From contig JAUIGV010000013.1 of the NCBI GenBank assembly GCA_030432565.1, positions 1 through 64,000 of the forward strand: a DNA stretch of 64,000 nt, given 5' to 3'. The stretch's first letter is position 1. Each line of letters begins with the position of its first letter. Of this stretch, positions 1 to 64,000 are shown one piece after another. The notes beneath the pieces are model-generated. The model had not been told where the DNA came from. It saw only the letters and a program-made list of their open reading frames with translations, and made no database searches. Source of the DNA: Verrucomicrobiia bacterium (GTDB lineage Bacteria > Verrucomicrobiota > Verrucomicrobiia > Verrucomicrobiales > Akkermansiaceae). The position numbers were made by a program, and so were the translations under genes.

Positions 1-120
1 AGCCCGGAAGAAGTTGCGGAGGTGGAAGCCAAGCTTAATCGTCGCCCACGCAAATGTCTCGACTATCAAACCCCAAATGACATCTTTTTCGCACCACCCC
101 CCGTTGCGCTAGCCGCTTGA
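1..120 (+). mobile_element. C-terminus of an IS30-family transposase (cut by window edge)
   Basis: Reading from base 1 in frame 1 gives 39 residues ending at a TGA at 118-120. The segment LNRRPRKCLDYQTPNDIFF is the typical C-terminal signature of IS30-family DDE transposases (LNxRPRKxLxxxTPxExF). The rest of the gene lies to the left of the window. The element ends close to the following gene, and a short perfect palindrome follows at 126-140, so the insertion may have cut into that gene. Family assignment is from the motif; the exact IS cannot be named. Confidence 0.8.
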
Positions 121-125
121 ATCCG

Positions 126-140
126 CCTCTTTAAAAGAGG
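126..140. repeat. 7-bp palindrome beside the IS30 remnant
   Basis: CCTCTTT-A-AAAGAGG is a perfect inverted repeat six bases after the transposase stop. It could be part of the IS end, or the palindromic insertion target that IS30-type elements often choose. With a one-base centre it is unlikely to be a transcription terminator. Confidence 0.35.
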
Positions 141-142
141 AT

Positions 143-646
143 GTGTCCGATATATTTTTTGAAAAAAGATATAAAATGGCCTCTTCTCTGAGAGAACATT
201 CCTCACGATATTCCTGGATTATTTTGGCTCATCCCGGGGTTTTGGGGCTGCGGAATTGGGATCACTTGTTTGAGAACCAGAATGCCGATGTTCTCATTTC
301 CTCGGATGAGGATGCTTGCCCGCTTGATTCTTTCTTCGCGGTTCGGGCCACCGTTTGGACAAGCTTCCTGGCAGCCTGGACCAAGGTCCGGCAACCTTCC
401 ATCCCGCCCAAAAACGAGCTTGCTGCGATTCTGGACTCCGCGCGCTTTCGCACCGCCACCTTCGAGCGCGGGGAGGTGGTGCGACCTTTCGATGGCCCGA
501 TGGATGTGCGCGGTTTGATGGACGCCGCCGTGGTCGACCTTTCCGGGGGAAAACCCGACGAGCAAACCAAGCTGGGATTCGCCCTCCACATGATGCGCAC
601 CTTCGGGGACAAGGACGGTCTCTTCCTCGATCTCATGGAAAGCTAA
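143..646 (+). CDS. hypothetical protein, possibly truncated at its N-terminus
   Basis: A 167-residue reading frame from a GTG at 143 (an ATG at 176 is an alternative). I do not recognise the family. The central part (LFENQNADVLISSDEDACPL, then DSFFAVRATVWTSFLAAW) resembles the acceptor-side part of nucleotide-sugar transferases, where an acidic stretch is followed by a statement of place and size, but this is weak. The frame stays open upstream into the IS30 remnant that ends 23 bases before, so the true N-terminus may have been lost to the insertion. The next gene, 20 bases downstream on the same strand, is a glycosyltransferase, so a role in glycan synthesis is plausible but inferred only from context. 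Confidence 0.55.
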   Translation: MSDIFFEKRYKMASSLREHSSRYSWIILAHPGVLGLRNWDHLFENQNADVLISSDEDACPLDSFFAVRATVWTSFLAAWTKVRQPSIPPKNELAAILDSARFRTATFERGEVVRPFDGPMDVRGLMDAAVVDLSGGKPDEQTKLGFALHMMRTFGDKDGLFLDLMES

Positions 647-665
647 ACCCACCGCCCGCCGCGCC

Positions 666-2108
666 ATGGACTTCGAAAAAACCTTTCCCCTCCGCTACTA
701 TCTCAACCTCGGCCGCCGGGAGGACCGGCGGACAGAATTGGAATGGCACCTCGACCAGGTCGGCGTCACCGCCGAACGCTTCCCGGCTGTCGATGCCCGC
801 TTCTGCAAGTCCGCCCGCGGTTATGAGAACAAGGGCCGCTACGCCCTCGCTCTCACCATCCGACTCGCCATTCGCAAGGCCAAACAATTGAAACAACCAG
901 CCATCCTTTTGCTGGAAGACGATGCCATTCTGCACCCCAATTTCCGCGAACTGATCTCACGCATCGACCTCCCCGAAGACTGGGGAATCTTTTACCTCGG
1001 CTGCCAACACATCCAACGCCCCGAACCGATGGCCGATGGCCTGGTGAGGGTAAAGAAGGCTCTCGATTCCCACGCCTGGGCCATCCACGAGCGCGCCTAC
1101 GATCAGGTCATGGCCGCGATGGATGCCTTTGGCAAACCCACTCCCGCCCATGCTCTCGCTTCCGATCAATTTGTCGCGGAACTGCATCGCACCATTCCGA
1201 CTTATGCCTGCTACCCCAACCTGGCGTGGCAGTCGGTCGATGAATCCGACCTCACCGGCACGACCTATTCGCTTTATGGAAAGACCGGGCATCAGAAGAT
1301 TCATCCTTCGGTTCATGACAAGCTCCTCACCGAATGTCTCGCGCCCGAAGCCCTCGGCAAGCCACCCGAACTGGCGCTGCTCTTCCTAACCCGGGGCGAT
1401 GTTCACCACCCGGAGATTTGGAAGGAATGGATCGCACAAGCTCCGCAAAAGATCTCGATTTACAGCCACCCCAAGCACCCGGAAGAAGTCGAAGGAGGAT
1501 TCCTCGAGGGCACGGCTGTCCCCGACTTGATTCGGACCCAATGGGGGGAGATCTCCCTGGTGCGGGCTTCCCTGTCTCTCCTCCGTGAAGCGCTGAAAGA
1601 CGAGGACAACACCCACTTCGTCCTGCTCTCCGAATCCTGTCTCCCGGTGCAAGCACTCTCCAGGATCCTCCTCAGACTCAAGCATGATGGCCGCAGCCGC
1701 TTCGGCTTCAAGAATTTCGAGGAGGCCAGTGCGATGAGGAAACATCGCGCCAGCTCCGCGCCCGAAATTCCCCAAGGGTGCTGGCGCTTCCACCCGCAAT
1801 GGTGGCTCCTCGACCGCGCCGCTGCCAAGGTGGTTACCCGCCGCGATGACACCTTGCAGTTCGAGAAATTCTTCGCAAGCGACGAAGCCTACTTCGGCAC
1901 CACCTTGATGCGGGAAGGTTATCCCGTCGATGACCTCGTTGATTGCCGGGATCTCACCTGGACCAACTGGGAAAGCGACGCCGGTAGCCCGAATGAATAT
2001 TCAGAACTCCCGCCCGAGAAACTGCGGGACCTCATCAACAGCGACTGCTTCTTTGCGCGGAAATTCCCCGCCGACTCCGACATCAGGAAATACCAGCTGC
2101 ATCGATAA
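666..2108 (+). CDS. two-domain glycosyltransferase: GT25-like plus GT14 (Core-2/I-branching)-like
   Basis: 480 residues with two transferase-like halves. Residues about 8-190 match the GT25 (LPS glycosyltransferase) family: YYLNLGRREDRR near the start, then AILLLEDDAIL around 79-89 with the acidic metal/nucleotide-sugar site, then WGIFYLGCQ. Residues about 235-430 match the GT14-type Core-2/I-branching family: ALLFLTRGDVHHPEIW, then HFVLLSESCLPV and a later DEAYFGT. Both families add sugars from nucleotide donors to growing glycans; the acceptors here are unknown. No signal peptide is seen, so it probably works in the cytoplasm. It lies 20 bases after another short gene and next to an IS remnant, which suggests a disturbed surface-glycan locus. 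The domain calls are from visible motifs; the fusion itself is seen directly as one uninterrupted frame. Confidence 0.8.
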   Translation: MDFEKTFPLRYYLNLGRREDRRTELEWHLDQVGVTAERFPAVDARFCKSARGYENKGRYALALTIRLAIRKAKQLKQPAILLLEDDAILHPNFRELISRIDLPEDWGIFYLGCQHIQRPEPMADGLVRVKKALDSHAWAIHERAYDQVMAAMDAFGKPTPAHALASDQFVAELHRTIPTYACYPNLAWQSVDESDLTGTTYSLYGKTGHQKIHPSVHDKLLTECLAPEALGKPPELALLFLTRGDVHHPEIWKEWIAQAPQKISIYSHPKHPEEVEGGFLEGTAVPDLIRTQWGEISLVRASLSLLREALKDEDNTHFVLLSESCLPVQALSRILLRLKHDGRSRFGFKNFEEASAMRKHRASSAPEIPQGCWRFHPQWWLLDRAAAKVVTRRDDTLQFEKFFASDEAYFGTTLMREGYPVDDLVDCRDLTWTNWESDAGSPNEYSELPPEKLRDLINSDCFFARKFPADSDIRKYQLHR

Positions 2109-2134
2109 GAGAAATCCCTCTCGATCAAGGAGCG

Positions 2135-2220
2135 CGGGCGTCCCGCCCGTTTCGTCAAGGAGCTAAAAGCTCCCGCTTCTGGAAAGCCGTCCACCCATGA
2201 TCCGAAAGCGAAGCTTTCGG
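2135..2220. repeat. cluster of three short hairpins between convergent genes
   Basis: Three short inverted repeats lie in the gap between the two convergent genes: CGGGCG-TCC-CGCCCG at 2135-2149, GGAGCT-AAA-AGCTCC at 2159-2173, and CCGAAAGC-GAA-GCTTTCGG at 2202-2220, the last touching the stop codon of the minus-strand gene. None has a clear T-tract, so a simple intrinsic terminator is not proven; they may jointly end transcription from both sides or belong to a dispersed intergenic repeat. Confidence 0.5.
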
Positions 2221-5157
2221 CTACCTTCCCGAGAAATTACGACCAAAAGCAATCTCGGCCTTTCTCCGCCCATCCCGGGGGAGATTGTAAGTCCTGCTCC
2301 ATGTCTTGGTTTCGAAATCATAGTCCGTCTGCCAAAAATCGTTTCCATGAACGCTCTGGTCGATCACCTCGCCATTCACCTTCAGCTCAAAGCCATCGTG
2401 GCGACTCAACCCCGTGAAAGTTAACGGAACATAACCAAGACCACCCTGAAGCGAAATTTTTGCTTCGTCGTTCTCACAACTGACCCGCACATCAGGAAAG
2501 GTTCTCTCGAGCTTTCCCGTCGCGGCTCTCACAAGGCGCTGATTTCCAAGTGCCTCGCGATGAATCATTTTCCAGGTGCCTCCGTAAGCGGCCAGCCCGC
2601 CTTTGAAATATTCATTCGGCCCGTAATAGTCATCCATCTTTTGCGGCATCACAACATACTCCACCACCGCCTCGATCAAGTCGCCAGGCCGCAAGCGCGT
2701 GATCTCCGATGGCAGGACCAGATCAATCGTGGAATACTCTGACTTTCCACGCACCACTCCGTGTTCCGCAAATCGAAAGCCCACCGACTCGCCGCCCACC
2801 CGCGCCTTCCACTCTCTCACGATGATGCCGCGATTCGCCCACGCGCCCCCGTCATTCTTCGGGTTTCCGGGCCGCCCCTCCTCCAACGAAACCCAGGGCG
2901 TGCGACCTTCGATCTCCACTCCATCCACGCGGTAGCCCTCTTTCCCAAACTCAACCTCCTTCTCCAGAATTCTCCCGCTCTCATCTCCAAAAACAAAGCG
3001 CCCCTCCCGGGTGAAATTATAGGTATCGGCACCCACCTGAAAAATAACGAAGCGCGAAAACTCCACCTCTTTCGTGACCTCCATCCGCAAGCGATAGCAA
3101 CCGCGCACCAAATCATCGGTACGCCCAAGACTCATTGTCACCGAATGCTTGATCCCTTCCCCGATCCGACCCGCAAATTCAACCTCGGTCAGACACGGCC
3201 CCTGTCGATGGGTGATCGTCTTCATCGACTGGTGAGCCAAGCGTTTCCCACTTTTATCAAACACCCGAAAGAAGTCACCGCCGCCGACATTGTGGGTCCA
3301 ACTCCACTGCTCTTTCCCCTTCATCGGAGTCACCATCACCGGCCTCACATCCGTGATCGTACAATTCGCCTGACCCTGCCCCGGCTCGTAGCAAATCGAC
3401 TCACCCCAACAACCGAGAGCACTCTGTTCCCACCGCTGGTTTGAGCCCCAACCAATGAGAGAAAGCTGTGCTTGAGAAGCCGCGGCAACTCCACCCCAGT
3501 GCGCGTTTGCGATCACCAACTGAAACTTGAGCGTCTTGCCCGCAGGGACCCGGATCTGCGTGATACCGTGGAACCAGGTTCCCTTGTAAACCCCGGCCGC
3601 CGCCTCGTTATGCCAGTTCTTGCTCAACTGAACCGGAATCCCCGTGGGCTCCCCGTGCTCATCACAAAGGATGGCCGAAACCCCGGTAATAGGACTGCCA
3701 AGGCGACCCTGAAACCCCTTGCCGGTTTTCTCAAACATCAGGCGGGTGACCTCTTCGCTTTCGCCCGGGTTTGTTAAGGAAAACGGAATCCGCTCAAGGA
3801 CATCATTGCCCTCGCCGATCGGTTTTGCCTGATCCAGATTCACACGATGCCAAAAGTACTCCGGCTCAAATTCGACCGGACATGCGGGCGCATCCACCTT
3901 TACTTTGGGCTCCGGTTTTCCCGCATCATCCGGATTAAAAAAGCTCACGACCTGGCGACCTGGCCCGACCGAGGAAAGAAATGGACCAGTCTGCATGCTC
4001 GCAAACAACGAAAGGCTCGCGTCCCTCCAGACCTCCCTCGGCCGCACTTCAGAAGCGATTCCGTCTTTCTTAAATCCCCTTTCCTGAACCGCTTTCGTCT
4101 TATCCAAATTCTTCGGATCAATCACCCCATGATAAAACCGCACCTCATCAACAACACCCACAAAGCGGTATCCATCACCCAGCCCGTCACCACGTTGCCC
4201 AAAAATAACATCATTCTTCGGATCCTTTCGCGGCTTGCCAACCTTCCCTCCGGGCACCCGCCTGCCGTTCACATGAAATCTCATTTCCGCACCATCGTAG
4301 CTCAGCATAAAGTGATTCCACTTCCCCAGCCGCAAACTCTCCGAGGTCACCCTCACCTGATTCTCGCGCCCACCCCCAACGTTGATCGTAGCCACCGCCT
4401 TCCCCTTCACCAAAAAGATCCCCATATGGCCATCCACCGCTTCATTCCGCCCATCGGTCATCAACCAGGGATAAGCCTTCGTCGCCGAGTCATAATCCTT
4501 CGGGACAAAAGCCCAAAACGACCACGTCAGCGAATTTGGATTGAAGTTCCTCAACTTCTGAAACAGCAGGGAATTTGTCCCGTCCAGCCCAAATCCACCA
4601 CCCGCTTTTCCGAACGATTTTTCACCCGCCACGATCGGCGCAACCCCAGGCCCGGCATCAAAGACAAATGACAATCGATCCGGCCACGCCACCGTCTCAA
4701 GGCGGGCCTCCACATTCAACTCCTCGCCCGTGGTCGACTCAAAGATCAGATCGGTGACATCCGCCCGTTGAAAAAAACGCCCGGCCTCCACCAGTCGCGG
4801 CCCACCGTGACGCGACCACCCGCGACTTCCCTTGCATTGATAGGTCTTCCCCGCGACCGCTATTTCCAACTTCAAATCACCAGCCGGGAGATCGCGCCAC
4901 CCTTCCTGCTCCAGAAGACCAAAGTGCGGAATGTCCAAAGTCTCTGTATTCAGAGCCAGAGCATACTCACCCGTCCCGATGACCCGAAGCCATGGCGCCC
5001 CTTCAACGACCGCAGGAAATCCTTCCGCCCACCAAATTGCGGAATGATCCTTCTCAAGCGGCATCCCGGCAAGCTGCGCCCGCGCATCAGGCAATACTGT
5101 CAAAGACACTGCGGCCAACCAACCACCAAGAGAGCGCATGAAAAACATGCTCTCCAT
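2221..5157 (-). CDS. large exported LamG-domain protein
   Basis: 978 residues starting with a signal peptide (MFFMRSLGGWLAAVSLTVLP, cleaved near ARAQ). A LamG/concanavalin-A-like domain covers about residues 180-345, with LTWSFWAFVPKDYD, WNHFMLSYDGAEMRFHVNG and a closing DEVRFYHG, the usual jelly-roll landmarks for sugar or protein binding. The remaining 600 residues, rich in beta-strand patterns, were not assigned; they may hold polysaccharide-lyase-like or other carbohydrate-active modules but no catalytic motif was recognised. Likely periplasmic or surface located. Start could be the ATG at 5157 or either of two in-frame ATGs just inside. Transcribed alone and convergent with the glycosyltransferase gene. 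The 232 bases upstream of it hold no recognised feature. Confidence 0.75.
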   Translation of the reverse strand: MESMFFMRSLGGWLAAVSLTVLPDARAQLAGMPLEKDHSAIWWAEGFPAVVEGAPWLRVIGTGEYALALNTETLDIPHFGLLEQEGWRDLPAGDLKLEIAVAGKTYQCKGSRGWSRHGGPRLVEAGRFFQRADVTDLIFESTTGEELNVEARLETVAWPDRLSFVFDAGPGVAPIVAGEKSFGKAGGGFGLDGTNSLLFQKLRNFNPNSLTWSFWAFVPKDYDSATKAYPWLMTDGRNEAVDGHMGIFLVKGKAVATINVGGGRENQVRVTSESLRLGKWNHFMLSYDGAEMRFHVNGRRVPGGKVGKPRKDPKNDVIFGQRGDGLGDGYRFVGVVDEVRFYHGVIDPKNLDKTKAVQERGFKKDGIASEVRPREVWRDASLSLFASMQTGPFLSSVGPGRQVVSFFNPDDAGKPEPKVKVDAPACPVEFEPEYFWHRVNLDQAKPIGEGNDVLERIPFSLTNPGESEEVTRLMFEKTGKGFQGRLGSPITGVSAILCDEHGEPTGIPVQLSKNWHNEAAAGVYKGTWFHGITQIRVPAGKTLKFQLVIANAHWGGVAAASQAQLSLIGWGSNQRWEQSALGCWGESICYEPGQGQANCTITDVRPVMVTPMKGKEQWSWTHNVGGGDFFRVFDKSGKRLAHQSMKTITHRQGPCLTEVEFAGRIGEGIKHSVTMSLGRTDDLVRGCYRLRMEVTKEVEFSRFVIFQVGADTYNFTREGRFVFGDESGRILEKEVEFGKEGYRVDGVEIEGRTPWVSLEEGRPGNPKNDGGAWANRGIIVREWKARVGGESVGFRFAEHGVVRGKSEYSTIDLVLPSEITRLRPGDLIEAVVEYVVMPQKMDDYYGPNEYFKGGLAAYGGTWKMIHREALGNQRLVRAATGKLERTFPDVRVSCENDEAKISLQGGLGYVPLTFTGLSRHDGFELKVNGEVIDQSVHGNDFWQTDYDFETKTWSRTYNLPRDGRRKAEIAFGRNFSGR

Positions 5158-5389
5158 ACTGAACCCGGCGCCCCTCCCTGTCCGATCGCAGACGACTTCC
5201 TCAAAAAACGGCTCAAACCTTCCGGGGCATTTCGGCGGGCCTCAATCTCATCCCACTGGTCTTGCTGATTCCCGTGAAGATCGGCAGGACCGACCAGACA
5301 AGATTGAGCCACGAGAAAAAGATCTTAGCCGGACTCAAGTCATCCGGGCGGCTCCTTGGACGAAATGGCTGTCACAGGTTTGGCCCCGA

Positions 5390-5902
5390 CTAATTGGCGG
5401 CCGGATGCTTCTCATGAAGCTCATCCGAGCCTTTATTCACAAATTTGGTCACAATTTTGGCGTGATTTTGAGCCACCTTCGTGGCTTCCGCATTTTTTCC
5501 CGAAATCGTCACCTTGAGCCCTTTTGGCAATTCCTGCACTTCAACCTTCAACTGATCGTAATACTCCGTCATTTCGGCATAGGCAGGATCCCATCTCCGC
5601 ACCATCGCTCCCGAATCGAGCCGTTTTTTCATATACCGAAAATGTTTTTTTAACTTTTCCGCCAGGTTCTTGTCTTCGGAGGTCGTCGTGGCAACGTAAC
5701 CAGTCTTGGTCATTTCGACCTTGCGGGTCAGCTTCTTATGATTCTCAGCGAGCTCGTGGATGATGGTTCTCTGCTCTTCCGGCAAAGGCCCCCTCATCCC
5801 TCCACGACCTTTTCCGCGCCCATTAGGTTGATCTCCAAATGCAGCAGTGCTAAAAAAAAGCCCGAATAACGGATACAGAAGATAAATTGCTCGTGTTCTC
5901 AT
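5390..5902 (-). CDS. small exported protein of unknown function, divergent from an ArsR gene
   Basis: About 170 residues from the ATG at 5902 (a GTG at 5914 is possible). The N-terminus, MRTRAIYLLYPLFGLFFSTA followed by AFGDQ, is a signal peptide. The mature part starts with a Gly/Arg-rich stretch, then LPEEQRTIIHELAENHKKL and the phrase SGAMVRRWDPAYAEM, which I recall as a conserved block in small exported proteins of unknown function from several phyla. No metal-binding cluster or enzyme motif is visible. It is transcribed away from the ArsR-type regulator with only about 60 bases between the start codons, and a palindrome sits in that gap, so its expression is probably controlled by that regulator. 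Confidence 0.7.
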   Translation of the reverse strand: MRTRAIYLLYPLFGLFFSTAAFGDQPNGRGKGRGGMRGPLPEEQRTIIHELAENHKKLTRKVEMTKTGYVATTTSEDKNLAEKLKKHFRYMKKRLDSGAMVRRWDPAYAEMTEYYDQLKVEVQELPKGLKVTISGKNAEATKVAQNHAKIVTKFVNKGSDELHEKHPAAN

Positions 5903-5926
5903 GATTTCTTTCACTTCTTAATTCCT

Positions 5927-5946
5927 ATATTCCACTTTTTGAATAT
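5927..5946. promoter_or_regulatory. candidate ArsR-type operator
   Basis: A perfect inverted repeat ATATTC-N8-GAATAT lies midway between the divergent exported-protein gene and the ArsR gene. AT-rich dyads of this size in a shared promoter region are typical targets of ArsR/SmtB dimers. That it is bound by the neighbouring regulator is inference. Confidence 0.55.
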
Positions 5947-5965
5947 CAAGACTGAATCAGCGCAT

Positions 5966-6301
5966 ATGGCAAAAAAGAAACAGATGTCGCCCAAGGCTCT
6001 CGCAAAGCTTGGAGCAGTGTTCAAGGTCCTCGGAGACGGCGGAAGGTTGGCTCTTTTGCAGGAACTCAAGCAGGGGGAAAAAACCGTCGGCGAACTTGTT
6101 GAACTCACCGGGCAGGGACAAGCGACCGTTTCAAAAAGCCTCAAAATGATGAGCGAGGCCGGCTTGCTGGAGAGAAAGAAGGAGGGCGTCCGTGTTTTTT
6201 ACCGGGTTGAAGACCGCCTCGTCTTTGACCTTTGCGAACTGGTTTGTGGAAAACTGAATCGCGACCACAAAAGTCTGAGCGAAATCGAGTATTCCATTTG
6301 A
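5966..6301 (+). CDS. ArsR/SmtB-family transcriptional regulator
   Basis: 111 residues from the ATG at 5966; a TTG 27 bases upstream is in frame but less likely. The winged-helix fold is clear: ALAKLGAVFKVLGDGGRLAL, the helix-turn-helix TVGELVELTGQGQATVSKSL, then a wing GVRVFYRVED. The usual ArsR metal motif CxC in the recognition helix is absent; the only cysteines form LCELVC near the C-terminus, so it may sense a thiol-reactive or redox signal, or something other than metal. It probably represses itself and the divergent exported-protein gene through the palindrome at 5927-5946. Confidence 0.88.
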   Translation: MAKKKQMSPKALAKLGAVFKVLGDGGRLALLQELKQGEKTVGELVELTGQGQATVSKSLKMMSEAGLLERKKEGVRVFYRVEDRLVFDLCELVCGKLNRDHKSLSEIEYSI

Positions 6302-6498
6302 GCCTCACCGGTCTGCCCCACGGGGCTGGTGAATCCAAAAAGAAGGGGCAGGACGATCAATCCAGAGAGCGCGGCGGAGCAAAATGGACGCGGCGCGCGT
6401 TGAACATTCGCAGTCGGCCGGCACCAGTAGCCTTGTCGTTCTTTTATTTCCCTGGCTCACCCACCCAGTAACGAATGCCAATTTGGGGCTTGAAACGG

Positions 6499-6526
6499 TC
6501 GAAGTCATCTGAGCATTCTCTAGCCT
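6499..6526 (+). promoter_or_regulatory. candidate promoter of the PEP-CTERM gene at 6539
   Basis: TCGAAG at 6499-6504, a 16-base spacer, and TAGCCT at 6521-6526, twelve bases before the ATG. The -10 box TAGCCT with a 16-base spacer recurs upstream of the gene at 40890, and rpmH has the related TAGTCT. Match to sigma-70 consensus is partial. Confidence 0.3.
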
Positions 6527-6538
6527 ATTTATCTCCAG

Positions 6539-7186
6539 ATGAAGATTCTCACACAACTGATTGCTCTTTCCATCGGCTCCGCACAAGCCGCTACGGTTAT
6601 CGGGCTAAACGCCGATTCCGCAAACTCCACCGGCAACGCCTTTGGAGGAACAATCGAAAAAACCCTCAACGATCCATTTGCCTACGACCCGGCATCGCCG
6701 AACTCTCCGTTGCCAAATCGAATCTACAACAGCGGATCAATCGGTTACCACGCCAATCTTGCCGAGGGAGTCGACGCCATCATCTCCTACACCACCGCGA
6801 GCATCATCGCCACCAGTGCCTCCGAACCTGTGGTCGTGGTCGACCTCTACGGGCGGGTTGATAATGCTTGCTGCAATGATCGCGATGACGATATCGACGT
6901 GCAACTTTTCAATGGCTCATTCAGCTCGCCCATCGCCAGCGTGACCGGCATCAGCCTCGATAATAGCGGCGATGGTTGGGGCCGCGCCATCTTTGACACA
7001 CTCCCCGAAGGAACGACGTTCGACCGTATTCGGATCATCGGACACGACAGCGGTGGAGGCGCCAACAACAATTACTTTACCCTCCTTGAAACAAGAGCAG
7101 CGACAATTGCAGCGGTTCCCGAGCCGTCCTCCCTGGGTCTGCTGGCTCTTGGCGCGACTGCTCTTTTACTTCGCCGAAAGGAGTAG
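6539..7186 (+). CDS. PEP-CTERM sorted protein
   Basis: 215 residues with a short signal peptide (MKILTQLIALSIGSAQAA) and a C-terminal PEP-CTERM signal: VPEPSS, a hydrophobic stretch and a final RRKE. Such proteins are cut by an exosortase and placed at the cell surface or in extracellular matrix; no exosortase gene lies in this window. The central domain is unnamed but is repeated almost residue for residue in the next gene (shared SIGYHANL, SYTTA, VVDLYGRVDN, CCNDRDD, FDRIRI, SGGGA). The CCNDR vicinal cysteines are a striking shared feature. It ends in a strong terminator, so it is probably transcribed alone. Confidence 0.85.
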   Translation: MKILTQLIALSIGSAQAATVIGLNADSANSTGNAFGGTIEKTLNDPFAYDPASPNSPLPNRIYNSGSIGYHANLAEGVDAIISYTTASIIATSASEPVVVVDLYGRVDNACCNDRDDDIDVQLFNGSFSSPIASVTGISLDNSGDGWGRAIFDTLPEGTTFDRIRIIGHDSGGGANNNYFTLLETRAATIAAVPEPSSLGLLALGATALLLRRKE

Positions 7187-7225
7187 GAGATCACCTTTCC
7201 CTCAAATTTCCTTTCATTCTCAAGC

Positions 7226-7261
7226 GCCCATATTCTGCCGGAATCATGGGCCTTTTTTTTT
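7226..7261 (+). terminator. intrinsic terminator after PEP-CTERM gene
   Basis: GCCCATATTC, a five-base loop, then GAAT-C-ATGGGC with one bulged base, followed by C and nine T residues. It sits 40 bases after the stop codon. Confidence 0.8.
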
Positions 7262-7291
7262 AGCACAACCCACGAGTCATCACCTGGAGCC

Positions 7292-8977
7292 ATGTCCCTC
7301 ACATTCATTCGTACCGCCATCGGAGCCGCCCTCCTTTCTCCTGCCCTCACCTTCGGTGGAGTCACCGGGGTTCTTCTGACGCCCGACGGTCCCAACAGTT
7401 CTCCCAATTCCTTTGGAGGGAGCCTCGAAAAGACGCTGGACGACCCCTTCGACTACGACGCCGAAGCTCCCGAAATCAATCTTCCAAACCGAATCTACAA
7501 TAATGGCTCCATCGGCTATCACGCCAACCTGGGCGAAGGCGTCGACGCACTCCTCTCCTACACCACGGCCATCACGATCATCAACAGCGATGAAGCCGAA
7601 CTTGTTGTCGATCTCTACGGGCGGGTCGACAACGTCTGCTGTAATGATCGGGACGACAATATTGATGTTCAACTCTTCCAAGGCTCTTTCGACACTCCCA
7701 TTGCGGCCATCACCGGCGTCATGATTGACAACGCAGGAAGCGGCTGGGCGCGTGCCACTTTTGATGAACTTCCGGTTGGAACAAGATTTGACCGCATTCG
7801 CATCGTCGGGCGCGACAGTGGCGGCGGCGCGGCCAACAACTACTTCACTCTTCTCGAACTGCGCGCCGCAATCATCACCCCGGACATTGACGACGATAAT
7901 GACGGCCTGCCGGACGACTGGGAAGTCGCCAACGGAATCAGTCCCGACGACGATGGCACGGTCGACCCCAACAATGGTCCCGACGGTGACCCCGATTCAG
8001 ACAACCTCTCCAATTTGGCGGAGTTTGAAAACCGGACCGATCCTCAGGATGACGACAGTGACGACGACACTCTCAAAGACGGTGATGAAGTTGCAGGCGC
8101 CGGAAACAGACCTGCCACCGACCCTCTCAACCCCGATACCGACGGTGACACCCTAAGCGACCTCGTCGAAACCAACACCGGCACCTTTGCCAGCGCATCT
8201 GATACCGGCACAAATCCGACTCTCATTGACAGCGATCTCGATAGCACCGCGGACCAGGAAGAGGTTGGACGAGGAACCGACCCCAATGATCCGGAAAGCG
8301 GTGGCAATTTGGCCATTGGAAAGGTTGCCGGCTACTTTGATGGAACCGGGACTCCAACCGCTACGTGGGCTGCTTTCCCTGCCGCCAATATCAACGACGG
8401 TGATTTGGCCACGATCACCCACGGGCTCAGCATTTCTTCCCCGGACCACTATTTCGAAATTGATTTAGCTGCCGACAACAGCATCTCCCACGTCATCATC
8501 ACCGGGCGCGGCTTTCGGGACGACTGCTGCGCTGACCGTCTTGAAAACGCTACTTTATCGATCGTCAACTCGACGGGGACAGAGGTATATCGCCAGGAAC
8601 TCAGCGGCCAAATCATCATGAGCCAGGAAGTTGACTTGTCGGCAGCGCCCCCCTTCGGACAATTTGTCAGGATCATAAATACCTCCGCCAACGAATATGG
8701 ACCACAACTGGGCGAGCTCTCCATCGTCGGGTCGTCGGCACCACCCGCCGCCCTCGTCATCAGCGAAATTGAAGCAGACCCCGACAGCGGCGCGGTCTCA
8801 CTCACCTGGAACTCGCAACCCGGCGCCGTCTACTCCGTCTTTGGTTCGGAGGATTTGCTAATAACCTCCGAACTTAACGACTCTGTCGCATCCCAGGGCC
8901 TGACCACCACCTACTCATTCAACAATCCTGAAATGATTGGCAAATCGCGCTATTTCTACCGAATTCAGAGAAACTGA
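7292..8977 (+). CDS. exported protein: PEP-CTERM-paralogue domain, calcium-binding repeats and discoidin-like domain
   Basis: 561 residues with a signal peptide. Residues about 22-195 are a close paralogue of the preceding PEP-CTERM protein (same CCNDRDD and FDRIRIVG blocks). Residues about 200-345 are acidic thrombospondin type 3-like calcium-binding repeats: DIDDDNDGLPDDWE, NPDTDGDTLSD and similar units. Residues about 348-480 are a discoidin (F5/8 type C)-like domain starting NLAIGKVAGYFDG, with FRDDCCADRLENA and ending in QLGELSIVG. The last 70 residues look like a short fibronectin-like module. There is no PEP-CTERM tail. Likely a secreted calcium-stiffened, carbohydrate-binding protein. 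It probably arose by duplication of the neighbouring gene plus domain accretion. Confidence 0.8.
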   Translation: MSLTFIRTAIGAALLSPALTFGGVTGVLLTPDGPNSSPNSFGGSLEKTLDDPFDYDAEAPEINLPNRIYNNGSIGYHANLGEGVDALLSYTTAITIINSDEAELVVDLYGRVDNVCCNDRDDNIDVQLFQGSFDTPIAAITGVMIDNAGSGWARATFDELPVGTRFDRIRIVGRDSGGGAANNYFTLLELRAAIITPDIDDDNDGLPDDWEVANGISPDDDGTVDPNNGPDGDPDSDNLSNLAEFENRTDPQDDDSDDDTLKDGDEVAGAGNRPATDPLNPDTDGDTLSDLVETNTGTFASASDTGTNPTLIDSDLDSTADQEEVGRGTDPNDPESGGNLAIGKVAGYFDGTGTPTATWAAFPAANINDGDLATITHGLSISSPDHYFEIDLAADNSISHVIITGRGFRDDCCADRLENATLSIVNSTGTEVYRQELSGQIIMSQEVDLSAAPPFGQFVRIINTSANEYGPQLGELSIVGSSAPPAALVISEIEADPDSGAVSLTWNSQPGAVYSVFGSEDLLITSELNDSVASQGLTTTYSFNNPEMIGKSRYFYRIQRN

Positions 8978-9125
8978 TCCAATCATCGATCACCGGTTCA
9001 TCCGGCTTTCCTGAAACCGCTCATTCTGAAGTCTCCAAATTCCAGCATGCTCCTTCCTTTATCCCGGGGTCGGAGCATTTTCGTGTTCCTCTTGCCAATT
9101 CCTTGTTAATTTTTTCTCCAGCCTT

Positions 9126-12100
9126 ATGAACTTCCGATCATTCCTTTTTCTTGGCTTGCTTTTAGGGAGCGACCACTTGTTGGCCCAAACCAACATCGCC
9201 CTTGGCCGCCCCGTGTCGGCCTCGGACGCGACGTGGTCCGGCCAGCTCCCCTCAAATCTGACGGACGGCAATCTCTCCAACCAATCCCACCCTCTCGCCG
9301 CCTCGGGGACTCTTGGATTTTATTACGAAATTGACCTTGGCACCACCCGCAACCTCGGCTCTCTTGAACTGGTCAACCGGAGCGGCTGCTGCCCCGAACG
9401 TCTCTCAAACTATCGTGTGGAAATTCGCGCCGACAACGGAGGATCCGCAGGTGAAGTCAACTGGAGCGCCGACATCCGCACCGATGGCTCGAATTCAGGT
9501 AACGGCGGACGCGACACCATCACCGCCGCCCTCGATCCGGGCAAGGCCATGACCGGTCGCTACATCCGCGTCGTCAACCTGAGCAATGCCGCCTACAATC
9601 CCCAAATCGCCGAAATTGAAGCCTTTGAAGCCCCCCTTCCGGTCATCTCATTCTTCAAAGTCGACAACGGAAACATCACCGCCACCGGTGATCCAGGCCT
9701 CCCCACCAGCGCCAAGCTTTCGTGGTCCGTCACCAATGCGGAGACGGTATCCCTCGGCCAGGGAATCGGACCGGTCCCACTCACCGGTCAGCAAGCGGTC
9801 ATGCCATCCACCACCACCACCTACCTGCTCACCGCCACCAACTCCTCCGGTTCGATTTCACAGTCCGTCACCATCGGGGTCGATGAGCCGGTCATCGCTC
9901 CTGTGCTCACTGAATTCATGGCCGATAATGCGTCTACTCTTGAAGATCAATTCGGAGAGAGTCCCGACTGGATTGAAATTCACAACCCCAACACCTTCGA
10001 TCTTTCCCTCGCGGGATATCACCTCACCGACAGGGAAGACAACCTCACCCAGTGGACCTTTCCCGCGGGCTCCACTGTCCCGGGCAATGGTTACCTCACC
10101 GTCTTCGCCTCCGGTGCCAATCTCACCAACCCCACAGAGCCGCTGCACACCAACTTCTCCCTCAGAAGTGGCGGTGAATACCTCGCTCTTGTCGATCGCG
10201 ATGGTATTGCGATTCTCACTGGCTTTACTTTTCCCGCGCAAAAGCAGGACTTCAGCTACGGCCTCGAAACCAATGGCAGCACCATTGGTTTCTTCTCACC
10301 TGCAACTCCGGAAGCGGCCAATGGATCCTCGTTTGCCGGCTTTGTCGAGGATACCAAATTCGACATTTCCCGTGGATTCTACGAAACCCCGCAATCCGTT
10401 TCCATTACCACCGCCACTCCCGACGCGACCATTCGCTACACCACCGATGGCAGCCAGCCATCCGAGAACAACGGGACCACCTACACCGGCCCCGTGACCA
10501 TCACAACCACCACCGTCTTGAGGGCAATGGCCTACAAGGCAGGCCTTGCCTCCACCAATGTCGACACAAACACCTACCTGTTTGTCGATGACGTCATCAC
10601 CTCCCCCGAGCTTGGCGAGACCATCACTCCGCAATTACAAGCCTCGCTCACCGATGTCCCCTCGCTCTCCATCGTCACGCCGCAAACGATCAACGGCACT
10701 TCGGAAATCCCCGCCTCCTTTGAACTCATCAACCCCGACGGCACGCCCGGATTTCAGGAAAACTGCGGCGTGAAAAACTTCGGCGGAGCATTCACCAATT
10801 TCGATAAGAAGAACTTCCGCATGTATTTCCGGAGCCAATACGGAGCCTCCAAACTCCGGCACCCGCTCTTCGAAGGCTTTGATCGGGGCATCACCGCCAC
10901 TGACACCTTCGACCAACTCAACATCCGCTCCGGTTCCCACGACATGGTGGCGCGCGGCTTCTATATGTCGAATCGCTTCACCGATGACACCATGCTCGAC
11001 ATGGGCAACATCAACCCGCACGGGCGCTTCATGCACCTGTATATCAACGGAAAATACTGGGGGGTCTTCCACCTCCGTGAACGATGGAATGCCGACCACC
11101 TCACCGAATATCTCGGCGGTCCCAAGGAGGGATACGAGGCCATCAACGGAAACTGGAACGTCGGGGGATGGGCCGACTCGGTGGCACCCCCGTACGATGG
11201 CGACGGCTCGGCCTGGGAACGTATTAAAACCCTCGCCCTCACGAGCAACCCCCAGAACTTTGACGAGCTTTCACCCTATCTCGATATGGAACACTTCATC
11301 GACTACATGATCATGTGGATGTATGGAAATTCGGAAGACGAATATCGAACCGTTGGCCCCTCCGATGTCGGCAGCGGCTTCAAGTGGTTCCTCAATGATG
11401 CCGACGGATACCTTCGTTCCGCCGGTAACCGGACCGGCTTCGCCAGCAACACCCCCGGAGTTTTCGGGCGAAGCGCCGGTGACGGACCGGGCTCCCTCTT
11501 CAGCCTGCTTTTCAAAGCCGGAAATCCCGAATTCCGCATTCTCCTCGCCGACCGCATTCACAAACACTTTTTCAACGATGGAGCCATGACCCCCGCGCGC
11601 ACCATCGCCCGGCTCGCGGAGCGCTGCGACGAAATGACTTCTCCCTTTTACGCCGAAGCGGCCCGCTGGAATTATCGGTCTCACAACTCCTGGACCTCCG
11701 CGAAAAACAACGCACTCAACAGCATCCTTCCCGGCCGCACCGCGAGCGCGCTCAGCCAATATCGTTCCGCAGGCTTTTACCCCGCCACCGTAGCTCCCGT
11801 CTTTAGTCAACATGGCGGCGACGTCCCTTCCGGATTTAACCTCACCCTTTCCGATGGCAGCGGAACGATGTATTATACCGTCGATGGCAGTGATCCCCGC
11901 CTCAAAGGCGGCGGACTCAATCCCGCTTCGCTGCCCTTCGAGGACGGCCAGATCACCACCACTGTCATCCCCCAACTCTCCGATTGGAAGTATCTCGATG
12001 ATGGCTCCAATCAAGGCACCGCCTGGCAGACCACCTCCTTCGATGACAGCACCTGGGCTTCCGGCCCGGCCATTCTCGGATATGGCGAATCCACGATTGC

Positions 12101-13421
12101 GACCACCGTTTCCTTTGGGCCAACTTCCGCACAAAAATTTCCCACGACCTATTTCAGGAAGACAATCTCTCTCACCGATACCGCCGGGATTACCGGAGGA
12201 ACCATTCGCATCAAACGGGACGATGGAGCCGTGGTCTACCTGAATGGCACCGAAGTCGGCCGGACCTCCATGCCTTCCGGCCCGATCGACTACCTCACCT
12301 TTGCCAACACCGCCTCGGACGACGGTCGTGACTTTCAAACGCTCAACGTACCAAACACCCTGTTCATCGAGGGCGAAAATATCATTGCCGTTGAAGTCCA
12401 CCAAAGCACCGCCGGAAGTTCGGACCTGCAATTTGATCTCGAGTTGAGCATCACGCGGCCAGCCGAAGGATCGTCTCCACTCAACATGACTGAAAACATG
12501 CTCGTCCGCGCCCGCTCCCTCGATAACGGAAATTGGTCCGCTCTCAATGAGGCCTTCTTTAACGTCACCACTTCCCTTCCAGTCCAGGCTGCCGAAGTCT
12601 TCCCCTCGGAGATTCACTATAATCCCACTGGCCCGGACGATTCCGAATTCATCGAACTCCACAACCAATCAGGCCACGCCATTAATCTTCGCGGTTGCTA
12701 TTTCAGCGACGGGATCGATTTCACCTTTCCCGATAATCGCGACATCCCCGTGGCACCCGGCCAACGCGTTCTCATCGTTGACAGCCAGTTCGGTATCGAT
12801 GCCACCTACGGTCTCGACCTTCCCATCGTCGGAGTCTATCGGGGCAACCTGAACAACGGCGGAGAAACCCTCACCCTGATGGCTCCCGATGGCTTCACCG
12901 AACTCTTCAGCGTCACCTTCGATGGAGCCGATCCATGGCCCGAGGAAGCCGATGGCGACGGAATGAGTCTCGTGCTCACCAATCCCAATGACCTCAACTC
13001 ACCCGCCTCGTGGCGTCCAAGTCTCGAAATCGGGGGGAATCCCGGCGGAAGCGATTCCACCACCTTCACCGGAGACCCGGATGTGGATGCTGATGGCGAT
13101 GGTGTCTCGGCATTTGGCGAATACGCTCTCGGAACTGACGATTCCATTGCCAATGACGCCAACTCTCTCACCACCTTCCTCATCAACGAAAACGGCCACT
13201 GGGAATTCACCTTCCCGCAGGCACTCACCGCAGATGATGCCATCGCATCCGTCGAGATTTCCAACGACCTTGCCGCATGGAATGCCAGCACCCCGGTTGA
13301 GGCCAGCCTGAGCAAATCGTGGGTGGCCGAAGGAAAACTCTGGCGCACCTACCGCTCCACCAACCCGACAAACGGTAATTCGTTTTTCATTCGGACCAAA
13401 TATCGGTCCTTGGATCAGTAA
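9126..13421 (+). CDS. giant exported CotH-domain protein with discoidin, LTD and chitobiase-C-like modules
   Basis: 1431 residues with a signal peptide ending near LLAQ. Order of modules by visible motifs: discoidin-like domain (about 20-165; starts TNIALGRPVSASDATW and contains GCCPERLSNY); Ig-like linker; lamin-tail domain (about 258-340; LTEFMADNAST, SPDWIEIHNP); chitobiase/beta-hexosaminidase C-like module (about 420-485; ATIRYTTDGSQPS); CotH kinase-like domain (about 510-870; GVKNFGGAFTNFDKKNFRM, YWGVFHLRERWN); a second chitobiase-like module (YYTVDGSDPR, about 915); a galactose-binding-like module (about 950-1115; TYFRKTISL, DDGAVVYLNG); and a second lamin-tail domain (about 1155-1280). 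CotH proteins are atypical kinases of spore coats and, in these bacteria, of large secreted proteins. Substrate unknown. No sorting tail was seen. Confidence 0.85.
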   Translation: MNFRSFLFLGLLLGSDHLLAQTNIALGRPVSASDATWSGQLPSNLTDGNLSNQSHPLAASGTLGFYYEIDLGTTRNLGSLELVNRSGCCPERLSNYRVEIRADNGGSAGEVNWSADIRTDGSNSGNGGRDTITAALDPGKAMTGRYIRVVNLSNAAYNPQIAEIEAFEAPLPVISFFKVDNGNITATGDPGLPTSAKLSWSVTNAETVSLGQGIGPVPLTGQQAVMPSTTTTYLLTATNSSGSISQSVTIGVDEPVIAPVLTEFMADNASTLEDQFGESPDWIEIHNPNTFDLSLAGYHLTDREDNLTQWTFPAGSTVPGNGYLTVFASGANLTNPTEPLHTNFSLRSGGEYLALVDRDGIAILTGFTFPAQKQDFSYGLETNGSTIGFFSPATPEAANGSSFAGFVEDTKFDISRGFYETPQSVSITTATPDATIRYTTDGSQPSENNGTTYTGPVTITTTTVLRAMAYKAGLASTNVDTNTYLFVDDVITSPELGETITPQLQASLTDVPSLSIVTPQTINGTSEIPASFELINPDGTPGFQENCGVKNFGGAFTNFDKKNFRMYFRSQYGASKLRHPLFEGFDRGITATDTFDQLNIRSGSHDMVARGFYMSNRFTDDTMLDMGNINPHGRFMHLYINGKYWGVFHLRERWNADHLTEYLGGPKEGYEAINGNWNVGGWADSVAPPYDGDGSAWERIKTLALTSNPQNFDELSPYLDMEHFIDYMIMWMYGNSEDEYRTVGPSDVGSGFKWFLNDADGYLRSAGNRTGFASNTPGVFGRSAGDGPGSLFSLLFKAGNPEFRILLADRIHKHFFNDGAMTPARTIARLAERCDEMTSPFYAEAARWNYRSHNSWTSAKNNALNSILPGRTASALSQYRSAGFYPATVAPVFSQHGGDVPSGFNLTLSDGSGTMYYTVDGSDPRLKGGGLNPASLPFEDGQITTTVIPQLSDWKYLDDGSNQGTAWQTTSFDDSTWASGPAILGYGESTIATTVSFGPTSAQKFPTTYFRKTISLTDTAGITGGTIRIKRDDGAVVYLNGTEVGRTSMPSGPIDYLTFANTASDDGRDFQTLNVPNTLFIEGENIIAVEVHQSTAGSSDLQFDLELSITRPAEGSSPLNMTENMLVRARSLDNGNWSALNEAFFNVTTSLPVQAAEVFPSEIHYNPTGPDDSEFIELHNQSGHAINLRGCYFSDGIDFTFPDNRDIPVAPGQRVLIVDSQFGIDATYGLDLPIVGVYRGNLNNGGETLTLMAPDGFTELFSVTFDGADPWPEEADGDGMSLVLTNPNDLNSPASWRPSLEIGGNPGGSDSTTFTGDPDVDADGDGVSAFGEYALGTDDSIANDANSLTTFLINENGHWEFTFPQALTADDAIASVEISNDLAAWNASTPVEASLSKSWVAEGKLWRTYRSTNPTNGNSFFIRTKYRSLDQ

Positions 13422-13728
13422 TTGCTGAATTCACGAACTCTTTGGGTGAGATCCGGCTCGAATCCAGTCGTGGAGTTAGCAGACTTCCTTCCGTTGGAAG
13501 CTATCAGCCTCTGAAGAACGCATCTATCCGGTCGCTGATGATCCCGCCCCCTCCCCCCCTGCTCCGGTCCGCAGGCAGCCAACAAGGCCGGCCAGGCAAC
13601 AGCGAATTCCTTGCAGTAACAGTCAAGGAAACGGGGATAGAGCGATCGTGAAAATTGTCATTCGGCAGGGTTCATTCCGCCGCCAATTCATCTGGATTTT
13701 TGCGCCGGAATATCATCATTAGAGCTAA
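13422..13728. other. intergenic region, nothing recognised
   Basis: 307 bases without a supportable gene, clear terminator or repeat. A C-rich run occurs near 13546-13560. Confidence 0.5.
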
Positions 13729-14943
13729 ATGGAATACGAGCATGTCATCGTCCGCGGCCCCGCTGGCAAGAAAAGATGTTGCCCCTTTCTCGCGAAGGAC
13801 TGGATTCCCGGAGACCGCGCGGGAGTCTATGAATGCCCCAATTGTCATGACCACGCCCTAAGCTGCGAGACTGATCAGGAGGCGATAGCGCTCGCCCGAA
13901 ACGGTCAATTGGTCGCCATCAAACGCCCCTCATACCAAGCTCTCTCAGAACTGGGCGAGATCTTCACAGGATCCCCAAAGGTGACCTCGGAAGAATCCAA
14001 CGCCATCTCTTCTTTTCCCGTCATCAATGCCAAGATCGATGTTCTCGAAGATATCAAAATGTGTGATCGTGTTTGTGAAGAATGCGGCTTTCCCATCAAG
14101 TCCTATCACAAAACTTGCCGCGTTTGTGCCGAGAAAAACACCGACCGAAGAGCCCGGATCAAGGAGATCGAAAGGGAACGCCGGCGAATTGCCAAGATTC
14201 GCAGGAAGGCGGTCAAACTCTCAAACGAACAACGGCTCAAGGAGGTTCTCAAGCCGGCCTGGAATATCACTGTGCAGCCGGCCTGCGAAGAACTCCCCCG
14301 CACCGCCTCCAAGTTTGGCGGAATTCCCTACCTTGAAAAAGGAGAGGATTGGCCGGTCTGCCATGTCTGCCGGAAGAACATGGCTTTCATTTGCCAGGCC
14401 GACGTGGGTGACACTGAAACCGGAAGGGATTTGGGGGTCGGCTTTTTCACCTTCTTCTTTTGTTGGGATTGCGATGAGTCTGATCACGATGACGGGCAAA
14501 CGCAGAACCGGGTCCGGTTTTATGCAATGGCTTCCGAGGAAAAACTCTCGGATCCCCCCGAGGTTGCTTTGTCCTACGACTTCATCTCCCCTCACCCCGA
14601 AAGAGGTCTTACTCTCGAAAAGACCCTTTGTGCCCCGGACGATGAAGAGATGGAGGATTATGCTCCCGAACTCGCTGAGATCCTTTCCGTCGAACACCCC
14701 GGCGATCCCTACGAAGCTTATCGTACTTTAGTCGATCAAGTCGGAGCCATCAACGAACCCCATTCACATATTGGAGGATACGGATGGTGGATTCAGGGAT
14801 CTGAAAGCCAGAGGACCTCGATCCTGTTCGCCCAGATCCATTCATCGGAAACAGATTGCCCCGTCTTCGGAGACGGAGGTTCGGTTTATCTTCTTGTTGA
14901 GCCCGAATCCCTCAAAGTGGGGTTAGTCTTCCAGTGTTATTGA
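13729..14943 (+). CDS. DUF1963 (YwqG-like) protein with N-terminal zinc-ribbon-like segments
   Basis: 404 residues, cytoplasmic. The N-terminal half has paired cysteines that could form zinc ribbons: CCPFLAKDW with CPNCHDH (about 17-45) and CEECGFPI with CRVC (about 107-130), then a very basic coiled segment (about 135-170). The C-terminal half matches DUF1963/YwqG: SKFGGIPYLEKGEDWPVC, CHVCRKNMAFICQADV, then GGYGWWIQG. DUF1963 proteins are of uncertain function, but related proteins are listed among bacterial immunity families beside polymorphic toxins. The next gene encodes a suppressor-of-fused-like protein, another such family, 15 bases downstream, so the two are probably one operon. The toxin partner was not found here. 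Confidence 0.7.
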   Translation: MEYEHVIVRGPAGKKRCCPFLAKDWIPGDRAGVYECPNCHDHALSCETDQEAIALARNGQLVAIKRPSYQALSELGEIFTGSPKVTSEESNAISSFPVINAKIDVLEDIKMCDRVCEECGFPIKSYHKTCRVCAEKNTDRRARIKEIERERRRIAKIRRKAVKLSNEQRLKEVLKPAWNITVQPACEELPRTASKFGGIPYLEKGEDWPVCHVCRKNMAFICQADVGDTETGRDLGVGFFTFFFCWDCDESDHDDGQTQNRVRFYAMASEEKLSDPPEVALSYDFISPHPERGLTLEKTLCAPDDEEMEDYAPELAEILSVEHPGDPYEAYRTLVDQVGAINEPHSHIGGYGWWIQGSESQRTSILFAQIHSSETDCPVFGDGGSVYLLVEPESLKVGLVFQCY

Positions 14944-14958
14944 ACAATAAGCCAAGGA

Positions 14959-16047
14959 ATGAGCGAACCCGCAACCATCCTCCAGGCCTCCTCGCCTCAC
15001 GGTAATCTTGAAGCGATCGTTGAACAGGACGAGCGCGTGACCTACCTTTACCTGCGCGCTCCGGAAAATGAGGAATTCGGCATAAAATCCTGCTGGATTC
15101 GCAACCACTCTACCGCCCCGGAAGACCTGGATCTTGACGGGATGAATCAAGGCATTCCGCCCATGTTGCCCCGGGAGTTTTGTCTTTCCCCCGATGGAAG
15201 GAATTTTCTGGACCCAGGCCGACTCAGCCTCGTCTGGTTTCCTGAGGGAGACGGCATCGCACTTCTCGAAGACGGTCAGGTGCTTGCCGCCATTCCCGGC
15301 TGGGCCGGACCAAATGGCTTTCCCGGCTATGCCCGCGATTGCGTCGGTCAAAGCCCCCTCTGCTGGAAGCTCGAAAACGCCACTGACTTTGAAGAACGAA
15401 TCTTCGCCGCGAACCGCTACTGGAAGGCCTGGCTTCAGGAGCCCTCTCCCTGGGTGTCATGCCAGCAATCTTTTCTAACTGCCTACGAGACTGCCCTAGG
15501 GCCCTACTCACGATACTTTGCGATCGATGGAAACAAGTGGCCTCCAAAGGCCCTCGCCCAATTCGACGGCCCGGAGTTTACCTACCTTCTCACACTCGGC
15601 GTTTCACTACGCCCGCAACCAGCTGTCGAAAGATACTTTGAAGACCCGACCCAATTCCGCAGGCTGGAACTCGCAGCCTGCTTCTCTTCGGAGGTCGCCC
15701 CGGAAACCGTTTCCACCTTTGCCCGCTATCTTTCTGCTCAAGCCGACTTCCCCTGGTCGCAGTTCACCTTCTTCGCCAACGGACACACCATTCCTTGCGA
15801 AGCCTTTTCAAATGATCCCAAGTTGCAGGACTTCTCCTACATTCTACTGGTTGAAGAACCACCCAACTCACCCCGAATCGATATCCCATGGTCCACCGGA
15901 GAACAGGTGACTCTTCTCTGGGCCGTGCCCATCACTGCGGACGAACAAGAGCGCGCCAAAGAGCACGGAAGCCGCAAACTCCTTACCGGGCTTTCGCCTG
16001 ATCATAGCCCCCAAATCATCGGATCCAGATCTTCCTGCGACTCCTGA
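14959..16047 (+). CDS. suppressor-of-fused (SUFU)-like protein
   Basis: 362 residues, no signal peptide. Residues 1-170 are unassigned (they include LPREFCLSPDGRNFL). Residues about 205-345 resemble bacterial SUFU-domain proteins: LTLGVSLRPQPAVE, RRLELAACFSSEVAP, LSAQADFPWSQFTFFANGHT, SYILLVEEP, and TLLWAVPITADEQ with the usual WxxPIxxxE ending. In bacteria this domain is often an immunity protein in contact-dependent or polymorphic toxin loci. It follows the DUF1963 gene by 15 bases. A decayed transposase lies directly downstream, which fits a mobile or reshuffled locus. Function is inferred from family and context only. Confidence 0.65.
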   Translation: MSEPATILQASSPHGNLEAIVEQDERVTYLYLRAPENEEFGIKSCWIRNHSTAPEDLDLDGMNQGIPPMLPREFCLSPDGRNFLDPGRLSLVWFPEGDGIALLEDGQVLAAIPGWAGPNGFPGYARDCVGQSPLCWKLENATDFEERIFAANRYWKAWLQEPSPWVSCQQSFLTAYETALGPYSRYFAIDGNKWPPKALAQFDGPEFTYLLTLGVSLRPQPAVERYFEDPTQFRRLELAACFSSEVAPETVSTFARYLSAQADFPWSQFTFFANGHTIPCEAFSNDPKLQDFSYILLVEEPPNSPRIDIPWSTGEQVTLLWAVPITADEQERAKEHGSRKLLTGLSPDHSPQIIGSRSSCDS

Positions 16048-16099
16048 CTCAGAGAGAGCAGGCCATTACTTCCAACAGATTTTGGCGGGGCTGGCAGGG

Positions 16100-16366
16100 G
16101 GCGTCAATTGTCGCCTGATCATGCCGGAGGGCGGACCGGGAGACTTCGCCTGCACCCTGACCAACCAGCCTGACCCCCAAGATTGGCAACGAGATCTGTA
16201 TCTTCAAAAAAAGCGTTTTTGCATTGAGCAAGTCTTCCATCAAGTGAAGAGCCAGACCGGAATGTGTCGAATATCAAGTGCGAAACTGGCGCGGTTGGCA
16301 CCACGACATGGTGTTCGTGTCTCTGGGCGCGCTTCTCATGAATGAGATCATGGCACACCACTTCAG
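16100..16366 (+). pseudogene. decayed IS701/IS4-type transposase C-terminus
   Basis: One frame reads LYLQKKRFCIEQVFHQVKSQ, the other (from 16269) reads EYQVRNWRGWHHDMVFVSLG. Together these match the conserved end of IS701/IS4-like DDE transposases, in which the final glutamate of the active site lies in RxxIExxFxxxKSxxGM and is followed by EYQVRxWRGWHHHM. A frameshift near 16265-16270 and loss of the N-terminal part show it is dead. Confidence 0.75.
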
Positions 16367-16621
16367 AGGTGGTTCATCGGCAGCTTCCTTTCCACGACGG
16401 AAAAAACGCCCGGCATTGCCCTCGTGGCAACAATTCCCTTCGACGACAAGACCACTTTGAGCATCTGCCCGGACACTTAACAATCCCACCCGCCCCCACC
16501 ACCATCAGGCTCCTTCTGCACGCCCCCCTTTTGACTCTTCTCAAGCAAATTGCCCTGTCTTTCCTCAATAGCAGATTTTTTTTGACTGGACTCCGCCAAA
16601 CTCTTCTTCACAAATTCGGTC

Positions 16622-17395
16622 ATGTTCAGATTTTCCTCTGCTTTTGTCGCTCTTGCGATTGCCCTCCCGGCTAACGCAGCGCTGCTTGCCCACTATGATT
16701 TTACCGATGGTGACCTCACTGACAACGAAGTAGGACCGGCCGAAACGCTTTCCCTCGTCAATAATGGATCGAATCTCATCACCACGACAGCTGAAGGAGC
16801 GGCAGTCTTTCCAGGGGAGGCCGCAGGAGACCGAGACTATCTTGAAGTTGAGCGCGGGGCGGGAGCCGGGGCCTTCACGGTCTCAATTTGGTTCAAAACC
16901 GACACAATCAACCAAGGTGGGTTTCAGGGGATTTTTAGCAATAACATTGCCAATGTGGCCGACAACTTTTCCTGGCAGATTGATGTAAACAACGGCGTCC
17001 TGCGGTTTGTCTCCGCAACCACAGGGTTCGGTTCCATCACCAATGCCGAAGCGGGAGAGCCGCAGATCCAGACCGGCGTCTGGAATCACGTCGTGGCAAG
17101 AAAGACGGGCGGAAGCGCCGCAGACTTTTGGCTGGGGACCGAGAGCACCCCCCTCCAGTCCCTCGGGACTGCAAACCTCAATCCGGGCGGCCTCCAGTGG
17201 TTTCGACTCGGGGTCAATCGGAATAGCGACTCACTCTACGCCATGGAGATGGCGAACGTTAAAATCTACGACGATGTCAACGTTTCCCTCACCGACCTCA
17301 ACAATGAGGGCCCCCAATTGCTCGCCATACCCGAGCCATCCACGGTCCTCCTCGCAGCTTTGGTCCTTCCCGCCTTCTTGCGACGCCGACGGTAA
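16622..17395 (+). CDS. LamG-type PEP-CTERM sorted protein
   Basis: 257 residues: signal peptide (MFRFSSAFVALAIALPANA), a LamG/concanavalin-A-like domain (starts LLAHYDFTDGDLTD; contains FTVSIWFKTD, TGVWNHVVARKTG, and a closing MANVKIYDDV), and a PEP-CTERM tail IPEPSTVLLAALVLPAF followed by LRRRR. It should be exported and sorted by an exosortase, probably binding a glycan at the cell surface. A strong terminator follows 30 bases after the stop, so it is likely monocistronic. Confidence 0.88.
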   Translation: MFRFSSAFVALAIALPANAALLAHYDFTDGDLTDNEVGPAETLSLVNNGSNLITTTAEGAAVFPGEAAGDRDYLEVERGAGAGAFTVSIWFKTDTINQGGFQGIFSNNIANVADNFSWQIDVNNGVLRFVSATTGFGSITNAEAGEPQIQTGVWNHVVARKTGGSAADFWLGTESTPLQSLGTANLNPGGLQWFRLGVNRNSDSLYAMEMANVKIYDDVNVSLTDLNNEGPQLLAIPEPSTVLLAALVLPAFLRRRR

Positions 17396-17424
17396 TTTGA
17401 AGTCCCACCGCACTTTTCTAAAGA

Positions 17425-17448
17425 GCACCTCCTGGGAGGTGCTTTTTT
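17425..17448 (+). terminator. intrinsic terminator after LamG PEP-CTERM gene
   Basis: Perfect 8-bp stem GCACCTCC / GGAGGTGC with a two-base TG centre (so the real loop takes in a few stem bases), followed directly by six T residues. Confidence 0.9.
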
Positions 17449-17789
17449 CGTTTCGTTGCCCGCAATCCATGCGGAATATTACAAGACAGATGCCCAGCCA
17501 TTGACCTGCCAGCCTGGCCTCAGACAAAAATCTGGAATGACACTTCCTTTTGATCGCAGCAGGGTATTCCTTGAATTGGCATGTTTTTTCCGTGGGCGGA
17601 GAACGCTTGGCTTTGGAAAGGTGGCGTTTGGACTTAAAGATCGTTTTCGACTCTAAGAACGCCGGAGGGCTGCCCAATGAGTCTCATTTCCACTGAAAAT
17701 CGCTCTTTTTTCCCTCCTTAAAAAAAATTTGGCAAGATGGACGGGGTTGTTAGTATACTAGGGTTCTCCCTCTTTCACCACGCCATCGT
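17449..17789. other. intergenic region upstream of the DUF1549 gene
   Basis: 341 bases without a gene. It holds a possible promoter at its right end: TTGGCA at 17729-17734 and TATACT at 17754-17759, 19 bases apart, with the -10 box inside the palindrome TAGTATACTA (17751-17760). The spacing is longer than ideal, so the promoter call is tentative. Confidence 0.35.
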
Positions 17790-20000
17790 ATGCCCTGTTC
17801 TCTTTTCCAACTCAACCCGCAGTCAGGCACGCAACCGACGCGCTCGTTCGCGTCCGCCATCGCTGGACTTACCGCAGTTTTGCTCACCTCCTTTGCCCCC
17901 GCCAAAACGTGGGTGGATTCGACCGGGAATCCGATGAACGGGGATTTCCTGGGCTTGAAGGACGGCAAGGTGGCCATTCGTCTGGAGGATGGAAAGACGA
18001 CCCAGGTTCCATTGCAGGCTCTTTCAAAGGTCGATCAGGAGTTCGCAAAGAAGCGCAGCTTTACCTACAAGGCCGAGCTGGTCGCCCTTGCGGTCAGGCG
18101 GATCGATGCAGCAGTCGAGAATGGGCTCAAGGAGCAAGATCTAAAATACAACGGCGGGCTCAACGACCACATGTTCCTCCGTCGTATCTACCTCGATCTG
18201 GCGGGTCGCATTCCCAACTACAAGGAGGCCAGGGATTTCCTCAACTCGCGCAGCCCGCAGAAGCGTCAGGAGCTGATCACGAAGCTTCTCAGCTCGGTTG
18301 ACTACACCAGCCACAACTACAACTACTTCGCGGAACAATTGCGCATCCAGTCGCGCTTCCCCGGAACCGTCTTGCGCAACGACGCTTTCATCTACTGGCT
18401 CAAGGAGCAGATTCAGACGAACCGTCCCTACGACGAGCTGGTGCGTGAACTGATTACCGCGGAAGGCCGCATTTGGGATAATCCCGCGGTGGGCTATCAC
18501 CTCCGCGACAAGGACATGAAGCTCGATCATGTCGCCTTCATGGGAAAAGTGTTCCTCGGTACCGACATCACTTGTGCGCAGTGTCATGACGATCCCTTCA
18601 GCAACTGGACGCAGTACGAGTATTACGAGCTTTCGGCTTACCTCTCCGGTCTCGAGCACAAGGGACCCAAGCCCAAGAACAAGGCCATCCCGAACCGAAA
18701 GCAGATCGAGCAGTATCTCGCCCAGAAAAACAATCTCGATCCCAGTAAGGAGGAGGATAAGGAAAAGCTCCGCAACTTGGTTCGCCGTTATGACCGTCCG
18801 CTGCGTGACATCGACCGGGCTGGCGAGTTCGTGGTCCGCAACGTGAAGGACCGCCCGATGCGTCTTCCCGCGACCTACGAATACGATGACGCCATGCCGC
18901 AGGAGGTCGTTCCTCCCCGGGTCCTCTTTGGAAAAGAACAGGGTGCCGCGGTGGCCGCCCTCACTCCCCGCGAGCGCCTTGCCGCTTGGTTGACCTCCCG
19001 CGACAACAAGAAGTTTGCGATGAACATCGCCAACCGGATGTGGGCCAAATTCATGGGCCGCGGGGTCTCCGAACCGCTCTACAACATCAACCCGCGCAAG
19101 GCCTACAACCCTGAGCTCCTCAAGGTCCTCGCCGAGGAGATGCTCGTTCTCGATTTCGACCTCAAGGCCTTTGCCTGGGTGATCGTCAACACCAAGGCCT
19201 ATAACCAGCTCGCCACCCGCACCAAATCGTCCGAAGCGGATCCTTATTATTTCCAGGGCCCCATCCTGCGCCGCATGACCGCCGAACAGGTCTGGGATTC
19301 CATGATGACCCTCATGCTTGGGGACCCTAACCAATTCCGCCTCGAGTCCGGTGAGGAAGTCAACGAACTGATGAATCTGGCCGGCCAGAGCCCTTCCTCG
19401 GTCGAAGCCTTCCTCGCTTCGCTGGATGAATACAACAAGTTCCGTCCCGAACACCTCATCGTGAACGCCGAGGGTGTTTCCATTCTCGAAGCCAAGTTGG
19501 CCCCTCAGGAAACGGCGGGGGCATTTGGCACAAACCTGACGAGACCTCCCTTCAAAAAAATGGAAGGCAAGTCCGCCGAGGGAGCGATGGCCGAACTGAT
19601 GAACCAGGCCAAGAAAAAGAAGATCCTCCTCGCCCGCGCCTCCGAGCTTCCACAGCCCTCCGACCCGGCCCACTTCCTCAGCCAGTTTGGCCAGTCGCAG
19701 CGCACCTTTGTCATCCGGGCGAGCTCGCTCGACGGATCGGTGCCCCAGGTCATGGAGCTTATGAACGGTTACACCACCGAGATTCTCACCCAGCCGGGTT
19801 CCAAGATCTTTATGGATATGAAGAATCTCCGCTCGAACTTCGAGAAGGCGGATGTCGTCTTCATGAGCATTCTCAGTCGCCGCGCGGTCGGCAACGAACA
19901 CAACCTCATCGACAAGGAGCTTCGCTCCGGCAGCGACGAGGTCTTTGCCGACCTCATCTGGGCCCTCCTCAACACTCCTGAATTCCTCTTCGTCAAGTAA
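17790..20000 (+). CDS. DUF1549/DUF1553 exported protein with SHD1-like N-terminal domain
   Basis: 736 residues. After an uncleaved leader and hydrophobic segment (IAGLTAVLLTSFAPAKT), residues about 40-90 look like the SHD1 (Sla1 homology 1)-like module common in Planctomycetes and Verrucomicrobia: WVDSTGNPMNGDFLGLKDGK, then VPLQALSKVDQEF. DUF1549 follows (LRRIYLDLAGRIPNYKEA), with a CxxCH heme-type motif in DITCAQCHDDPFSNW, then DUF1553 (RLAAWLTSRDNKKFAMNIAN, NRMWAKFMGRG). Such proteins are found in pairs with DUF1501 proteins, as here with a 20-base gap, and are thought to be secreted heme-binding or oxidoreductase-like partners in polysaccharide use; no reaction is established. Confidence 0.88.
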   Translation: MPCSLFQLNPQSGTQPTRSFASAIAGLTAVLLTSFAPAKTWVDSTGNPMNGDFLGLKDGKVAIRLEDGKTTQVPLQALSKVDQEFAKKRSFTYKAELVALAVRRIDAAVENGLKEQDLKYNGGLNDHMFLRRIYLDLAGRIPNYKEARDFLNSRSPQKRQELITKLLSSVDYTSHNYNYFAEQLRIQSRFPGTVLRNDAFIYWLKEQIQTNRPYDELVRELITAEGRIWDNPAVGYHLRDKDMKLDHVAFMGKVFLGTDITCAQCHDDPFSNWTQYEYYELSAYLSGLEHKGPKPKNKAIPNRKQIEQYLAQKNNLDPSKEEDKEKLRNLVRRYDRPLRDIDRAGEFVVRNVKDRPMRLPATYEYDDAMPQEVVPPRVLFGKEQGAAVAALTPRERLAAWLTSRDNKKFAMNIANRMWAKFMGRGVSEPLYNINPRKAYNPELLKVLAEEMLVLDFDLKAFAWVIVNTKAYNQLATRTKSSEADPYYFQGPILRRMTAEQVWDSMMTLMLGDPNQFRLESGEEVNELMNLAGQSPSSVEAFLASLDEYNKFRPEHLIVNAEGVSILEAKLAPQETAGAFGTNLTRPPFKKMEGKSAEGAMAELMNQAKKKKILLARASELPQPSDPAHFLSQFGQSQRTFVIRASSLDGSVPQVMELMNGYTTEILTQPGSKIFMDMKNLRSNFEKADVVFMSILSRRAVGNEHNLIDKELRSGSDEVFADLIWALLNTPEFLFVK

Positions 20001-20020
20001 ACCTCCAACTCCGCCTCTCA

Positions 20021-21298
20021 ATGAAAGACACTTTTAAGAAATTCGACGACATCGACCGTCGCGACTTCCTCACCGGGACGGCCGCCGCTGCTCTCGGGGT
20101 AAGCATTCTTCCCAACCTCGCGGTTGGCGAAGAACGGGAAGTCATCAAGCCCGGCGCGCACGCCACGGCCAAGAACGTCATCTTCCTCTACATGGCGGGC
20201 GGAATGCCGCATGTGGACACCTTTGATCCCAAGATTCCCAGCCATATCGCCGGGGGCTCCTCTCCGATCGCTACAAACGCGAGCGGACTTCAGATTGCCA
20301 GTCACCTCCCTAATATGGCCAAGCAGGCCGACAAGTTTGCGGTGGTGCGTTCCATGACCACCAAGACCGGTGATCATGCCGGCGGGAACTACCTCATGCA
20401 CACCGGCTTCAGCCGTCAACCCGGCCAAAGCCATCCGCAAATGGGATCTTGGGCCCAATACTTCCTCGGCCGCCGCAACAAACTCATTCCAGACAGCATC
20501 GTCATCGGAGGCGGGAACCCCGGACCCGGTTTCTTCCGGCCCGATCACAGCCCCCTTCCCATCGGCGACCCCAGCCGCGGCCTCAAGGATCTCGTTCCCA
20601 AGATCGATAAGAAGCGCTTCGAGCGCCGCATGAAATACGCCAAGGCCTTTAGCGAGACCTTTGAGGAAGGGTTTCCGCACGACGACGTACGCGCCTATGC
20701 GGATTTCTACGAGGAAACAGTCAAGCTCTTTGACGACAAGACCACCAAGCTTTTCGACATCAACAAGGAGCCTGCCGAGATGAAGAGCCTTTATGGCAAT
20801 TCCCGCTTTGGGCGGGGCTTGCTTCTCGCCCGTCGCCTCGTCGAAAACAACGTTCGCTACGTCGAGGTCCAGCTTGGCGGTTGGGACGGCCAGCACGGCA
20901 ACTACAACGCCGGGGCCAACCGTGCCGGTGAGATGGACGGGCCGGTGGCGGCGTTGTTACATGACCTTGAAGCCCGCGGACTTCTCAAGGAGACGATGGT
21001 CGTTCTCACCACCGAGTTCGGCAGGACTCCAAAGATCAATCAGCGTGGCGGACGCGATCACTTCCCGAAAGCCTTCTCAGTCATGCTTGCCGGCGGCGGG
21101 GTCAATGGGGGGCAGTATATTGGTGAAACAGATGAGAACGCCAGCAGCATCAAGAGCGAGCGCTTTGGGCCCAAGGACCTTCACACGACCATCGCCTATG
21201 CTCTCGGCCTACCTATCGACAAGCGGGTCCACCCGGGCGGCGGACGCCCCTTCTTCGTGGGTGACCGTGGCAAGGTTATCAAGCAAGCCTTTGCGTGA
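20021..21298 (+). CDS. DUF1501 exported protein
   Basis: 425 residues. The N-terminus IDRRDFLTGTAAAALGVSIL is a twin-arginine export signal. The body matches DUF1501, which is distantly related to the alkaline phosphatase/sulfatase fold: FLYMAGGMPHVDTFDPK, GGNYLMHTGFSRQPGQ, VEVQLGGWDGQHGNY and TTEFGRTPKINQRGGRDH. Co-transcribed with the DUF1549/1553 gene just upstream (20-base gap), the usual pairing in this phylum. Function unproven; probably acts on the same extracytoplasmic substrate as its partner. Confidence 0.9.
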   Translation: MKDTFKKFDDIDRRDFLTGTAAAALGVSILPNLAVGEEREVIKPGAHATAKNVIFLYMAGGMPHVDTFDPKIPSHIAGGSSPIATNASGLQIASHLPNMAKQADKFAVVRSMTTKTGDHAGGNYLMHTGFSRQPGQSHPQMGSWAQYFLGRRNKLIPDSIVIGGGNPGPGFFRPDHSPLPIGDPSRGLKDLVPKIDKKRFERRMKYAKAFSETFEEGFPHDDVRAYADFYEETVKLFDDKTTKLFDINKEPAEMKSLYGNSRFGRGLLLARRLVENNVRYVEVQLGGWDGQHGNYNAGANRAGEMDGPVAALLHDLEARGLLKETMVVLTTEFGRTPKINQRGGRDHFPKAFSVMLAGGGVNGGQYIGETDENASSIKSERFGPKDLHTTIAYALGLPIDKRVHPGGGRPFFVGDRGKVIKQAFA

Positions 21299-22459
21299 TC
21301 GACGAAAGCCGTTCCCACCAAAACCACCCAGCCCAATGCCCCCGCATCGACGGGCTTTGGTGTTTGGAAGATGGAATCCTACGGGGTTCCCCCATCATCT
21401 ATTGGTCGAGGCGGGAAAAAACAAATAAGCCGGGTATCCTACGATTTTAATCTGCGGCCTGCTTGGCAAAGAAGCCCGGAATCGGCCGGACAGGAATTCT
21501 CCGGACCCGGATCTTCAAGTGTCTTCTCCAGCCCCCGCCGCCCGCACTTTTTCAGCCACCCAGACGACCATTGTTACTCTCCCGCTGCTTTCCACTCACC
21601 ACTCCCAACCTTCAGCTCTTCTGTTTTTAGACCCCACCATGTTGTTCTGATGAAACGGGGACTTTCATCGGATGACTTGACCAACTCGACCGACTGAAAC
21701 TTTCCTCCAATGAATCCGCCAACCAGAAGAAGAATCAAGAGGGTAAAGGACGACTTTAGTGTTATTTTTTTCATTGGAAAATTCAGTCCCGACAAGAGCC
21801 GGATCAATCTTGGAGCAGGACTTCCGCCCGATCGAAGTATGTTTTAATCTCTTCTTCTTGTCCATCGAACGATTTTTCCCAGCTGAGACCCTATGGCTGC
21901 CGGTTGAGCCCGGCATCCCTTTCAGGTTGATCGCCCATTGATTGCGATACGGTGCGTGTCGCTCTTTTCGGAGCCAGTTGAATTGAAGCTTTTCTGACAA
22001 CAAGGGCTATTGAACAATTGAAGATGAACTCCCACGCACCGCAGACACTCCACCTTGGATTCAACATCCATCAAGCACGAGCGAGGGCGGCAGACGATCC
22101 CAAAGGGTTGCACGGGTGGGGCTTTACCGAAACCTCGCGAGGAAGCAGGCGGGCCCGCAGGGAGGTTTGCGTTGTTTTAGGAATGAAGATTGCTTTTTGC
22201 AGAAGGAATCGACGTGGGTGACGATTGCGGCATATGACCCACTGAACCCCAGCCTTCTTGAACGCGAGAACGATATCCGTTTTAGGGGATGTCGGAGAAC
22301 TTCTTGAAAACGGAGACTCCATAGCTCTCCGAACTGAGGATCGGGTTGAACGAAAAACCCAGCCAAACGGGCTGATCGACCACCACAGCCGCGTTCCGCC
22401 GTTAGATCATTCGCTGACAAGCCAGGCTCCGAAGCAGCGTAGGTAGCCTACACAAACCT
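21299..22459. other. gene-poor region
   Basis: About 1.16 kb between two operons. Directly after the DUF1501 gene (about 21320-21368) an imperfect hairpin pairs ACCACCCAGCCC with GGGCTTTGGTGT, a possible weak terminator. Only one short frame, on the minus strand at 21574-21774, looks coding. The rest (22.0-22.4 kb) shows no recognisable gene, RNA or repeat. Confidence 0.45.
21574..21774 (-). CDS. small single-pass membrane protein, hypothetical
   Basis: 66 residues from the ATG at 21774: MKKITLKSSF, then a transmembrane or signal segment (LLILLLVGGFIGG) and a short hydrophilic tail ending in KVGSGEWKAAGE. No known family. Support is only the sensible start and membrane topology inside an otherwise empty region. 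Confidence 0.4.
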   Translation of the reverse strand: MKKITLKSSFTLLILLLVGGFIGGKFQSVELVKSSDESPRFIRTTWWGLKTEELKVGSGEWKAAGE

Positions 22460-23353
22460 ATGAAGAAATTCTGGCTCTCTCTCCTGTCAATCACTCTACC
22501 GGCCTCCGCGGTCACTTTTGAGGACAACGACACCGTCGTTCTTCTCGGAAACACCGTCATCGAACGAGCCCAAAAATACGGCCACCTCGAAACTGCGATC
22601 AGCCTCTCCGCCGGGAAAAACAATCTTAAGTTCCGTAATCTCGGCTGGAGCGGTGACACTGTGTTCGGCACCGCAAGAAGCTACTTCGGCCCTCCCAAGG
22701 AAGGATTCGATCGCCTCAAATCCGACCTCACCGAACTCAAGCCCAATGTCGTCATCGTCTGCTACGGAGCCGTCGCCGCCTTCGACGGAGAAAAAGGCCT
22801 CCCCGAATTCATTTCCGGATACGAAACTCTTCTCTCCATGATCAAATCATCGGCAGCCCCCCGCGAGATTGTCATCGTCTCGCCCCCGCCCGCCGAATCT
22901 CTCGGCGCACCCATGCCCGACATGGCGAAACACAACAAGCGCCTCGCCCTTTACTCCGAAGCCCTCGGCGACCTGGCAGCCAAACACAAACTCCGGTTCG
23001 CCGACTTCTTCACCACGCTAGGCAGTAGCAAAGGCCTTACTGACAACGGCCTCCACTTCACCAGCGAAGGCTATCAAACCGCCTCTCCAAAATTCGTCGA
23101 AGCCCTCGGCCTCACTCTCGCGACCGGTAACCAACTCCAGAGCGAGCACGCCCGCAAACTCCGCGAAGCCACCGTCGCCAAAAACAAGCTCTTCTTCTTC
23201 CGCTGGCGCCCTGCCAACGAAACCTACCTCCGTCTCTTCCGCAAACACGAGCAAGGCAACAACGTCAGAGAACTCCCGATGTTTGACCCGCTCATCGCCG
23301 AGGCCGAAAAGGAAATCGAAGCCCTCAAGAAAACCACTCTTTCCCTCAAGTAG
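22460..23353 (+). CDS. SGNH/GDSL hydrolase-like exported protein with altered active site
   Basis: 297 residues with a signal peptide (MKKFWLSLLSITLPASA). The SGNH blocks can be aligned: block I is LLGNTVIE (30-32 read GNT instead of GDS), block II is NLGWSGDTV, block III is CYGAVAAFDG (instead of GxND), block V is DNGLHFTSEGY. The nucleophilic serine and the block III asparagine are therefore missing, so classical esterase activity is doubtful. It is the first gene of a tight three-gene operon (2-base gap to the next), a pairing with PVC heme-binding proteins that I recall as common in this superphylum. Likely a secreted carbohydrate-related partner. Confidence 0.8.
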   Translation: MKKFWLSLLSITLPASAVTFEDNDTVVLLGNTVIERAQKYGHLETAISLSAGKNNLKFRNLGWSGDTVFGTARSYFGPPKEGFDRLKSDLTELKPNVVIVCYGAVAAFDGEKGLPEFISGYETLLSMIKSSAAPREIVIVSPPPAESLGAPMPDMAKHNKRLALYSEALGDLAAKHKLRFADFFTTLGSSKGLTDNGLHFTSEGYQTASPKFVEALGLTLATGNQLQSEHARKLREATVAKNKLFFFRWRPANETYLRLFRKHEQGNNVRELPMFDPLIAEAEKEIEALKKTTLSLK

Positions 23354-23355
23354 AA

Positions 23356-26300
23356 ATGATCACCCGACTTCTCTTCACGGTCTCCTTCACGACCCTTTCC
23401 GCCTTCGCGCAACGCGGCCTCAAGGACATTCCCGATCCGGATCCGGTTAAACAAGCCGCTGCCTTCAACCTGCCGGAAGGCATGGAGATCCAGCTCGTCG
23501 CTTCCGATCCCATGATCGCGAAACCGGTGCAGATGAACTTTGACTCCCAGGGGCGCATCTGGCTCGTCTCCAGCGGAATGTATCCTCACATCGTTCCCGG
23601 CGCCGAGGAAAACGACAAGGTCCTCATTCTTGAAGACACAAATGGCGACGGCGTCGCCGACAAGCGCACCGTTTTCGCCGACGATCTCCACATCCCCACC
23701 GCCGTTCTTCCGGCCGATGGCGGAGCTTACGTCGCCAACTCGACCGAGATCATTTTCCTCAAGGACACGGATGGAGATGGCAAGGCCGACCACCGCCGTG
23801 TCGTGCTTTCAGGTTTCGGCACCGAAGACACCCACCACCTCGTCCACACCTTCGAGCAGGGCCCGGATGGCATGCTTTACTTCTTGCAGTCCATCTACAT
23901 CCACAGCCATCTCGAAACCCCCTATGGCGTCCGTCGCCTCATGGGAGGAGGCGTTTGGCACTTCCGACCCGAAACCCAACGCGCTGAAATCCTCTCCAAA
24001 GGTCTCATTAACCCCTGGGGATTCATCTTTGATGAACACGGACAAACCTTCGCCACCGACGGTGCCGGCGGCCAGGGAATCAACGATATTTTCCCGCGCT
24101 CCGTTTTCCGGACCTCACCCGGAGCCCAACGCATCGTCGACGGACTCAACCCCGGCCAGCCCAAGCTCTGCGGCCTTGAAATCCTCTCCGGATCCCATAT
24201 CCCCGAGAAGCTTCGCGGCGTCCTCATCGCGCCCGATTTCCGGGGTCACCGCATCAATGCCTACCGCCTCACTCCCGAGGGCTCATCTTACAAGTCCACC
24301 CGCATCGATGACTTCCTGAGTTCCTCCCACCGCGCCTTCCGACCCATCGATGTTAAAATGGGGCCCGACGGCGCGCTCTACATCGCCGATTGGTATAACC
24401 CCATCATCCAGCACGGCGAGGTCGATTTCCGGGATGAGCGCCGCGACCACTCGCGCGGACGCATCTGGCGCGTCACGTTCAAAGACCGCCCTCTGGTTGA
24501 GAAGAAGAACTTCTCCCAATCTTCCATCGAAGATCTCGTGGTCCATCTCCTTTCAAAAGAACGAGTCCACCGCGAACAGGCCAGAAGCGAGCTTCGCACC
24601 CGCAACCGCGGGGAAGTTCTCGCAATACTCAACACCTGGAATGGCAAACTCACCGAAGACTTTGCGCGCATGCAGTTCATGTGGACTTATCAAGCCCTCA
24701 ACCATACTCCGGTCGGCCTGATCAAGTCGCTCATCGCATCCGATGACCCCCGCTACCGCGCTGCTGCCCTTCGAGTGATCTACCACCGTCACGAAGAAGT
24801 CCCCGGTGCCGCCGAAATCGTCAAAAAAGCCATCAATGATGACAACGGACGCGTCCGTCTTTGGGCCGTCAGCTGCCTCGCCCAAATGCCCGGACCCGAC
24901 TCTGTCCCAACCGCTTTGCAGGCCCTCGATCACCCGGTCGACAAAACGATGGACTTCGCACTCTGGTCCATCGTCCGGGAACACCAGGAACACTGGGCTC
25001 CCAGATTCGAAGCTGGAAAGCCCGTCTTTGGCGACAAGCTCCCACACCTCATCTTTGCGATGAAGGCCCTCGGGAAATCACTCTCACTCGAGTCCATCTT
25101 CACCAGTGTCAATAACGGAAGCCTCACCCCGACCGAGCGCAAGGATGCCATTTCGGTGATCTCGCAAGTCGGCTCCGCAAGCGACCTCAGCCGCCTTCTC
25201 AAGTTGGCTCCCAAAGAACCGGCCATCCTTGAGCAACTCGTCACCGCCGCGCAAATCCGCAAATTACAACCCAAGTCAGGAAAAGAACAACTCCTTCCCT
25301 TCCTGGATTCGGACCAACCCGCGATTTTCGCCAGCGCCGCCAAACTGGCCGGCCTCTGGAAATTTGCTCCCGCCCGGGACAAGTTGGTGACTGCTTTCAC
25401 CCAATCACCGGCCAAACGACAAGCCGCCGCCGAGGGCCTCCGCCTCTTTGGCGATCAGGAAACGATCAAGCTCTTCGTCAAGCTTTCCAAGGACTCTCCC
25501 GATGAAGCCACCCGCGCCATCGCGGTCAAGGAACTGGCCAGGATTGCTCCCGACCGGGCCGCCGCCAGCGCCGTCGCTCTCTTGCAAAAAGACACCGCCG
25601 GAAAGGACGAACACGGACTGTTCTCCAGCTTCCTGCAAAGCACCCGGGCCTCCACCTCGCTCGCCAAAGCACTCAAGGACAAAACCCTTCCCACCAAGAT
25701 CGCCACCCTCGGCCTTCAGCGCGCGGGCACTTCCGGACGTCCTCCAAAAGACCTGATGGCCGCCCTGCAAACCGCCGGAAATCTTAAACCAATGTCGCAA
25801 CAACTCTCTGCCGCCGAGATGGCCAAGCTCGTTGATCGCGTGCGCCAGGAAGGCGACGCTCATCGCGGCGAAACGATCTATCGCCGCACCGACCTCCAAT
25901 GCACCGCCTGCCACGCCATCGGTGGAGTCGGCAGCCCCATCGGTCCGGACCTCGTCAGCATTGGAGCCAGCGCCCCGGTCGACTACCTCATCACCTCGCT
26001 CCTCAATCCCAACGACAAGATCAAGGAAGGTTATCACACCACCCTCGTCAGCGAGAAAAATGGCAACGCCCACACCGGCGGCCTCGTGAGCGAGAGCGAC
26101 ACCGAAGTGGTCCTCCGAGATTACGCCGGAAAGATGAACCGTATCGCCCGCGCCGACATTAAGAACATCACTATCAGCCCCGTCTCCATGATGCCTCCCG
26201 GCCTCACTGCCGGGCTTCGCGAAGACCAATTCGTTGACCTGGTACGATTCCTCTCTGAGTTAGGCAAGGACGGTGATTTCAAGGTCAGCGCCAAGCCCAT

Positions 26301-26706
26301 CATCCGCGATTGGAAGGTCCTGCAACCCCATCCGCGCACCGTCGACGGCATGGGCCACTATGGCACCGCCGTCTTCGCCGAAAGATTTGAGGGCTACCAA
26401 TGGCAACCCTATGGCAGCAAGGTCGGCGGAGAACTCGTCCCATCCGAACTTCCCAAGGTAAAAGGCCGTGGCCGCAATACCTGGGGAGTGGCCCGCTTCG
26501 GCATCACGCAAAAAGGAAAAGTGAAATTGAAAATCAACGACACCACCTTGCTCGATCTCTTCGCCGGAAAAAAAGAAATCGACCTCCCCGAAAAAGGGCC
26601 GGCAATCATCGAACTCACCGGAAATGAAGATCCGGAACATTTCACTCTCGCCGTGAATTCCGCTTACCGGCAGACTCCGGTCTTACTCGAACTCGTCACC
26701 GAATGA
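23356..26706 (+). CDS. PVC-type heme-binding CxxCH protein (membrane-bound dehydrogenase-like)
   Basis: 1116 residues with a signal peptide. The N-terminal 360 residues form a beta-propeller of the sugar-dehydrogenase type (PEGMEIQLVASDPMIAKPVQ, DGVADKRTVFADDL, GPDGALYIADWYNPIIQHGE). Residues about 380-800 are helical HEAT-like repeats. A cytochrome c domain follows with its heme site CTACH at about 849-853, then a ligand-side methionine-rich segment (SPVSMMPPGL). The last 150 residues are a beta-rich module. The protein would be periplasmic and pass electrons from oxidation of a sugar-like substrate. It sits between an SGNH-like gene (2-base gap) and an FG-GAP gene (4-base overlap). Confidence 0.88.
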   Translation: MITRLLFTVSFTTLSAFAQRGLKDIPDPDPVKQAAAFNLPEGMEIQLVASDPMIAKPVQMNFDSQGRIWLVSSGMYPHIVPGAEENDKVLILEDTNGDGVADKRTVFADDLHIPTAVLPADGGAYVANSTEIIFLKDTDGDGKADHRRVVLSGFGTEDTHHLVHTFEQGPDGMLYFLQSIYIHSHLETPYGVRRLMGGGVWHFRPETQRAEILSKGLINPWGFIFDEHGQTFATDGAGGQGINDIFPRSVFRTSPGAQRIVDGLNPGQPKLCGLEILSGSHIPEKLRGVLIAPDFRGHRINAYRLTPEGSSYKSTRIDDFLSSSHRAFRPIDVKMGPDGALYIADWYNPIIQHGEVDFRDERRDHSRGRIWRVTFKDRPLVEKKNFSQSSIEDLVVHLLSKERVHREQARSELRTRNRGEVLAILNTWNGKLTEDFARMQFMWTYQALNHTPVGLIKSLIASDDPRYRAAALRVIYHRHEEVPGAAEIVKKAINDDNGRVRLWAVSCLAQMPGPDSVPTALQALDHPVDKTMDFALWSIVREHQEHWAPRFEAGKPVFGDKLPHLIFAMKALGKSLSLESIFTSVNNGSLTPTERKDAISVISQVGSASDLSRLLKLAPKEPAILEQLVTAAQIRKLQPKSGKEQLLPFLDSDQPAIFASAAKLAGLWKFAPARDKLVTAFTQSPAKRQAAAEGLRLFGDQETIKLFVKLSKDSPDEATRAIAVKELARIAPDRAAASAVALLQKDTAGKDEHGLFSSFLQSTRASTSLAKALKDKTLPTKIATLGLQRAGTSGRPPKDLMAALQTAGNLKPMSQQLSAAEMAKLVDRVRQEGDAHRGETIYRRTDLQCTACHAIGGVGSPIGPDLVSIGASAPVDYLITSLLNPNDKIKEGYHTTLVSEKNGNAHTGGLVSESDTEVVLRDYAGKMNRIARADIKNITISPVSMMPPGLTAGLREDQFVDLVRFLSELGKDGDFKVSAKPIIRDWKVLQPHPRTVDGMGHYGTAVFAERFEGYQWQPYGSKVGGELVPSELPKVKGRGRNTWGVARFGITQKGKVKLKINDTTLLDLFAGKKEIDLPEKGPAIIELTGNEDPEHFTLAVNSAYRQTPVLLELVTE

Positions 26707-27899
26707 AGCTCCTCAAACTCACCCTCCCCATCGGACTCATTGCCATCGGAATCGCCGCCCGCGATTCCGCAAAGGACAAACCCAGCCACGCCCGCCAGGT
26801 CGTCGACCCAGGCGTCTACACCGAAGGAGCCTCCTTTGGCGATGTCGATGGCGATGGCAAGGTCGACCTCCTCGCTGGTCCCTTCTGGTGGTCCGGCCCG
26901 GACTTCAAAAAATCAAACCGCTACCGACCCGGCGAGGCCGTGCCTGCCAAAGGATACGCTCACAACTCCTTCCAGAGTTGGGTTCTCGATATCAATGGCG
27001 ACGGACGCAACGACATCTTCCAGGTCGCACACGATGGAAAATTCCACCTCGACCTCTACGTGCAACCGGAAAAGCCTTCCGAGAACTGGACCATGCACCG
27101 CGTCGCCGCCAAAATCGGGAACGAGTCTCCCGAGATGACCGATCTCACCGGAGACGGGAAACTCGAACTCGTGGCGATGAAAGACGGTCGCTTTGGCTTC
27201 TTTACTCCTGACCCCAAAGCCCCGGAAAAGCCCTGGACCTTTCACTCTATTTCCCCCGAGCGCACCAAGTCACCCTACTATCACGGCCTTGGCTTCGGCG
27301 ATCTCAATGGCGATGGACGCACCGACGTTCTCGAAAAGGAAGGTTGGTATGAAGCGCCCGAAGATCCTTTGAAGCCCGGCAACTGGAACTTCCATCACTA
27401 TCCCTTTTCGCGGGCTGGTGGAGCCCAGATGCTCGTCTTTGACATCGACGGCGATGGCGACAACGACGTCGTCTCCAGCACCGCGGCCCACTCCTGGGGG
27501 CTGGCTTGGTTCGAAAACCATAAGAAGGAAGGCCGGATCACCTTCAAGAAACACACTCTCGTTCCCGAGGACAAATCACCCGGCGTCGGCGGCGTAACCT
27601 TTAGCCAGGCCCACTCTCTGGTGGCAGGCGACTTTAACAAAGACGGCCTCACCGACTTCGCCACCGGCAAACGCTACTTCGCCCACAACGGTCGCGACCC
27701 TGGTGCCGACCAAGCCGCCGTCCTCTATTGGTTTGAGCTCGTCCGCGACGACAACGGGGCTCGCTTCATTCCCCACCTGCTGGACTCCGACTCCGGGGCC
27801 GGCACCCAACTCGCCGCCGCCGATGTCAATGGCGACGGCCTCACCGACATTGGCGTGGGCAATAAAAAGGGCGTCTTTATCTTCACGAGTTCCAAATAA
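26703..27899 (+). CDS. exported FG-GAP/VCBS repeat beta-propeller protein
   Basis: 398 residues with a signal-like N-terminus (LTLPIGLIAIGIAA). It carries repeated calcium-binding FG-GAP/VCBS units: GDVDGDGKVDLLAG, DINGDGRNDIF, GDLNGDGRTDVLEKEG, DIDGDGDNDVVSS, GDFNKDGLTDFATG and DVNGDGLTDIGVG, which makes a propeller. Its ATG overlaps the previous stop by four bases, so it is translationally coupled to the heme-binding protein. Likely an extracellular binding partner in the same pathway. Confidence 0.85.
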   Translation: MKLLKLTLPIGLIAIGIAARDSAKDKPSHARQVVDPGVYTEGASFGDVDGDGKVDLLAGPFWWSGPDFKKSNRYRPGEAVPAKGYAHNSFQSWVLDINGDGRNDIFQVAHDGKFHLDLYVQPEKPSENWTMHRVAAKIGNESPEMTDLTGDGKLELVAMKDGRFGFFTPDPKAPEKPWTFHSISPERTKSPYYHGLGFGDLNGDGRTDVLEKEGWYEAPEDPLKPGNWNFHHYPFSRAGGAQMLVFDIDGDGDNDVVSSTAAHSWGLAWFENHKKEGRITFKKHTLVPEDKSPGVGGVTFSQAHSLVAGDFNKDGLTDFATGKRYFAHNGRDPGADQAAVLYWFELVRDDNGARFIPHLLDSDSGAGTQLAAADVNGDGLTDIGVGNKKGVFIFTSSK

Positions 27900-28330
27900 C
27901 CGGAGCCTCTCGCTATTGAGCCCCAAATCAGCCGACTCAACTTTGCCGACTGTCCCGGGGCCATCGGGAAAAGATCGAATGAGAGTGCTCTGAAGGAGCT
28001 GCTTTTCAGGCAAGACAAGGGGCGGGAGCCTGCTACCGCGTGCACAAAGTGAAGGACTCCCCCAAGAATTCCCAAATCCCAAGTTTTCGTTTCATTGGAC
28101 TCAGCTTATTGTCGACACGAGTCGAAAACGGAGGACCGGCTCAATACGAACTTTCTCGCTTCACGGGAAATATTATCCGTCCTTTTTAAAGATAAGGATA
28201 CTTGGAACACAAACCCGGCTTTCGCATGCCTCTGCAAGGACAAGCCGAACTCTCCGAACACCATGACCCAAAATCTCCATTTACGTGCTTGAACATCCAC
28301 AAAAAAATTATAAGACCCAGTGGATATTCT
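27900..28330. other. intergenic region, nothing firm
   Basis: 431 bases between the operon and the next PEP-CTERM gene. No convincing gene or terminator. An AT-rich patch (28301-28314, containing TATAAG) close to the next start codon may hold the -10 of its promoter, but no -35 at proper distance was found. Confidence 0.4.
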
Positions 28331-29026
28331 ATGATGAAAAGCAAAGTTATTTTCACTCTAGCCGCCCTCTCAGCGGCCTCCTCGAATGCCGCTGTTCTTG
28401 TAACACCAACCTCAATCGCTTACACCACAATTCCCAATCAGGAAGCGCCAGGTCTCAACCTTGAAAACGAGATAAACTTGATCAACGGTAGCGGACTCTC
28501 CGCCTCCCCCGACTTGGCAACCTACGAGACCGTAACGCACGCAGCCGTCACTTTTGCAGCTCCTGGAAATGCCTGGGCCACCATCGACCCAGGTGCGGGT
28601 GGTGGAGATTTCTATACCCAAGGCGGAATCGCCCCGGTCTTCAACCTGAGCCTCGACCAAATTTACACACTCACCGACTTCGTTTACTGGGGATATCACT
28701 TTAATACTCCCGGAGGCAACGAAGGCCGTCAATTTCTTCTGGAATTCTCAACCGATGGTGGCGCCACCTACCCCAATTCGACCACGGTGGGCACCCCGCT
28801 CAACACCCTCGCAATTTCCAACGCTCTCACCCTCCCACTCGGTGGGAGTTTTAACGCGGATGCCGTGCGGATGACCATAACGGATAACCATTTTGGTGGA
28901 ACTGCAGCAGGTGGTGACCGGGTCGGCATGGGCGAAGTCAGATTCATCGGTGACGCCATTCCCGAGCCTTCCACCGCCCTTCTCGGCAGCCTCGCGATGC
29001 TTGGCCTCCTCCGCCGTCGTCGCTAG
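28331..29026 (+). CDS. PEP-CTERM sorted protein
   Basis: 231 residues from the first of two adjacent ATGs at 28331; the frame is open upstream but without coding character. Signal peptide MMKSKVIFTLAALSAASSNA; C-terminal PEP-CTERM tail IPEPSTALLGSLAMLGLL then RRRR. The central domain (INGSGLSASPDLATYET, DFVYWGYHFNTPGGNE, FLLEFSTDGG, VRMTITDNHF, GGDRVGMGEVRFIG) is a discoidin-like beta-sandwich. The same domain, in the same order, begins the large CotH protein encoded next. A strong terminator closes the gene. Confidence 0.87.
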   Translation: MMKSKVIFTLAALSAASSNAAVLVTPTSIAYTTIPNQEAPGLNLENEINLINGSGLSASPDLATYETVTHAAVTFAAPGNAWATIDPGAGGGDFYTQGGIAPVFNLSLDQIYTLTDFVYWGYHFNTPGGNEGRQFLLEFSTDGGATYPNSTTVGTPLNTLAISNALTLPLGGSFNADAVRMTITDNHFGGTAAGGDRVGMGEVRFIGDAIPEPSTALLGSLAMLGLLRRRR

Positions 29027-29054
29027 GATCTCCGGACCAGACCTGGTTTTCAAG

Positions 29055-29086
29055 ATCCGTCCGGAGCCTCTTCCGGACGGATTTTT
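29055..29086 (+). terminator. intrinsic terminator after PEP-CTERM gene
   Basis: Perfect 11-bp stem ATCCGTCCGGA / TCCGGACGGAT around a six-base loop, followed by four T residues. It lies only 17 bases before the next start codon, so the next gene either has its own very close promoter or depends on read-through. Confidence 0.9.
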
Positions 29087-29102
29087 CTTTGCTCTCCTCT
29101 TC

Positions 29103-32100
29103 ATGAAAACTCTCCTCGCCAGCCTCCTCGTTTCCGCCCCTCTTCTTGGTTCGGAACTCCTCACTCCCTCTTCAACCCAGCTTCTGGCTGGCACCGAATT
29201 CTTCCCCGCTGCCAATCTTACCAACGGGTCCGGGCTCTCCCAAATCCCCACCCTCTCGAATTACGCGGCCACCACCCATACCAATGCAAGCGGATCCTCC
29301 GCCTGGACCACCGACGCCCCCGGCGGTGGATCGGCCGACTACTTCGCCCTAAACCCCGCCTCCGCTCCCCTTCCTGTCTTCCTTCTCACCTTCGCCAAAG
29401 AACATGAATTCACCGATTTCATTTACTGGGGATACCACTTTGGCGCTCCCAATGGTAACGAAGTGAAATCCTTCACCCTCGAATTCTCTTCCGACAACGG
29501 AAGCTCCTTCCACTCATCCACCAACCTCACCTCACCCGCGATTTCACGGGCCAACCCAACCACCCTCGCCCTCGGTGGTCCCTTTACCGCCAACACCATC
29601 CGCCTCACCCTCACCGACAACTGGTTCGAAAATTTTGGCGGCGGCGACCGCGCGGGTCTGGGTGAAATCCGCTTCATCGGCACGACCCCCGTCGACCCCA
29701 CCCCCGTCATCGAAGCCCCGCGCCTCGTCGACTTCGGTTCCCACCCCACCAACCCCGGACCCCTCACCCATCCTCTCGCCATTTCAAACTCCGGTGGACT
29801 TGAAGACCTCATCGTTTCGGTCACCCCTGTCGCTGCAGGCCCCTTCTCCGTCACTGCACAAAACCTCACCATCCCCGCCGGCCAATCTCAAAGCCTCACC
29901 CTTTCCTTCGACTCCCCTGTCGATGGATGCTTCCGGGAATCTCTCACTCTCACCACCAACGACCCGGACAACCCCAGCTTGAAAATCACCCTCCTCGCCG
30001 CCCTGAACTGCACCTTCCCCGTTCCAGGGCAACCCAACTTCTCCCGTGAAGAAGGAACCTTCACCGAACCGTTCCTCCTCACTCTCAACACAGGCGAGCC
30101 CGACGCGACCATTCTCTACACCCTTGATGGATCTCTTCCCGATTCCGAAAACGGTCTTGTTTACGACGGTCCACTTTCCATCAATTCAACCACTCAAGTC
30201 CGAGCTTCCTCGTACTTCCCCGGTGCGGAACCCGCAGTTCGAACCCGTTCATACCTCAAACTAACTCCCGAGGTCGCCTCCTACTCTTCCACACTGCCCA
30301 TCCTGGTGATCGACAACTTTAATCGCGGAAGCATCCCGAACAAGGGCTGGAGCACCAGCACCCAAACCGGAGGCGGCTTGCAACAAGTGGCCCGACAGCC
30401 CGCGTTTCTTGGTATTTTTGAGCGAGATCCCGGCAGCAACTCCGCCAACCTCGAGCAAGAACCTGCCCAAACCTCCCGCATTGGAATCCGGGTTCGGGGT
30501 GCCTTTTCATCCACCTGGACCCCAAAGCCATATTCGATCGAAACCTGGAAGACGGATACGAATGACGACAGAGCCATCAAGATTCTCGGCATGGCTTCGG
30601 AGTCCGATTGGATTCTTTACTACCCGCACCCGTCTTATGACCGGACGATGCTCTACAATACTTTCATTTGGGAATTGAGCCGCCAGACCGGTCGATGGGC
30701 CCCGGAATTTCGATTCGTCGATCTCTTCGTCAACGAGAGCGGAGGAGACCTCACCCTGTCAGATCGCAAGGGGGTTTATGTTTTCCTCGAAAAGACGAAA
30801 CGCGATGACAAGAGGCTCGAGTTTGACAAACTTTCAGAGGACGGCTCAACCGGCGGCTGGATCAACAGCATCAACCGCATGGACCCAATTCCGGTTGGGG
30901 GATTTCCGGCCGAAAATGGAGCGACCACTCCGCAATTTTTTCACACTGCGGGCCCCAACCGGGTGCAATCGACCGCGCCCAATGTCTCAGGTTCCGGGGA
31001 CGACATCCCGAGGCAATACAATGCCTTCATTAACTTCGAAGATCCCAACGGCTATCGAATTAACGCCGCACAAAGATCGGCCATCGAAAAGTGGTTCCGC
31101 GATTTTGAAGACGTTCTCTATGACGATGACATTTGGAGGGATCCTGAGATTGGCTACCGAAAGCACCTCGATACCACCGACTTCATTGACTACATGCAGA
31201 TGCTGACTCTGGCCAAGCAAGGCGACGGACTTTTGCTCAGCATGTTCCCCTGGGTGTCCTCCGGTGATCGCAAACTCCGCATGGGCCCCATGTGGGACTT
31301 CAACAACGGCGCCTATGGTGGACCGACGACCGGGACTCTTTACTTCCGGCCGGACCGACTTTGGTATGGAAGACTCTTCAATGATCCCGGCTTCCAGCGC
31401 GAGTATGAAGACCGCTGGTTTGAGCTCCGTGAAGGACCACTTTCCAATGCCAACATGGTAGCGATTATCGATGCCCAGGTGTCCGAAATCACGACCGGCC
31501 TCGCTGACAATCAAAACGGCCTCACCGCCTCGTCGTGGAACAGTCGGGTCAACTCGATGAAATCGTGGCTTCAGTCACGCGCCAATTGGATCGACTCAAA
31601 CTTCATTGCCCCCCCTGACTTCAGCTCTGCAGGCGGGCCCGTTTCCAACGGTTTCCAACTCGAAATCACAAACACGACAGGTCAAAGCGGCACAATTTAC
31701 TACTCGCTCGATGGCAGCGACCCCATCGATTCGCAAACCACTTACGCCGGCCCGATCAGCCCCACCCGCACTACTACGATCTCAGCCCGCGTCCTTACCA
31801 ACGGCGGCGATTGGTCTGCAATCCGAAAGGCAAATTTCATCGTAGGAATACCGGCCAGCGCAGCCAATTTGACCGTAGCCGAAATACACTACCATCCGGG
31901 CAGTGATCAACCGGGCACCGAATTCATCGAATTAGTGAACATCTCCCCAACCGAGACCATCGAACTCACCGATGTCGCATTCACCGCCGGTGTTGCCTTC
32001 ACCTTTCCACCAGGAACTTCACTCGAACCCGGAGAACGCATTTTGGTGGTTGAGAATCAAACCAGCTTCGAGGTAATTCACGGGGAGGGACTTAACATCG

Positions 32101-32621
32101 CGGGAGAGTTTGAGGACCTGACCAAGCTCGCCAACTCGGGAGAGCGTCTCACACTTTCGGGTAGCGACGGTTCCAGCATTTTTGATTTCGAATTCAATGA
32201 CAAGGACCCGTGGCCCGATTTCGCAGATGGCGAAGGATGCTCACTCACCCTCATTCACCCCGAATCAAGCCCTGACCTTTCACTTTCTTCCAACTGGCGA
32301 TGCAGTGCCGCATCAGGTGGATCGCCCGGGACCAGCGACGAACTCATTTTCACCGGCGAGGAATCAGATCTGGCTGGGTTTGTCCTGGGCGAATCCCCCC
32401 CCCGGATCAATGCGGGGGTATTTGATTTCAGAATAAGAATCGGGGTCGATGACTTTACGGTGGTTCCTCAATCATCGCCCGATCTTGAAACCTGGGAGCC
32501 TCTGACACTCCCCGCGCAGCCCAAGTCCGTCCACCCCGACGGAAGTGCGGGATATCAAATCCCTCTCGAAGGCAATGAGGCCACTCAATTTATGCGCCTC
32601 CTGATCACTCCACGTGCTTGA
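29103..32621 (+). CDS. large exported CotH-domain protein
   Basis: 1172 residues from the ATG at 29103 (signal peptide MKTLLASLLVSAPLLGSE); the upstream in-frame extension runs through the terminator and is rejected. Residues about 20-200 repeat the discoidin-like domain of the preceding PEP-CTERM protein (FIYWGYHFGAPNGNE, GGDRAGLGEIRFIG). Then an ASH/abnormal-spindle-like sandwich (about 205-300), a chitobiase-C-like module (ATILYTLDGSLPDSENG, about 330), a CotH kinase-like domain (about 395-760; SRIGIRVRGAFSSTW, KGVYVFLEKTKRDDK), a second chitobiase-like module (IYYSLDGSDPIDS) and a lamin-tail domain (LTVAEIHYHPG, TEFIELVNIS). No sorting tail. Same architecture type as the 1431-residue protein at 9126. 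Its 3' end overlaps purN by 17 bases, tail to tail. Confidence 0.85.
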   Translation: MKTLLASLLVSAPLLGSELLTPSSTQLLAGTEFFPAANLTNGSGLSQIPTLSNYAATTHTNASGSSAWTTDAPGGGSADYFALNPASAPLPVFLLTFAKEHEFTDFIYWGYHFGAPNGNEVKSFTLEFSSDNGSSFHSSTNLTSPAISRANPTTLALGGPFTANTIRLTLTDNWFENFGGGDRAGLGEIRFIGTTPVDPTPVIEAPRLVDFGSHPTNPGPLTHPLAISNSGGLEDLIVSVTPVAAGPFSVTAQNLTIPAGQSQSLTLSFDSPVDGCFRESLTLTTNDPDNPSLKITLLAALNCTFPVPGQPNFSREEGTFTEPFLLTLNTGEPDATILYTLDGSLPDSENGLVYDGPLSINSTTQVRASSYFPGAEPAVRTRSYLKLTPEVASYSSTLPILVIDNFNRGSIPNKGWSTSTQTGGGLQQVARQPAFLGIFERDPGSNSANLEQEPAQTSRIGIRVRGAFSSTWTPKPYSIETWKTDTNDDRAIKILGMASESDWILYYPHPSYDRTMLYNTFIWELSRQTGRWAPEFRFVDLFVNESGGDLTLSDRKGVYVFLEKTKRDDKRLEFDKLSEDGSTGGWINSINRMDPIPVGGFPAENGATTPQFFHTAGPNRVQSTAPNVSGSGDDIPRQYNAFINFEDPNGYRINAAQRSAIEKWFRDFEDVLYDDDIWRDPEIGYRKHLDTTDFIDYMQMLTLAKQGDGLLLSMFPWVSSGDRKLRMGPMWDFNNGAYGGPTTGTLYFRPDRLWYGRLFNDPGFQREYEDRWFELREGPLSNANMVAIIDAQVSEITTGLADNQNGLTASSWNSRVNSMKSWLQSRANWIDSNFIAPPDFSSAGGPVSNGFQLEITNTTGQSGTIYYSLDGSDPIDSQTTYAGPISPTRTTTISARVLTNGGDWSAIRKANFIVGIPASAANLTVAEIHYHPGSDQPGTEFIELVNISPTETIELTDVAFTAGVAFTFPPGTSLEPGERILVVENQTSFEVIHGEGLNIAGEFEDLTKLANSGERLTLSGSDGSSIFDFEFNDKDPWPDFADGEGCSLTLIHPESSPDLSLSSNWRCSAASGGSPGTSDELIFTGEESDLAGFVLGESPPRINAGVFDFRIRIGVDDFTVVPQSSPDLETWEPLTLPAQPKSVHPDGSAGYQIPLEGNEATQFMRLLITPRA

Positions 32622-33150
32622 GCCTTTCGAGAACCAGCCTCACCGCCTCGGCATAAATCCGATGCTCCGCCTGCTGAATACGTTCATGCAAGATCCCGGC
32701 ATTGTCGCCGGATAAGACCGGCACCTCTGCTTGCAAGATCACTTCACCGGTATCCATCCCGGCATCGACGAAGTGGACCGTACAACCCGTCTTTCCGGCC
32801 CCATCGACCAGAGCTTGCTCCCAAGCGGCCTTACCGGGATACTTTGGTAAAAGTGAGGGATGGATGTTTAAAATTCGACGAGGGAAAGCGCCCAAGAGCG
32901 GCTCCTTAACCAATCGCATAAACCCCGCCAGACAAATGAGATCAATCCCATCCAAGTGGCTTAAGATCCGCGCACTGAGGTCGGGCCCACCTTCCTCCAC
33001 CACTGTTTGAAGGCCCGCCGCCTTTGCCTTCTTTAAAATCCCCGCATCCGGCTGATCCGAAACCACCAGCGAAATCTGGCCCCCAAGCTTCTCCAGGAGG
33101 GCTTGAAAATTTGATCCCGCTCCGGAACCCAAGACTGCGATTCTTGCCAC
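32605..33150 (-). CDS. purN: phosphoribosylglycinamide formyltransferase
   Basis: 181 residues, the usual size for PurN, which transfers a formyl group from 10-formyl-tetrahydrofolate to GAR in purine synthesis (cytoplasm). The N-terminal loop VLGSGAGSNFQALLE binds the phosphoribosyl part. The catalytic set is present: N95 and H97 in ILNIHPSLLPKYPG, and D133 in VDAGMDTGEVI. LAGFMRL near 75-80 is also typical. It stands alone, convergent with the CotH gene (17-base overlap) and divergent from the toxin-antitoxin pair. Confidence 0.95.
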   Translation of the reverse strand: MARIAVLGSGAGSNFQALLEKLGGQISLVVSDQPDAGILKKAKAAGLQTVVEEGGPDLSARILSHLDGIDLICLAGFMRLVKEPLLGAFPRRILNIHPSLLPKYPGKAAWEQALVDGAGKTGCTVHFVDAGMDTGEVILQAEVPVLSGDNAGILHERIQQAEHRIYAEAVRLVLERLKHVE

Positions 33151-33188
33151 GACGAGAATCCAGCAGAAACGAGCAGCAAGATCACGAC

Positions 33189-33217
33189 TTGATTTTTGTT
33201 ATAACAATCGTTATAAT
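33189..33217 (+). promoter_or_regulatory. promoter and overlapping operator of the toxin-antitoxin operon
   Basis: TTGATT at 33189-33194, a 17-base spacer and TATAAT at 33212-33217: a near-consensus sigma-70-type promoter. The perfect inverted repeat TTATAAC-AATC-GTTATAA (33199-33216) covers the spacer and -10 box, as expected for an operator bound by the AbrB-type antitoxin. The expected start of transcription falls at or next to the ATG at 33224, so the message would have essentially no leader. Confidence 0.8.
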
Positions 33218-33223
33218 CAGCGC

Positions 33224-33448
33224 ATGACCAAGCTCAAGATCACCTCCATAGGAAACTCCGCCGGCATTATTCTGCCTAAAGAACTTCTTGAGAAACTCCG
33301 TGTCTCAAAGGGCGACACTCTCACCGTGACCGAAACGCCAAACGGCCTGAACCTCTCGGCCTATGACGAAAGAGTGATCCGGCAGATGGAAGTTGCCGAA
33401 CGTATCATGAAAGAGAATCGCAATCTTCTCAAAAAACTTGCTGAGTGA
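33224..33448 (+). CDS. AbrB/MazE-type antitoxin
   Basis: 74 residues. The N-terminal half is a swapped-hairpin AbrB/MazE DNA-binding domain: KITSIGNSAGIILPKELLEK, then KGDTLTVTETPNGLNL. The C-terminal half (RVIRQMEVAERIMKENRNLL) is a helix expected to hold the toxin. It overlaps the downstream Doc gene by four bases (ATGA), the standard antitoxin-first arrangement. It probably represses its own promoter through the palindrome at 33199-33216. There is no Shine-Dalgarno sequence, in line with a leaderless message. Confidence 0.9.
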   Translation: MTKLKITSIGNSAGIILPKELLEKLRVSKGDTLTVTETPNGLNLSAYDERVIRQMEVAERIMKENRNLLKKLAE

Positions 33449-33846
33449 TGAACGAGCAAGAAATCGAGTGGATCGAAGAAGCGGTGGTCCACATGTTTCA
33501 CGCCGCCCAACTTGCCGAGCATGGGGGAGGCGAAGGAATCCGCGACCAAGGAATGCTTGAGTCCGCCTTAAACCGCCCCAAGCAAATCTTCGATTACGGC
33601 GGCCCCACCGTCGACCTTTGCCAACTCGCCGCCGCTTACGCCTTTGGCTTGGCAAAAAATCATCCTTTCATCGACGGCAACAAGGAAACTGCTGCGATCA
33701 CCTGCGAACTTTTCCTGAATCTAAACGGCCGTTTCTTCACAATTGATGAAATTGAAAAGTTTCCTCACTACCTCTCCCTTGCCGCCGGAGAACACACCGA
33801 AGACTCTTTAGCGGCTTGGCTGCGCACCGTCATGCAAGACGGCTAA
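33445..33846 (+). CDS. Doc/Fic-family toxin with altered Fic motif
   Basis: 133 residues matching the death-on-curing family: GIRDQGMLESALNRPKQIF, LAAAYAFGLAKNHPFIDGNK and FLNLNG. Doc toxins phosphorylate elongation factor Tu and stop translation. The Fic/Doc motif here reads HPFIDGNKE (72-80): H72, D76, N78 and K79 are in place, but the arginine that normally follows the lysine (R74 in P1 Doc) is a glutamate. The codon is GAA, not a reading error by frame. This could weaken or abolish activity. The paired antitoxin is intact. Confidence 0.88.
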   Translation: MMNEQEIEWIEEAVVHMFHAAQLAEHGGGEGIRDQGMLESALNRPKQIFDYGGPTVDLCQLAAAYAFGLAKNHPFIDGNKETAAITCELFLNLNGRFFTIDEIEKFPHYLSLAAGEHTEDSLAAWLRTVMQDG

Positions 33847-33888
33847 ATTTGCGCGTGCCAAACTGCACTCATCGGCTACCTTGCCGCC

Positions 33889-35094
33889 ATGAGCAACGAG
33901 GCTACCGCTGTGCCGGACGCAACCGGTCATTATGGTCAATTTGGAGGATGTTTCGCTCCGGAGACCCTCATGACCCCACTCGATGACCTGGTCGCCGCCT
34001 ATGACGCCGCAAAGGCTGATCCCGCATTTCAGGCCGAGCTGGATGACCTTCTCCACAACTACTGCGGCCGCCCGACCCCTCTCTACTTTGCCGAGCGCTG
34101 GACCGAGCGACTCGGGGGCGCCAAAATCTACCTCAAGCGAGAAGACCTTCTCCACACCGGGGCTCACAAAATCAACAACGCGATCGGCCAGATTCTCCTT
34201 GCCAAGCGCCTTGGCAAAAAGCGCATCATCGCCGAAACCGGAGCCGGCCAACATGGAGTCGCCACCGCCACCGTTTGCGCTCGTTTTGGCATGGACTGCA
34301 CCGTTTACATGGGCGCGGTCGACATGGAGCGCCAGGCTCTCAACGTCACCCGCATGCGCCTCATGGGAGCGAAAGTCGTTCCCGTCACTGCCGGACAAGC
34401 CACGCTCAAGGAAGCGGTCAACGAATCGATGCGAGACTGGGTCGCCACTGTTGACGACACCCACTACATCCTTGGTTCCGCTTTGGGCCCCCATCCTTTC
34501 CCGATGATGGTGCGCGACTTCCACCGCGTCATCGGCGTGGAAGCCCGGGAGCAAATTCTCCAGAAAGAAGGCCGCCTCCCCGACCTCCTCGTCGCCTGTG
34601 TTGGCGGCGGCTCAAACGCCATGGGACTCTTCCACCCGTTTGTCGAGGATGAGAACACCCGCATGGTCGGCGTTGAAGCAGGTGGCGATGGCATCGTCCC
34701 CGAACGCCACGCCGCCCGGTTCCAGGGCGGAAAACTCGGTGTTCTTCAAGGCTCCAAAACCTGGCTCCTCGCCAACGACGACGGCCAAATCGAGCTCACC
34801 CACTCCGTCTCAGCCGGCCTCGACTACGCAGCCGTCGGCCCCGAGCACGCCTATTTGCAAGACATCGGTCGCGCAGAATACACCTACGCTACCGATGACG
34901 AAGCTCTCGCCGCCTTCCGCGAACTTTCCTACACCGAAGGGATCATCCCCGCCCTCGAAAGCGCCCACGCCATGGCCTACGTGTCAAAGATCGCCGGCTC
35001 CATGCCCAAGGAAGACATCATCATTGCCAACCTCTCCGGCCGCGGTGACAAAGACGTCGAGCAAGCCTCGAAGTATCTCCTCGGCGAGGAATGA
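33889..35094 (+). CDS. trpB: tryptophan synthase beta chain
   Basis: 401 residues, normal length. TrpB joins indole and serine to make tryptophan using pyridoxal phosphate. The cofactor lysine is K94 in [10 protein letters not shown]; the phosphate loop is GGGSNA (239-244); [12 protein letters not shown] and the N-terminal [15 protein letters not shown] are typical of the TrpB1 type, which works with TrpA. No trpA or other trp gene lies in this window. The next gene, a small membrane protein, starts inside the trpB stop (ATGA overlap). Confidence 0.97.
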
Positions 35095-35345
35095 ATGCAC
35101 GCATTCTCTTTATCCTGACCGGCGTCAGCGGAATGATTGGAATGCTATCGCTCATCGCCCTGAGCCTCTTAACCTATTGGATTGACCTCAACCCTGTTGA
35201 AAAACTCTCCGACGAAGGGGTCGCGGAACTTCAATTCATCCTTGCCGGAGAAGTGATTGCTCGCTCAGTCAGCGAGATTGCGCTTTTGAGTTTTGCCCTT
35301 CTCCTCGTGCTCTTTCTTTTGGCGCGTATCGAGGAAAGGAACTGA
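35091..35345 (+). CDS. small two-pass membrane protein, hypothetical
   Basis: 84 residues with two hydrophobic segments ([20 protein letters not shown] and [16 protein letters not shown]) separated by an acidic loop. No family recognised. The four-base overlap with trpB argues for a real, translationally coupled gene, though its role need not relate to tryptophan. Its end lies one base from the convergent gene at 35347. Confidence 0.65.
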
Positions 35346-35346
35346 A

Positions 35347-35577
35347 TCATTCCCGCCACCAATCGGCGTCCTTTTCCCAAGGCTGCCCCGGCTCATCATC
35401 AGGTCCTGCCGGTTCGCTTTCCGGTTCCGGAGCGGTCTCTTCTTCCTCCAGCAAGTCGGCCAATTCGTCCTTCTTGCCGGCATTCCGCATCATGGAAAAA
35501 AGAATCGTCATCACGGTTCCCGCAGCGACCAGGAGCACGATCAACATGCAAACTGCAAGGGTGTCTTCCGCTGACAT
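35347..35577 (-). CDS. small membrane-anchored acidic protein, hypothetical
   Basis: 76 residues from the ATG at 35577. One transmembrane segment near the N-terminus (LAVCMLIVLLVAAGTVMTIL), then a Glu/Pro-rich linker (EEEETAPEPESEPAG) and a conserved-looking tail PWEKDADWWRE. Function unknown. It is convergent with the gene at 35091. Confidence 0.6.
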   Translation of the reverse strand: MSAEDTLAVCMLIVLLVAAGTVMTILFSMMRNAGKKDELADLLEEEETAPEPESEPAGPDDEPGQPWEKDADWWRE

Positions 35578-35747
35578 GCGCCGATGATAGCACAGCATTT
35601 GGGGGGCGGAACCGGCAATTTGCCCACGTTTCCTGACAAACCAGTCCAAACAAGAGGATTACTTTCTCCGCTTCAACACGTGGAAGCCCTTTCAATGCTC
35701 GGGTTGCAGACATTCCGTGATCTTTTTAGAAAAACCTACACGATGGG

Positions 35748-35775
35748 TTGACAAGCGGTTTCCGGCAGCTAGTCT
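35748..35775 (+). promoter_or_regulatory. candidate rpmH promoter
   Basis: A perfect TTGACA at 35748-35753, a 16-base spacer and TAGTCT at 35770-35775. The -10 box is weak by the sigma-70 consensus but similar to TAGCCT boxes seen upstream of the genes at 6539 and 40890. It lies 60 bases upstream of rpmH. Confidence 0.5.
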
Positions 35776-35835
35776 CCGCCTCCCCGCTCCCTGTAGCCGG
35801 ATTTCTTTTCAAAAACTTACCTTTTTTCTACGGCC

Positions 35836-36021
35836 ATGAAAATGACATACCAGCCTTCCAAGCGCACCCGCAAGAAGCAACACGGTTTCCGTGCCCGCAT
35901 GGCAACCAAAGCTGGACGCGGCATCATCAAGAGCCGTCGCCGTAAAGGACGCAAGCGCCTCCTTCCAAAGGGTGCCGAGATCCACTTCAAGCGCCACACG
36001 GTGCAGAACAACACCAAGTAA
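35836..36021 (+). CDS. rpmH: 50S ribosomal protein L34 with C-terminal extension
   Basis: 61 residues. The core ([20 protein letters not shown], then KGRKRL) is unmistakably L34, a basic protein of the large ribosomal subunit. L34 usually has 44-46 residues and ends soon after KGRxRL; here about 17 more residues follow ([18 protein letters not shown]). First gene of the rpmH-rnpA-yidD-yidC cluster. The start could be the ATG at 35836 or 35842. Confidence 0.95.
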
Positions 36022-36084
36022 GTTGGTTTTGTCCCGTAATCCTAGCGGGACCCCACCTTTTCACTTCGGGCTCCCATTTCGGTC

Positions 36085-36450
36085 ATGAAACTGACCCGGC
36101 AAAGGCGCATGCGCCAATGGGGCGAGTTTCAAGTCGTTCGGACCAAGGGTCAATCGGCTGCAGGAAAATATCTTGTTCTCGGGATGCTCGAGAAAGGGAG
36201 CGCCACAGACCGACGTTTTGGCCTCATTACCTCCAAAAAGGCGGGTAAAGCCGTCACCCGAAATCTCCTCAGGCGAAGATTTCGCGAAATCATCCGCAAG
36301 CACGGCGACCACCTCCCCCCCAAAGTCATGCTCGTCACCATCGCTCGCTGGCGAGCCTCCCAGGCCACCTTTCAGCAGCTTGAAGCCGATTGGATCAAGA
36401 CCGCCAAACGGCTCAAACTGTGGCAGGAACAGCCCATCGATCCGTCATGA
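36085..36450 (+). CDS. rnpA: ribonuclease P protein component
   Basis: 121 residues. RnpA assists the RNase P RNA in maturing tRNA 5' ends. The signature RNR-type motif appears as [18 protein letters not shown] (about 56-73), after [11 protein letters not shown]; the N-terminal [16 protein letters not shown] is also typical. Located 63 bases after rpmH and overlapping yidD by four bases (ATGA). Confidence 0.95.
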
Positions 36451-36725
36451 AGCTCTTCATCCGACTGATCATTCGCGGCTATCAGCTCCTCATCCGCCCG
36501 GTGCTGCACGCTATCGGCGGACCCAATACCGGGTGCCGTTACACCCCGTCCTGCTCCCACTATTTCCTCGAAGCGGTCGAATCCCACGGCCCGCTCAAAG
36601 GAAGCTATCTCGGCATTCGTCGGATTTTACGCTGTCATCCTTGGGGCGGCTGCGGTTATGACCCCGTCCCATCAACCGGAGGCTCAAAGCACTCCTCTCA
36701 AAATTCTCCTCACACCCACAACTGA
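36447..36725 (+). CDS. yidD: membrane protein insertion efficiency factor
   Basis: 92 residues from the ATG at 36447, which overlaps the rnpA stop. The family signature is complete: [52 protein letters not shown]. YidD is a small amphipathic inner-membrane-associated protein that helps YidC-dependent insertion. The order rnpA-yidD-yidC is the conserved one. Confidence 0.95.
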
Positions 36726-36727
36726 TC

Positions 36728-38584
36728 ATGGATCGTAAAGCTTGGATCGTCGTCTCAATCTGCGCCATTTTATTGGCCCTCAATCTCTACTACACGGGCG
36801 AAAACGCCAAAAAACAAAGGGAGATTGAACTCGCAGAGCAAAAGGAACAGGAGGCACTGGAAGCTGCAAAAACTCCTGACGACAAGATTCCCTCGGTCAC
36901 CGTCGAACCCCGCCCGGTTCCCGAAGAAATCGGCACCGAGGAGAGCCATGAAATCGCAACCAACGCCAGCGTCTTCACCCTCTCAAACCTCGAAGGAGGA
37001 ATCGTTCAAAACAAGCTCCTCGAAGAAAAGGCAGTCTTTGGCGACGGGCTGATCACGATGAACGACCTTGGGCTCAATCGCATCGGCGCCATTACCAAAA
37101 TCTCCGGGGAAAGCCTCGAAAAAGGGTATTATGAGATCGTAGAGAAAAGCGGGGAATCGATCACTTTCAAATCTCCGATCGCGAACAACCTTGTCGCCCA
37201 CAAGACCTGGACCATCGTAGATGGAGACTCGCCGGGTAGCCCCTACCGACTACAGTTCAAGCTGCGCCTTGAGAACACCACCACCGGTGAGATCTCACTC
37301 AATGACGTCGCGATCTTCAACGGGTCGGCCGCTCCGACTTACGAAGGGGAACGCTCCAACTACCTGAACTTTTTCTGGAACGAAAATGGTGATTATGACT
37401 CCGAAACCACCGGCTATTTCAGCTCATTCTTCGGAGCCGATGCCACCGAGTTCCGCGAAACCTTCGAGGAAAGCCTCCTCTTCACCGGAGTGGAGAATCA
37501 ATTTTTCGCGACCATCATCACTCCCGAGAAGCCTTACCCCGCTACCTTCCGCGCCATTCTGGACGATGTCGATCTTCCCGACTCCCGCGGAAGCAAAACG
37601 GTCAAAGCCTTCAACACCTACCTCACCCTTCCCGACGAATCCATTCCCGCCGGACAAAGCCGCGAATATGTTTTCGACATCTTCATGGGGCCCAAGAACA
37701 ACGCTCTCATTCGCACCCTTGAGGGAGACAAGGGCCACGTCATGGACTACGGTTTTTTTGCTTGGATCAGCCGCCCTCTCAATTGGACGCTCAACAAACT
37801 CTCCAACCTCTTCGGCGGCGAGAACAACGACTGGTCCTGGGGATGGGCCATTGTCGTCCTGACCCTCATTATCCGGACCTTCATGTGGCCGCTCCACGCC
37901 AAATCGACCCGCACCATGAAGCGGATGTCCAAGCTCCAGCCCAAGATCGCCGCGCTTAAGGAAAAGTATCCTGACGATCCCAACAAGATGAACCAGGAGA
38001 TGATGAAGCTCTATCGCCAGTTCGGGGTCAACCCGATGGGCGGCTGCCTTCCCATGCTGGTGCAAATCCCCATCTTCTTTGGGTTTTACAGCATGCTTCA
38101 ATATGCCGTTGAGCTTCGCAACCAGCCTTTCCTTTGGTGGGTCGAGGATCTTTCGCAGCCCGACACCGTCGCCTACATCATGGGGCTGCCCCTCAACATT
38201 CTCCCCATTCTGATGGCGGTCACGATGGTCATTCAGATGCAACTCACGCCCAAGACCGGAGACAAAATGCAGCAACGCATCTTCATGCTGATGCCCCTCA
38301 TTTTCTTCTTCTTCTGTTACAACTTCGCTTCGGCGCTCGCTCTTTACTGGACGACCCAGAACATCTTCTCGATTGGCCAAACCTGGCTCATGCAAAAGCT
38401 GCCCGAGCCTGAATTGAAGACTTCAAAGAAAGCCGGTAAAAAAAGCTGGGCCCAGAAACTTGCCGAAAAAGCCGAAGAAGCCCAAAAGCGCCAGCAGGGC
38501 GGCGGCGGTGGTCGCGGGCCAAAAGGGCCGGGCGGCAAACCAACAAAACCGAAGAAGCCCCGCGGTCCAAAAACCGGCGGCTAG
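36728..38584 (+). CDS. yidC: membrane protein insertase YidC
   Basis: 618 residues. One N-terminal transmembrane segment (AWIVVSICAILLALNLYYTG), a large periplasmic beta-sandwich (about 75-345), then the conserved insertase core (about 370-560): WGWAIVVLTLIIRTFMWPLH, AALKEKYPDDPNKMNQEMMK, MGGCLPMLVQIPIFFGFYSM and FFFCYNFASALALYWT. A long Lys/Gly-rich tail (last 50 residues, GGGGGRGPKGPGG) is probably ribosome-contacting. Two bases separate it from the yidD stop region, so it belongs to the same operon. A terminator follows 26 bases after the stop. Confidence 0.97.
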   Translation: MDRKAWIVVSICAILLALNLYYTGENAKKQREIELAEQKEQEALEAAKTPDDKIPSVTVEPRPVPEEIGTEESHEIATNASVFTLSNLEGGIVQNKLLEEKAVFGDGLITMNDLGLNRIGAITKISGESLEKGYYEIVEKSGESITFKSPIANNLVAHKTWTIVDGDSPGSPYRLQFKLRLENTTTGEISLNDVAIFNGSAAPTYEGERSNYLNFFWNENGDYDSETTGYFSSFFGADATEFRETFEESLLFTGVENQFFATIITPEKPYPATFRAILDDVDLPDSRGSKTVKAFNTYLTLPDESIPAGQSREYVFDIFMGPKNNALIRTLEGDKGHVMDYGFFAWISRPLNWTLNKLSNLFGGENNDWSWGWAIVVLTLIIRTFMWPLHAKSTRTMKRMSKLQPKIAALKEKYPDDPNKMNQEMMKLYRQFGVNPMGGCLPMLVQIPIFFGFYSMLQYAVELRNQPFLWWVEDLSQPDTVAYIMGLPLNILPILMAVTMVIQMQLTPKTGDKMQQRIFMLMPLIFFFFCYNFASALALYWTTQNIFSIGQTWLMQKLPEPELKTSKKAGKKSWAQKLAEKAEEAQKRQQGGGGGRGPKGPGGKPTKPKKPRGPKTGG

Positions 38585-38610
38585 CCAGATCTCAAACCAT
38601 CAATAGAAAG

Positions 38611-38640
38611 AGGACCATGGGAATTTTCATGGTCCTTTTA
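38611..38640 (+). terminator. terminator of the rpmH-yidC cluster
   Basis: Perfect 9-bp stem AGGACCATG / CATGGTCCT with an eight-base loop, followed by TTTTA. The ATG inside this stem opens a spurious reading frame (see rejected items). The 254 bases after it, up to the next gene, hold nothing firm. Confidence 0.8.
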
Positions 38641-38894
38641 GTTATGGTTGGAGTGGTCCGAGCTCAGGAAAACGAACCCGGGAACAAAATATTCTTCAAC
38701 GGCGTCAAGGCATTCGGGCCGATGACTCCCTCGATCGAGTTGAAACACATCCACACCGTAGGCGAACCCCTCGACGTCGCCCGGCAAGCCGGGCTGACAG
38801 CAAAACTATCGTTTCGACAAATCCCGGCAAAAAGTTTATTTACCCCGGTCCGACGCCCCAGGGCTGAAGACCACCAACCTGCACTTCCCCTTCC

Positions 38895-39830
38895 ATGAAA
38901 CGTATTGCCTTGCTCGCTTGTTTGCTGCTCCTGCCGGCCACCGGACAAGAGAAACCTCTATCGGAACTTGATCGCGAACTTCTTCTCGAAAAACTCAAGG
39001 AGATCCAGGACACCTCCGACAACACAGTCAAAGGTCGTTATGGGGTCGCTCTCGCCGCCTTCAAGAAGGCCCGTGAAAGCTCGGCAGCCGCCCACGAACT
39101 CTACCTCAACTGCATCGAAAAGGTCCGCTTTGAAGATCAACTGCGCAAAGCGAGCGAGTTCCGCGATTGGAAAAAACGACACAAGGATCGCAGCGACACG
39201 CCCGCCTTCCGGCTCGCTCTCCAACATCAACTGAATTGGTTGGTGCTCACTCTGGAAGCCGCGCAAGTGGAAGATATTTCCACCCTCTCAAGCCGAGGGA
39301 TTTCCGTCCTCGAGGCAGTCATCCGGGATGCCGAAGATCTCAAAGGCCAGGACCAGCTTCTCCGGAGCAATCCGCTGAGCAGCATTTTTGCCGATGCCTA
39401 TTCAGTCGGGAATATCGAGATCGGGAACTGGCCGAAGTCGCCGCTCGATATTGCTGATCTCTACGAAAACGTCATCCTCCCGCCCCTTCGCAATCCCAAA
39501 ACACTCGACTCTCTTCGCAAGGCGTGGCTCAAACGAATTGAGCATGAAGGCAATCTTCTCGAAAAATGGACCAACGAAGCCAGCGGTGAGCGCGACCGTA
39601 AGCCGGCCTTCGAAAAATGGCTCGCCGAAGGGCGTCAGAATCTCAATTGGGCCATGGAGGTCGACCTATTTCGGGCCGGCGACCAGCGTGGCTCCGCTCT
39701 TAGAATGCTCGAGCATTTGAAAACGCACCTCACTCACAAATCCGCCCCCAAATGGATCGCCCAGTTTACCACTCTTGTCGAAGGAGGATCCCTCGATGAA
39801 GAGGCCGAAGGAGCGGAGGCAGATCAATGA
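38895..39830 (+). CDS. exported alpha-helical protein, hypothetical
   Basis: 311 residues with a signal peptide (MKRIALLACLLLLPATGQ). The mature part is largely helical, with many Lys/Glu pairs (LLLEKLKEIQDTSDNTVKGR, YGVALAAFKKARESS); no family or motif was recognised. The acidic tail DEEAEGAEADQ overlaps the next start by four bases, so it is translationally coupled to a polysaccharide-deacetylase-like gene and probably works with it outside the cytoplasm. Confidence 0.7.
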   Translation: MKRIALLACLLLLPATGQEKPLSELDRELLLEKLKEIQDTSDNTVKGRYGVALAAFKKARESSAAAHELYLNCIEKVRFEDQLRKASEFRDWKKRHKDRSDTPAFRLALQHQLNWLVLTLEAAQVEDISTLSSRGISVLEAVIRDAEDLKGQDQLLRSNPLSSIFADAYSVGNIEIGNWPKSPLDIADLYENVILPPLRNPKTLDSLRKAWLKRIEHEGNLLEKWTNEASGERDRKPAFEKWLAEGRQNLNWAMEVDLFRAGDQRGSALRMLEHLKTHLTHKSAPKWIAQFTTLVEGGSLDEEAEGAEADQ

Positions 39831-40840
39831 GAAAGGCCCTCACGATTCTTTTCTGCCTCGGCAGCCTCTCGGCCCAAAACGCAAAGCCGCCTGCCTCGGC
39901 TCCCATCGACGAGGGATCACCGGACACCGATATCGCCCCCGTTGAACAAGTCACGGAACCCACCCTCGCGCCTGCCGAGGATCCCGCAAAGCTCTTTCAA
40001 AAAGGCTTCAAACTGGGGAGGGTTGCAGACAGCACCACCGGCCCATACCGTCGACTCATCCAGCGCACCGTCATGATCGGCGAAGCCCGGCAGGCCCACC
40101 GGGCCATCCTGACCTTTGACGACCAGATTCTACCCACAGACCGCGGACACTCCAGCGCATTGGAAATTGCCCGGGACCTTCAACCGCGCGCGGTGCGGGC
40201 CATTTTCTTTACCAACGTTCCTGCGGTGTCGGAAAAATCGCTGCGAGCCATCATACGGCGGACTTCGGCTCGCGAAAAACAAAAGGAACAGGTTTTACAG
40301 CTCCTTAACTCCCAGCGTCCGGCCTTCGTGAAAGGCATCCGGGAACTCTTGAAACTCAAGAAAGGCGAAACGTATATTTGCGAGGTTTTCAATCACACCG
40401 CGTTCCACCAAAACATGAGCCGCTTCAAAAAGGGCAGTGCCCAGATGGACCTTTGTCTCCTGGGAATCCGCTTTATCGAAGGCTGCCTTGACGAAGCCTA
40501 TGCCACCGAGAGGCCCGGCTCTCAAAGGATGCGCTACTTTCGCTTCCCTTTTCTGGCCGAACCACGCGACAAGGGAGCCAGAACCGCTCTGAACGATCTC
40601 TTCACCGAACTCGGCCTCATCTCGCTGGGCGAAACCCAGGATTCGAAAGACTTTGACAACTACAGCCCGACCCGGGCCTACAAAGCGCTCGATGCCGCTT
40701 ACAAAGGAAAACGTTACGACGTTCGCAAGGGCGCTTATGGCATCGCCGAACAACCTATCGCTCTTTTTCACACCAAGACCTGGTCCAAGATCAGGAAAGG
40801 CGTCCTGAAGTTTCTCGACGAGCATCCGGCAAAACCATAG
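39827..40840 (+). CDS. divergent polysaccharide-deacetylase-like exported protein
   Basis: 337 residues with a signal peptide (MRKALTILFCLGSLSA). The NodB-type motifs can be traced: motif 1 AILTFDDQIL (two aspartates, about 93-102), motif 2 FNHTAFHQNMSRF (H-x3-H metal ligands), motif 3 RYFRFPFLAEP. These enzymes remove acetyl groups from cell-wall or extracellular glycans using a metal ion. The spacing between motifs 1 and 2 is larger than usual, with an inserted basic helix (RRTSAREKQKEQVLQLL), so the match is to a remote branch. Coupled to the upstream exported gene by a four-base overlap. Confidence 0.65.
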   Translation: MRKALTILFCLGSLSAQNAKPPASAPIDEGSPDTDIAPVEQVTEPTLAPAEDPAKLFQKGFKLGRVADSTTGPYRRLIQRTVMIGEARQAHRAILTFDDQILPTDRGHSSALEIARDLQPRAVRAIFFTNVPAVSEKSLRAIIRRTSAREKQKEQVLQLLNSQRPAFVKGIRELLKLKKGETYICEVFNHTAFHQNMSRFKKGSAQMDLCLLGIRFIEGCLDEAYATERPGSQRMRYFRFPFLAEPRDKGARTALNDLFTELGLISLGETQDSKDFDNYSPTRAYKALDAAYKGKRYDVRKGAYGIAEQPIALFHTKTWSKIRKGVLKFLDEHPAKP

Positions 40841-40851
40841 CCCGGCCGGGA

Positions 40852-40879
40852 TTGCAACGAGCCGGTGATTCACTAGCCT
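40852..40879 (+). promoter_or_regulatory. candidate promoter of the phospholipase-D-type gene
   Basis: TTGCAA at 40852-40857, a 16-base spacer, and TAGCCT at 40874-40879, ten bases before the ATG at 40890. Same spacing and nearly the same -10 box as the rpmH candidate. Confidence 0.4.
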
Positions 40880-40889
40880 CGACCCACTG

Positions 40890-41561
40890 ATGTCAGAATT
40901 ACAAAACTTCATGGAGGAGTCACTCGAGGACTTCGCGCTTAGCCGGTCCGAAAAAAAGGAGCTAAAGGTCCACCTCGCGGCGATCGTCGGAAACACCACC
41001 GAGCAAGCCAAGGCCCGGCAGCTCGCTTTCAAATTGGCGCAGGGAGCGATTAGTGAATTCGGCCAAATCACCGCCCTCGACTGGCTTCAAGGGGTGATCA
41101 AGCTCCTCTATGCGAGCGAGAATGAAATCAAAGCCTCCGCATTCTTTAGCCCCGGGGACGATTGCCTTCATCGGATCCGACGACTCATCAGCGAAAGCCG
41201 CAAGACCCTCGACATCTGCGTCTTCACTATTACCGACAACCGGATCGTGCAGAGATTGGAAGAAGCCCAGGCGCGCGGGGTGCAGATCAGGATCATCTCC
41301 GACGATGATAAATCAATGGATTTGGGATCGGATCTTGCCCACCTCTCAAAAGCGGGAATCAACTGCCGGCTCGACCGGACCACCGCCCACATGCACCACA
41401 AATTTGCCATCGCCGATCAGGATCTTCTCCTCACCGGCAGCTACAATTGGACCCGCTCGGCCGCCACCGAAAACGACGAAAACATCGTGGTCACCAATAA
41501 TCCACGGCTCGTGAGAAGCTTTGCCGGGAAATTTGAGGAAATGTGGCACAAGCTCGATTAG
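40890..41561 (+). CDS. phospholipase-D-family (HKD) nuclease-like protein
   Basis: 223 residues, no signal peptide. A helical N-terminal 80 residues precede a single PLD domain: CLHRIRRLISESRKTLDICV, then the HKD motif H169-x-K171-x4-D176 in MHHKFAIAD, followed by LLTGSYNWTRSA. One HKD motif per chain with the LxTGSxNWT pattern is typical of the Nuc/mitoCardiolipin-type nucleases that act as dimers. The substrate (nucleic acid or lipid) cannot be told. Transcribed alone or with the following gene (68-base gap). Confidence 0.82.
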   Translation: MSELQNFMEESLEDFALSRSEKKELKVHLAAIVGNTTEQAKARQLAFKLAQGAISEFGQITALDWLQGVIKLLYASENEIKASAFFSPGDDCLHRIRRLISESRKTLDICVFTITDNRIVQRLEEAQARGVQIRIISDDDKSMDLGSDLAHLSKAGINCRLDRTTAHMHHKFAIADQDLLLTGSYNWTRSAATENDENIVVTNNPRLVRSFAGKFEEMWHKLD

Positions 41562-41629
41562 AAAATCACACGACCACGGCCTGTTTGTCTGCTTGCACAG
41601 CGGGACTTGGCAGGCTTTTCTTACAGCCG

Positions 41630-43255
41630 ATGAAACAAGCTCTCCTGACAGCTCTTGTCTGCTCCACTCTCTGCGCTCTTGGCGCGCCCATTCAAGTCAA
41701 GGATCTCCGCACCGAGTCCACCACCAACCCGACTGGAGTTTCCAATTCACCCAGATTAAGCTGGAAACTCGATTCCAGCGAGCGAGGGGCATTTCAGAGC
41801 GCTTATGAAATTGTTGCAGCCACAAGCCCTGAAAAACTCGATGAGAAAAAAGCCGACCTCTGGGCGACCCGGAAGAAAAAAGGGGCGACCAGACTCCTAG
41901 TCTCATGGCAGGGCAAACCCCTCAAAAACGGCCAAAAAGTTCATTGGAAAGTCCGCGTGTGGGATAAGGAGGATCAACCCGGCGACTGGAGCGAGATCGC
42001 GACTTTTGTCGTAGGCGATCAATCGAAACTTGCAAAACCAGGACGGATTTCAGGCTTCGAAAGCAGTTCTGATAAAATTAACCAGTTTTACGCCCGGAGC
42101 ATCACCAATCTCGAGCAACGTCTTGCCGCATTCACTGAAGGCGATGTCGTCGCCCTTGGAAATGGGAGCGAGGTCCATCGTTCCGCCCGCGCATTTCTTT
42201 ATCACTTCGACTCCGTCCCCCACCTCACCGAGTGGCTTCGCTTGATGGATGCCGGAATCACCAAGGACAAGTTCTTCCCGATTCAACCGGGGTCAGAAAA
42301 AGCGGCTCCAATCTCATCAGACGCAGGAGTTCTGGTCGGCCACCCGCTCTGGTGGATGAGCGGGGACGCTAAACTCACGAGATCCCGTTGGGATACTTAT
42401 GAAGGCCACATCATTGCCCGCGAGGAACAGGATCCTCTCCTGAAGGGAACAAAGTGGGGAGGTCTGACTGGCTCCGAAGAAGTTTCGGCTGAGTTCATCG
42501 ATCTTTGCTATCTTGGGTTCAGCTGCCGTTTGGTTCTAGAACTGGCCCTGCCTGCCGTAAAGCCTCAGAAAGCCATTCGCTTTCAGGTTTATGCGTCCCG
42601 AATTCGAAAAAGCTTTGAGCGTCAATTTGTCAACGAAGATGGTTCACTGAAAACAAAATCACAAACCGGCCACGTCCTGGCACTTCGAAGCGCTGTTCTC
42701 AACCCCGTGCAAAAAGCAAAGGTTCTCGCGGACCTGATCGCACTGGTGAATAAAAACGGATCCGAGGTCGGTCCCATCGGGGCTCATTTTCTCCCGGGAG
42801 TACTCTCACTGACCGGGAATCATGACCTCGCCCTGAAGGCCCTGACCGATCTCACCGAAGAAGAGCAAAGGACCTATGTCGAAAGTGGCATCGCTGAGTG
42901 GCTCATGACTTTTGTGGCAGGTATTGACACCATGGCACCTGGTTTCAACCAAGTGATTGTTTCTCCACGTATTCCTTCCGATGACTCGGTGACCTGGGTA
43001 AAGGCTTACCACGATTCACCTTCGGGGATGATCACGGTTCGTTGGGAGAAGCTTCCTGAATCAGCCCTAAAAGCAGAGGTTGTGATTCCTGCCGGAACTC
43101 TCTCACGGGTCATTCTACCGATTGGCGAGAATCAGAAAATTTCCGAAGGAGGGAAGAAGATCAGCGACGCTATTGGTGTCGAGGTAATCGAGAAAAAGGA
43201 CGGCAAAATCACGCTCATTACCCAGTCCGGAAAATACTCCTTCCTGATTAAGTAG
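41630..43255 (+). CDS. shrunken GH78 (alpha-L-rhamnosidase)-like exported protein, probably inactive
   Basis: 541 residues from the ATG at 41630 (signal peptide MKQALLTALVCSTLCALGA). The first 110 residues are the fibronectin-like domain that opens bacterial GH78 enzymes (NSPRLSWKLDSSERGAFQSA, then KVHWKVRVWDKEDQPGDWS). Later parts echo the GH78 barrel (SQTGHVLALRSAVLNPVQKA, IGAHFLPGVLSL) and C-terminal beta domain (TMAPGFNQVIVSPRI, HDSPSGMITVRWEKL). Full GH78 enzymes have about 900-1100 residues; the substrate-binding jelly-roll domains and the GATTxWE/NHY stretch that carries the catalytic base are missing. The reading frame is intact, so this may be a kept non-catalytic binder or a gene on its way to decay. 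Confidence 0.6.
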   Translation: MKQALLTALVCSTLCALGAPIQVKDLRTESTTNPTGVSNSPRLSWKLDSSERGAFQSAYEIVAATSPEKLDEKKADLWATRKKKGATRLLVSWQGKPLKNGQKVHWKVRVWDKEDQPGDWSEIATFVVGDQSKLAKPGRISGFESSSDKINQFYARSITNLEQRLAAFTEGDVVALGNGSEVHRSARAFLYHFDSVPHLTEWLRLMDAGITKDKFFPIQPGSEKAAPISSDAGVLVGHPLWWMSGDAKLTRSRWDTYEGHIIAREEQDPLLKGTKWGGLTGSEEVSAEFIDLCYLGFSCRLVLELALPAVKPQKAIRFQVYASRIRKSFERQFVNEDGSLKTKSQTGHVLALRSAVLNPVQKAKVLADLIALVNKNGSEVGPIGAHFLPGVLSLTGNHDLALKALTDLTEEEQRTYVESGIAEWLMTFVAGIDTMAPGFNQVIVSPRIPSDDSVTWVKAYHDSPSGMITVRWEKLPESALKAEVVIPAGTLSRVILPIGENQKISEGGKKISDAIGVEVIEKKDGKITLITQSGKYSFLIK

Positions 43256-43282
43256 CGGCAGCCCGGCAACGCGGGGTACTGC

Positions 43283-43498
43283 TTATTTGACACCCGGTGC
43301 CGCACCCTCCGGGAAGGATTGATACTGCCACTCCAGTGGCTCACGCAGCCCGGTCCGCGGATCACCCCAACGACTGTCGACTCCGGGCGAGCCGGGAACG
43401 CTGCGATTGGTCTCACTCCGTGGTCCCCACCGCGGATCGACGCCGCAGCCAACCAGGACACATGGCAACAACCCCAGGAACAGAATGGACAGGTTCAT
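43283..43498 (-). CDS. small lipoprotein, hypothetical
   Basis: 71 residues from the ATG at 43498: a lipoprotein signal MNLSILFLGLLPCVLVGC with lipobox LVGC, then a short Arg/Pro/Gly-rich chain with two DxRWG motifs (GVDPRWGP, GVDSRWGD). Starts 29 bases after the rdgB stop on the same strand, so probably co-transcribed. Function unknown. Confidence 0.6.
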   Translation of the reverse strand: MNLSILFLGLLPCVLVGCGVDPRWGPRSETNRSVPGSPGVDSRWGDPRTGLREPLEWQYQSFPEGAAPGVK

Positions 43499-43527
43499 CA
43501 CAAAATCTTGCAAGTTCGCGATTGATG

Positions 43528-44121
43528 TCAATCGGTTTCACGAGGCTGTCCCAACCACTCTGCCACTCCTTCCAGCGCGCGGGAACGATGGCTCATGCCA
43601 TTTTTAATTTCTTCACCAAGCTCGGCAAAGGACATCTCGTAGCCCTCCGGAGCAAAGAGAGGATCGTAACCAAAGCCTCCCTCACCCCGGGCAATTTGAA
43701 GAATGCGCCCCTCAACCGCACCTGAAAAATGAGCGAGAACCTCACCGCTTCGGGCCAGAACCATCACGCAACGAAACCGTGCTGTCCGTTCATTCCGGCC
43801 GCTCAATTCACGCAATAACTTCTCATTGTTCAGGGAATCATTCCCATCCTCCCCGGCGTAGCGGGAGGAATAAACCCCGGGCTCTCCTCCCAGGGAATCA
43901 ACCTCCAATCCCGAATCATCAGACAGGACCAGGGCATCGGTCAGGCAACTGATCGCGACAGCCTTGAGGGTGGCGTTCTCAAGAAAGGTCGTGCCGGTTT
44001 CCTCCACTTCCGGAGGATCTGAAACCGCAGATAAGTCCAACACTTCACAAGCCGAAAGAATGGCCCGGATCTCTTCCACTTTATGAGCGTTCCTGGTAGC
44101 CACGATCAATCGCTGTTTCAT
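43528..44121 (-). CDS. rdgB: XTP/dITP diphosphatase (RdgB/HAM1)
   Basis: 197 residues, normal length. It cleaves dITP, XTP and similar damaged purine triphosphates to monophosphates, keeping them out of DNA and RNA. Motifs: TRNAHKVEEIRAIL at the N-terminus, ENATLKA, the catalytic/metal block LSDDSGLEVDSLGGEPG (D68, D69), GGFGYDPLF and the C-terminal MSHRSRAL. Divergent from the thioredoxin-like gene. Confidence 0.95.
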   Translation of the reverse strand: MKQRLIVATRNAHKVEEIRAILSACEVLDLSAVSDPPEVEETGTTFLENATLKAVAISCLTDALVLSDDSGLEVDSLGGEPGVYSSRYAGEDGNDSLNNEKLLRELSGRNERTARFRCVMVLARSGEVLAHFSGAVEGRILQIARGEGGFGYDPLFAPEGYEMSFAELGEEIKNGMSHRSRALEGVAEWLGQPRETD

Positions 44122-44195
44122 GTCCGTGGGATAGCAGTTTGGAAAAATATTTCGATAAATTTGGAATAAATCCCCTCTCCGGAACGCCTAATAGC

Positions 44196-44681
44196 ATGAT
44201 GACACCATTAAAAACATTTGTCCTCGCCATTCTGTCAATCGCTCTTGCTGCCACCGCGCAAGCCGGAGATTTCCTCACTGACTTTGAGGCAGGAAAGAAA
44301 AAAGCCGCTGAGGAAAACAAACCTCTTCTCGTCAAGTTCACCGGTTCCGACTGGTGCCCTCCCTGCATTAAGCTGGATCAAGAAGTCTTCTCCCAAAAGT
44401 CCTTCAAGTCAGCTGTGGAGAAAGACTTCGTCGTAGTTGTCCTCGATTACCCAAGGAAGAAGAAACTCCCTGCAGCCCAAACCAAAGCGAACAAGGAGGT
44501 TGCCAAGAAGTATGGTCTTAGAAGTTACCCAACCGTGATGCTGATGGACTCGGAAGGAAAAGTCTTCAAATCAATGTCCGGATATTCCGCTCCTCCTAAA
44601 GCAGACAACGGTAAAAGTGTAAGCGTTGAGACCTACCTCAAAACTCTCAAGAGTGCATTGAAGGCCCGAAAATTCCAATAA
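44196..44681 (+). CDS. exported thioredoxin-fold protein
   Basis: 161 residues from the ATG at 44196, with a signal peptide (LKTFVLAILSIALAATAQA). The redox motif is C54-P-P-C57 in FTGSDWCPPC, and the cis-proline side reads LRSYPTVMLMDSEGKV. Likely a periplasmic disulfide reductase or isomerase. A Lys-rich region (YPRKKKLPAAQTKANKEVAK) sits between. Two hairpins follow the stop codon, the second a clear terminator. Confidence 0.85.
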   Translation: MMTPLKTFVLAILSIALAATAQAGDFLTDFEAGKKKAAEENKPLLVKFTGSDWCPPCIKLDQEVFSQKSFKSAVEKDFVVVVLDYPRKKKLPAAQTKANKEVAKKYGLRSYPTVMLMDSEGKVFKSMSGYSAPPKADNGKSVSVETYLKTLKSALKARKFQ

Positions 44682-44691
44682 CCCTCTCCCC

Positions 44692-44709
44692 ACCCCGGTT
44701 CGCCGGGGT
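44692..44709 (+). terminator. UUCG-capped hairpin after the thioredoxin-like gene
   Basis: ACCCCGG-TTCG-CCGGGGT, a perfect 7-bp stem with a UUCG tetraloop, 10 bases after the stop. No T-tract follows, so it more likely protects the message end or pauses polymerase ahead of the second hairpin. Confidence 0.55.
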
Positions 44710-44720
44710 TAGAGATACCC

Positions 44721-44766
44721 AACCTCGCTGTGGTTTTTCGGTGCTACCACAGCGGGGTTCTTTTTT
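44721..44766 (+). terminator. intrinsic terminator
   Basis: A 13-bp stem AACCTCGCTGTGG / CCACAGCGGGGTT with one G-U pair and a 13-base loop, followed by C and six T residues. Ends the thioredoxin-like transcript; the convergent epimerase gene ends nine bases further. Confidence 0.85.
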
Positions 44767-44774
44767 ACCCGGAT

Positions 44775-45713
44775 CTAGGAAAGTGGGCGCAGGCCAATTA
44801 CGGTCTCCAGTGTATGGGAAGCGTTCGGGCGCAAGGTGGGCTTATCTGTTCCGGCATTGGCACACTCCACACAGACAAATTCCTTGTATCCCTTATCCGG
44901 CAGGTCAGCAATTGCCTTGGATGTTTCCTTCCAGGGATTCCAGATCACCGTCGAACGTGATCCGGCTTTATCAACGAAAACCGAACGAAAGCGGTCGAGA
45001 TCACGAATCAAAACCGAGGACATGGATTGGTATATCCGATCCACCTCACCTTTGATCTGAAGGTTCTTCTCTTGATAAACAGGCTCCTTGTCATCGCTCA
45101 GTTGATCGATGTAATGGGATCCTTTAACCCCCTCAAGCTGAATACGCTCGATATCGCCGAGCGAGAGATAGGTGTGGAGCGCAGAGCTGACTTTGTAAAT
45201 CTCATCACCGGTGTTTTTCATGTTCAACTTAACACGCAACTTGTCCGCGATCCGAATGGTCGCGGTCAGTTCGAAGTCGAAGGGAAAGAGCGCCTTGGTT
45301 TCTGCGTCAGGCACCAGCTTAAAAACCAAAGTGGCCATCTTCCCTGCCATCTCGCCGGAAACGAGTTCCCAAAAGCGGGTCCGGGCAAAGCCATGGGAGG
45401 GTTTCTCCGGATCCTCGGGGTGGTTTCCAAACCACGGCCAGCAGATCGGGATACCGCCGCGAAGAGGTGTCCCTTCCACCATCCTGGCTTTCGGGCTAAC
45501 ATACAAAACGGGAGGATGATCGGTCGGAGCCCAGGTAAGAACTTGCGCTCCATGAAGCGCAACAGTGGCAGCTGAAACAGGAGTTTGAACATCAATCACC
45601 GGGAAGCCGGGCTCCGGTTCGGTGACAGTCAATTCAGGGATTCCGCTCAGGATGGCGGTGAGATCTTCGATCGATTGGGGCATGGCAAAAGTGACGTCCA
45701 GCACCTTTGCCAT
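44775..45713 (-). CDS. aldose 1-epimerase-like / glucose-6-phosphate 1-epimerase family protein
   Basis: 312 residues from the ATG at 45713, cytoplasmic. It matches the D-hexose-6-phosphate mutarotase branch: VALHGAQVLTWAP, VEGTPLRGGIPICWPWFGNH, SHGFARTRFWEL, a catalytic-type histidine in SSALHTYLSLGD, and WNPWKETSKAIADLPDKGYK near the end. These enzymes interconvert alpha and beta anomers of hexose or hexose-6-phosphate. Lies 37 bases downstream of the redoxin gene on the same strand. Confidence 0.85.
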   Translation of the reverse strand: MAKVLDVTFAMPQSIEDLTAILSGIPELTVTEPEPGFPVIDVQTPVSAATVALHGAQVLTWAPTDHPPVLYVSPKARMVEGTPLRGGIPICWPWFGNHPEDPEKPSHGFARTRFWELVSGEMAGKMATLVFKLVPDAETKALFPFDFELTATIRIADKLRVKLNMKNTGDEIYKVSSALHTYLSLGDIERIQLEGVKGSHYIDQLSDDKEPVYQEKNLQIKGEVDRIYQSMSSVLIRDLDRFRSVFVDKAGSRSTVIWNPWKETSKAIADLPDKGYKEFVCVECANAGTDKPTLRPNASHTLETVIGLRPLS

Positions 45714-45750
45714 AGGCTTCCGAAAATAGGAATAAAAGAATGATTCTTTT

Positions 45751-46899
45751 TTACTCAGCCGATTTCTTCCAAACCTGCTCGACGATCTTCTTCCGCAAAG
45801 CAAGAGGGTCAATCACACCGGAGTGCCTAAAGAGAACCTCCCCGTCCTTCCCGACAAGCAGGGTATATGGAAGCGCGCCATCCCACTTGGAATCAATGGC
45901 TTTTGCCAAATCCTCGGTATCTCCGTCAAACAGGTAGTTGTTGGTCGTTCTCTCTTCTTCGTCCAAAAGAGGCTTGGTCCGAGGCGAAAGCCCGCAATGC
46001 ACTCTCTTCAGAAAACGCTCCACCTTGTCCTGGTCGCCCACGGGATCGAGACTGATGGGGATAAACTCAAATTCCTGCCAGGAATATTGGCGGTAAATTT
46101 TCACCAACTCCGGAAACTCCGCCACGCAGGGACCGCAGCTTGTCGACCAGAGATTGATGAGACGCATCCCGGTTCGCCCCTTGTTGGCCACCAACTTAGC
46201 CAGAGTCGCAGCATCAGCCTTCGCAACAGTCACAGGCTGGGCTTTCCACTTACGGTCCTCCCCCGCGACCATCTCCGCTTTCTCTTTCCACTTCGTTGTG
46301 CACCCCACCGGGCGGGTCTTCACCACTTCGATTTTTTTCCCTTCAAGAATCGCAGAAATGGCGTCGCGCGCTTCGTTCTTTTCGACCGGTCCCACCCGGC
46401 GGCGGCCGTTATCCATTCGACCGTTGTAGCGGAGCTTGAGGTCCTTATCGAAAATGAAAACGTGAGGTGTTGCCACCGCCCCATAGGCCTTGGCCACTTC
46501 CTGGGTTTCGCCGTCGTAGAGATAGGGTAAATTGAAACCGCTATCTTTCGCGATGAGCTTCATGTCCTCAAAGCTATCATCATAAACAGTCCACCCGAGC
46601 TCAGGCAGATGAAGCCCTTCCGGAGAGTTGCTGTTGATCGCGACAAACTTAACCGGCTGACCTTTAAAATGATTGACCAATGCCACCATGCGACCGTGGG
46701 AGGCGATGGCATCCGGACAATGATTCGTGGTGAAAATCACAGCAAGAGCGTCTGCACCGCTAAAATCCTTGAGGGAATATTCCCTGCCATCCACACCGGG
46801 CAATTTGAAATCCGGAGCCTTTTCCCCCTCGGTCAGAGGAGTGGGTTTGTAGGCTAGAAGAGATCCAATGGCACAGCAGGTGACGAACAGAAAGCGCAT
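45751..46899 (-). CDS. exported protein with two thioredoxin/redoxin domains
   Basis: 382 residues. After a short signal peptide (MRFLFVTCCAIGSLLA), domain 1 (about 22-190) is AhpC/TSA-like: GEKAPDFKLPGVDGREYSL, VIFTTNHCPDAIA with a single cysteine C61, and VATPHVFIFDKDLKLRYNGR. Domain 2 (about 225-378) is thioredoxin-like with C255-G-P-C258 in INLWSTSCGPCVAEFP and ALPYTLLVGKDGEV. Domain 1 could act as a peroxidase-like or electron-accepting module fed by domain 2. Lies 15 bases downstream of the rhomboid stop in opposite order on the minus strand (rhomboid gene ends at 46915), so probably one operon. Confidence 0.82.
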   Translation of the reverse strand: MRFLFVTCCAIGSLLAYKPTPLTEGEKAPDFKLPGVDGREYSLKDFSGADALAVIFTTNHCPDAIASHGRMVALVNHFKGQPVKFVAINSNSPEGLHLPELGWTVYDDSFEDMKLIAKDSGFNLPYLYDGETQEVAKAYGAVATPHVFIFDKDLKLRYNGRMDNGRRRVGPVEKNEARDAISAILEGKKIEVVKTRPVGCTTKWKEKAEMVAGEDRKWKAQPVTVAKADAATLAKLVANKGRTGMRLINLWSTSCGPCVAEFPELVKIYRQYSWQEFEFIPISLDPVGDQDKVERFLKRVHCGLSPRTKPLLDEEERTTNNYLFDGDTEDLAKAIDSKWDGALPYTLLVGKDGEVLFRHSGVIDPLALRKKIVEQVWKKSAE

Positions 46900-46914
46900 C
46901 TTGTCAATACGCGC

Positions 46915-47745
46915 CTATCGCGCTTTTCTAGCAAGGAGATGTGCCGCCGGAAGCCCAAGACTAATTCCGGATGCCATCCCGGTAAGGTGAGCCAGCGTGT
47001 CCACGCCCGGGCCTCCAATGCCGTGCATCCCAAAGATGATTAATCCTGCCAGCAAGGGAGTGAAGGCCCTGACCCCTTTGCGGAAGGAACGCTCACGCCA
47101 CGCCACGTCCAATCCGGATCCAACCAACAATCCGAGCGCCCCAAAGACCGCAGTCGAAGCGCCCAAACCGAAATAGCTCTCCGGGAAGCGAATGAAGACG
47201 TTGAGGAGATTACCAATAAATCCGCTCAACATGATGAGCCCCCACCCTCTTAACGGGCCAAAAGAATTCGCCACCAGAATACCAAACACCGAACCAAACG
47301 CGGCATTTCCCAACAAATGCGGCATATCCCCGTGTAGAAACAAGGCCGTGAAAGCACGATACCATTCTCCATCAGTGACAATTCCAAGGGTGGAGCTGAG
47401 ATACTTTGTCTCGACCTCCGGGTATTGAATCTGGCGGGTAAAGCAAAAGAGGAGGATGCCGACCCAAACCAAAGCCAACTCAACACCCGAACCAAAAATC
47501 GGCACCGTTGCCGGAGTGGGCCGGTAAACCTGCTCTTCCTGATAGAGTCTGAACTCCTCCCGAATCGCCTCTGAAAATGCCTCCTCTCCGTGAATGAGGT
47601 ATCCGTTCTCTTCAACCGTAATCAGGCAATCCAGCCCCATTGCCAAAACGACCAATGCGTATTCCCGGGCTTCCTGTGACGACTCAAAACGACCCACCGG
47701 AACCAAACCGGAAGTCGAGGAATCTGGAATATCCATCACAGGCAT
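46915..47745 (-). CDS. rhomboid-family intramembrane serine protease
   Basis: About 276 residues from the ATG at 47745; ATGs at 47787 and 47736 are alternatives. A soluble N-terminal 90 residues precede six or so transmembrane helices. Rhomboid marks are clear: HGDMPHLLGNAAFG in helix 2, the catalytic serine in YFGLGASTAVFGALG (GxSx, with threonine where alanine or glycine is usual after the serine), and the histidine in TLAHLTGMASG. It would cleave membrane-anchored substrates inside the inner membrane. Precedes the redoxin and epimerase genes on the same strand. Confidence 0.88.
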   Translation of the reverse strand: MPVMDIPDSSTSGLVPVGRFESSQEAREYALVVLAMGLDCLITVEENGYLIHGEEAFSEAIREEFRLYQEEQVYRPTPATVPIFGSGVELALVWVGILLFCFTRQIQYPEVETKYLSSTLGIVTDGEWYRAFTALFLHGDMPHLLGNAAFGSVFGILVANSFGPLRGWGLIMLSGFIGNLLNVFIRFPESYFGLGASTAVFGALGLLVGSGLDVAWRERSFRKGVRAFTPLLAGLIIFGMHGIGGPGVDTLAHLTGMASGISLGLPAAHLLARKAR

Positions 47746-47791
47746 TGTCGAACAAGAGCACCCCCATCCGCTCAACGCAATAGACATTTTG

Positions 47792-49642
47792 TCAGCAACG
47801 CAGAAGCGCCGGCTCTCCGAAACATGACCGAACCTCGAGAAGGATCTCATTGGCGGTCCTCCGACACGGTCTCTCCCGCAAGGAAGATTCCTCAAAAGCG
47901 GCCTCCATCCGGGCGTGTTTTTCATCGGCAATTCTCAATAGCTCCTCGTAATCATAAGCACCCGACTTCACCTTCTTGAGCCAGCCGGCATTCGCGCGAG
48001 GCAGAACAATCCTACCCTCCGTCGCGATCTCAATCGCCTGATCAAGCAAGCGAAGGGTATGCATCAGATTTTTGGAATCATAACCGCGGTCGTGAGAGAT
48101 ATTGGTTTGATATCGCTCCTCGTTGCGCTCATCGACCCACTTCCAATACTCTCGATGGGCCCGGCAATGCGCCTTAAAGGAATCGACATTGCAGTTCATC
48201 CACCCAATCGGCTCGGAACCCTTCGGCACGGAAGAACAAATGACCGCGCTGTCATCCTTGTGACTAAAAATCCCCCGCCCCTCGGTTTCAAAAATCGCAT
48301 ACGTTCCCGGAGCATGCCGCACCGCCACCAGCGCGCATTCCTTTTCAGTCAAACCACGAACCGCCAACCACTCACTCAAGGACAATGATCCCTGACCTTC
48401 GAACACATGACAAAATTCCCGAAGATGCTTACGTTGCTCCGGCTCGGGATTCACGATCTTTTTATTCAGACCCCGTGCCTTCCTGATCTGCCCCATGGCA
48501 TAGTTGCCAAAAGTCTGACGACATAGTTTCGAGAGAAACATCTCCGGCTGAATCAAATCAAAAGCCGGGTGCCGGTGCCGGATGCATGAGTCCGGACTGA
48601 AGAGCAGCTCCACAATGTTTGGGTTGTTTGCAAGAAGCAAACTGATGAACCGCCCCAGCTCATAATAGACTTCGTCGCTCTTCTCGTCACTCACCTGCTC
48701 GATGGTTTCCAAGCCACCAAGAAACGAAAATGGCGCTACGAAAACACCACGCAAATCAACATCAGATTGCTCGTGATCGGTACCAAAAGAACGACTCCCG
48801 CTGACGGTTTCAAAAAGGAGCAGGTCTTTCGCCACAACACGCTGAAGCGTAAAATCCTCCTTGGCGAAACGTTGCGCATCGACAACCACAGGCCAGTGCG
48901 CCCAACGATGGAGGAAGGCATCAAAGCGCAAAAGATCAGCCTGCTTGGCCGCTAATTTCTCCACGGCGGCAGGCCACTCTTCCAGTCCTTTGCCCAGAAA
49001 GCGATCGAGCACCTCAATTCTCCCGGGCGATTCCGCCTCGGTGGCTGTTTCCTTCCAGCTCAGCAACTTGCGAATCTCAGCCAAAAGATCTCCTTCGAGA
49101 TCCTCGAGCAGGACATCAAATTCCACCGGAGGGATCGTGCCTGCATGCAAAACATGATTCGCACAAAGCATCGCACGGAGTCCGTAGAGGTAGCTCTTTC
49201 CTGTCGGACAATCCTTTGCCAGACCATTCTTCCACACCTGACGGGCCATCCCCGCATAATGGTTGGCCAACGCGCTTTTACAAAATTCACCTCCGGCAAG
49301 ATCCCGGATCTCAGCGAGAAAGTCCTCGTTCGCCCGATAAATGATTGGCGAGTGCAACCACTCGATGAGTGCGCCATTTGACTTGGCCAGCAAGCCCAGT
49401 GACTTGGGCAAATCCCAACCCGAAGGATCAAGGTCGTTCTCAATGGGAATCTCAATCGAGTCATTCCCACTCCGAACCGAGTAAGTCTCAATCAGAGGCC
49501 GTCGGTAAACAAAGCGAATATCGTAATCTGAATCCGGCGAAGCAAAACCCCAGGCCCGACTCCCTGATTCACATGCAAACAGGATCTCGATACCACGTTC
49601 GTTTTCGAGATCCGCGAGAAGTCGATTGATCGTTTTTTCCAC
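47792..49642 (-). CDS. protein with two RlaP-type (COG3541) nucleotidyltransferase domains
   Basis: 616 residues in one frame, cytoplasmic. Each half carries a Pol-beta-type nucleotidyltransferase start: GSRAWG (27-32) with DSDYD (38-41 acidic pair) and GSRSFG (282-287) with QSDVD (acidic pair 294/296). The context of each fits the YcgL/RlaP branch (RNA-repair-pathway DNA polymerase beta family): the first continues SNGALIEWLHSPIIY, the second NNPNIVELLFSPDS and, near the end, YDSKNLMHTLRLLDQAIEIA. RlaP members are predicted to add or remove nucleotides in RNA repair. A tandem double-domain protein is less usual than a single one. Five bases lie between its stop and an alternative rhomboid start. 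Confidence 0.8.
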   Translation of the reverse strand: MEKTINRLLADLENERGIEILFACESGSRAWGFASPDSDYDIRFVYRRPLIETYSVRSGNDSIEIPIENDLDPSGWDLPKSLGLLAKSNGALIEWLHSPIIYRANEDFLAEIRDLAGGEFCKSALANHYAGMARQVWKNGLAKDCPTGKSYLYGLRAMLCANHVLHAGTIPPVEFDVLLEDLEGDLLAEIRKLLSWKETATEAESPGRIEVLDRFLGKGLEEWPAAVEKLAAKQADLLRFDAFLHRWAHWPVVVDAQRFAKEDFTLQRVVAKDLLLFETVSGSRSFGTDHEQSDVDLRGVFVAPFSFLGGLETIEQVSDEKSDEVYYELGRFISLLLANNPNIVELLFSPDSCIRHRHPAFDLIQPEMFLSKLCRQTFGNYAMGQIRKARGLNKKIVNPEPEQRKHLREFCHVFEGQGSLSLSEWLAVRGLTEKECALVAVRHAPGTYAIFETEGRGIFSHKDDSAVICSSVPKGSEPIGWMNCNVDSFKAHCRAHREYWKWVDERNEERYQTNISHDRGYDSKNLMHTLRLLDQAIEIATEGRIVLPRANAGWLKKVKSGAYDYEELLRIADEKHARMEAAFEESSLRERPCRRTANEILLEVRSCFGEPALLRC

Positions 49643-49677
49643 ACCTCATGCAGCACAGAAAAACTGCCGGGGATCAA

Positions 49678-50001
49678 TCAGGAAAAGACCGCCTCAAGCT
49701 TGTGGCCGTCCTTGTAATTATCAATCGGAGTCAGGAAAATGACCGCCCTACCCAAAGTCGGATGAGTCAGCATGTAGCTGTTCTGCGGAACTTGATGAGT
49801 GGCACAACCGAAGACTGCGGAAAAGGGTGCACGACCTTCCCGCTCTCCCTCCGGACGGTGATCCGGGAAAGGTGAGACCTCAAGGAGTTCCAGCACAATC
49901 GCCTGATCGGGTTCCTCCACCTCGATCTGAAACTCGGAGTTCAAATGCTTTTCCAGAGTGGCTTTCTCCAGCAGAGCCACATCAAGTTCTTCTTCTTTCA
50001 T
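49678..50001 (-). CDS. DUF6916-like small protein
   Basis: 107 residues from the ATG at 50001, which overlaps the upstream GNAT stop by four bases. The pattern matches the DUF6916 family as I know it: an N-terminal acidic helix, then GRAPFSAVFGCATHQVPQNS, and HPTLGRAVIFLTPIDNYKDG ending in LEAVF. Members occur near MdpB-like tail-collar proteins, as here; function unknown. Last gene of the collar-protein run. Confidence 0.65.
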   Translation of the reverse strand: MKEEELDVALLEKATLEKHLNSEFQIEVEEPDQAIVLELLEVSPFPDHRPEGEREGRAPFSAVFGCATHQVPQNSYMLTHPTLGRAVIFLTPIDNYKDGHKLEAVFS

Positions 50002-50498
50002 CGCTTTGTTTTCAGCTCCCATTTCATGAGATGATAAACACCTTGTTCCTCCACCATCTCAAATCCAAGTCGCAAATAAAGGGCCATGGCACGATTGCTT
50101 TGCTCAACATGAATCGTAACTGCTTTTCCCACGGCGGAAGCTTTCGCAAAGATTTTTTGCAAAATGTCCCCCCCGATACCCAAGCCACGGGACTCCGGCA
50201 GCAGGGCAATATCAATGATGCGAAATTCCTCCTCCCGTTCGTCGAGGTAGAGCCGTCCAATCGGTTCTCCGGAGGCCGATATGATAAGATCAAAATCACT
50301 CGAGGAGAAATGCTCAAGATAATAAGAATGCTGCGCTTCGAACTGTTGGAATAAAAATGCCTCGATCTGCTCCTGCGGCCAACCGGAGGGAGCCATCTCC
50401 TCTCTTCGCGTACTGGCATAAAGCTCCCGCAGAAAACCGAGGTCATTGGTCTCGCCCTGCATCACGGCAGGGCGAAACGAATAAGGAACACCTTCCAC
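49998..50498 (-). CDS. GNAT-family N-acetyltransferase
   Basis: 166 residues (GTG start at 50498, three bases after the upstream stop). The GNAT fold is clear: IIDIALLPESRGLGIGGDIL holds the acetyl-CoA pyrophosphate loop (R/Q-x-x-G-x-G/A), preceded by GEPIGRLYLDERE and followed by HVEQSNRAMALYLRLGFEMV. Substrate unknown; its place between collar-protein and DUF6916 genes suggests it may modify a partner in this locus. Confidence 0.88.
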   Translation of the reverse strand: MEGVPYSFRPAVMQGETNDLGFLRELYASTRREEMAPSGWPQEQIEAFLFQQFEAQHSYYLEHFSSSDFDLIISASGEPIGRLYLDEREEEFRIIDIALLPESRGLGIGGDILQKIFAKASAVGKAVTIHVEQSNRAMALYLRLGFEMVEEQGVYHLMKWELKTKR

Positions 50499-50501
50499 GA
50501 T

Positions 50502-51011
50502 TTAAGCTCGAGATGGGAAAAGACCAGTCAGAGCGATCGTGAAAGTGACGTTCAGGTAAGGAGACTGATTGTTGTGACCCTGGCTTCCACCGTTCGTTCT
50601 AACCGTCGCGGCAGCCATGGCAGCCCCACCTGCGGCAGAATTGTAGATTGGCGCACCGGCAACCTCCTCATTCGCAGGGTCTGCCAGATTTGCTCCGGCT
50701 GCGTTCGCTTTGACCGTATGGGTGTGCTGGGGAATTTCCTGGACGGTAAGGGTATGCTCGGACTGACCGGTCACACTACCAAGACGTCTATCTGTTAATC
50801 CCGGACCGCGTCCTTCGCCCATTGGCATCCTTCCAGTCAAATTTGGAAGACCCAGCGTTGTCCTCCCGTCTCCTCCGTAAGTTGTCCCTACGAGCGAGAA
50901 AAGAGCGGTATTCTGAGCAATGGGGAGCAGTTGGCCCTGGCAAAGCGCCCAACCTCTGGGGGCGAAATTGAGTCCCCACATGCGGACCTCGGCAATGAAT
51001 GGTTCTGACAT
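50502..51011 (-). CDS. tail-collar (MdpB-like) protein 3
   Basis: 169 residues with the phage tail-collar domain: MSEPFIAEVRMWGLNFAPRG, ALCQGQLLPIAQNTALFSLV, YGGDGRTTLGLPNLTGRMPM, then EHTLTVQEIPQHTHT with the metal-binding-type HxH, and a C-terminal ALTGLFPSRA. The family includes the microcystin-dependent protein MdpB. Short collar proteins of this type form trimers at fibre tips. No signal peptide. Third of three tandem copies; 40 bases after copy 2. Confidence 0.9.
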   Translation of the reverse strand: MSEPFIAEVRMWGLNFAPRGWALCQGQLLPIAQNTALFSLVGTTYGGDGRTTLGLPNLTGRMPMGEGRGPGLTDRRLGSVTGQSEHTLTVQEIPQHTHTVKANAAGANLADPANEEVAGAPIYNSAAGGAAMAAATVRTNGGSQGHNNQSPYLNVTFTIALTGLFPSRA

Positions 51012-51051
51012 AATAAAAGTGATTTGAGTTAAAAGTTGAGAAGGATGTCAA

Positions 51052-51591
51052 TTAGTTGCGGCTGGGATAGATCCCGAACAAAGCGATGATGAAATTCAGC
51101 GTTTGCGTTGGAGCCATATTGTTATGCGACCGGGATCCTCCGACATTCGCCAAGGCACCTGCATTCATATTCGTGGGAATCGAACCGCGCCCCGTTCCCG
51201 CATGATAAATTTTCGGTCCGGCTGTTGATTTCGCAAAAAGATTGCCGACCGGAGTTGCGCTATCCGCGCCGCTGCTGGTAGCGGCAAGTCGTCCGCCATG
51301 ATTATGGTTTGGGATTTGGTTGGTCGTGAGAGTTTCATTCTCAGACCCGCCTTTTGATCCAATACGGCGGTTGCTGAGGCCGGGACCCTGACCTTCGGAA
51401 ATCGGGACACGACCGCGCATGTCCGGGAGACCGAAAGTGGTCCGCCCGTCGCCACCGTAAATGGTTCCAAGCAGACTGAAGAGAGCATCGTTTTGAGAAA
51501 TGGCGAGAAGTTGGCCATCGCAAAAAGCCCAGGCCCGTGGGGCAAAGTTCCCTGCGAACATGCGAATTTCGCCGACGTATGGTTCTGACAT
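51052..51591 (-). CDS. tail-collar (MdpB-like) protein 2
   Basis: 179 residues: MSEPYVGEIRMFAGNFAPRA, FCDGQLLAISQNDALFSLLG, YGGDGRTTFGLPDMRGRVPI, QIPNHNHGG and the ending ALFGIYPSRN. Same family as the flanking genes, with a longer, Gly/Ala/Thr-rich variable region between the HxH motif and the C-terminal strand. The leader is AT-rich without a Shine-Dalgarno sequence. 42 bases separate it from copy 1. Confidence 0.9.
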   Translation of the reverse strand: MSEPYVGEIRMFAGNFAPRAWAFCDGQLLAISQNDALFSLLGTIYGGDGRTTFGLPDMRGRVPISEGQGPGLSNRRIGSKGGSENETLTTNQIPNHNHGGRLAATSSGADSATPVGNLFAKSTAGPKIYHAGTGRGSIPTNMNAGALANVGGSRSHNNMAPTQTLNFIIALFGIYPSRN

Positions 51592-51633
51592 AATTAGAGT
51601 AGGTAAATGGTTAAATTTTTGAGAAACAAACCG

Positions 51634-52140
51634 CTAGTTTCTTGAAGGGAAAACCCCCTGAAGTGCGATACAGAAATTGACGGTGAGGTAGGGTTGCATG
51701 TTGTTGTGAGACTGCGAGCCACCGACTGCGCTCACGGTATCCGCTGTCATGTCGACCAGTGCCGCTCCCGCCGGGGTTCGGTAGGTCGTGGCACCACCAC
51801 CAGAACTGATAAAGTTATTGGTTGGTGTTCCCTGATTTGAAGCGTCGGCAACCTGCATTCCGTGGCTGTGCGCAGGCATCGTGGTCTCGTCAATCGTCAC
51901 CGTTTCAGTTCCGGTTTTTTGGCCGAGCTGCTCGCCATTCGCGGCCAGACGGGGGCTCCGTCCGCGCAGGTCCGGCAACGCAAAACTCGTCCTCCCATCA
52001 CCACCGTAAGTGGTTCCGAGAAGCGAGTAGAGAGATTGATTCTGGTTGATTGGGAGGATCTGTCCGCTGCAAGTTGCCCAACCTCGCGGGGCAAAGTTGA
52101 AGCCAAACATCCTGATTTCTGATAAGAACGGTTCTGCCAT
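51634..52140 (-). CDS. tail-collar (MdpB-like) protein 1
   Basis: 168 residues: MAEPFLSEIRMFGFNFAPRG, CSGQILPINQNQSLYSLLGT, YGGDGRTSFALPDLRGRSPR, TTMPAHSHGMQ and the ending ALQGVFPSRN. The N-terminal 80 residues are close to copies 2 and 3; the rest has diverged, as expected if the distal part sets binding specificity. Preceded by an AT-rich leader without a Shine-Dalgarno sequence, 43 bases after the spermidine-synthase-like gene. Confidence 0.9.
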   Translation of the reverse strand: MAEPFLSEIRMFGFNFAPRGWATCSGQILPINQNQSLYSLLGTTYGGDGRTSFALPDLRGRSPRLAANGEQLGQKTGTETVTIDETTMPAHSHGMQVADASNQGTPTNNFISSGGGATTYRTPAGAALVDMTADTVSAVGGSQSHNNMQPYLTVNFCIALQGVFPSRN

Positions 52141-52183
52141 GATAGTTGTGGGTTATTTTAATTTTTGAATATTCTGAAGAAGC

Positions 52184-52951
52184 TTAGGTCGCAGTGGCGA
52201 CGATGATTAAATGGAGCCCCCCCTCTTCACAGGGCACTTCATGGCGACACGAGGTAAAGCCCGCATCTTGAAGAGCGTCGTCGAACTCCAAGGGAGCTCG
52301 CAAAAACCAAAAGCATAAGACTCCGCCCTTGCGGATGGCCCGGCGGATCTCCCGAAGGCCGGCCTTGGTGTAAAGACTGTCATTCCCACCGTAGCTGAGA
52401 GCGTGGGGCTCATTGTCAGTGTCAATTAAGATGGCATCAAAGGAACCGGGAGCGGAGGCACGGATCAACCCGCTGAGATCCTGCAGTGCGATCGAGGATC
52501 GAGGATCGGCAACCGGACATCCCGCTGCTTCCGCGAGCGGCCCCTCGGGTTGATTCCAACGAACCACATCTTCCGAAAGCTCGGCCGTGACAATATCTGC
52601 CGCCGGTCCCACTTCTTCCAGGACAGCCCGCAGGGTAAATCCCATTCCAAGCCCACCAATCAAAATCCGGGGCGACTCGAGATCGTCAAGCGCCCGGCAG
52701 CCCAGGGTCCCAAGGGCATCCTCGGAACGATGGCACTTGCCACCCATGAGCATCTCTCCGTCGAGATAGAGAAAGTAGTCGCCCTCCTTTTCCTGCAAGA
52801 CCATGTCTTTTCCCTCGCAGGTCTTCACCATTTCCACCGTGCGAAACGGCAGAAGGAAATCTGCAGGTTGAGGGTTCGGGGCATCCGCATTCCCGTGATC
52901 GAGAATGGCAGTGTTCGCCTGATTGGACTGGTGCATGAGATTGGGTTCCAC
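52184..52951 (-). CDS. spermidine-synthase-like SAM/dcSAM-binding protein
   Basis: 255 residues (GTG at 52951; an ATG at 52936 is also good). A Rossmann-fold nucleoside-binding core resembles spermidine synthases: SPRILIGGLGMGFTLRAVLE, ADIVTAELSEDVVRWNQP, FDAILIDTDNEPHALSYG, YTKAGLREIRRAIRKGGVLC. Real spermidine synthases have the DDG-type active loop; here the position reads DTDNEPH, so it may be a methyl- or aminopropyltransferase of other specificity. It lies between the small exported protein and the collar-protein genes, all on the minus strand. Confidence 0.75.
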   Translation of the reverse strand: MEPNLMHQSNQANTAILDHGNADAPNPQPADFLLPFRTVEMVKTCEGKDMVLQEKEGDYFLYLDGEMLMGGKCHRSEDALGTLGCRALDDLESPRILIGGLGMGFTLRAVLEEVGPAADIVTAELSEDVVRWNQPEGPLAEAAGCPVADPRSSIALQDLSGLIRASAPGSFDAILIDTDNEPHALSYGGNDSLYTKAGLREIRRAIRKGGVLCFWFLRAPLEFDDALQDAGFTSCRHEVPCEEGGLHLIIVATAT

Positions 52952-52971
52952 CTGGGCGGAACAATCGATAA

Positions 52972-53292
52972 TTAGGACTGGTGGGACACCGAAAATTTCT
53001 TACCCCGGTGAGAGAACTCAAAAGTATTGCCACTGGTCACCCGAACCGTCCCAAGGGGAAGATCGGGCGCAGAGAGGACGTCGCGAAGCTTGGTGTGGCT
53101 GGACAACTTCATTTTGCAATGACGCACGCCATCGGTGGGTTCGGATATCTCGAGCCCGGAACCATAAAGGGACAAAATCCGGTCAACATCACCCTCGGGA
53201 GTTGAAAAATTTACTGCTCCGAGGCCATTTATCACAGCTCCGCCGGTAGCTAGAGCAGTCGTGATCATAAAGGTTCTGCGATCGTTGGACAT
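52972..53292 (-). CDS. small Tat-exported protein, hypothetical
   Basis: 106 residues. The N-terminus MSNDRRTFMITTALATGGAV is a twin-arginine-type signal. The mature 75 residues (DRILSLYGSGLEISEPTDGV, then GTVRVTSGNTFEFSHRGKKF) look like a small beta-rich domain without a known family. First gene of the collar-protein run; 20 bases before the spermidine-synthase-like gene. Upstream (53293-53497) is an AT-rich gap likely to hold the promoter. Confidence 0.65.
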   Translation of the reverse strand: MSNDRRTFMITTALATGGAVINGLGAVNFSTPEGDVDRILSLYGSGLEISEPTDGVRHCKMKLSSHTKLRDVLSAPDLPLGTVRVTSGNTFEFSHRGKKFSVSHQS

Positions 53293-53497
53293 TTTAAAAT
53301 ATTGTTAAGAGGTAACTTATCATTTTTACGATGAATAACCTCACGGATAATCATCATTAGACAGATACTGGTTCTCATATTTCCGGGTCATCGGCAAGAA
53401 GATTCTCACCCGATCAACCCAACTGACCTTCTCAAAGACAGTAACTTGCTTGGCACAAGGGCTATCGCAACCATTCAATCATCTTTTCCCGAACAAA

Positions 53498-56287
53498 TTA
53501 TGATTTTCGCTCACGATAAAGAGTCGGATCAATCGTCTTCCGCATGGCACTTTCACTGAGCTTTGCTCCGCAAAATTGCTGGAGACGATCGATCGTCTCC
53601 TCGGGCCGGGCCACTGTATCAGCGTAAGAAATCGCAATCACCGGGATCTCCCTCTCCTTGAGAACATCATTCACCGCCGCAATCATCTTTTGGTAGGACC
53701 GCTTCATCCTGACGGAATCAGCCTTGCGATCATCCTTGCCCAGCCGACTCAACATCCTCGCCTGTGAGGCCAGCACCTCATCAAGATCGCGCTCCATAAA
53801 GACAACCCGGTAATGAACACCATCCTTCTCGGGCAATTTGGGGATAATCGGGGCAACGATTTTCACGACCTTTCCACCAGCCTCATCCAGCACCGAAGCA
53901 TCGCGAGGCAGCTCCTTCACCGATTCCAATTCAAAATATCCCCTGGGATTATTTCCATCCGCTTCGCGAATCTGATCCGTAAAGCACACCATGCCACCGG
54001 CATCCAACATCTGCATCATAAGGGAAGTCCCGGATCTCGGCAGGCCGGAGACCACGGTAATGATCTTATCCTCCGCCCAATCCCCGGGCACTTCCGGTCG
54101 CTCTAAAATCGAGACTTCTTCCAATGCACGTTCAACCACTTGCTCGACCTTCTGCTCCGCGGATTCCCCGCGCAGCCTCGACGCCCTCCGTCGATATTCG
54201 TCACCCTTCTTTGGCTTTCGCAAAAAAGTTTCATAAAGCTCGGCCAAATAAAGACAGGCTTCGGGAAAGTTCGGATTTTGCACCAAGGTCACCTCGAAAG
54301 CCTCGGCCGCCTGGTCGTACAGCCTGAGCCCCATCAAAGCTTTCCCCAGCAGGAAGTGGCTCATGGGCGAAAAATACTGCAGTCCGATCGAGGAAAAACC
54401 ATACTCGGCCGCCTCCTTGTATCGGTTCTGCTCGAGCATTAACTGCATGAGCGCGAGATAGGCGCGAGAACTCTGCGGATCGATTTCAAGAGCCTTGTTG
54501 AAACATCTTTCCGCCTCTTTGGGCTTATCGAGGGAAAGATACAGATGTCCGATCCGGACCGGAAGATCCGCATTTCCCCAGGCCTCCGGGGAGATCTGAT
54601 TGAGAACCTCCAAGGCCTTCTTTGGCTCATTCTCCGCAATCAGCAAACACCCCAGCAGGAAATTTTGCGGAGCTGTGACCGATTTATATTTCTCCCGGAC
54701 TGCTTTGAGCTCCGCCTTCACCTCCTCGCAAACTTCCTCCTCGCTTTTCCCTTTCAGCTCTTTCGTAAGCCGGGGAATTTCCTCTTCCAATTCCTTCTGC
54801 AAGATTGCCTTTACCTCAAAAATCTTCTCAACCATCCGCCTTGCATCCTCCACCCGGTTGACAGCGAGATAACTAAAAGCGAGCTGATTCAAAAATCGAT
54901 GCTCCATCGGCCAGTCCTCCACCAACTCCTCCAATATCGGAATACTGTCTCCATGGCGCGCGCCATCCACATAGGATCTCGCCAGGTTAAACTGCAATTC
55001 CCGCAGGGCGTTCTTCCCGGCCATTTTTTGATCATCTTCGGGATCTTCGACATATCCCAGATCCACCAACTGTTTCAAAAGCTCCTGATCATCGGCGGGG
55101 TCAAATTGAAAGTGCGGCGGGTGCCTTCCGTCATCACCTTCCACTTCCTCCCATGATGGAATCGTCTTCACCTCCGGTGGATTTTCCCAAATCTCGGTCA
55201 GAACCCGTCCATCCATGTCCTCGCCAACCGGCAGTTCAAACAAGGTCAGAAGGGTCGGAGTGATATCCAAAAGGTTCGCCCCGAAGACCGTTGCATCCTT
55301 CTTAATCCCCGGACCACTTGCCACGAAAATCCCCAGGTGACTATGCTCAATAGCAGGTCCGTTGGGCTCCTGCGGAATTTCCTTTGGCCGGAGATGATCG
55401 GGATGAAAGCCATGGTCGGACATCACAATCACGGTCGTATCTTCGTCCACCAACTTCAGAAGTGTCCCCAGCATCATGTCATGGAATTGATAAATCCCAT
55501 CCACGACATCTTTATAAAGCTCGAAGTCCTGCTCGCTGACGTGCTCCTGACGAGGCGGGTGAAACTTCATGAAGCCGTGGCAAAAATGATCCACCGCATC
55601 ATGATAAATCGCCATGAAGTCCCACTCCTCATTCTGCATCACGGCCGTCGAGCACGCATGAACCCCGGCACACTCGGAGAGGAGCTTCGCAATCTTCCAG
55701 CACCGCTCATCCTTATCGTGATCAATCTCCGCTGCGCGCGGAACAAAAGGGACAATTTGGCTCGGCTCGATTTCCTTGGGATGGACCCGAAACCTCGCAA
55801 TCCTGGACGCCAACTCGGATGGATGAATCGTCCCTTTGAGAAGCGGCCACTTATCGGGAGAATCTCCTCTCACCTGCTGATAGTGATTTGAAACCATTAC
55901 CCCGTTGATCGGCTCCGCAGGGTGGGATGGCCACCAACCGATAACGTTCGACTTCAATCCCTCCTGCCCCAGAATATTCCAAATTGCCTTGGTCTTGCGC
56001 GACAAATTCGTAATCGGTCGGATCCCCCCCTTTTTCGGGTCAGGCTCCACAAAGCCGTGGATCCCATGTTTGTAGGGTCGCTTTCCTGTCGCGATACTCG
56101 TCCAGAGCATGGGAGAAAGCACCGGGGTCAGCGTGGCCAATTTCCCCATCACTCCGCCCTCGATCAGAGATTCCAGTACCGGCATTTTCCCGGCATCCAG
56201 CATGGGACTAATCACCTTCCAGTCAGCAGCATCCCAACCGACCAAAAGGACTTTTCTTTTCTTCTTGGGCCCGGAATGATCTGCCAT
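53498..56287 (-). CDS. type I phosphodiesterase - TPR - sulfotransferase fusion protein
   Basis: 929 residues from the ATG at 56287; a GTG at 56305 lies right at the T-tract of the upstream terminator and is less likely. Residues about 10-400 match the alkaline-phosphatase-superfamily type I phosphodiesterase/nucleotide pyrophosphatase: KVLLVGWDAADWKVISPML, TLTPVLSPMLWTSIATGKRP (threonine-type nucleophile region) and VIVMSDHGFHPDHLRP. Residues about 440-700 are TPR helices (NADLPVRIGHLYLSLDKPKE, AYLALMQLMLEQNRYKEA). Residues about 735-929 are a P-loop sulfotransferase: VSGLPRSGTSLMMQML with the PAPS-binding loop, and VVFMERDLDEVLASQARM. No signal peptide, so PAPS is available in the cytoplasm. 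It may remove and add groups on a nucleotide-linked or sulfated substrate. Upstream of the collar-protein run on the same strand. Confidence 0.85.
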   Translation of the reverse strand: MADHSGPKKKRKVLLVGWDAADWKVISPMLDAGKMPVLESLIEGGVMGKLATLTPVLSPMLWTSIATGKRPYKHGIHGFVEPDPKKGGIRPITNLSRKTKAIWNILGQEGLKSNVIGWWPSHPAEPINGVMVSNHYQQVRGDSPDKWPLLKGTIHPSELASRIARFRVHPKEIEPSQIVPFVPRAAEIDHDKDERCWKIAKLLSECAGVHACSTAVMQNEEWDFMAIYHDAVDHFCHGFMKFHPPRQEHVSEQDFELYKDVVDGIYQFHDMMLGTLLKLVDEDTTVIVMSDHGFHPDHLRPKEIPQEPNGPAIEHSHLGIFVASGPGIKKDATVFGANLLDITPTLLTLFELPVGEDMDGRVLTEIWENPPEVKTIPSWEEVEGDDGRHPPHFQFDPADDQELLKQLVDLGYVEDPEDDQKMAGKNALRELQFNLARSYVDGARHGDSIPILEELVEDWPMEHRFLNQLAFSYLAVNRVEDARRMVEKIFEVKAILQKELEEEIPRLTKELKGKSEEEVCEEVKAELKAVREKYKSVTAPQNFLLGCLLIAENEPKKALEVLNQISPEAWGNADLPVRIGHLYLSLDKPKEAERCFNKALEIDPQSSRAYLALMQLMLEQNRYKEAAEYGFSSIGLQYFSPMSHFLLGKALMGLRLYDQAAEAFEVTLVQNPNFPEACLYLAELYETFLRKPKKGDEYRRRASRLRGESAEQKVEQVVERALEEVSILERPEVPGDWAEDKIITVVSGLPRSGTSLMMQMLDAGGMVCFTDQIREADGNNPRGYFELESVKELPRDASVLDEAGGKVVKIVAPIIPKLPEKDGVHYRVVFMERDLDEVLASQARMLSRLGKDDRKADSVRMKRSYQKMIAAVNDVLKEREIPVIAISYADTVARPEETIDRLQQFCGAKLSESAMRKTIDPTLYRERKS

Positions 56288-56306
56288 CGCACAAAGTTTC
56301 GACACT

Positions 56307-56351
56307 AAAAAACGGTAACGCGAGTCCGAAGAACAACGCGGTTACCGTTTT
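56307..56351 (-). terminator. intrinsic terminator of the PEP-CTERM gene (minus strand)
   Basis: Stem AAAACGGTAACGCG (56309-56322) with CGCGGTTACCGTTTT (56337-56351), one bulged base. On the minus strand it is followed by a run of T residues (complement of 56307-56312). It separates the PEP-CTERM gene from the phosphodiesterase-sulfotransferase gene. Confidence 0.85.
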
Positions 56352-56376
56352 GCTGAATTTTCAGATGATGTGAAAT

Positions 56377-57132
56377 TTACGCTCCGACCGCGCGACGCTG
56401 ACGCCAACCCAACAGACCGGCGGCACCGAGAGCCAAACAAGCGATGGAATTGGTCTCAGGAACATTTGTAATCGTAACATTATCAGCGGCTGGGTCGGTC
56501 TCCAATCCGTAGCCAATGATCTCTCCCCCGCCATTGTCGGCATCAACCCTCACTTCAAGCCACCCGTAAAGCGTCCCTGATGGATCATTGAGCTCAAATC
56601 CAACAAAACCCGTATTGCCACCCAACCATTCTCCACTTGCAGGGTAGCTGGGATGTTGAGATGAAGCCAGATAAGAGTCACTCGTGCTGTCACCATCGAT
56701 GAAATTCAGGGCCGCATTGAGAGTATCGCCAAGACTCAATCGGGACACGTAATTGAATCCGGCAGAGTAGATTCTTCCGGCTACCAAGTTGCCATTCTCC
56801 CCCCCCATGCGGAACCAGTCACGATCACCAACCCCCGCTTCATCCAAATGAGCCTGAAAAACAAAGTCCCTCGAAGGATGGCCAAAATCGGGAATATCGA
56901 TATCAACGGAAAGGGAATTCCCGGAGGTCGGATCGAGCACAACATTGAGATCACCAAGAACCAAGGCCCCTTCGGCTTCGGTTGAACCGAGACTCAAGAC
57001 CGCTGCCGCACCCGCAAAATACCCCGAGGATGCTGCCAGATTGCCGCTCTTCTTCACCGCCTCACCGGCTGACTGGGAGTACGACGCAAGACGGCTTTCG
57101 AAAGATTGGTCAGATTCACTGTTCAATGACAT
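56377..57132 (-). CDS. PEP-CTERM-type sorted protein (variant tail)
   Basis: 251 residues. It begins with a Ser/Glu-rich stretch of about 30 residues before a hydrophobic segment (SGYFAGAAAVLSLGSTEAEG), unlike a plain signal peptide. The body includes DIDIPDFGHPSRDFVFQAHL and FVGFELNDPSGTLYGWLEVR, typical of choice-of-anchor-like PEP-CTERM proteins that also show YGWLEV. The tail VPETNSIACLALGAAGLLGW then RQRR is a variant PEP-CTERM signal (VPET instead of VPEP). A candidate promoter (TTTACA ... TATACA) lies so close to the ATG that the message would be almost leaderless. Confidence 0.78.
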   Translation of the reverse strand: MSLNSESDQSFESRLASYSQSAGEAVKKSGNLAASSGYFAGAAAVLSLGSTEAEGALVLGDLNVVLDPTSGNSLSVDIDIPDFGHPSRDFVFQAHLDEAGVGDRDWFRMGGENGNLVAGRIYSAGFNYVSRLSLGDTLNAALNFIDGDSTSDSYLASSQHPSYPASGEWLGGNTGFVGFELNDPSGTLYGWLEVRVDADNGGGEIIGYGLETDPAADNVTITNVPETNSIACLALGAAGLLGWRQRRAVGA

Positions 57133-57137
57133 AAGTC

Positions 57138-57168
57138 TGTATAAACAGTTTTTAACTTCTCATGTAAA
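57138..57168 (-). promoter_or_regulatory. candidate promoter of the variant PEP-CTERM gene
   Basis: On the minus strand TTTACA (57168-57163) and TATACA (57143-57138) are 19 bases apart, with the ATG only five bases after the second box. The spacing is longer than ideal; a shifted -10 (TTTATA, spacer 17) is also possible. The surrounding gap (57133-57369) is AT-rich and otherwise empty. Confidence 0.3.
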
Positions 57169-57369
57169 GGGTTTTGATAATTTTTTACCAAAACACCAAT
57201 TGACGCTCCGCGCACAAAATTACGGCCTCAAGCCTTCCGAATCAACCCTTGATCAAAATAAACACTGATAACCAGCAGTTTACAAAGAATCTGAAATTGA
57301 TTGTGAAATTTAACGAGAAACGTTTCCACATAAGTTTTCCTCAGATTTCTCACGCTGGATCCCAAATTG

Positions 57370-58764
<1,395 letters not shown>

Positions 58765-58815
58765 TCAGGTAAAACGGAACTTCGCCCGATCGACTTTCAA
58801 TCGCCGCGAAAAAGC

Positions 58816-60243
58816 TCACTTCTTTTTTCGGGCCTTCTTCGGGCCACCTTTGCCCCGCTCGGGATCGTGAGCCGGATTCGGAGTCATCATCTGCGCCCCC
58901 ACCGACCTACGCCACTTCTTCAATTCCTTCAAAAGCATCGCCGCCCGCTCCGGATCTTCGCCCGCCAGATTATTCTTCTCAAATGGATCTGCCTTCAAAT
59001 CGAACAGCTCCAATTCACCGTCCTCAAAAAACTCAATCAACTTCCAATCACCATCCCGAATCGCCCCATATGGCTTCGTTCGATGATAGTGCGGATAGTG
59101 CCAGTAAAGCTTCTCGCGCTTCAATTCCGAACTACCGTCCTTCAAGAGCGGCCAGATACTCACCCCGTCGAGGTGCTCATCCTCCCGGGCAGGCAATCCG
59201 GCAACCTCCAAAAAGGTCGGATAAAAGTCCATTCCGATAACGGGCTCATCGCACCGCGATCCCGCCTCAATCTTCCCGGGCCACTTCGCAATCAAAGGCT
59301 CACGAACTCCGCCTTCATGGGAGAATCCCTTGCGGTCCCGCAGCCCCGACGTGGTATTATCGTAGTCACCACCATTGTCCCCGGTCAGAACGATCACGGT
59401 GTTTTCAGCCAAACCCAATTCCTCCAGCTTGGCCACAATCCGGCCCACGCTCTGGTCGAGCGCCTCCACCATCCCAGCCCGCCTGGGATTCACATTCTCA
59501 TTCCTCTTGTTGTCGAAGGTCTTCAGCTTTTCCTGATACTTCTTTGTCAACTTCTCAGGCGACATAATGGGCCCGTGCACGGTATAGTACGAAAAATATA
59601 AGAGGAAATTCTCATTCTTCTTCTCTTCCAGGAAAACCATTGCCGCGTCAGTCAGCTTGTCGGTCAAAAAATCGCCCTTCGCACCATCATCAAGCCCCGG
59701 CATGCCAAAGGGGGAAAAATATTTCCCCGGCCCCTTGGGTTGCCCCCACTCACGTCCACCCACATTCACATCAAATCCATGACTCGTCGGATAGTGCTCC
59801 TTAAAATCCGGCTGACCAATCGGCATGAGATGCCACTTCCCCAGAAAGGCCGTGGCATAGCCCGCTTCCTTCAACGCCTCCGGCAGCAGCACGCGCTCGT
59901 GGTCCATTTTCATCTTCCAATCCGGAACCGCCAGCTTGGCAAAAGGTTTCTTGTGACCCGCGATCCAATCGGTGAGATGAAGCCTCGCCGGATACCTTCC
60001 CGTTAAAATCGCAGCCCGACTCGGCGAACAAACGGTGCAAGCCGAGTAAGCATTGGTAAAAAGCATGCCATCCTTGGCCAGCTTATCGATATGAGGAGTC
60101 TCGTAAAACTCAGCGCCGTAGCACCCGAAGTCACCCCAGCCCAAATCATCCACCAGCAGAAACACAAAGTTTGGCTTCTTCCCATCTGCCCGAAGCAGGC
60201 ACGAAAAACACACAAGGGAAAGCAGCGCGAATGATCTGATCAT
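58816..60243 (-). CDS. exported formylglycine-dependent sulfatase
   Basis: 475 residues with a signal peptide. FLLVDDLGWGDFGCYGAEFY carries the calcium-binding aspartates (D32, D33). The formylglycine site is C72-S-P-S-R76, followed by AAILTGRYPARLHLTDW. VIVLTGDNGGDYDNT and FLGKWHLMPIG are further family marks. It removes sulfate from a glycan outside the cytoplasm after conversion of C72 by a formylglycine-generating enzyme (not in this window). The Lys-rich tail (GGPKKARKKK) is unusual. Its start overlaps the upstream gene by four bases (ATGA), so it is the fourth gene of the operon begun at 63118. Confidence 0.93.
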   Translation of the reverse strand: MIRSFALLSLVCFSCLLRADGKKPNFVFLLVDDLGWGDFGCYGAEFYETPHIDKLAKDGMLFTNAYSACTVCSPSRAAILTGRYPARLHLTDWIAGHKKPFAKLAVPDWKMKMDHERVLLPEALKEAGYATAFLGKWHLMPIGQPDFKEHYPTSHGFDVNVGGREWGQPKGPGKYFSPFGMPGLDDGAKGDFLTDKLTDAAMVFLEEKKNENFLLYFSYYTVHGPIMSPEKLTKKYQEKLKTFDNKRNENVNPRRAGMVEALDQSVGRIVAKLEELGLAENTVIVLTGDNGGDYDNTTSGLRDRKGFSHEGGVREPLIAKWPGKIEAGSRCDEPVIGMDFYPTFLEVAGLPAREDEHLDGVSIWPLLKDGSSELKREKLYWHYPHYHRTKPYGAIRDGDWKLIEFFEDGELELFDLKADPFEKNNLAGEDPERAAMLLKELKKWRRSVGAQMMTPNPAHDPERGKGGPKKARKKK

Positions 60244-61193
60244 TCCACTTCCATAAATTCCTCCGACCTCTCACTCAATACAAACTCTCCGGAGAAGGCA
60301 GAAAAACGCGGACCTCGAATCCTCACGACCGCATTCGCCCGATCTGTCCGCCCCAGCGATACTCTCACCTTGTGGCTCGTTCCCCTGGCCAACCGAAAGG
60401 AGACCTCATCCTTCCCCACCTCTGGTTCGGCTTCGGCTTTCCACGTATCCTTCACCAACCAAGCCTGCCGGGACTTTGCCACCTCATACATTTTATGTTT
60501 CGCCGACCATCGACCGTAAATCCGAAGCGCCTCCTCTTTCGGTGGATAAATCCGAAACTCCCCAACCCACTCACCATTTTCCTTGAAAAGTCTCTCAACA
60601 TGAAGACCGACCCGACGTCCATCCTCTCGCACATCCATTCCAAAATTCAACGGCTCCACTCTAACCCACAGCCCCATTCCAAGGACTCTCAATTTGCCGT
60701 CCTTTCGACCAATCCAGAACTTCTCCGTGCTCACTCTCTTCACTCCCAAACCAAACTCATTCAATTCCCCTTCGACCTTCTGAAACGGCTTCAGCGCAAA
60801 AACCGCGCCCTTCAACTCGCCTCGAAGAACGTTAATATCCGGATTGCCCCAACCCGCAGAAGGATCCCGATCCGCAGCTTGCTCCAGCACCTTCGGATTC
60901 CGCTTCCGCAACTCCTCCACCAAGCGGGCGTTCCACTCATCATTATTTAAAATCCTCAAAGAAATGCTTCTCAATCGCTGAACTTCACCGCGTTTCTTGA
61001 GCTCAGCCATGACAGCTCCGAACGTCACAAACTCCTCCTCTCCATCAGGCCTAAAATAAACCCGCATATCTCCGGCCCTCTCACCCTCGATCGCATCAAG
61101 ATACGAAATTGACCACTCCCCCCGAACGATCGCACTCAGGAATACCAGGACCAAAGCAACTCCATGGCTAATCCTCATTTTTCCAAATCTCAT
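60240..61193 (-). CDS. exported hypothetical protein of the sulfatase operon
   Basis: 317 residues; start at 61193 or, more typically for a signal peptide, the ATG at 61178 (MRISHGVALVLVFLSAIVRG). Contents include YLDAIEGERAGDMRVYFRPD, LRSISLRILNNDEWNARLVE and SHKVRVSLGRTDRANAVVRI, with no family recognised. It overlaps the sulfatase downstream by four bases and the gene upstream by 11-26 bases, so it is tightly coupled to both. Likely exported. Confidence 0.65.
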   Translation of the reverse strand: MRFGKMRISHGVALVLVFLSAIVRGEWSISYLDAIEGERAGDMRVYFRPDGEEEFVTFGAVMAELKKRGEVQRLRSISLRILNNDEWNARLVEELRKRNPKVLEQAADRDPSAGWGNPDINVLRGELKGAVFALKPFQKVEGELNEFGLGVKRVSTEKFWIGRKDGKLRVLGMGLWVRVEPLNFGMDVREDGRRVGLHVERLFKENGEWVGEFRIYPPKEEALRIYGRWSAKHKMYEVAKSRQAWLVKDTWKAEAEPEVGKDEVSFRLARGTSHKVRVSLGRTDRANAVVRIRGPRFSAFSGEFVLSERSEEFMEVE

Positions 61194-62055
61194 AAATCAA
61201 CCCTTCCTCCTTCTCCCGATAAATCATCACCAGATTTCGATTCACTTTCACAAACGCAATCCGCGATTCGACCCGCACCAAACCATCGCAGGAAAGGGGA
61301 GCGGAAAGTCTCAACACCCCGTCCCATAACCCCGGATTCACCCATCCTCTCACCAGATTTGGAATCGTCGCCTCAACTCCCAACTCATCAAAAATCTTCA
61401 TCCCGGGGCTCTGCCCGGAGTATGAATGCCTCTTCCAATTCACCTCGACATCCCTCAAAAACTCGCGATCTGCTTGTGACAGGTTCACGACCCTTTCAAC
61501 CACTTCCGGCTCATCTTTGAATTCTTCGACCCCGGGATTCCTATACCTCTCCAAATCATACCTGATTACCATCCACTCCCCCTTGAGCTTCTGCCCGGTA
61601 TCCAAAGACTCCCGGGCTTTCACCACGGCCAGCACCTTCTCCAAATTCCTCAGGACGCCTTTCAAGTTCACCTCCTCAACTCCCGCCTCTCTCAAGGCCT
61701 CTTCATCGAGAAAGACTCTCCCAAAGGAACGTGAGGTTCCCGGAAAAACCGGATCAGTAAAGATGACCCCATCCAAGTGCTCAAAGGGAGCACCCCAGTC
61801 ATCACTCTCACGAAAATCAAACGAAACCGCCTCCGACTCATTGGTCCTCACTGTGAACCCACAGCCCTCGAGCGAAATATCGTGGTGTTGCCAGTCATTC
61901 AGAATCTCAAGTCCCTCGATCGATTCCAAATTGGCCTTCACCCGGTTGAACTCCACGTAGTAAAAAGGAGGCAAACCGCCCAAATACGCCAAGGCCAGAT
62001 AAGGGCCCGCCAGCAAAAGCGGACCAAAAATCAGACTCTTCAAAAAAACATTCAT
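61168..62055 (-). CDS. membrane-anchored hypothetical protein
   Basis: 295 residues with one N-terminal transmembrane or signal segment (SLIFGPLLLAGPYLALAYLG), followed by a 265-residue extracytoplasmic part (YYVEFNRVKANLESIEGLEI, LREAGVEEVNLKGVLRNLEK). No known domain seen. Ten bases downstream of the next gene's stop and overlapping the following gene. Function unknown. Confidence 0.6.
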   Translation of the reverse strand: MNVFLKSLIFGPLLLAGPYLALAYLGGLPPFYYVEFNRVKANLESIEGLEILNDWQHHDISLEGCGFTVRTNESEAVSFDFRESDDWGAPFEHLDGVIFTDPVFPGTSRSFGRVFLDEEALREAGVEEVNLKGVLRNLEKVLAVVKARESLDTGQKLKGEWMVIRYDLERYRNPGVEEFKDEPEVVERVVNLSQADREFLRDVEVNWKRHSYSGQSPGMKIFDELGVEATIPNLVRGWVNPGLWDGVLRLSAPLSCDGLVRVESRIAFVKVNRNLVMIYREKEEGLIYEIWKNED

Positions 62056-62065
62056 CCCCTGGTTA

Positions 62066-63118
62066 TCATGGATTCAAACGAATCATAAAATCACGAAAGT
62101 AAGCTTTCCCGCCTGATCTTCCGCTGCGATCCAGACTCACCTCACTCAGATCACCAATATCCGCCGCGTCCACTGTCACCGAGCTCGTGAATCGCTGCCC
62201 CCCCTCTCCGGATTGCTCCAGCAAGACATCCAGACGCACATCTCCATCCGGCATTTTCGTCACATCGACCGACATCCATTGGCGGCCATCGCCCAGCGGC
62301 TGGAACCCCACCGCTTTAATCCCGCCGAAATACTTGCGTGTATCAATTTGCTCAAATCGAAACGAACCATTCGCCATGCCCGGATGAAAGAGCGCGCGGA
62401 TCCTCCCAATCGTAATCCCCATATGCCAGGCCCCGGACGAAACGTCCTCCCCCCCAAGCGTCGCCGAGACCCGAAAACGATGACCAAACCCATCCTTCCC
62501 CGGCCAAATGTCGGATTTCAGCACCAATCGTTGATCGCCATCTTTCCCTGCCTCTCCGTCAAAGACCAAGCGCCCGCCTTCCACCTTCCCCGATCGTCCC
62601 GAGGAATTCTCAAAACCAAAGAGACGATAGCCCTTCTTGAAATCCTGTTGGCCCTCACCAAACCATTCGAAAAACATTCCTCCCGTTTCAGCTGACTTCT
62701 CTTCGCCGGCAACCCCTTCCGCCAGCAGAGACTTCACCGCATGAGCCACCGCAAGTTCGCGATCCTTGCGAAACACCAACCCGAGTTCTTCAATGACATT
62801 CAGAACACGACGCCTCAGCTCGGGATCTTCGGAAGGCTCAAGCTCGCGCAACCATTTCAGAGCACTCTCACCCCCACCCAGCAACTTCTTCCGCCCCGCC
62901 TCCCTCACATCGTAATCCTGCGAAGCGAGCTTCTCCAAAGCCCCCTCAAGCTCTTTCGTTACGTTCGGCACCGCCGTCAAAGCCTTCCGTAATTCCCCCA
63001 CCGAGGTCCCGATCCCCTCCTCCTTGAGAAGCTCCACCCGCCAATCAACAACCTTTACGTCGTCTGCCGAAAACGCCGCAACCGAGAGCCCGAGGGTAAA
63101 CAAACTCATAAACTTCAT
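62066..63118 (-). CDS. exported DUF1583-like protein with HEAT-like N-terminal part
   Basis: 350 residues from the ATG at 63118 (GTG at 63124 also possible). Signal peptide MKFMSLFTLGLSVAAFS. Residues about 30-135 are helical and HEAT-like (LEKLASQDYDVREAGRKKLL). The C-terminal half is a concanavalin-type sandwich (FGFENSSGRSGKVEGGRLVF, HRFRVSATLGGEDVSSGAWH, GGKAYFRDFMIRLNP) of a kind seen in DUF1583-like proteins; the name is tentative. First gene of the minus-strand sulfatase operon, divergent from a second sulfatase. Confidence 0.6.
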   Translation of the reverse strand: MKFMSLFTLGLSVAAFSADDVKVVDWRVELLKEEGIGTSVGELRKALTAVPNVTKELEGALEKLASQDYDVREAGRKKLLGGGESALKWLRELEPSEDPELRRRVLNVIEELGLVFRKDRELAVAHAVKSLLAEGVAGEEKSAETGGMFFEWFGEGQQDFKKGYRLFGFENSSGRSGKVEGGRLVFDGEAGKDGDQRLVLKSDIWPGKDGFGHRFRVSATLGGEDVSSGAWHMGITIGRIRALFHPGMANGSFRFEQIDTRKYFGGIKAVGFQPLGDGRQWMSVDVTKMPDGDVRLDVLLEQSGEGGQRFTSSVTVDAADIGDLSEVSLDRSGRSGGKAYFRDFMIRLNP

Positions 63119-63141
63119 ACCCACCCTCTAGACGAGAGAAA

Positions 63142-63178
63142 GGAAAGATCCACCGAATTATTCCGGTAAGATCTTTCC
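63142..63178. promoter_or_regulatory. long inverted repeat between divergent sulfatase-region genes
   Basis: GGAAAGATC (63142-63150) and GATCTTTCC (63170-63178) are perfect inverted copies, with a nested inner pair ACCGAA / TTCCGGT around TTA. It fills most of the 54-base gap between the divergent genes and ends directly at the ATG at 63179. It may be an operator for both genes or a leader hairpin that hides the start codon. Confidence 0.6.
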
Positions 63179-64000
63179 ATGACCCGAAACCTCTTGCTGA
63201 TTCTGACCCTCCTCCTGCCCGGCCTCCTCTCCGCCGCAGACAAACCAAACATCATTCTCGTCATGACCGACGATCAGGGCTACGGGCCCGTCGGACGACA
63301 CGGTCATCCCTGGATCAAGACTCCCAATCTCGACAAACTCTACGACCAAAGCACCCGCCTCACCCGCTTTCTGGTCAGCCCCACCTGCTCGCCCACCCGC
63401 TCCGCCCTCATGACCGGACGGCACCCCCTCAAGAACGGCATCACCCACACCATCCTTGAGCGCGAGCGAATGACTCTCGACGCCACTATTCTTCCCCAGG
63501 TGCTAAAAACCGCAGGCTACACCTCTGGAATCTTCGGCAAATGGCACCTCGGTGATGAAGAAGTCTACCAACCCCACAAACGCGGATTCGATGAAGTCTT
63601 CATTCACGGAGCCGGAGGTATCGGCCAAGGCTACAAATGCTCCTGCGCCGACGTTCCCGGCAACAAATACTTTGACCCCACCATTCGTCACAACGGAACC
63701 TTCGTGAAAACAAAAGGCTACTGCACCGACCTCTTTTTCACCGCCGCCATGGGTTGGATGAAGGAAGCAAAGAAGGCCGACAAGCCCTTCTTCACCTACA
63801 TCACCACCAATGCGCCCCACGGTCCTTTCATCGCACCTCCTTCCAATACCAAACGCTTCACCGATCTTGGCTTCTCCCCAAAAACCGCCGGCTTTTACGG
63901 CATGATCGAGAACATCGATGAAAACATGGGCCGACTCATGGCAAAGCTCGCCGAGTGGGATCTCGAAGAAAACACCATCCTCATCTTCATGTCCGACAAC
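63179..64000 (+). CDS. exported formylglycine-dependent sulfatase (cut by window end)
   Basis: 274 codons are visible and the frame is still open at the last base. Signal peptide MTRNLLLILTLLLPGLLSAA. The N-terminal sulfatase block is DKPNIILVMTDDQGYGPVGR (D31, D32); the formylglycine site is C70-S-P-T-R74, followed by SALMTGRHPL. TAGYTSGIFGKWHLGD and FFTYITTNAPHGPF are also typical. Transcribed away from the minus-strand sulfatase operon across a 54-base gap with a long inverted repeat, so the two are likely co-regulated. Confidence 0.92.
   Translation, partial: MTRNLLLILTLLLPGLLSAADKPNIILVMTDDQGYGPVGRHGHPWIKTPNLDKLYDQSTRLTRFLVSPTCSPTRSALMTGRHPLKNGITHTILERERMTLDATILPQVLKTAGYTSGIFGKWHLGDEEVYQPHKRGFDEVFIHGAGGIGQGYKCSCADVPGNKYFDPTIRHNGTFVKTKGYCTDLFFTAAMGWMKEAKKADKPFFTYITTNAPHGPFIAPPSNTKRFTDLGFSPKTAGFYGMIENIDENMGRLMAKLAEWDLEENTILIFMSDN

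Follow-up and report, generated by a model that had tools for sequence, protein, structure and literature searches.

A phosphodiesterase-TPR-sulfotransferase fusion linked to an exported-type partner protein and a PEP-CTERM-like element

Results

The window analyzed here, 64,000 nucleotides of a Verrucomicrobiia bacterium (contig JAUIGV010000013.1), encodes P0001, a single protein joining a phosphodiesterase-type domain of the alkaline phosphatase (AP) superfamily, a TPR scaffold and a PAPS-type sulfotransferase domain. The strongest conserved context of this fusion is an exported partner protein together with a PEP-CTERM-like element. Tentatively, we regard P0001 as a cytosolic, two-headed modifying enzyme at the center of a small conserved module. 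The features referred to below are as follows.

53498..56287, minus strand: AP-TPR-sulfotransferase fusion protein P0001, 929 aa (ORF, Pfam, AlphaFold model)
55175..56257, minus strand: predicted AP-superfamily phosphodiesterase domain, about residues 11-371 (PF01663, VIA-align, conserved residues)
54167..55030, minus strand: helical TPR scaffold, about residues 420-707 (TPR matches, helices in the model)
53504..54064, minus strand: predicted PAPS-type sulfotransferase domain, about residues 742-928 (PF13469/PF00685, profile A3, conserved residues)
56377..57132, minus strand: exported-type partner P0002, 251 aa (partner profile, E 4.4e-26)
57064..57093, minus strand: N-terminal leader motif RLASYSQSAG of P0002, containing Tyr18 (alignment A4, body-only profile scan)
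56392..56463, minus strand: PEP-CTERM-like tail of P0002, VPETNSIACLALGAAGLLGWRQRR (PF07589, 15.7 bits; profile A5, E 1.3e-5)

The fusion is an intact frame that recurs in nine phyla

The P0001 frame runs uninterrupted from an ATG at 56287 to a stop at 53498, as an earlier note that gave no strand had read it; a GTG six codons 5' of the ATG is an alternative start that would yield 935 aa. Pfam matched Phosphodiest (PF01663) at residues 13-296 (E 6.4e-28), TPR families at about residues 544-705, and both Sulfotransfer_3 (PF13469, residues 827-911, E 4.8e-11) and Sulfotransfer_1 (PF00685, residues 745-925, E 4.4e-5), which are the three parts named in that note. No hydrophobic signal was seen by eye at the N-terminus (MADHSGPKKKRKVLLVGWDAADW), again in agreement with it. 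The AlphaFold model, built with an 83-row alignment, had a mean pLDDT of 91.2 and a pTM of 0.87; a model built without relatives was poor (pLDDT 39.5) and was discarded.

A contig scan of genomes confirmed at least 262 relatives, from which the best 80 loci were kept. The three-part combination, for which an architecture search had been proposed, is present with the domain order of P0001 in all of these best 80 of at least 262 loci, which span nine phyla. It is a single ORF in 78 of the 80 and two adjacent ORFs in L074 and L115; L094 runs past a contig edge, and the match in L049 ends at query residue 871. Because the parts keep this order throughout these loci, nearly always in one ORF, the fusion was not created by sequencing, and an assembly-made fusion, about which the earlier note had cautioned, was rejected. 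The hydrolase and the sulfotransferase also occur as separate adjacent genes (L074, L115, L125 and a second copy in genome G013), which supports the association between the two that had been suspected from the window. Standalone sulfotransferases of the family in L116-L119 adjoin other PF01663-like genes, and some standalone members have no partner-profile match alongside. In genome G134 the sulfotransferase core has been lost (L012, 788 aa). A division of fused and standalone sulfotransferases into two clean clades was rejected, as a 104-row tree needs 7 label changes; its starred branches force at least two, and deep support is weak. Among 55 plasmid records, none had one place covering more than 80% of the P0001 query, and the hydrolase part alone was covered in the ten plasmid rows inspected.

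Both heads retain their conserved residues

The hydrolase head of the model has the AP core fold, with VIA-align Z scores of 26.9 to ENPP1 (6aek) and 26.7 to PafA (5tj3). Conservation was assessed in alignment A1, the 83 rows of which are P0001 and 82 of 87 listed relatives; the rows had to span both ends, and domain-lacking variants such as L012 are therefore not among them. Residues D19, S58, D233, H237, D291, H292 and H315, which we assign by motif pattern rather than by coordinates as the two-metal ligands and the nucleophile, are identical in 83 of 83 proteins. The loss of metal-binding residues that the earlier note had wanted checked by alignment is thus rejected, and the complete two-metal site with its nucleophile position predicts a phosphodiesterase. 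Type I (formylglycine) sulfatases carry a C/S-x-P-x-R motif at the nucleophile. This motif is absent at S58, where Pro stands at +1 in variants such as LSPMLWT, and the hydrolase head was accordingly rejected as a formylglycine sulfatase. A sulfatase-modifying-factor-like gene adjoins the fusion in L046; a homologue of it was found in the flanks of no other locus among the best 80 of at least 262 (E 1e-8).

In the sulfotransferase head, the motif SGLPRSGTS holds R751, and E786, R833 and S841 lie further on; these four residues and K809 are identical in all 83 aligned proteins. The essentials of a PAPS sulfotransferase, as given in the accessible part of PMC6637879, are a 5'-PSB Arg, a 3'-PB Ser and a His or Glu base between them, and R751, S841 and E786 correspond to these, E786 being a candidate for the catalytic base. 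Profile A3 of this domain matches SULT1 and TPST chains in the PDB (best E 3.8e-5). The Foldseek and VIA lists consist of hydrolase and TPR rows, so that missing sulfotransferase rows there are uninformative, and this head was judged by sequence profile. The source genome encodes APS kinase, and in L053 an APS kinase gene overlaps the end of the fusion, the only such gene in the flanks of the best 80 of at least 262 loci; this kinase would make PAPS-dependent sulfate transfer possible. A recurring APS kinase neighbor was rejected, as was a recurring glycosyltransferase neighbor of the type found in genome G140 (see Discussion), each occurring at single loci only among the same 80.

An exported-type partner lies beside the fusion

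P0002 lies upstream of the fusion on the same strand, 71 bases from the longest fusion ORF. It was matched by a partner profile of which it was not a seed, and by eye it has a hydrophobic stretch after a long leader and, at its C-terminus, a hydrophobic helix followed by a basic cluster. The source genome holds four copies of its body family; P0002 is the only one adjacent to the fusion, and the three unlinked copies are missing the RLASYSQSAG-type leader.

A partner lies within 2 kb of the fusion in 61 of the best 80 of at least 262 loci (60 with uncorrected fusion starts), and profile matches place a partner, small gene or tail beside it in 71. Because the seeds of the partner profile were ORF clusters from the whole flanks of the same 80 loci, chosen without regard to nearness, the count of 61 is descriptive, and the control is a comparison of near (<2 kb) with far (3.5-5.5 kb) positions in the 34 loci that extend 5.5 kb to either side of the fusion. 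The partner profile matched near the fusion in 24 and far from it in 1, and the element profile in 27 and 0; partner context combined with a loose tail pattern gave 28 and 5, PEP-type tails being common. Nine of the best 80 loci had neither partner nor element by profile. Visual inspection showed a gene with a PEP tail next to the fusion in five of the nine and a neighbor with a Tyr leader in L060; L090 is cut short, and L054 and L079 had neither partner nor element by profile or by eye. Among Bacteroidota/Chlorobiota, 7 of 28 loci lack a partner within 2 kb.

The PEP-CTERM-like element is a tail or a small gene

The element, PxxGSLGLLALGxxGLxxWRxxR, takes two alternative forms, the tail of the partner or a separate small gene. 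The small gene is found at the 5' end of the fusion in all 28 Bacteroidota/Chlorobiota loci among the best 80 of at least 262, and also in L061, L081, L097 and L115; partners from small-gene loci carry a T9SS tail (TIGR04183) in 25 of 26 cases. The module comprises two or three genes. The tail of P0002 scores 15.7 bits against PF07589, under the cut-off of 20.7, and in place of the near-invariant Pro-Glu-Pro it reads VPETNS. Profile A5 was built from ten small genes only, themselves members of the counted loci. At 12 bits it matched 21 of 25 linked PEP tails versus 3 of 41 unlinked ones, with median scores of 21.9 and 1.1 bits (p 4e-8); linked T9SS rows L115 and L073 had been dropped beforehand, and here, as in the comparison of leaders below, linked and unlinked proteins are not phylogenetically independent. 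The three unlinked tails at or above 12 bits all belong to a single genome, which itself carries the fusion.

Within one phylum (375 genomes), three genomes have the small gene, and the full fusion is present in two of these three and in none of the others. Since G387 had supplied a seed sequence, G455 is the independent case of small gene with fusion; G634 has the small gene and no fusion. The source genome has three exosortase matches over the cut-off, one with an internal stop codon, and among six genomes of T9SS bacteria with the stand-alone element, two had no exosortase match. In PMC8205485, from a search of open-licence literature for sulfotransferase with exosortase, the main text does not mention exosortase.

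The leader tyrosine is frequent but not universal

Three columns are invariant in the alignment of 20 partners (A4; mean column identity 23%), which were picked mostly among Tyr-leader proteins, and the leader Tyr is one of the three. In a leader scan that set aside unreadable leaders (13 linked and 2 unlinked rows), the Tyr pattern was present in 50 of 66 linked rows (43 of 57 distinct leaders) and in 5 of 47 unlinked rows; four of the latter (L154, L155, L165, L188) apparently fall in the hydrophobic core or outside the leader, L012 and L076 are among the doubtful linked matches, and the scan missed the Tyr leaders of L058, L073, L102 and L194. When a Verrucomicrobiota sample was read by eye, 5 of 12 linked versus 2 of 49 unlinked proteins had the Tyr (Fisher p 0.0022); p becomes 0.0045 when the Tyr-less linked partners L010 and L011, from outside that search, are added, and 0.031 if four doubtful unlinked matches are counted as Tyr leaders. 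Both unlinked Tyr leaders come from fusion-bearing genomes. The partners in G134, which has lost the sulfotransferase core, have no Tyr leader. Despite this case, we did not retain as a main claim that the leader Tyr and the sulfotransferase are strictly coupled, because many other linked partners are Tyr-less although the adjoining sulfotransferase is intact.

Discussion

It is quite possible, and we hold it as our working explanation, that a cytosolic enzyme docks on the element and sulfates or otherwise modifies the exported partner. The partner would be an exported-type surface protein with an unusual leader, here P0002, and the element would be its C-terminal tail in PEP-CTERM-type bacteria or a separate 5' small gene where the partner has a T9SS tail. 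We envision that, before the partner leaves the cytosol, the TPR scaffold docks on the element and possibly on the leader as well; that the sulfotransferase head moves sulfate from PAPS onto the partner or onto a glycan that it bears; and that the metal hydrolase head cleaves a phosphate ester on the same substrate or on a linked intermediate.

An alternative that we consider unlikely has a surface glycan, an exopolysaccharide or the glycan of the partner as the target of sulfation by the fusion, with the hydrolase trimming phosphate esters in the same pathway and the exported protein serving as carrier or binder of the glycan. Between the split genes in G140 are encoded a protein with a PEP tail (seen by eye, unmatched in Pfam), a methyltransferase and a family 2 glycosyltransferase; two haloarchaeal plasmids carry hydrolase-only relatives within or close to genes for sugar and polysaccharide synthesis; and PEP-CTERM bacteria possess exopolysaccharide genes, according to the accessible part of PMC1569441. 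However, homologues of the G140-type glycosyltransferase and methyltransferase occur in no flank of the best 80 of at least 262 loci (E 1e-8), and sugar genes are not visible around the third haloarchaeal hydrolase-only relative inspected.

One could also envision an export switch, in which the leader Tyr is sulfated by the sulfotransferase before leaving the cytosol and this modification is reversed or removed through the hydrolase or through export itself. The Tyr in the leader of P0002 is a candidate sulfation site for such a RaxST-type scheme, for which the A4 column and the Verrucomicrobiota counts speak, as do the origin of both unlinked Tyr leaders and the precedent of RaxST, which acts on a leader-bearing precursor before export (PMC6637879, in part). 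We judge it improbable, given the many Tyr-less partners beside an intact sulfotransferase, the position of the Tyr within an apparent signal peptide, with which it would be cut off, and a hydrolase that lacks the formylglycine sulfatase motif. The proposal of the earlier note, that the hydrolase head removes the inhibitory product PAP, degrades PAPS or hands an intermediate to the sulfotransferase, fits the persistent pairing of the two, whether fused, split or neighboring, and a fold shared with nucleotide pyrophosphatases/phosphodiesterases and PafA, but it leaves unaccounted for the linked exported partner and element, neither of which that note mentions, and we think it very improbable. 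Chance adjacency or an assembly artefact is contradicted by the nine phyla and the near/far controls, and its probability is negligible.

Returning to docking on the element and modification of the partner, a more specific proposal, which we regard as doubtful, is that the tail subtype GSLGLLALGxxGLxxWRxxR is a docking tag, either instead of an exosortase signal or in addition to one; the TPR-guided sulfotransferase-phosphodiesterase would read this tag in the cytosol and sulfate the exported protein that bears it, and bacteria exporting the partner by T9SS would retain the tag as an adaptor, a small protein in its own right. The module hints at an undescribed route of surface-protein modification before export. 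If this is true, a short tail motif that has so far been known for exosortase sorting would direct the sulfation, or some other modification, of selected surface proteins prior to their export in bacteria from many phyla. One PEP-CTERM-like class would then gain a testable role, small unnamed Bacteroidota genes would be explained, and a bacterial route of protein sulfation would be added beside RaxST.

Among known systems, the NPP and PafA enzymes of the AP superfamily share the fold (Z about 26-27) and the complete two-metal site of the P0001 head; unlike them, P0001 has no visible signal peptide and is fused to TPRs and a sulfotransferase. The nucleophile in NPP and PafA is Thr, whereas the corresponding position in P0001 is Ser. 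With SULT1, TPST and RaxST, P0001 shares the 5'-PSB Arg, the 3'-PB Arg/Ser and the conserved Glu between them, but its domain is short (about 190 aa), ends a scaffold protein and is distant by sequence (E 3.8e-5 at best in the PDB). O-GlcNAc transferase likewise couples a TPR scaffold to a transferase, and the TPR matches of P0001 include OGT; P0001 differs in transferase chemistry and in its extra hydrolase head. As in the PEP-CTERM/exosortase system, the tail of the partner combines a hydrophobic stretch with a basic end, and the source genome has exosortase matches; here, however, a single tail subtype goes with the fusion, and T9SS bacteria have this element as a gene of its own. In the RaxX-RaxST system of Xanthomonas, the genes of which are adjacent, RaxST sulfates the leader-bearing RaxX precursor before export, and the likeness lies in a PAPS sulfotransferase gene beside that of an exported leader-bearing protein; RaxX, in contrast, has a precursor of 60 residues that a type I system exports, and the accessible part of PMC6637879 describes no hydrolase, TPR or tail element for it.

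Results

The fusion and its relatives

The earlier note had read a hydrolase, TPRs and a sulfotransferase in a single frame, and Pfam searches bore this out on the minus strand. The fusion and its surroundings are as follows (the last two genes were named by eye from their translations):

50502-52140 and 52184-52951, minus: three tandem collar genes and a spermidine-synthase-like gene, after the fusion
52972-53292, minus: unnamed ORF of 106 aa, hydrophobic in its N-terminal part, separating the spermidine-synthase-like gene from the fusion
53498-56287, minus: fusion ORF (ATG 56287, stop 53498), 929 aa; PF01663 at residues 13-296, TPR families at about 544-705, Sulfotransfer_3/_1 at about 745-925
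56377-57132, minus: P0002, the exported-type partner, upstream of the fusion
57370-58764, minus: Gfo/Idh-like ORF, upstream of the partner
58816-60243, minus: sulfatase-like ORF, upstream of the partner

A first structure model of the fusion, made without relatives, was of poor quality; the model that took the alignment with 82 relatives as input reached a mean pLDDT of 91.2 and a pTM of 0.87. Structure comparison matched its hydrolase part to ENPP1 (Z 26.9) and PafA (Z 26.7), and the sulfotransferase profile matched SULT1 chains from E 3.8e-5 up and TPST chains at E 0.002-0.008. The domains of the fusion belong to known families.

Loss of the metal-binding residues would have spoken against a working phosphodiesterase. 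In the alignment, whose 82 relatives were drawn from the 87 spanning both ends of the fusion, they are kept: D19, S58, D233, H237, D291, H292 and H315, which we take to be the superfamily's two-metal pattern and nucleophile position, are identical in 83 of 83 proteins, as are R751, E786, K809, R833 and S841. The essential sulfotransferase residues listed in an excerpt of PMC6637879 are an Arg, a Ser and, between them, a His or Glu base, and R751, S841 and E786 match that list. The formylglycine sulfatase motif is absent from the sequence around S58. The window's genome carries one APS kinase and no further match to the fusion's sulfotransferase profile.

A scan of genome contigs confirmed at least 262 relatives, of which 80 were retained. 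All 80 have the parts and 78 have them in a single ORF, which rules out a fusion made by sequencing. The retained loci span nine phyla: Verrucomicrobiota, Planctomycetota, Pseudomonadota, Myxococcota, Thermodesulfobacteriota, Nitrospirota, Acidobacteriota, Bacteroidota and Chlorobiota. Among the matches listed for 387 sampled genomes of the window's phylum, those of at least 13 genomes cover the hydrolase start to the sulfotransferase end, either in a single open frame or in two parts of such a frame; a second copy in genome G013 is interrupted by one stop codon. At loci L074 and L115, hydrolase-TPR and sulfotransferase are adjoining separate genes. The halves in G140 (L125) are separated by a PEP-tailed protein (by eye), a family 2 glycosyltransferase and a methyltransferase, and at L116-L119 a standalone sulfotransferase of the same family adjoins two PF01663-like genes (Pfam was run on the L117 genes only), with an additional unnamed gene (274-281 aa) at L117-L119. 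Such split and neighbouring genes indicate that hydrolase and sulfotransferase stay associated even when unfused.

Other arrangements were also seen. L116-L119 form a second unnamed cluster type, in which one PF01663-like protein begins with a YIGPGAGFAF-type membrane segment. A relative of 788 aa at L012 has lost the sulfotransferase core and kept hydrolase-TPR; its two neighbouring exported-type proteins both lack the leader Tyr. An APS kinase gene (L053:10790-11374; PF01583, E 1.7e-67) overlaps the end of the fusion gene by 4 bases. The haloarchaeal relatives at L195 and L196 are hydrolase-only, are followed by a GNAT gene and lie in or near sugar- and polysaccharide-building genes.

An exported partner and a shared tail element

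When the ORFs flanking the fusion at the 80 loci were clustered, one neighbour dominated: its start is signal-like, its body has the form YGW...WAYE and it ends in a sorting tail. Tails of the PEP-CTERM, IPTL-CTERM and T9SS types were confirmed in examples, and the T9SS model matches 25 of the 26 partners of Bacteroidota/Chlorobiota loci. The partner profile matches within 2 kb of the fusion at 61 of 80 loci (21/28 in Bacteroidota/Chlorobiota), and P0002, outside the seed, matches at E 4.4e-26. Where at least 5.5 kb of sequence is available on each side (34 loci), the partner is near the fusion in 24 and at 3.5-5.5 kb in one.

Bacteroidota loci have small ORFs, with no signal peptide apparent, that lie ahead of the fusion start or run into it. 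An alignment of ten (none longer than 93 aa) shows invariant P, G, L, A, G, W and R in the consensus IPxEGSLGLLALGxxGLxAWRxxR, followed by a charged end. These ten have no good family match in NCBIfam or Pfam; at E <=1, PEP-CTERM models match two (best 0.0063 NCBIfam, 0.0093 Pfam) and the XDP1 model three (best 0.012). The profile built from them, A5, matches a small gene at all 28 Bacteroidota/Chlorobiota loci, in 27 its end lies no more than 140 bases from the start of the longest fusion frame or overlaps that frame; the distance is 515 bases at L082, and at L073 the small gene lies within a longer frame. Elsewhere the small gene occurs at three Thiotrichaceae loci and L115. At 21 of the 52 loci outside Bacteroidota/Chlorobiota A5 matches the tail of a longer neighbouring protein, the weakest near the E 0.01 limit; in the window it matches the P0002 tail (E 1.3e-5).

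Taken together, partner, small gene or tail is present at 71 of 80 loci. Among the nine without a profile match, a PEP-tailed gene adjoins the fusion in five (by eye), L060 has a Tyr-leader neighbour, L090 is incomplete, and none of the three was found beside the fusion at L054 and L079. For the element, the counts at the 34 long loci are 27 near the fusion and none far; with a loose PEP-tail pattern added, the context counts become 28 near and 5 far. Among PEP-type tails of body-family proteins, the median A5 score is 21.9 bits for linked (n=25) versus 1.1 for unlinked tails (n=41; p 4e-8). Twelve bits are reached by 21/25 linked versus 3/41 unlinked tails, and all three of the latter belong to G210, a fusion-bearing genome.

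In 375 genomes from the phylum of one Bacteroidota locus, the small gene occurs in three and the full fusion in two, both within those three. One of these two, G387, is the source of a seed sequence, leaving G455 alone as an independent case. A clear small gene is present in G634 (L209, G634:C17:103231-103323, with the GSLGLLALG...WR motif), which has no fusion match at E 1e-15; G539 matches the hydrolase part only. The transcribed order in G455 is collar gene, spermidine-synthase-like gene (by eye), T9SS-type partner, small gene and fusion: the same gene kinds as in the window, in a different order. At Bacteroidota loci L089 and L210, too, the fusion has collar genes beside it, in each case together with a gene judged spermidine-synthase-like by eye. 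These two spermidine-synthase-like genes resemble each other and show no similarity at E 1e-4 to the window's, which has weak NCBIfam matches. PF07484 was found on the one window collar gene searched; the 106 aa ORF has no family match and no relative among the loci compared. Exosortase is strong in the window's genome and two other fusion-bearing Verrucomicrobiota genomes; of six Bacteroidota genomes, two have no match and four have one that is short and weak, above the cut-off in three.

The partner leader

With a body-only profile, the pattern L/I/M/F/W/V-x-x-Y precedes the body in 50 of 66 readable linked rows (43/57 distinct leaders) and in 5/47 of the unlinked ones, counts that include doubtful matches in both groups and miss some real leaders. 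When the genes sampled from that phylum to which the window belongs are judged by eye, a Tyr leader is found in 5/12 linked versus 2/49 unlinked genes (Fisher p 0.0022; 0.0045 on adding two more Tyr-less linked partners, 0.031 on counting doubtful unlinked matches), and the seven Tyr-leader genes lie in six genomes, each with a fusion. The window's genome has three further copies of the body family, whose signal sequences are all short and look ordinary; of the four, P0002 alone carries the long leader with RLASYSQSAG. Because the Tyr is missing from many linked partners, for example at Akkermansiaceae-type and Methylococcaceae loci, it cannot be the universal acceptor.

Discussion

With the enzyme in the cytosol, its neighbour destined for export and a shared short element found either as the neighbour's tail or as its own gene, the simplest account is that this element would bring enzyme and substrate together. 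The sulfotransferase may then modify, before export, either the neighbour itself or a glycan that it carries. As to the hydrolase head, one possible, unsupported reading is that it removes PAP. Since the hydrolase keeps to the sulfotransferase whether the two are fused, split or rearranged, the head would most likely work on the same substrate as the sulfotransferase.

In the open-licence literature we found no published description of fusion, partner and tail element together. PMC1569441 gives a near-invariant PEP, a helix and a basic cluster as the defining features of PEP-CTERM. The helix and basic cluster are shared by P0002, which has PET where PEP would stand and falls short of the Pfam cut-off. 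For modification followed by export, RaxST/RaxX, as outlined in the excerpt of PMC6637879, offers a precedent. A bold reading would make the module a distinct system; we rate it as probably allied to known kinds, namely the processing of tagged surface proteins and sulfation before export.
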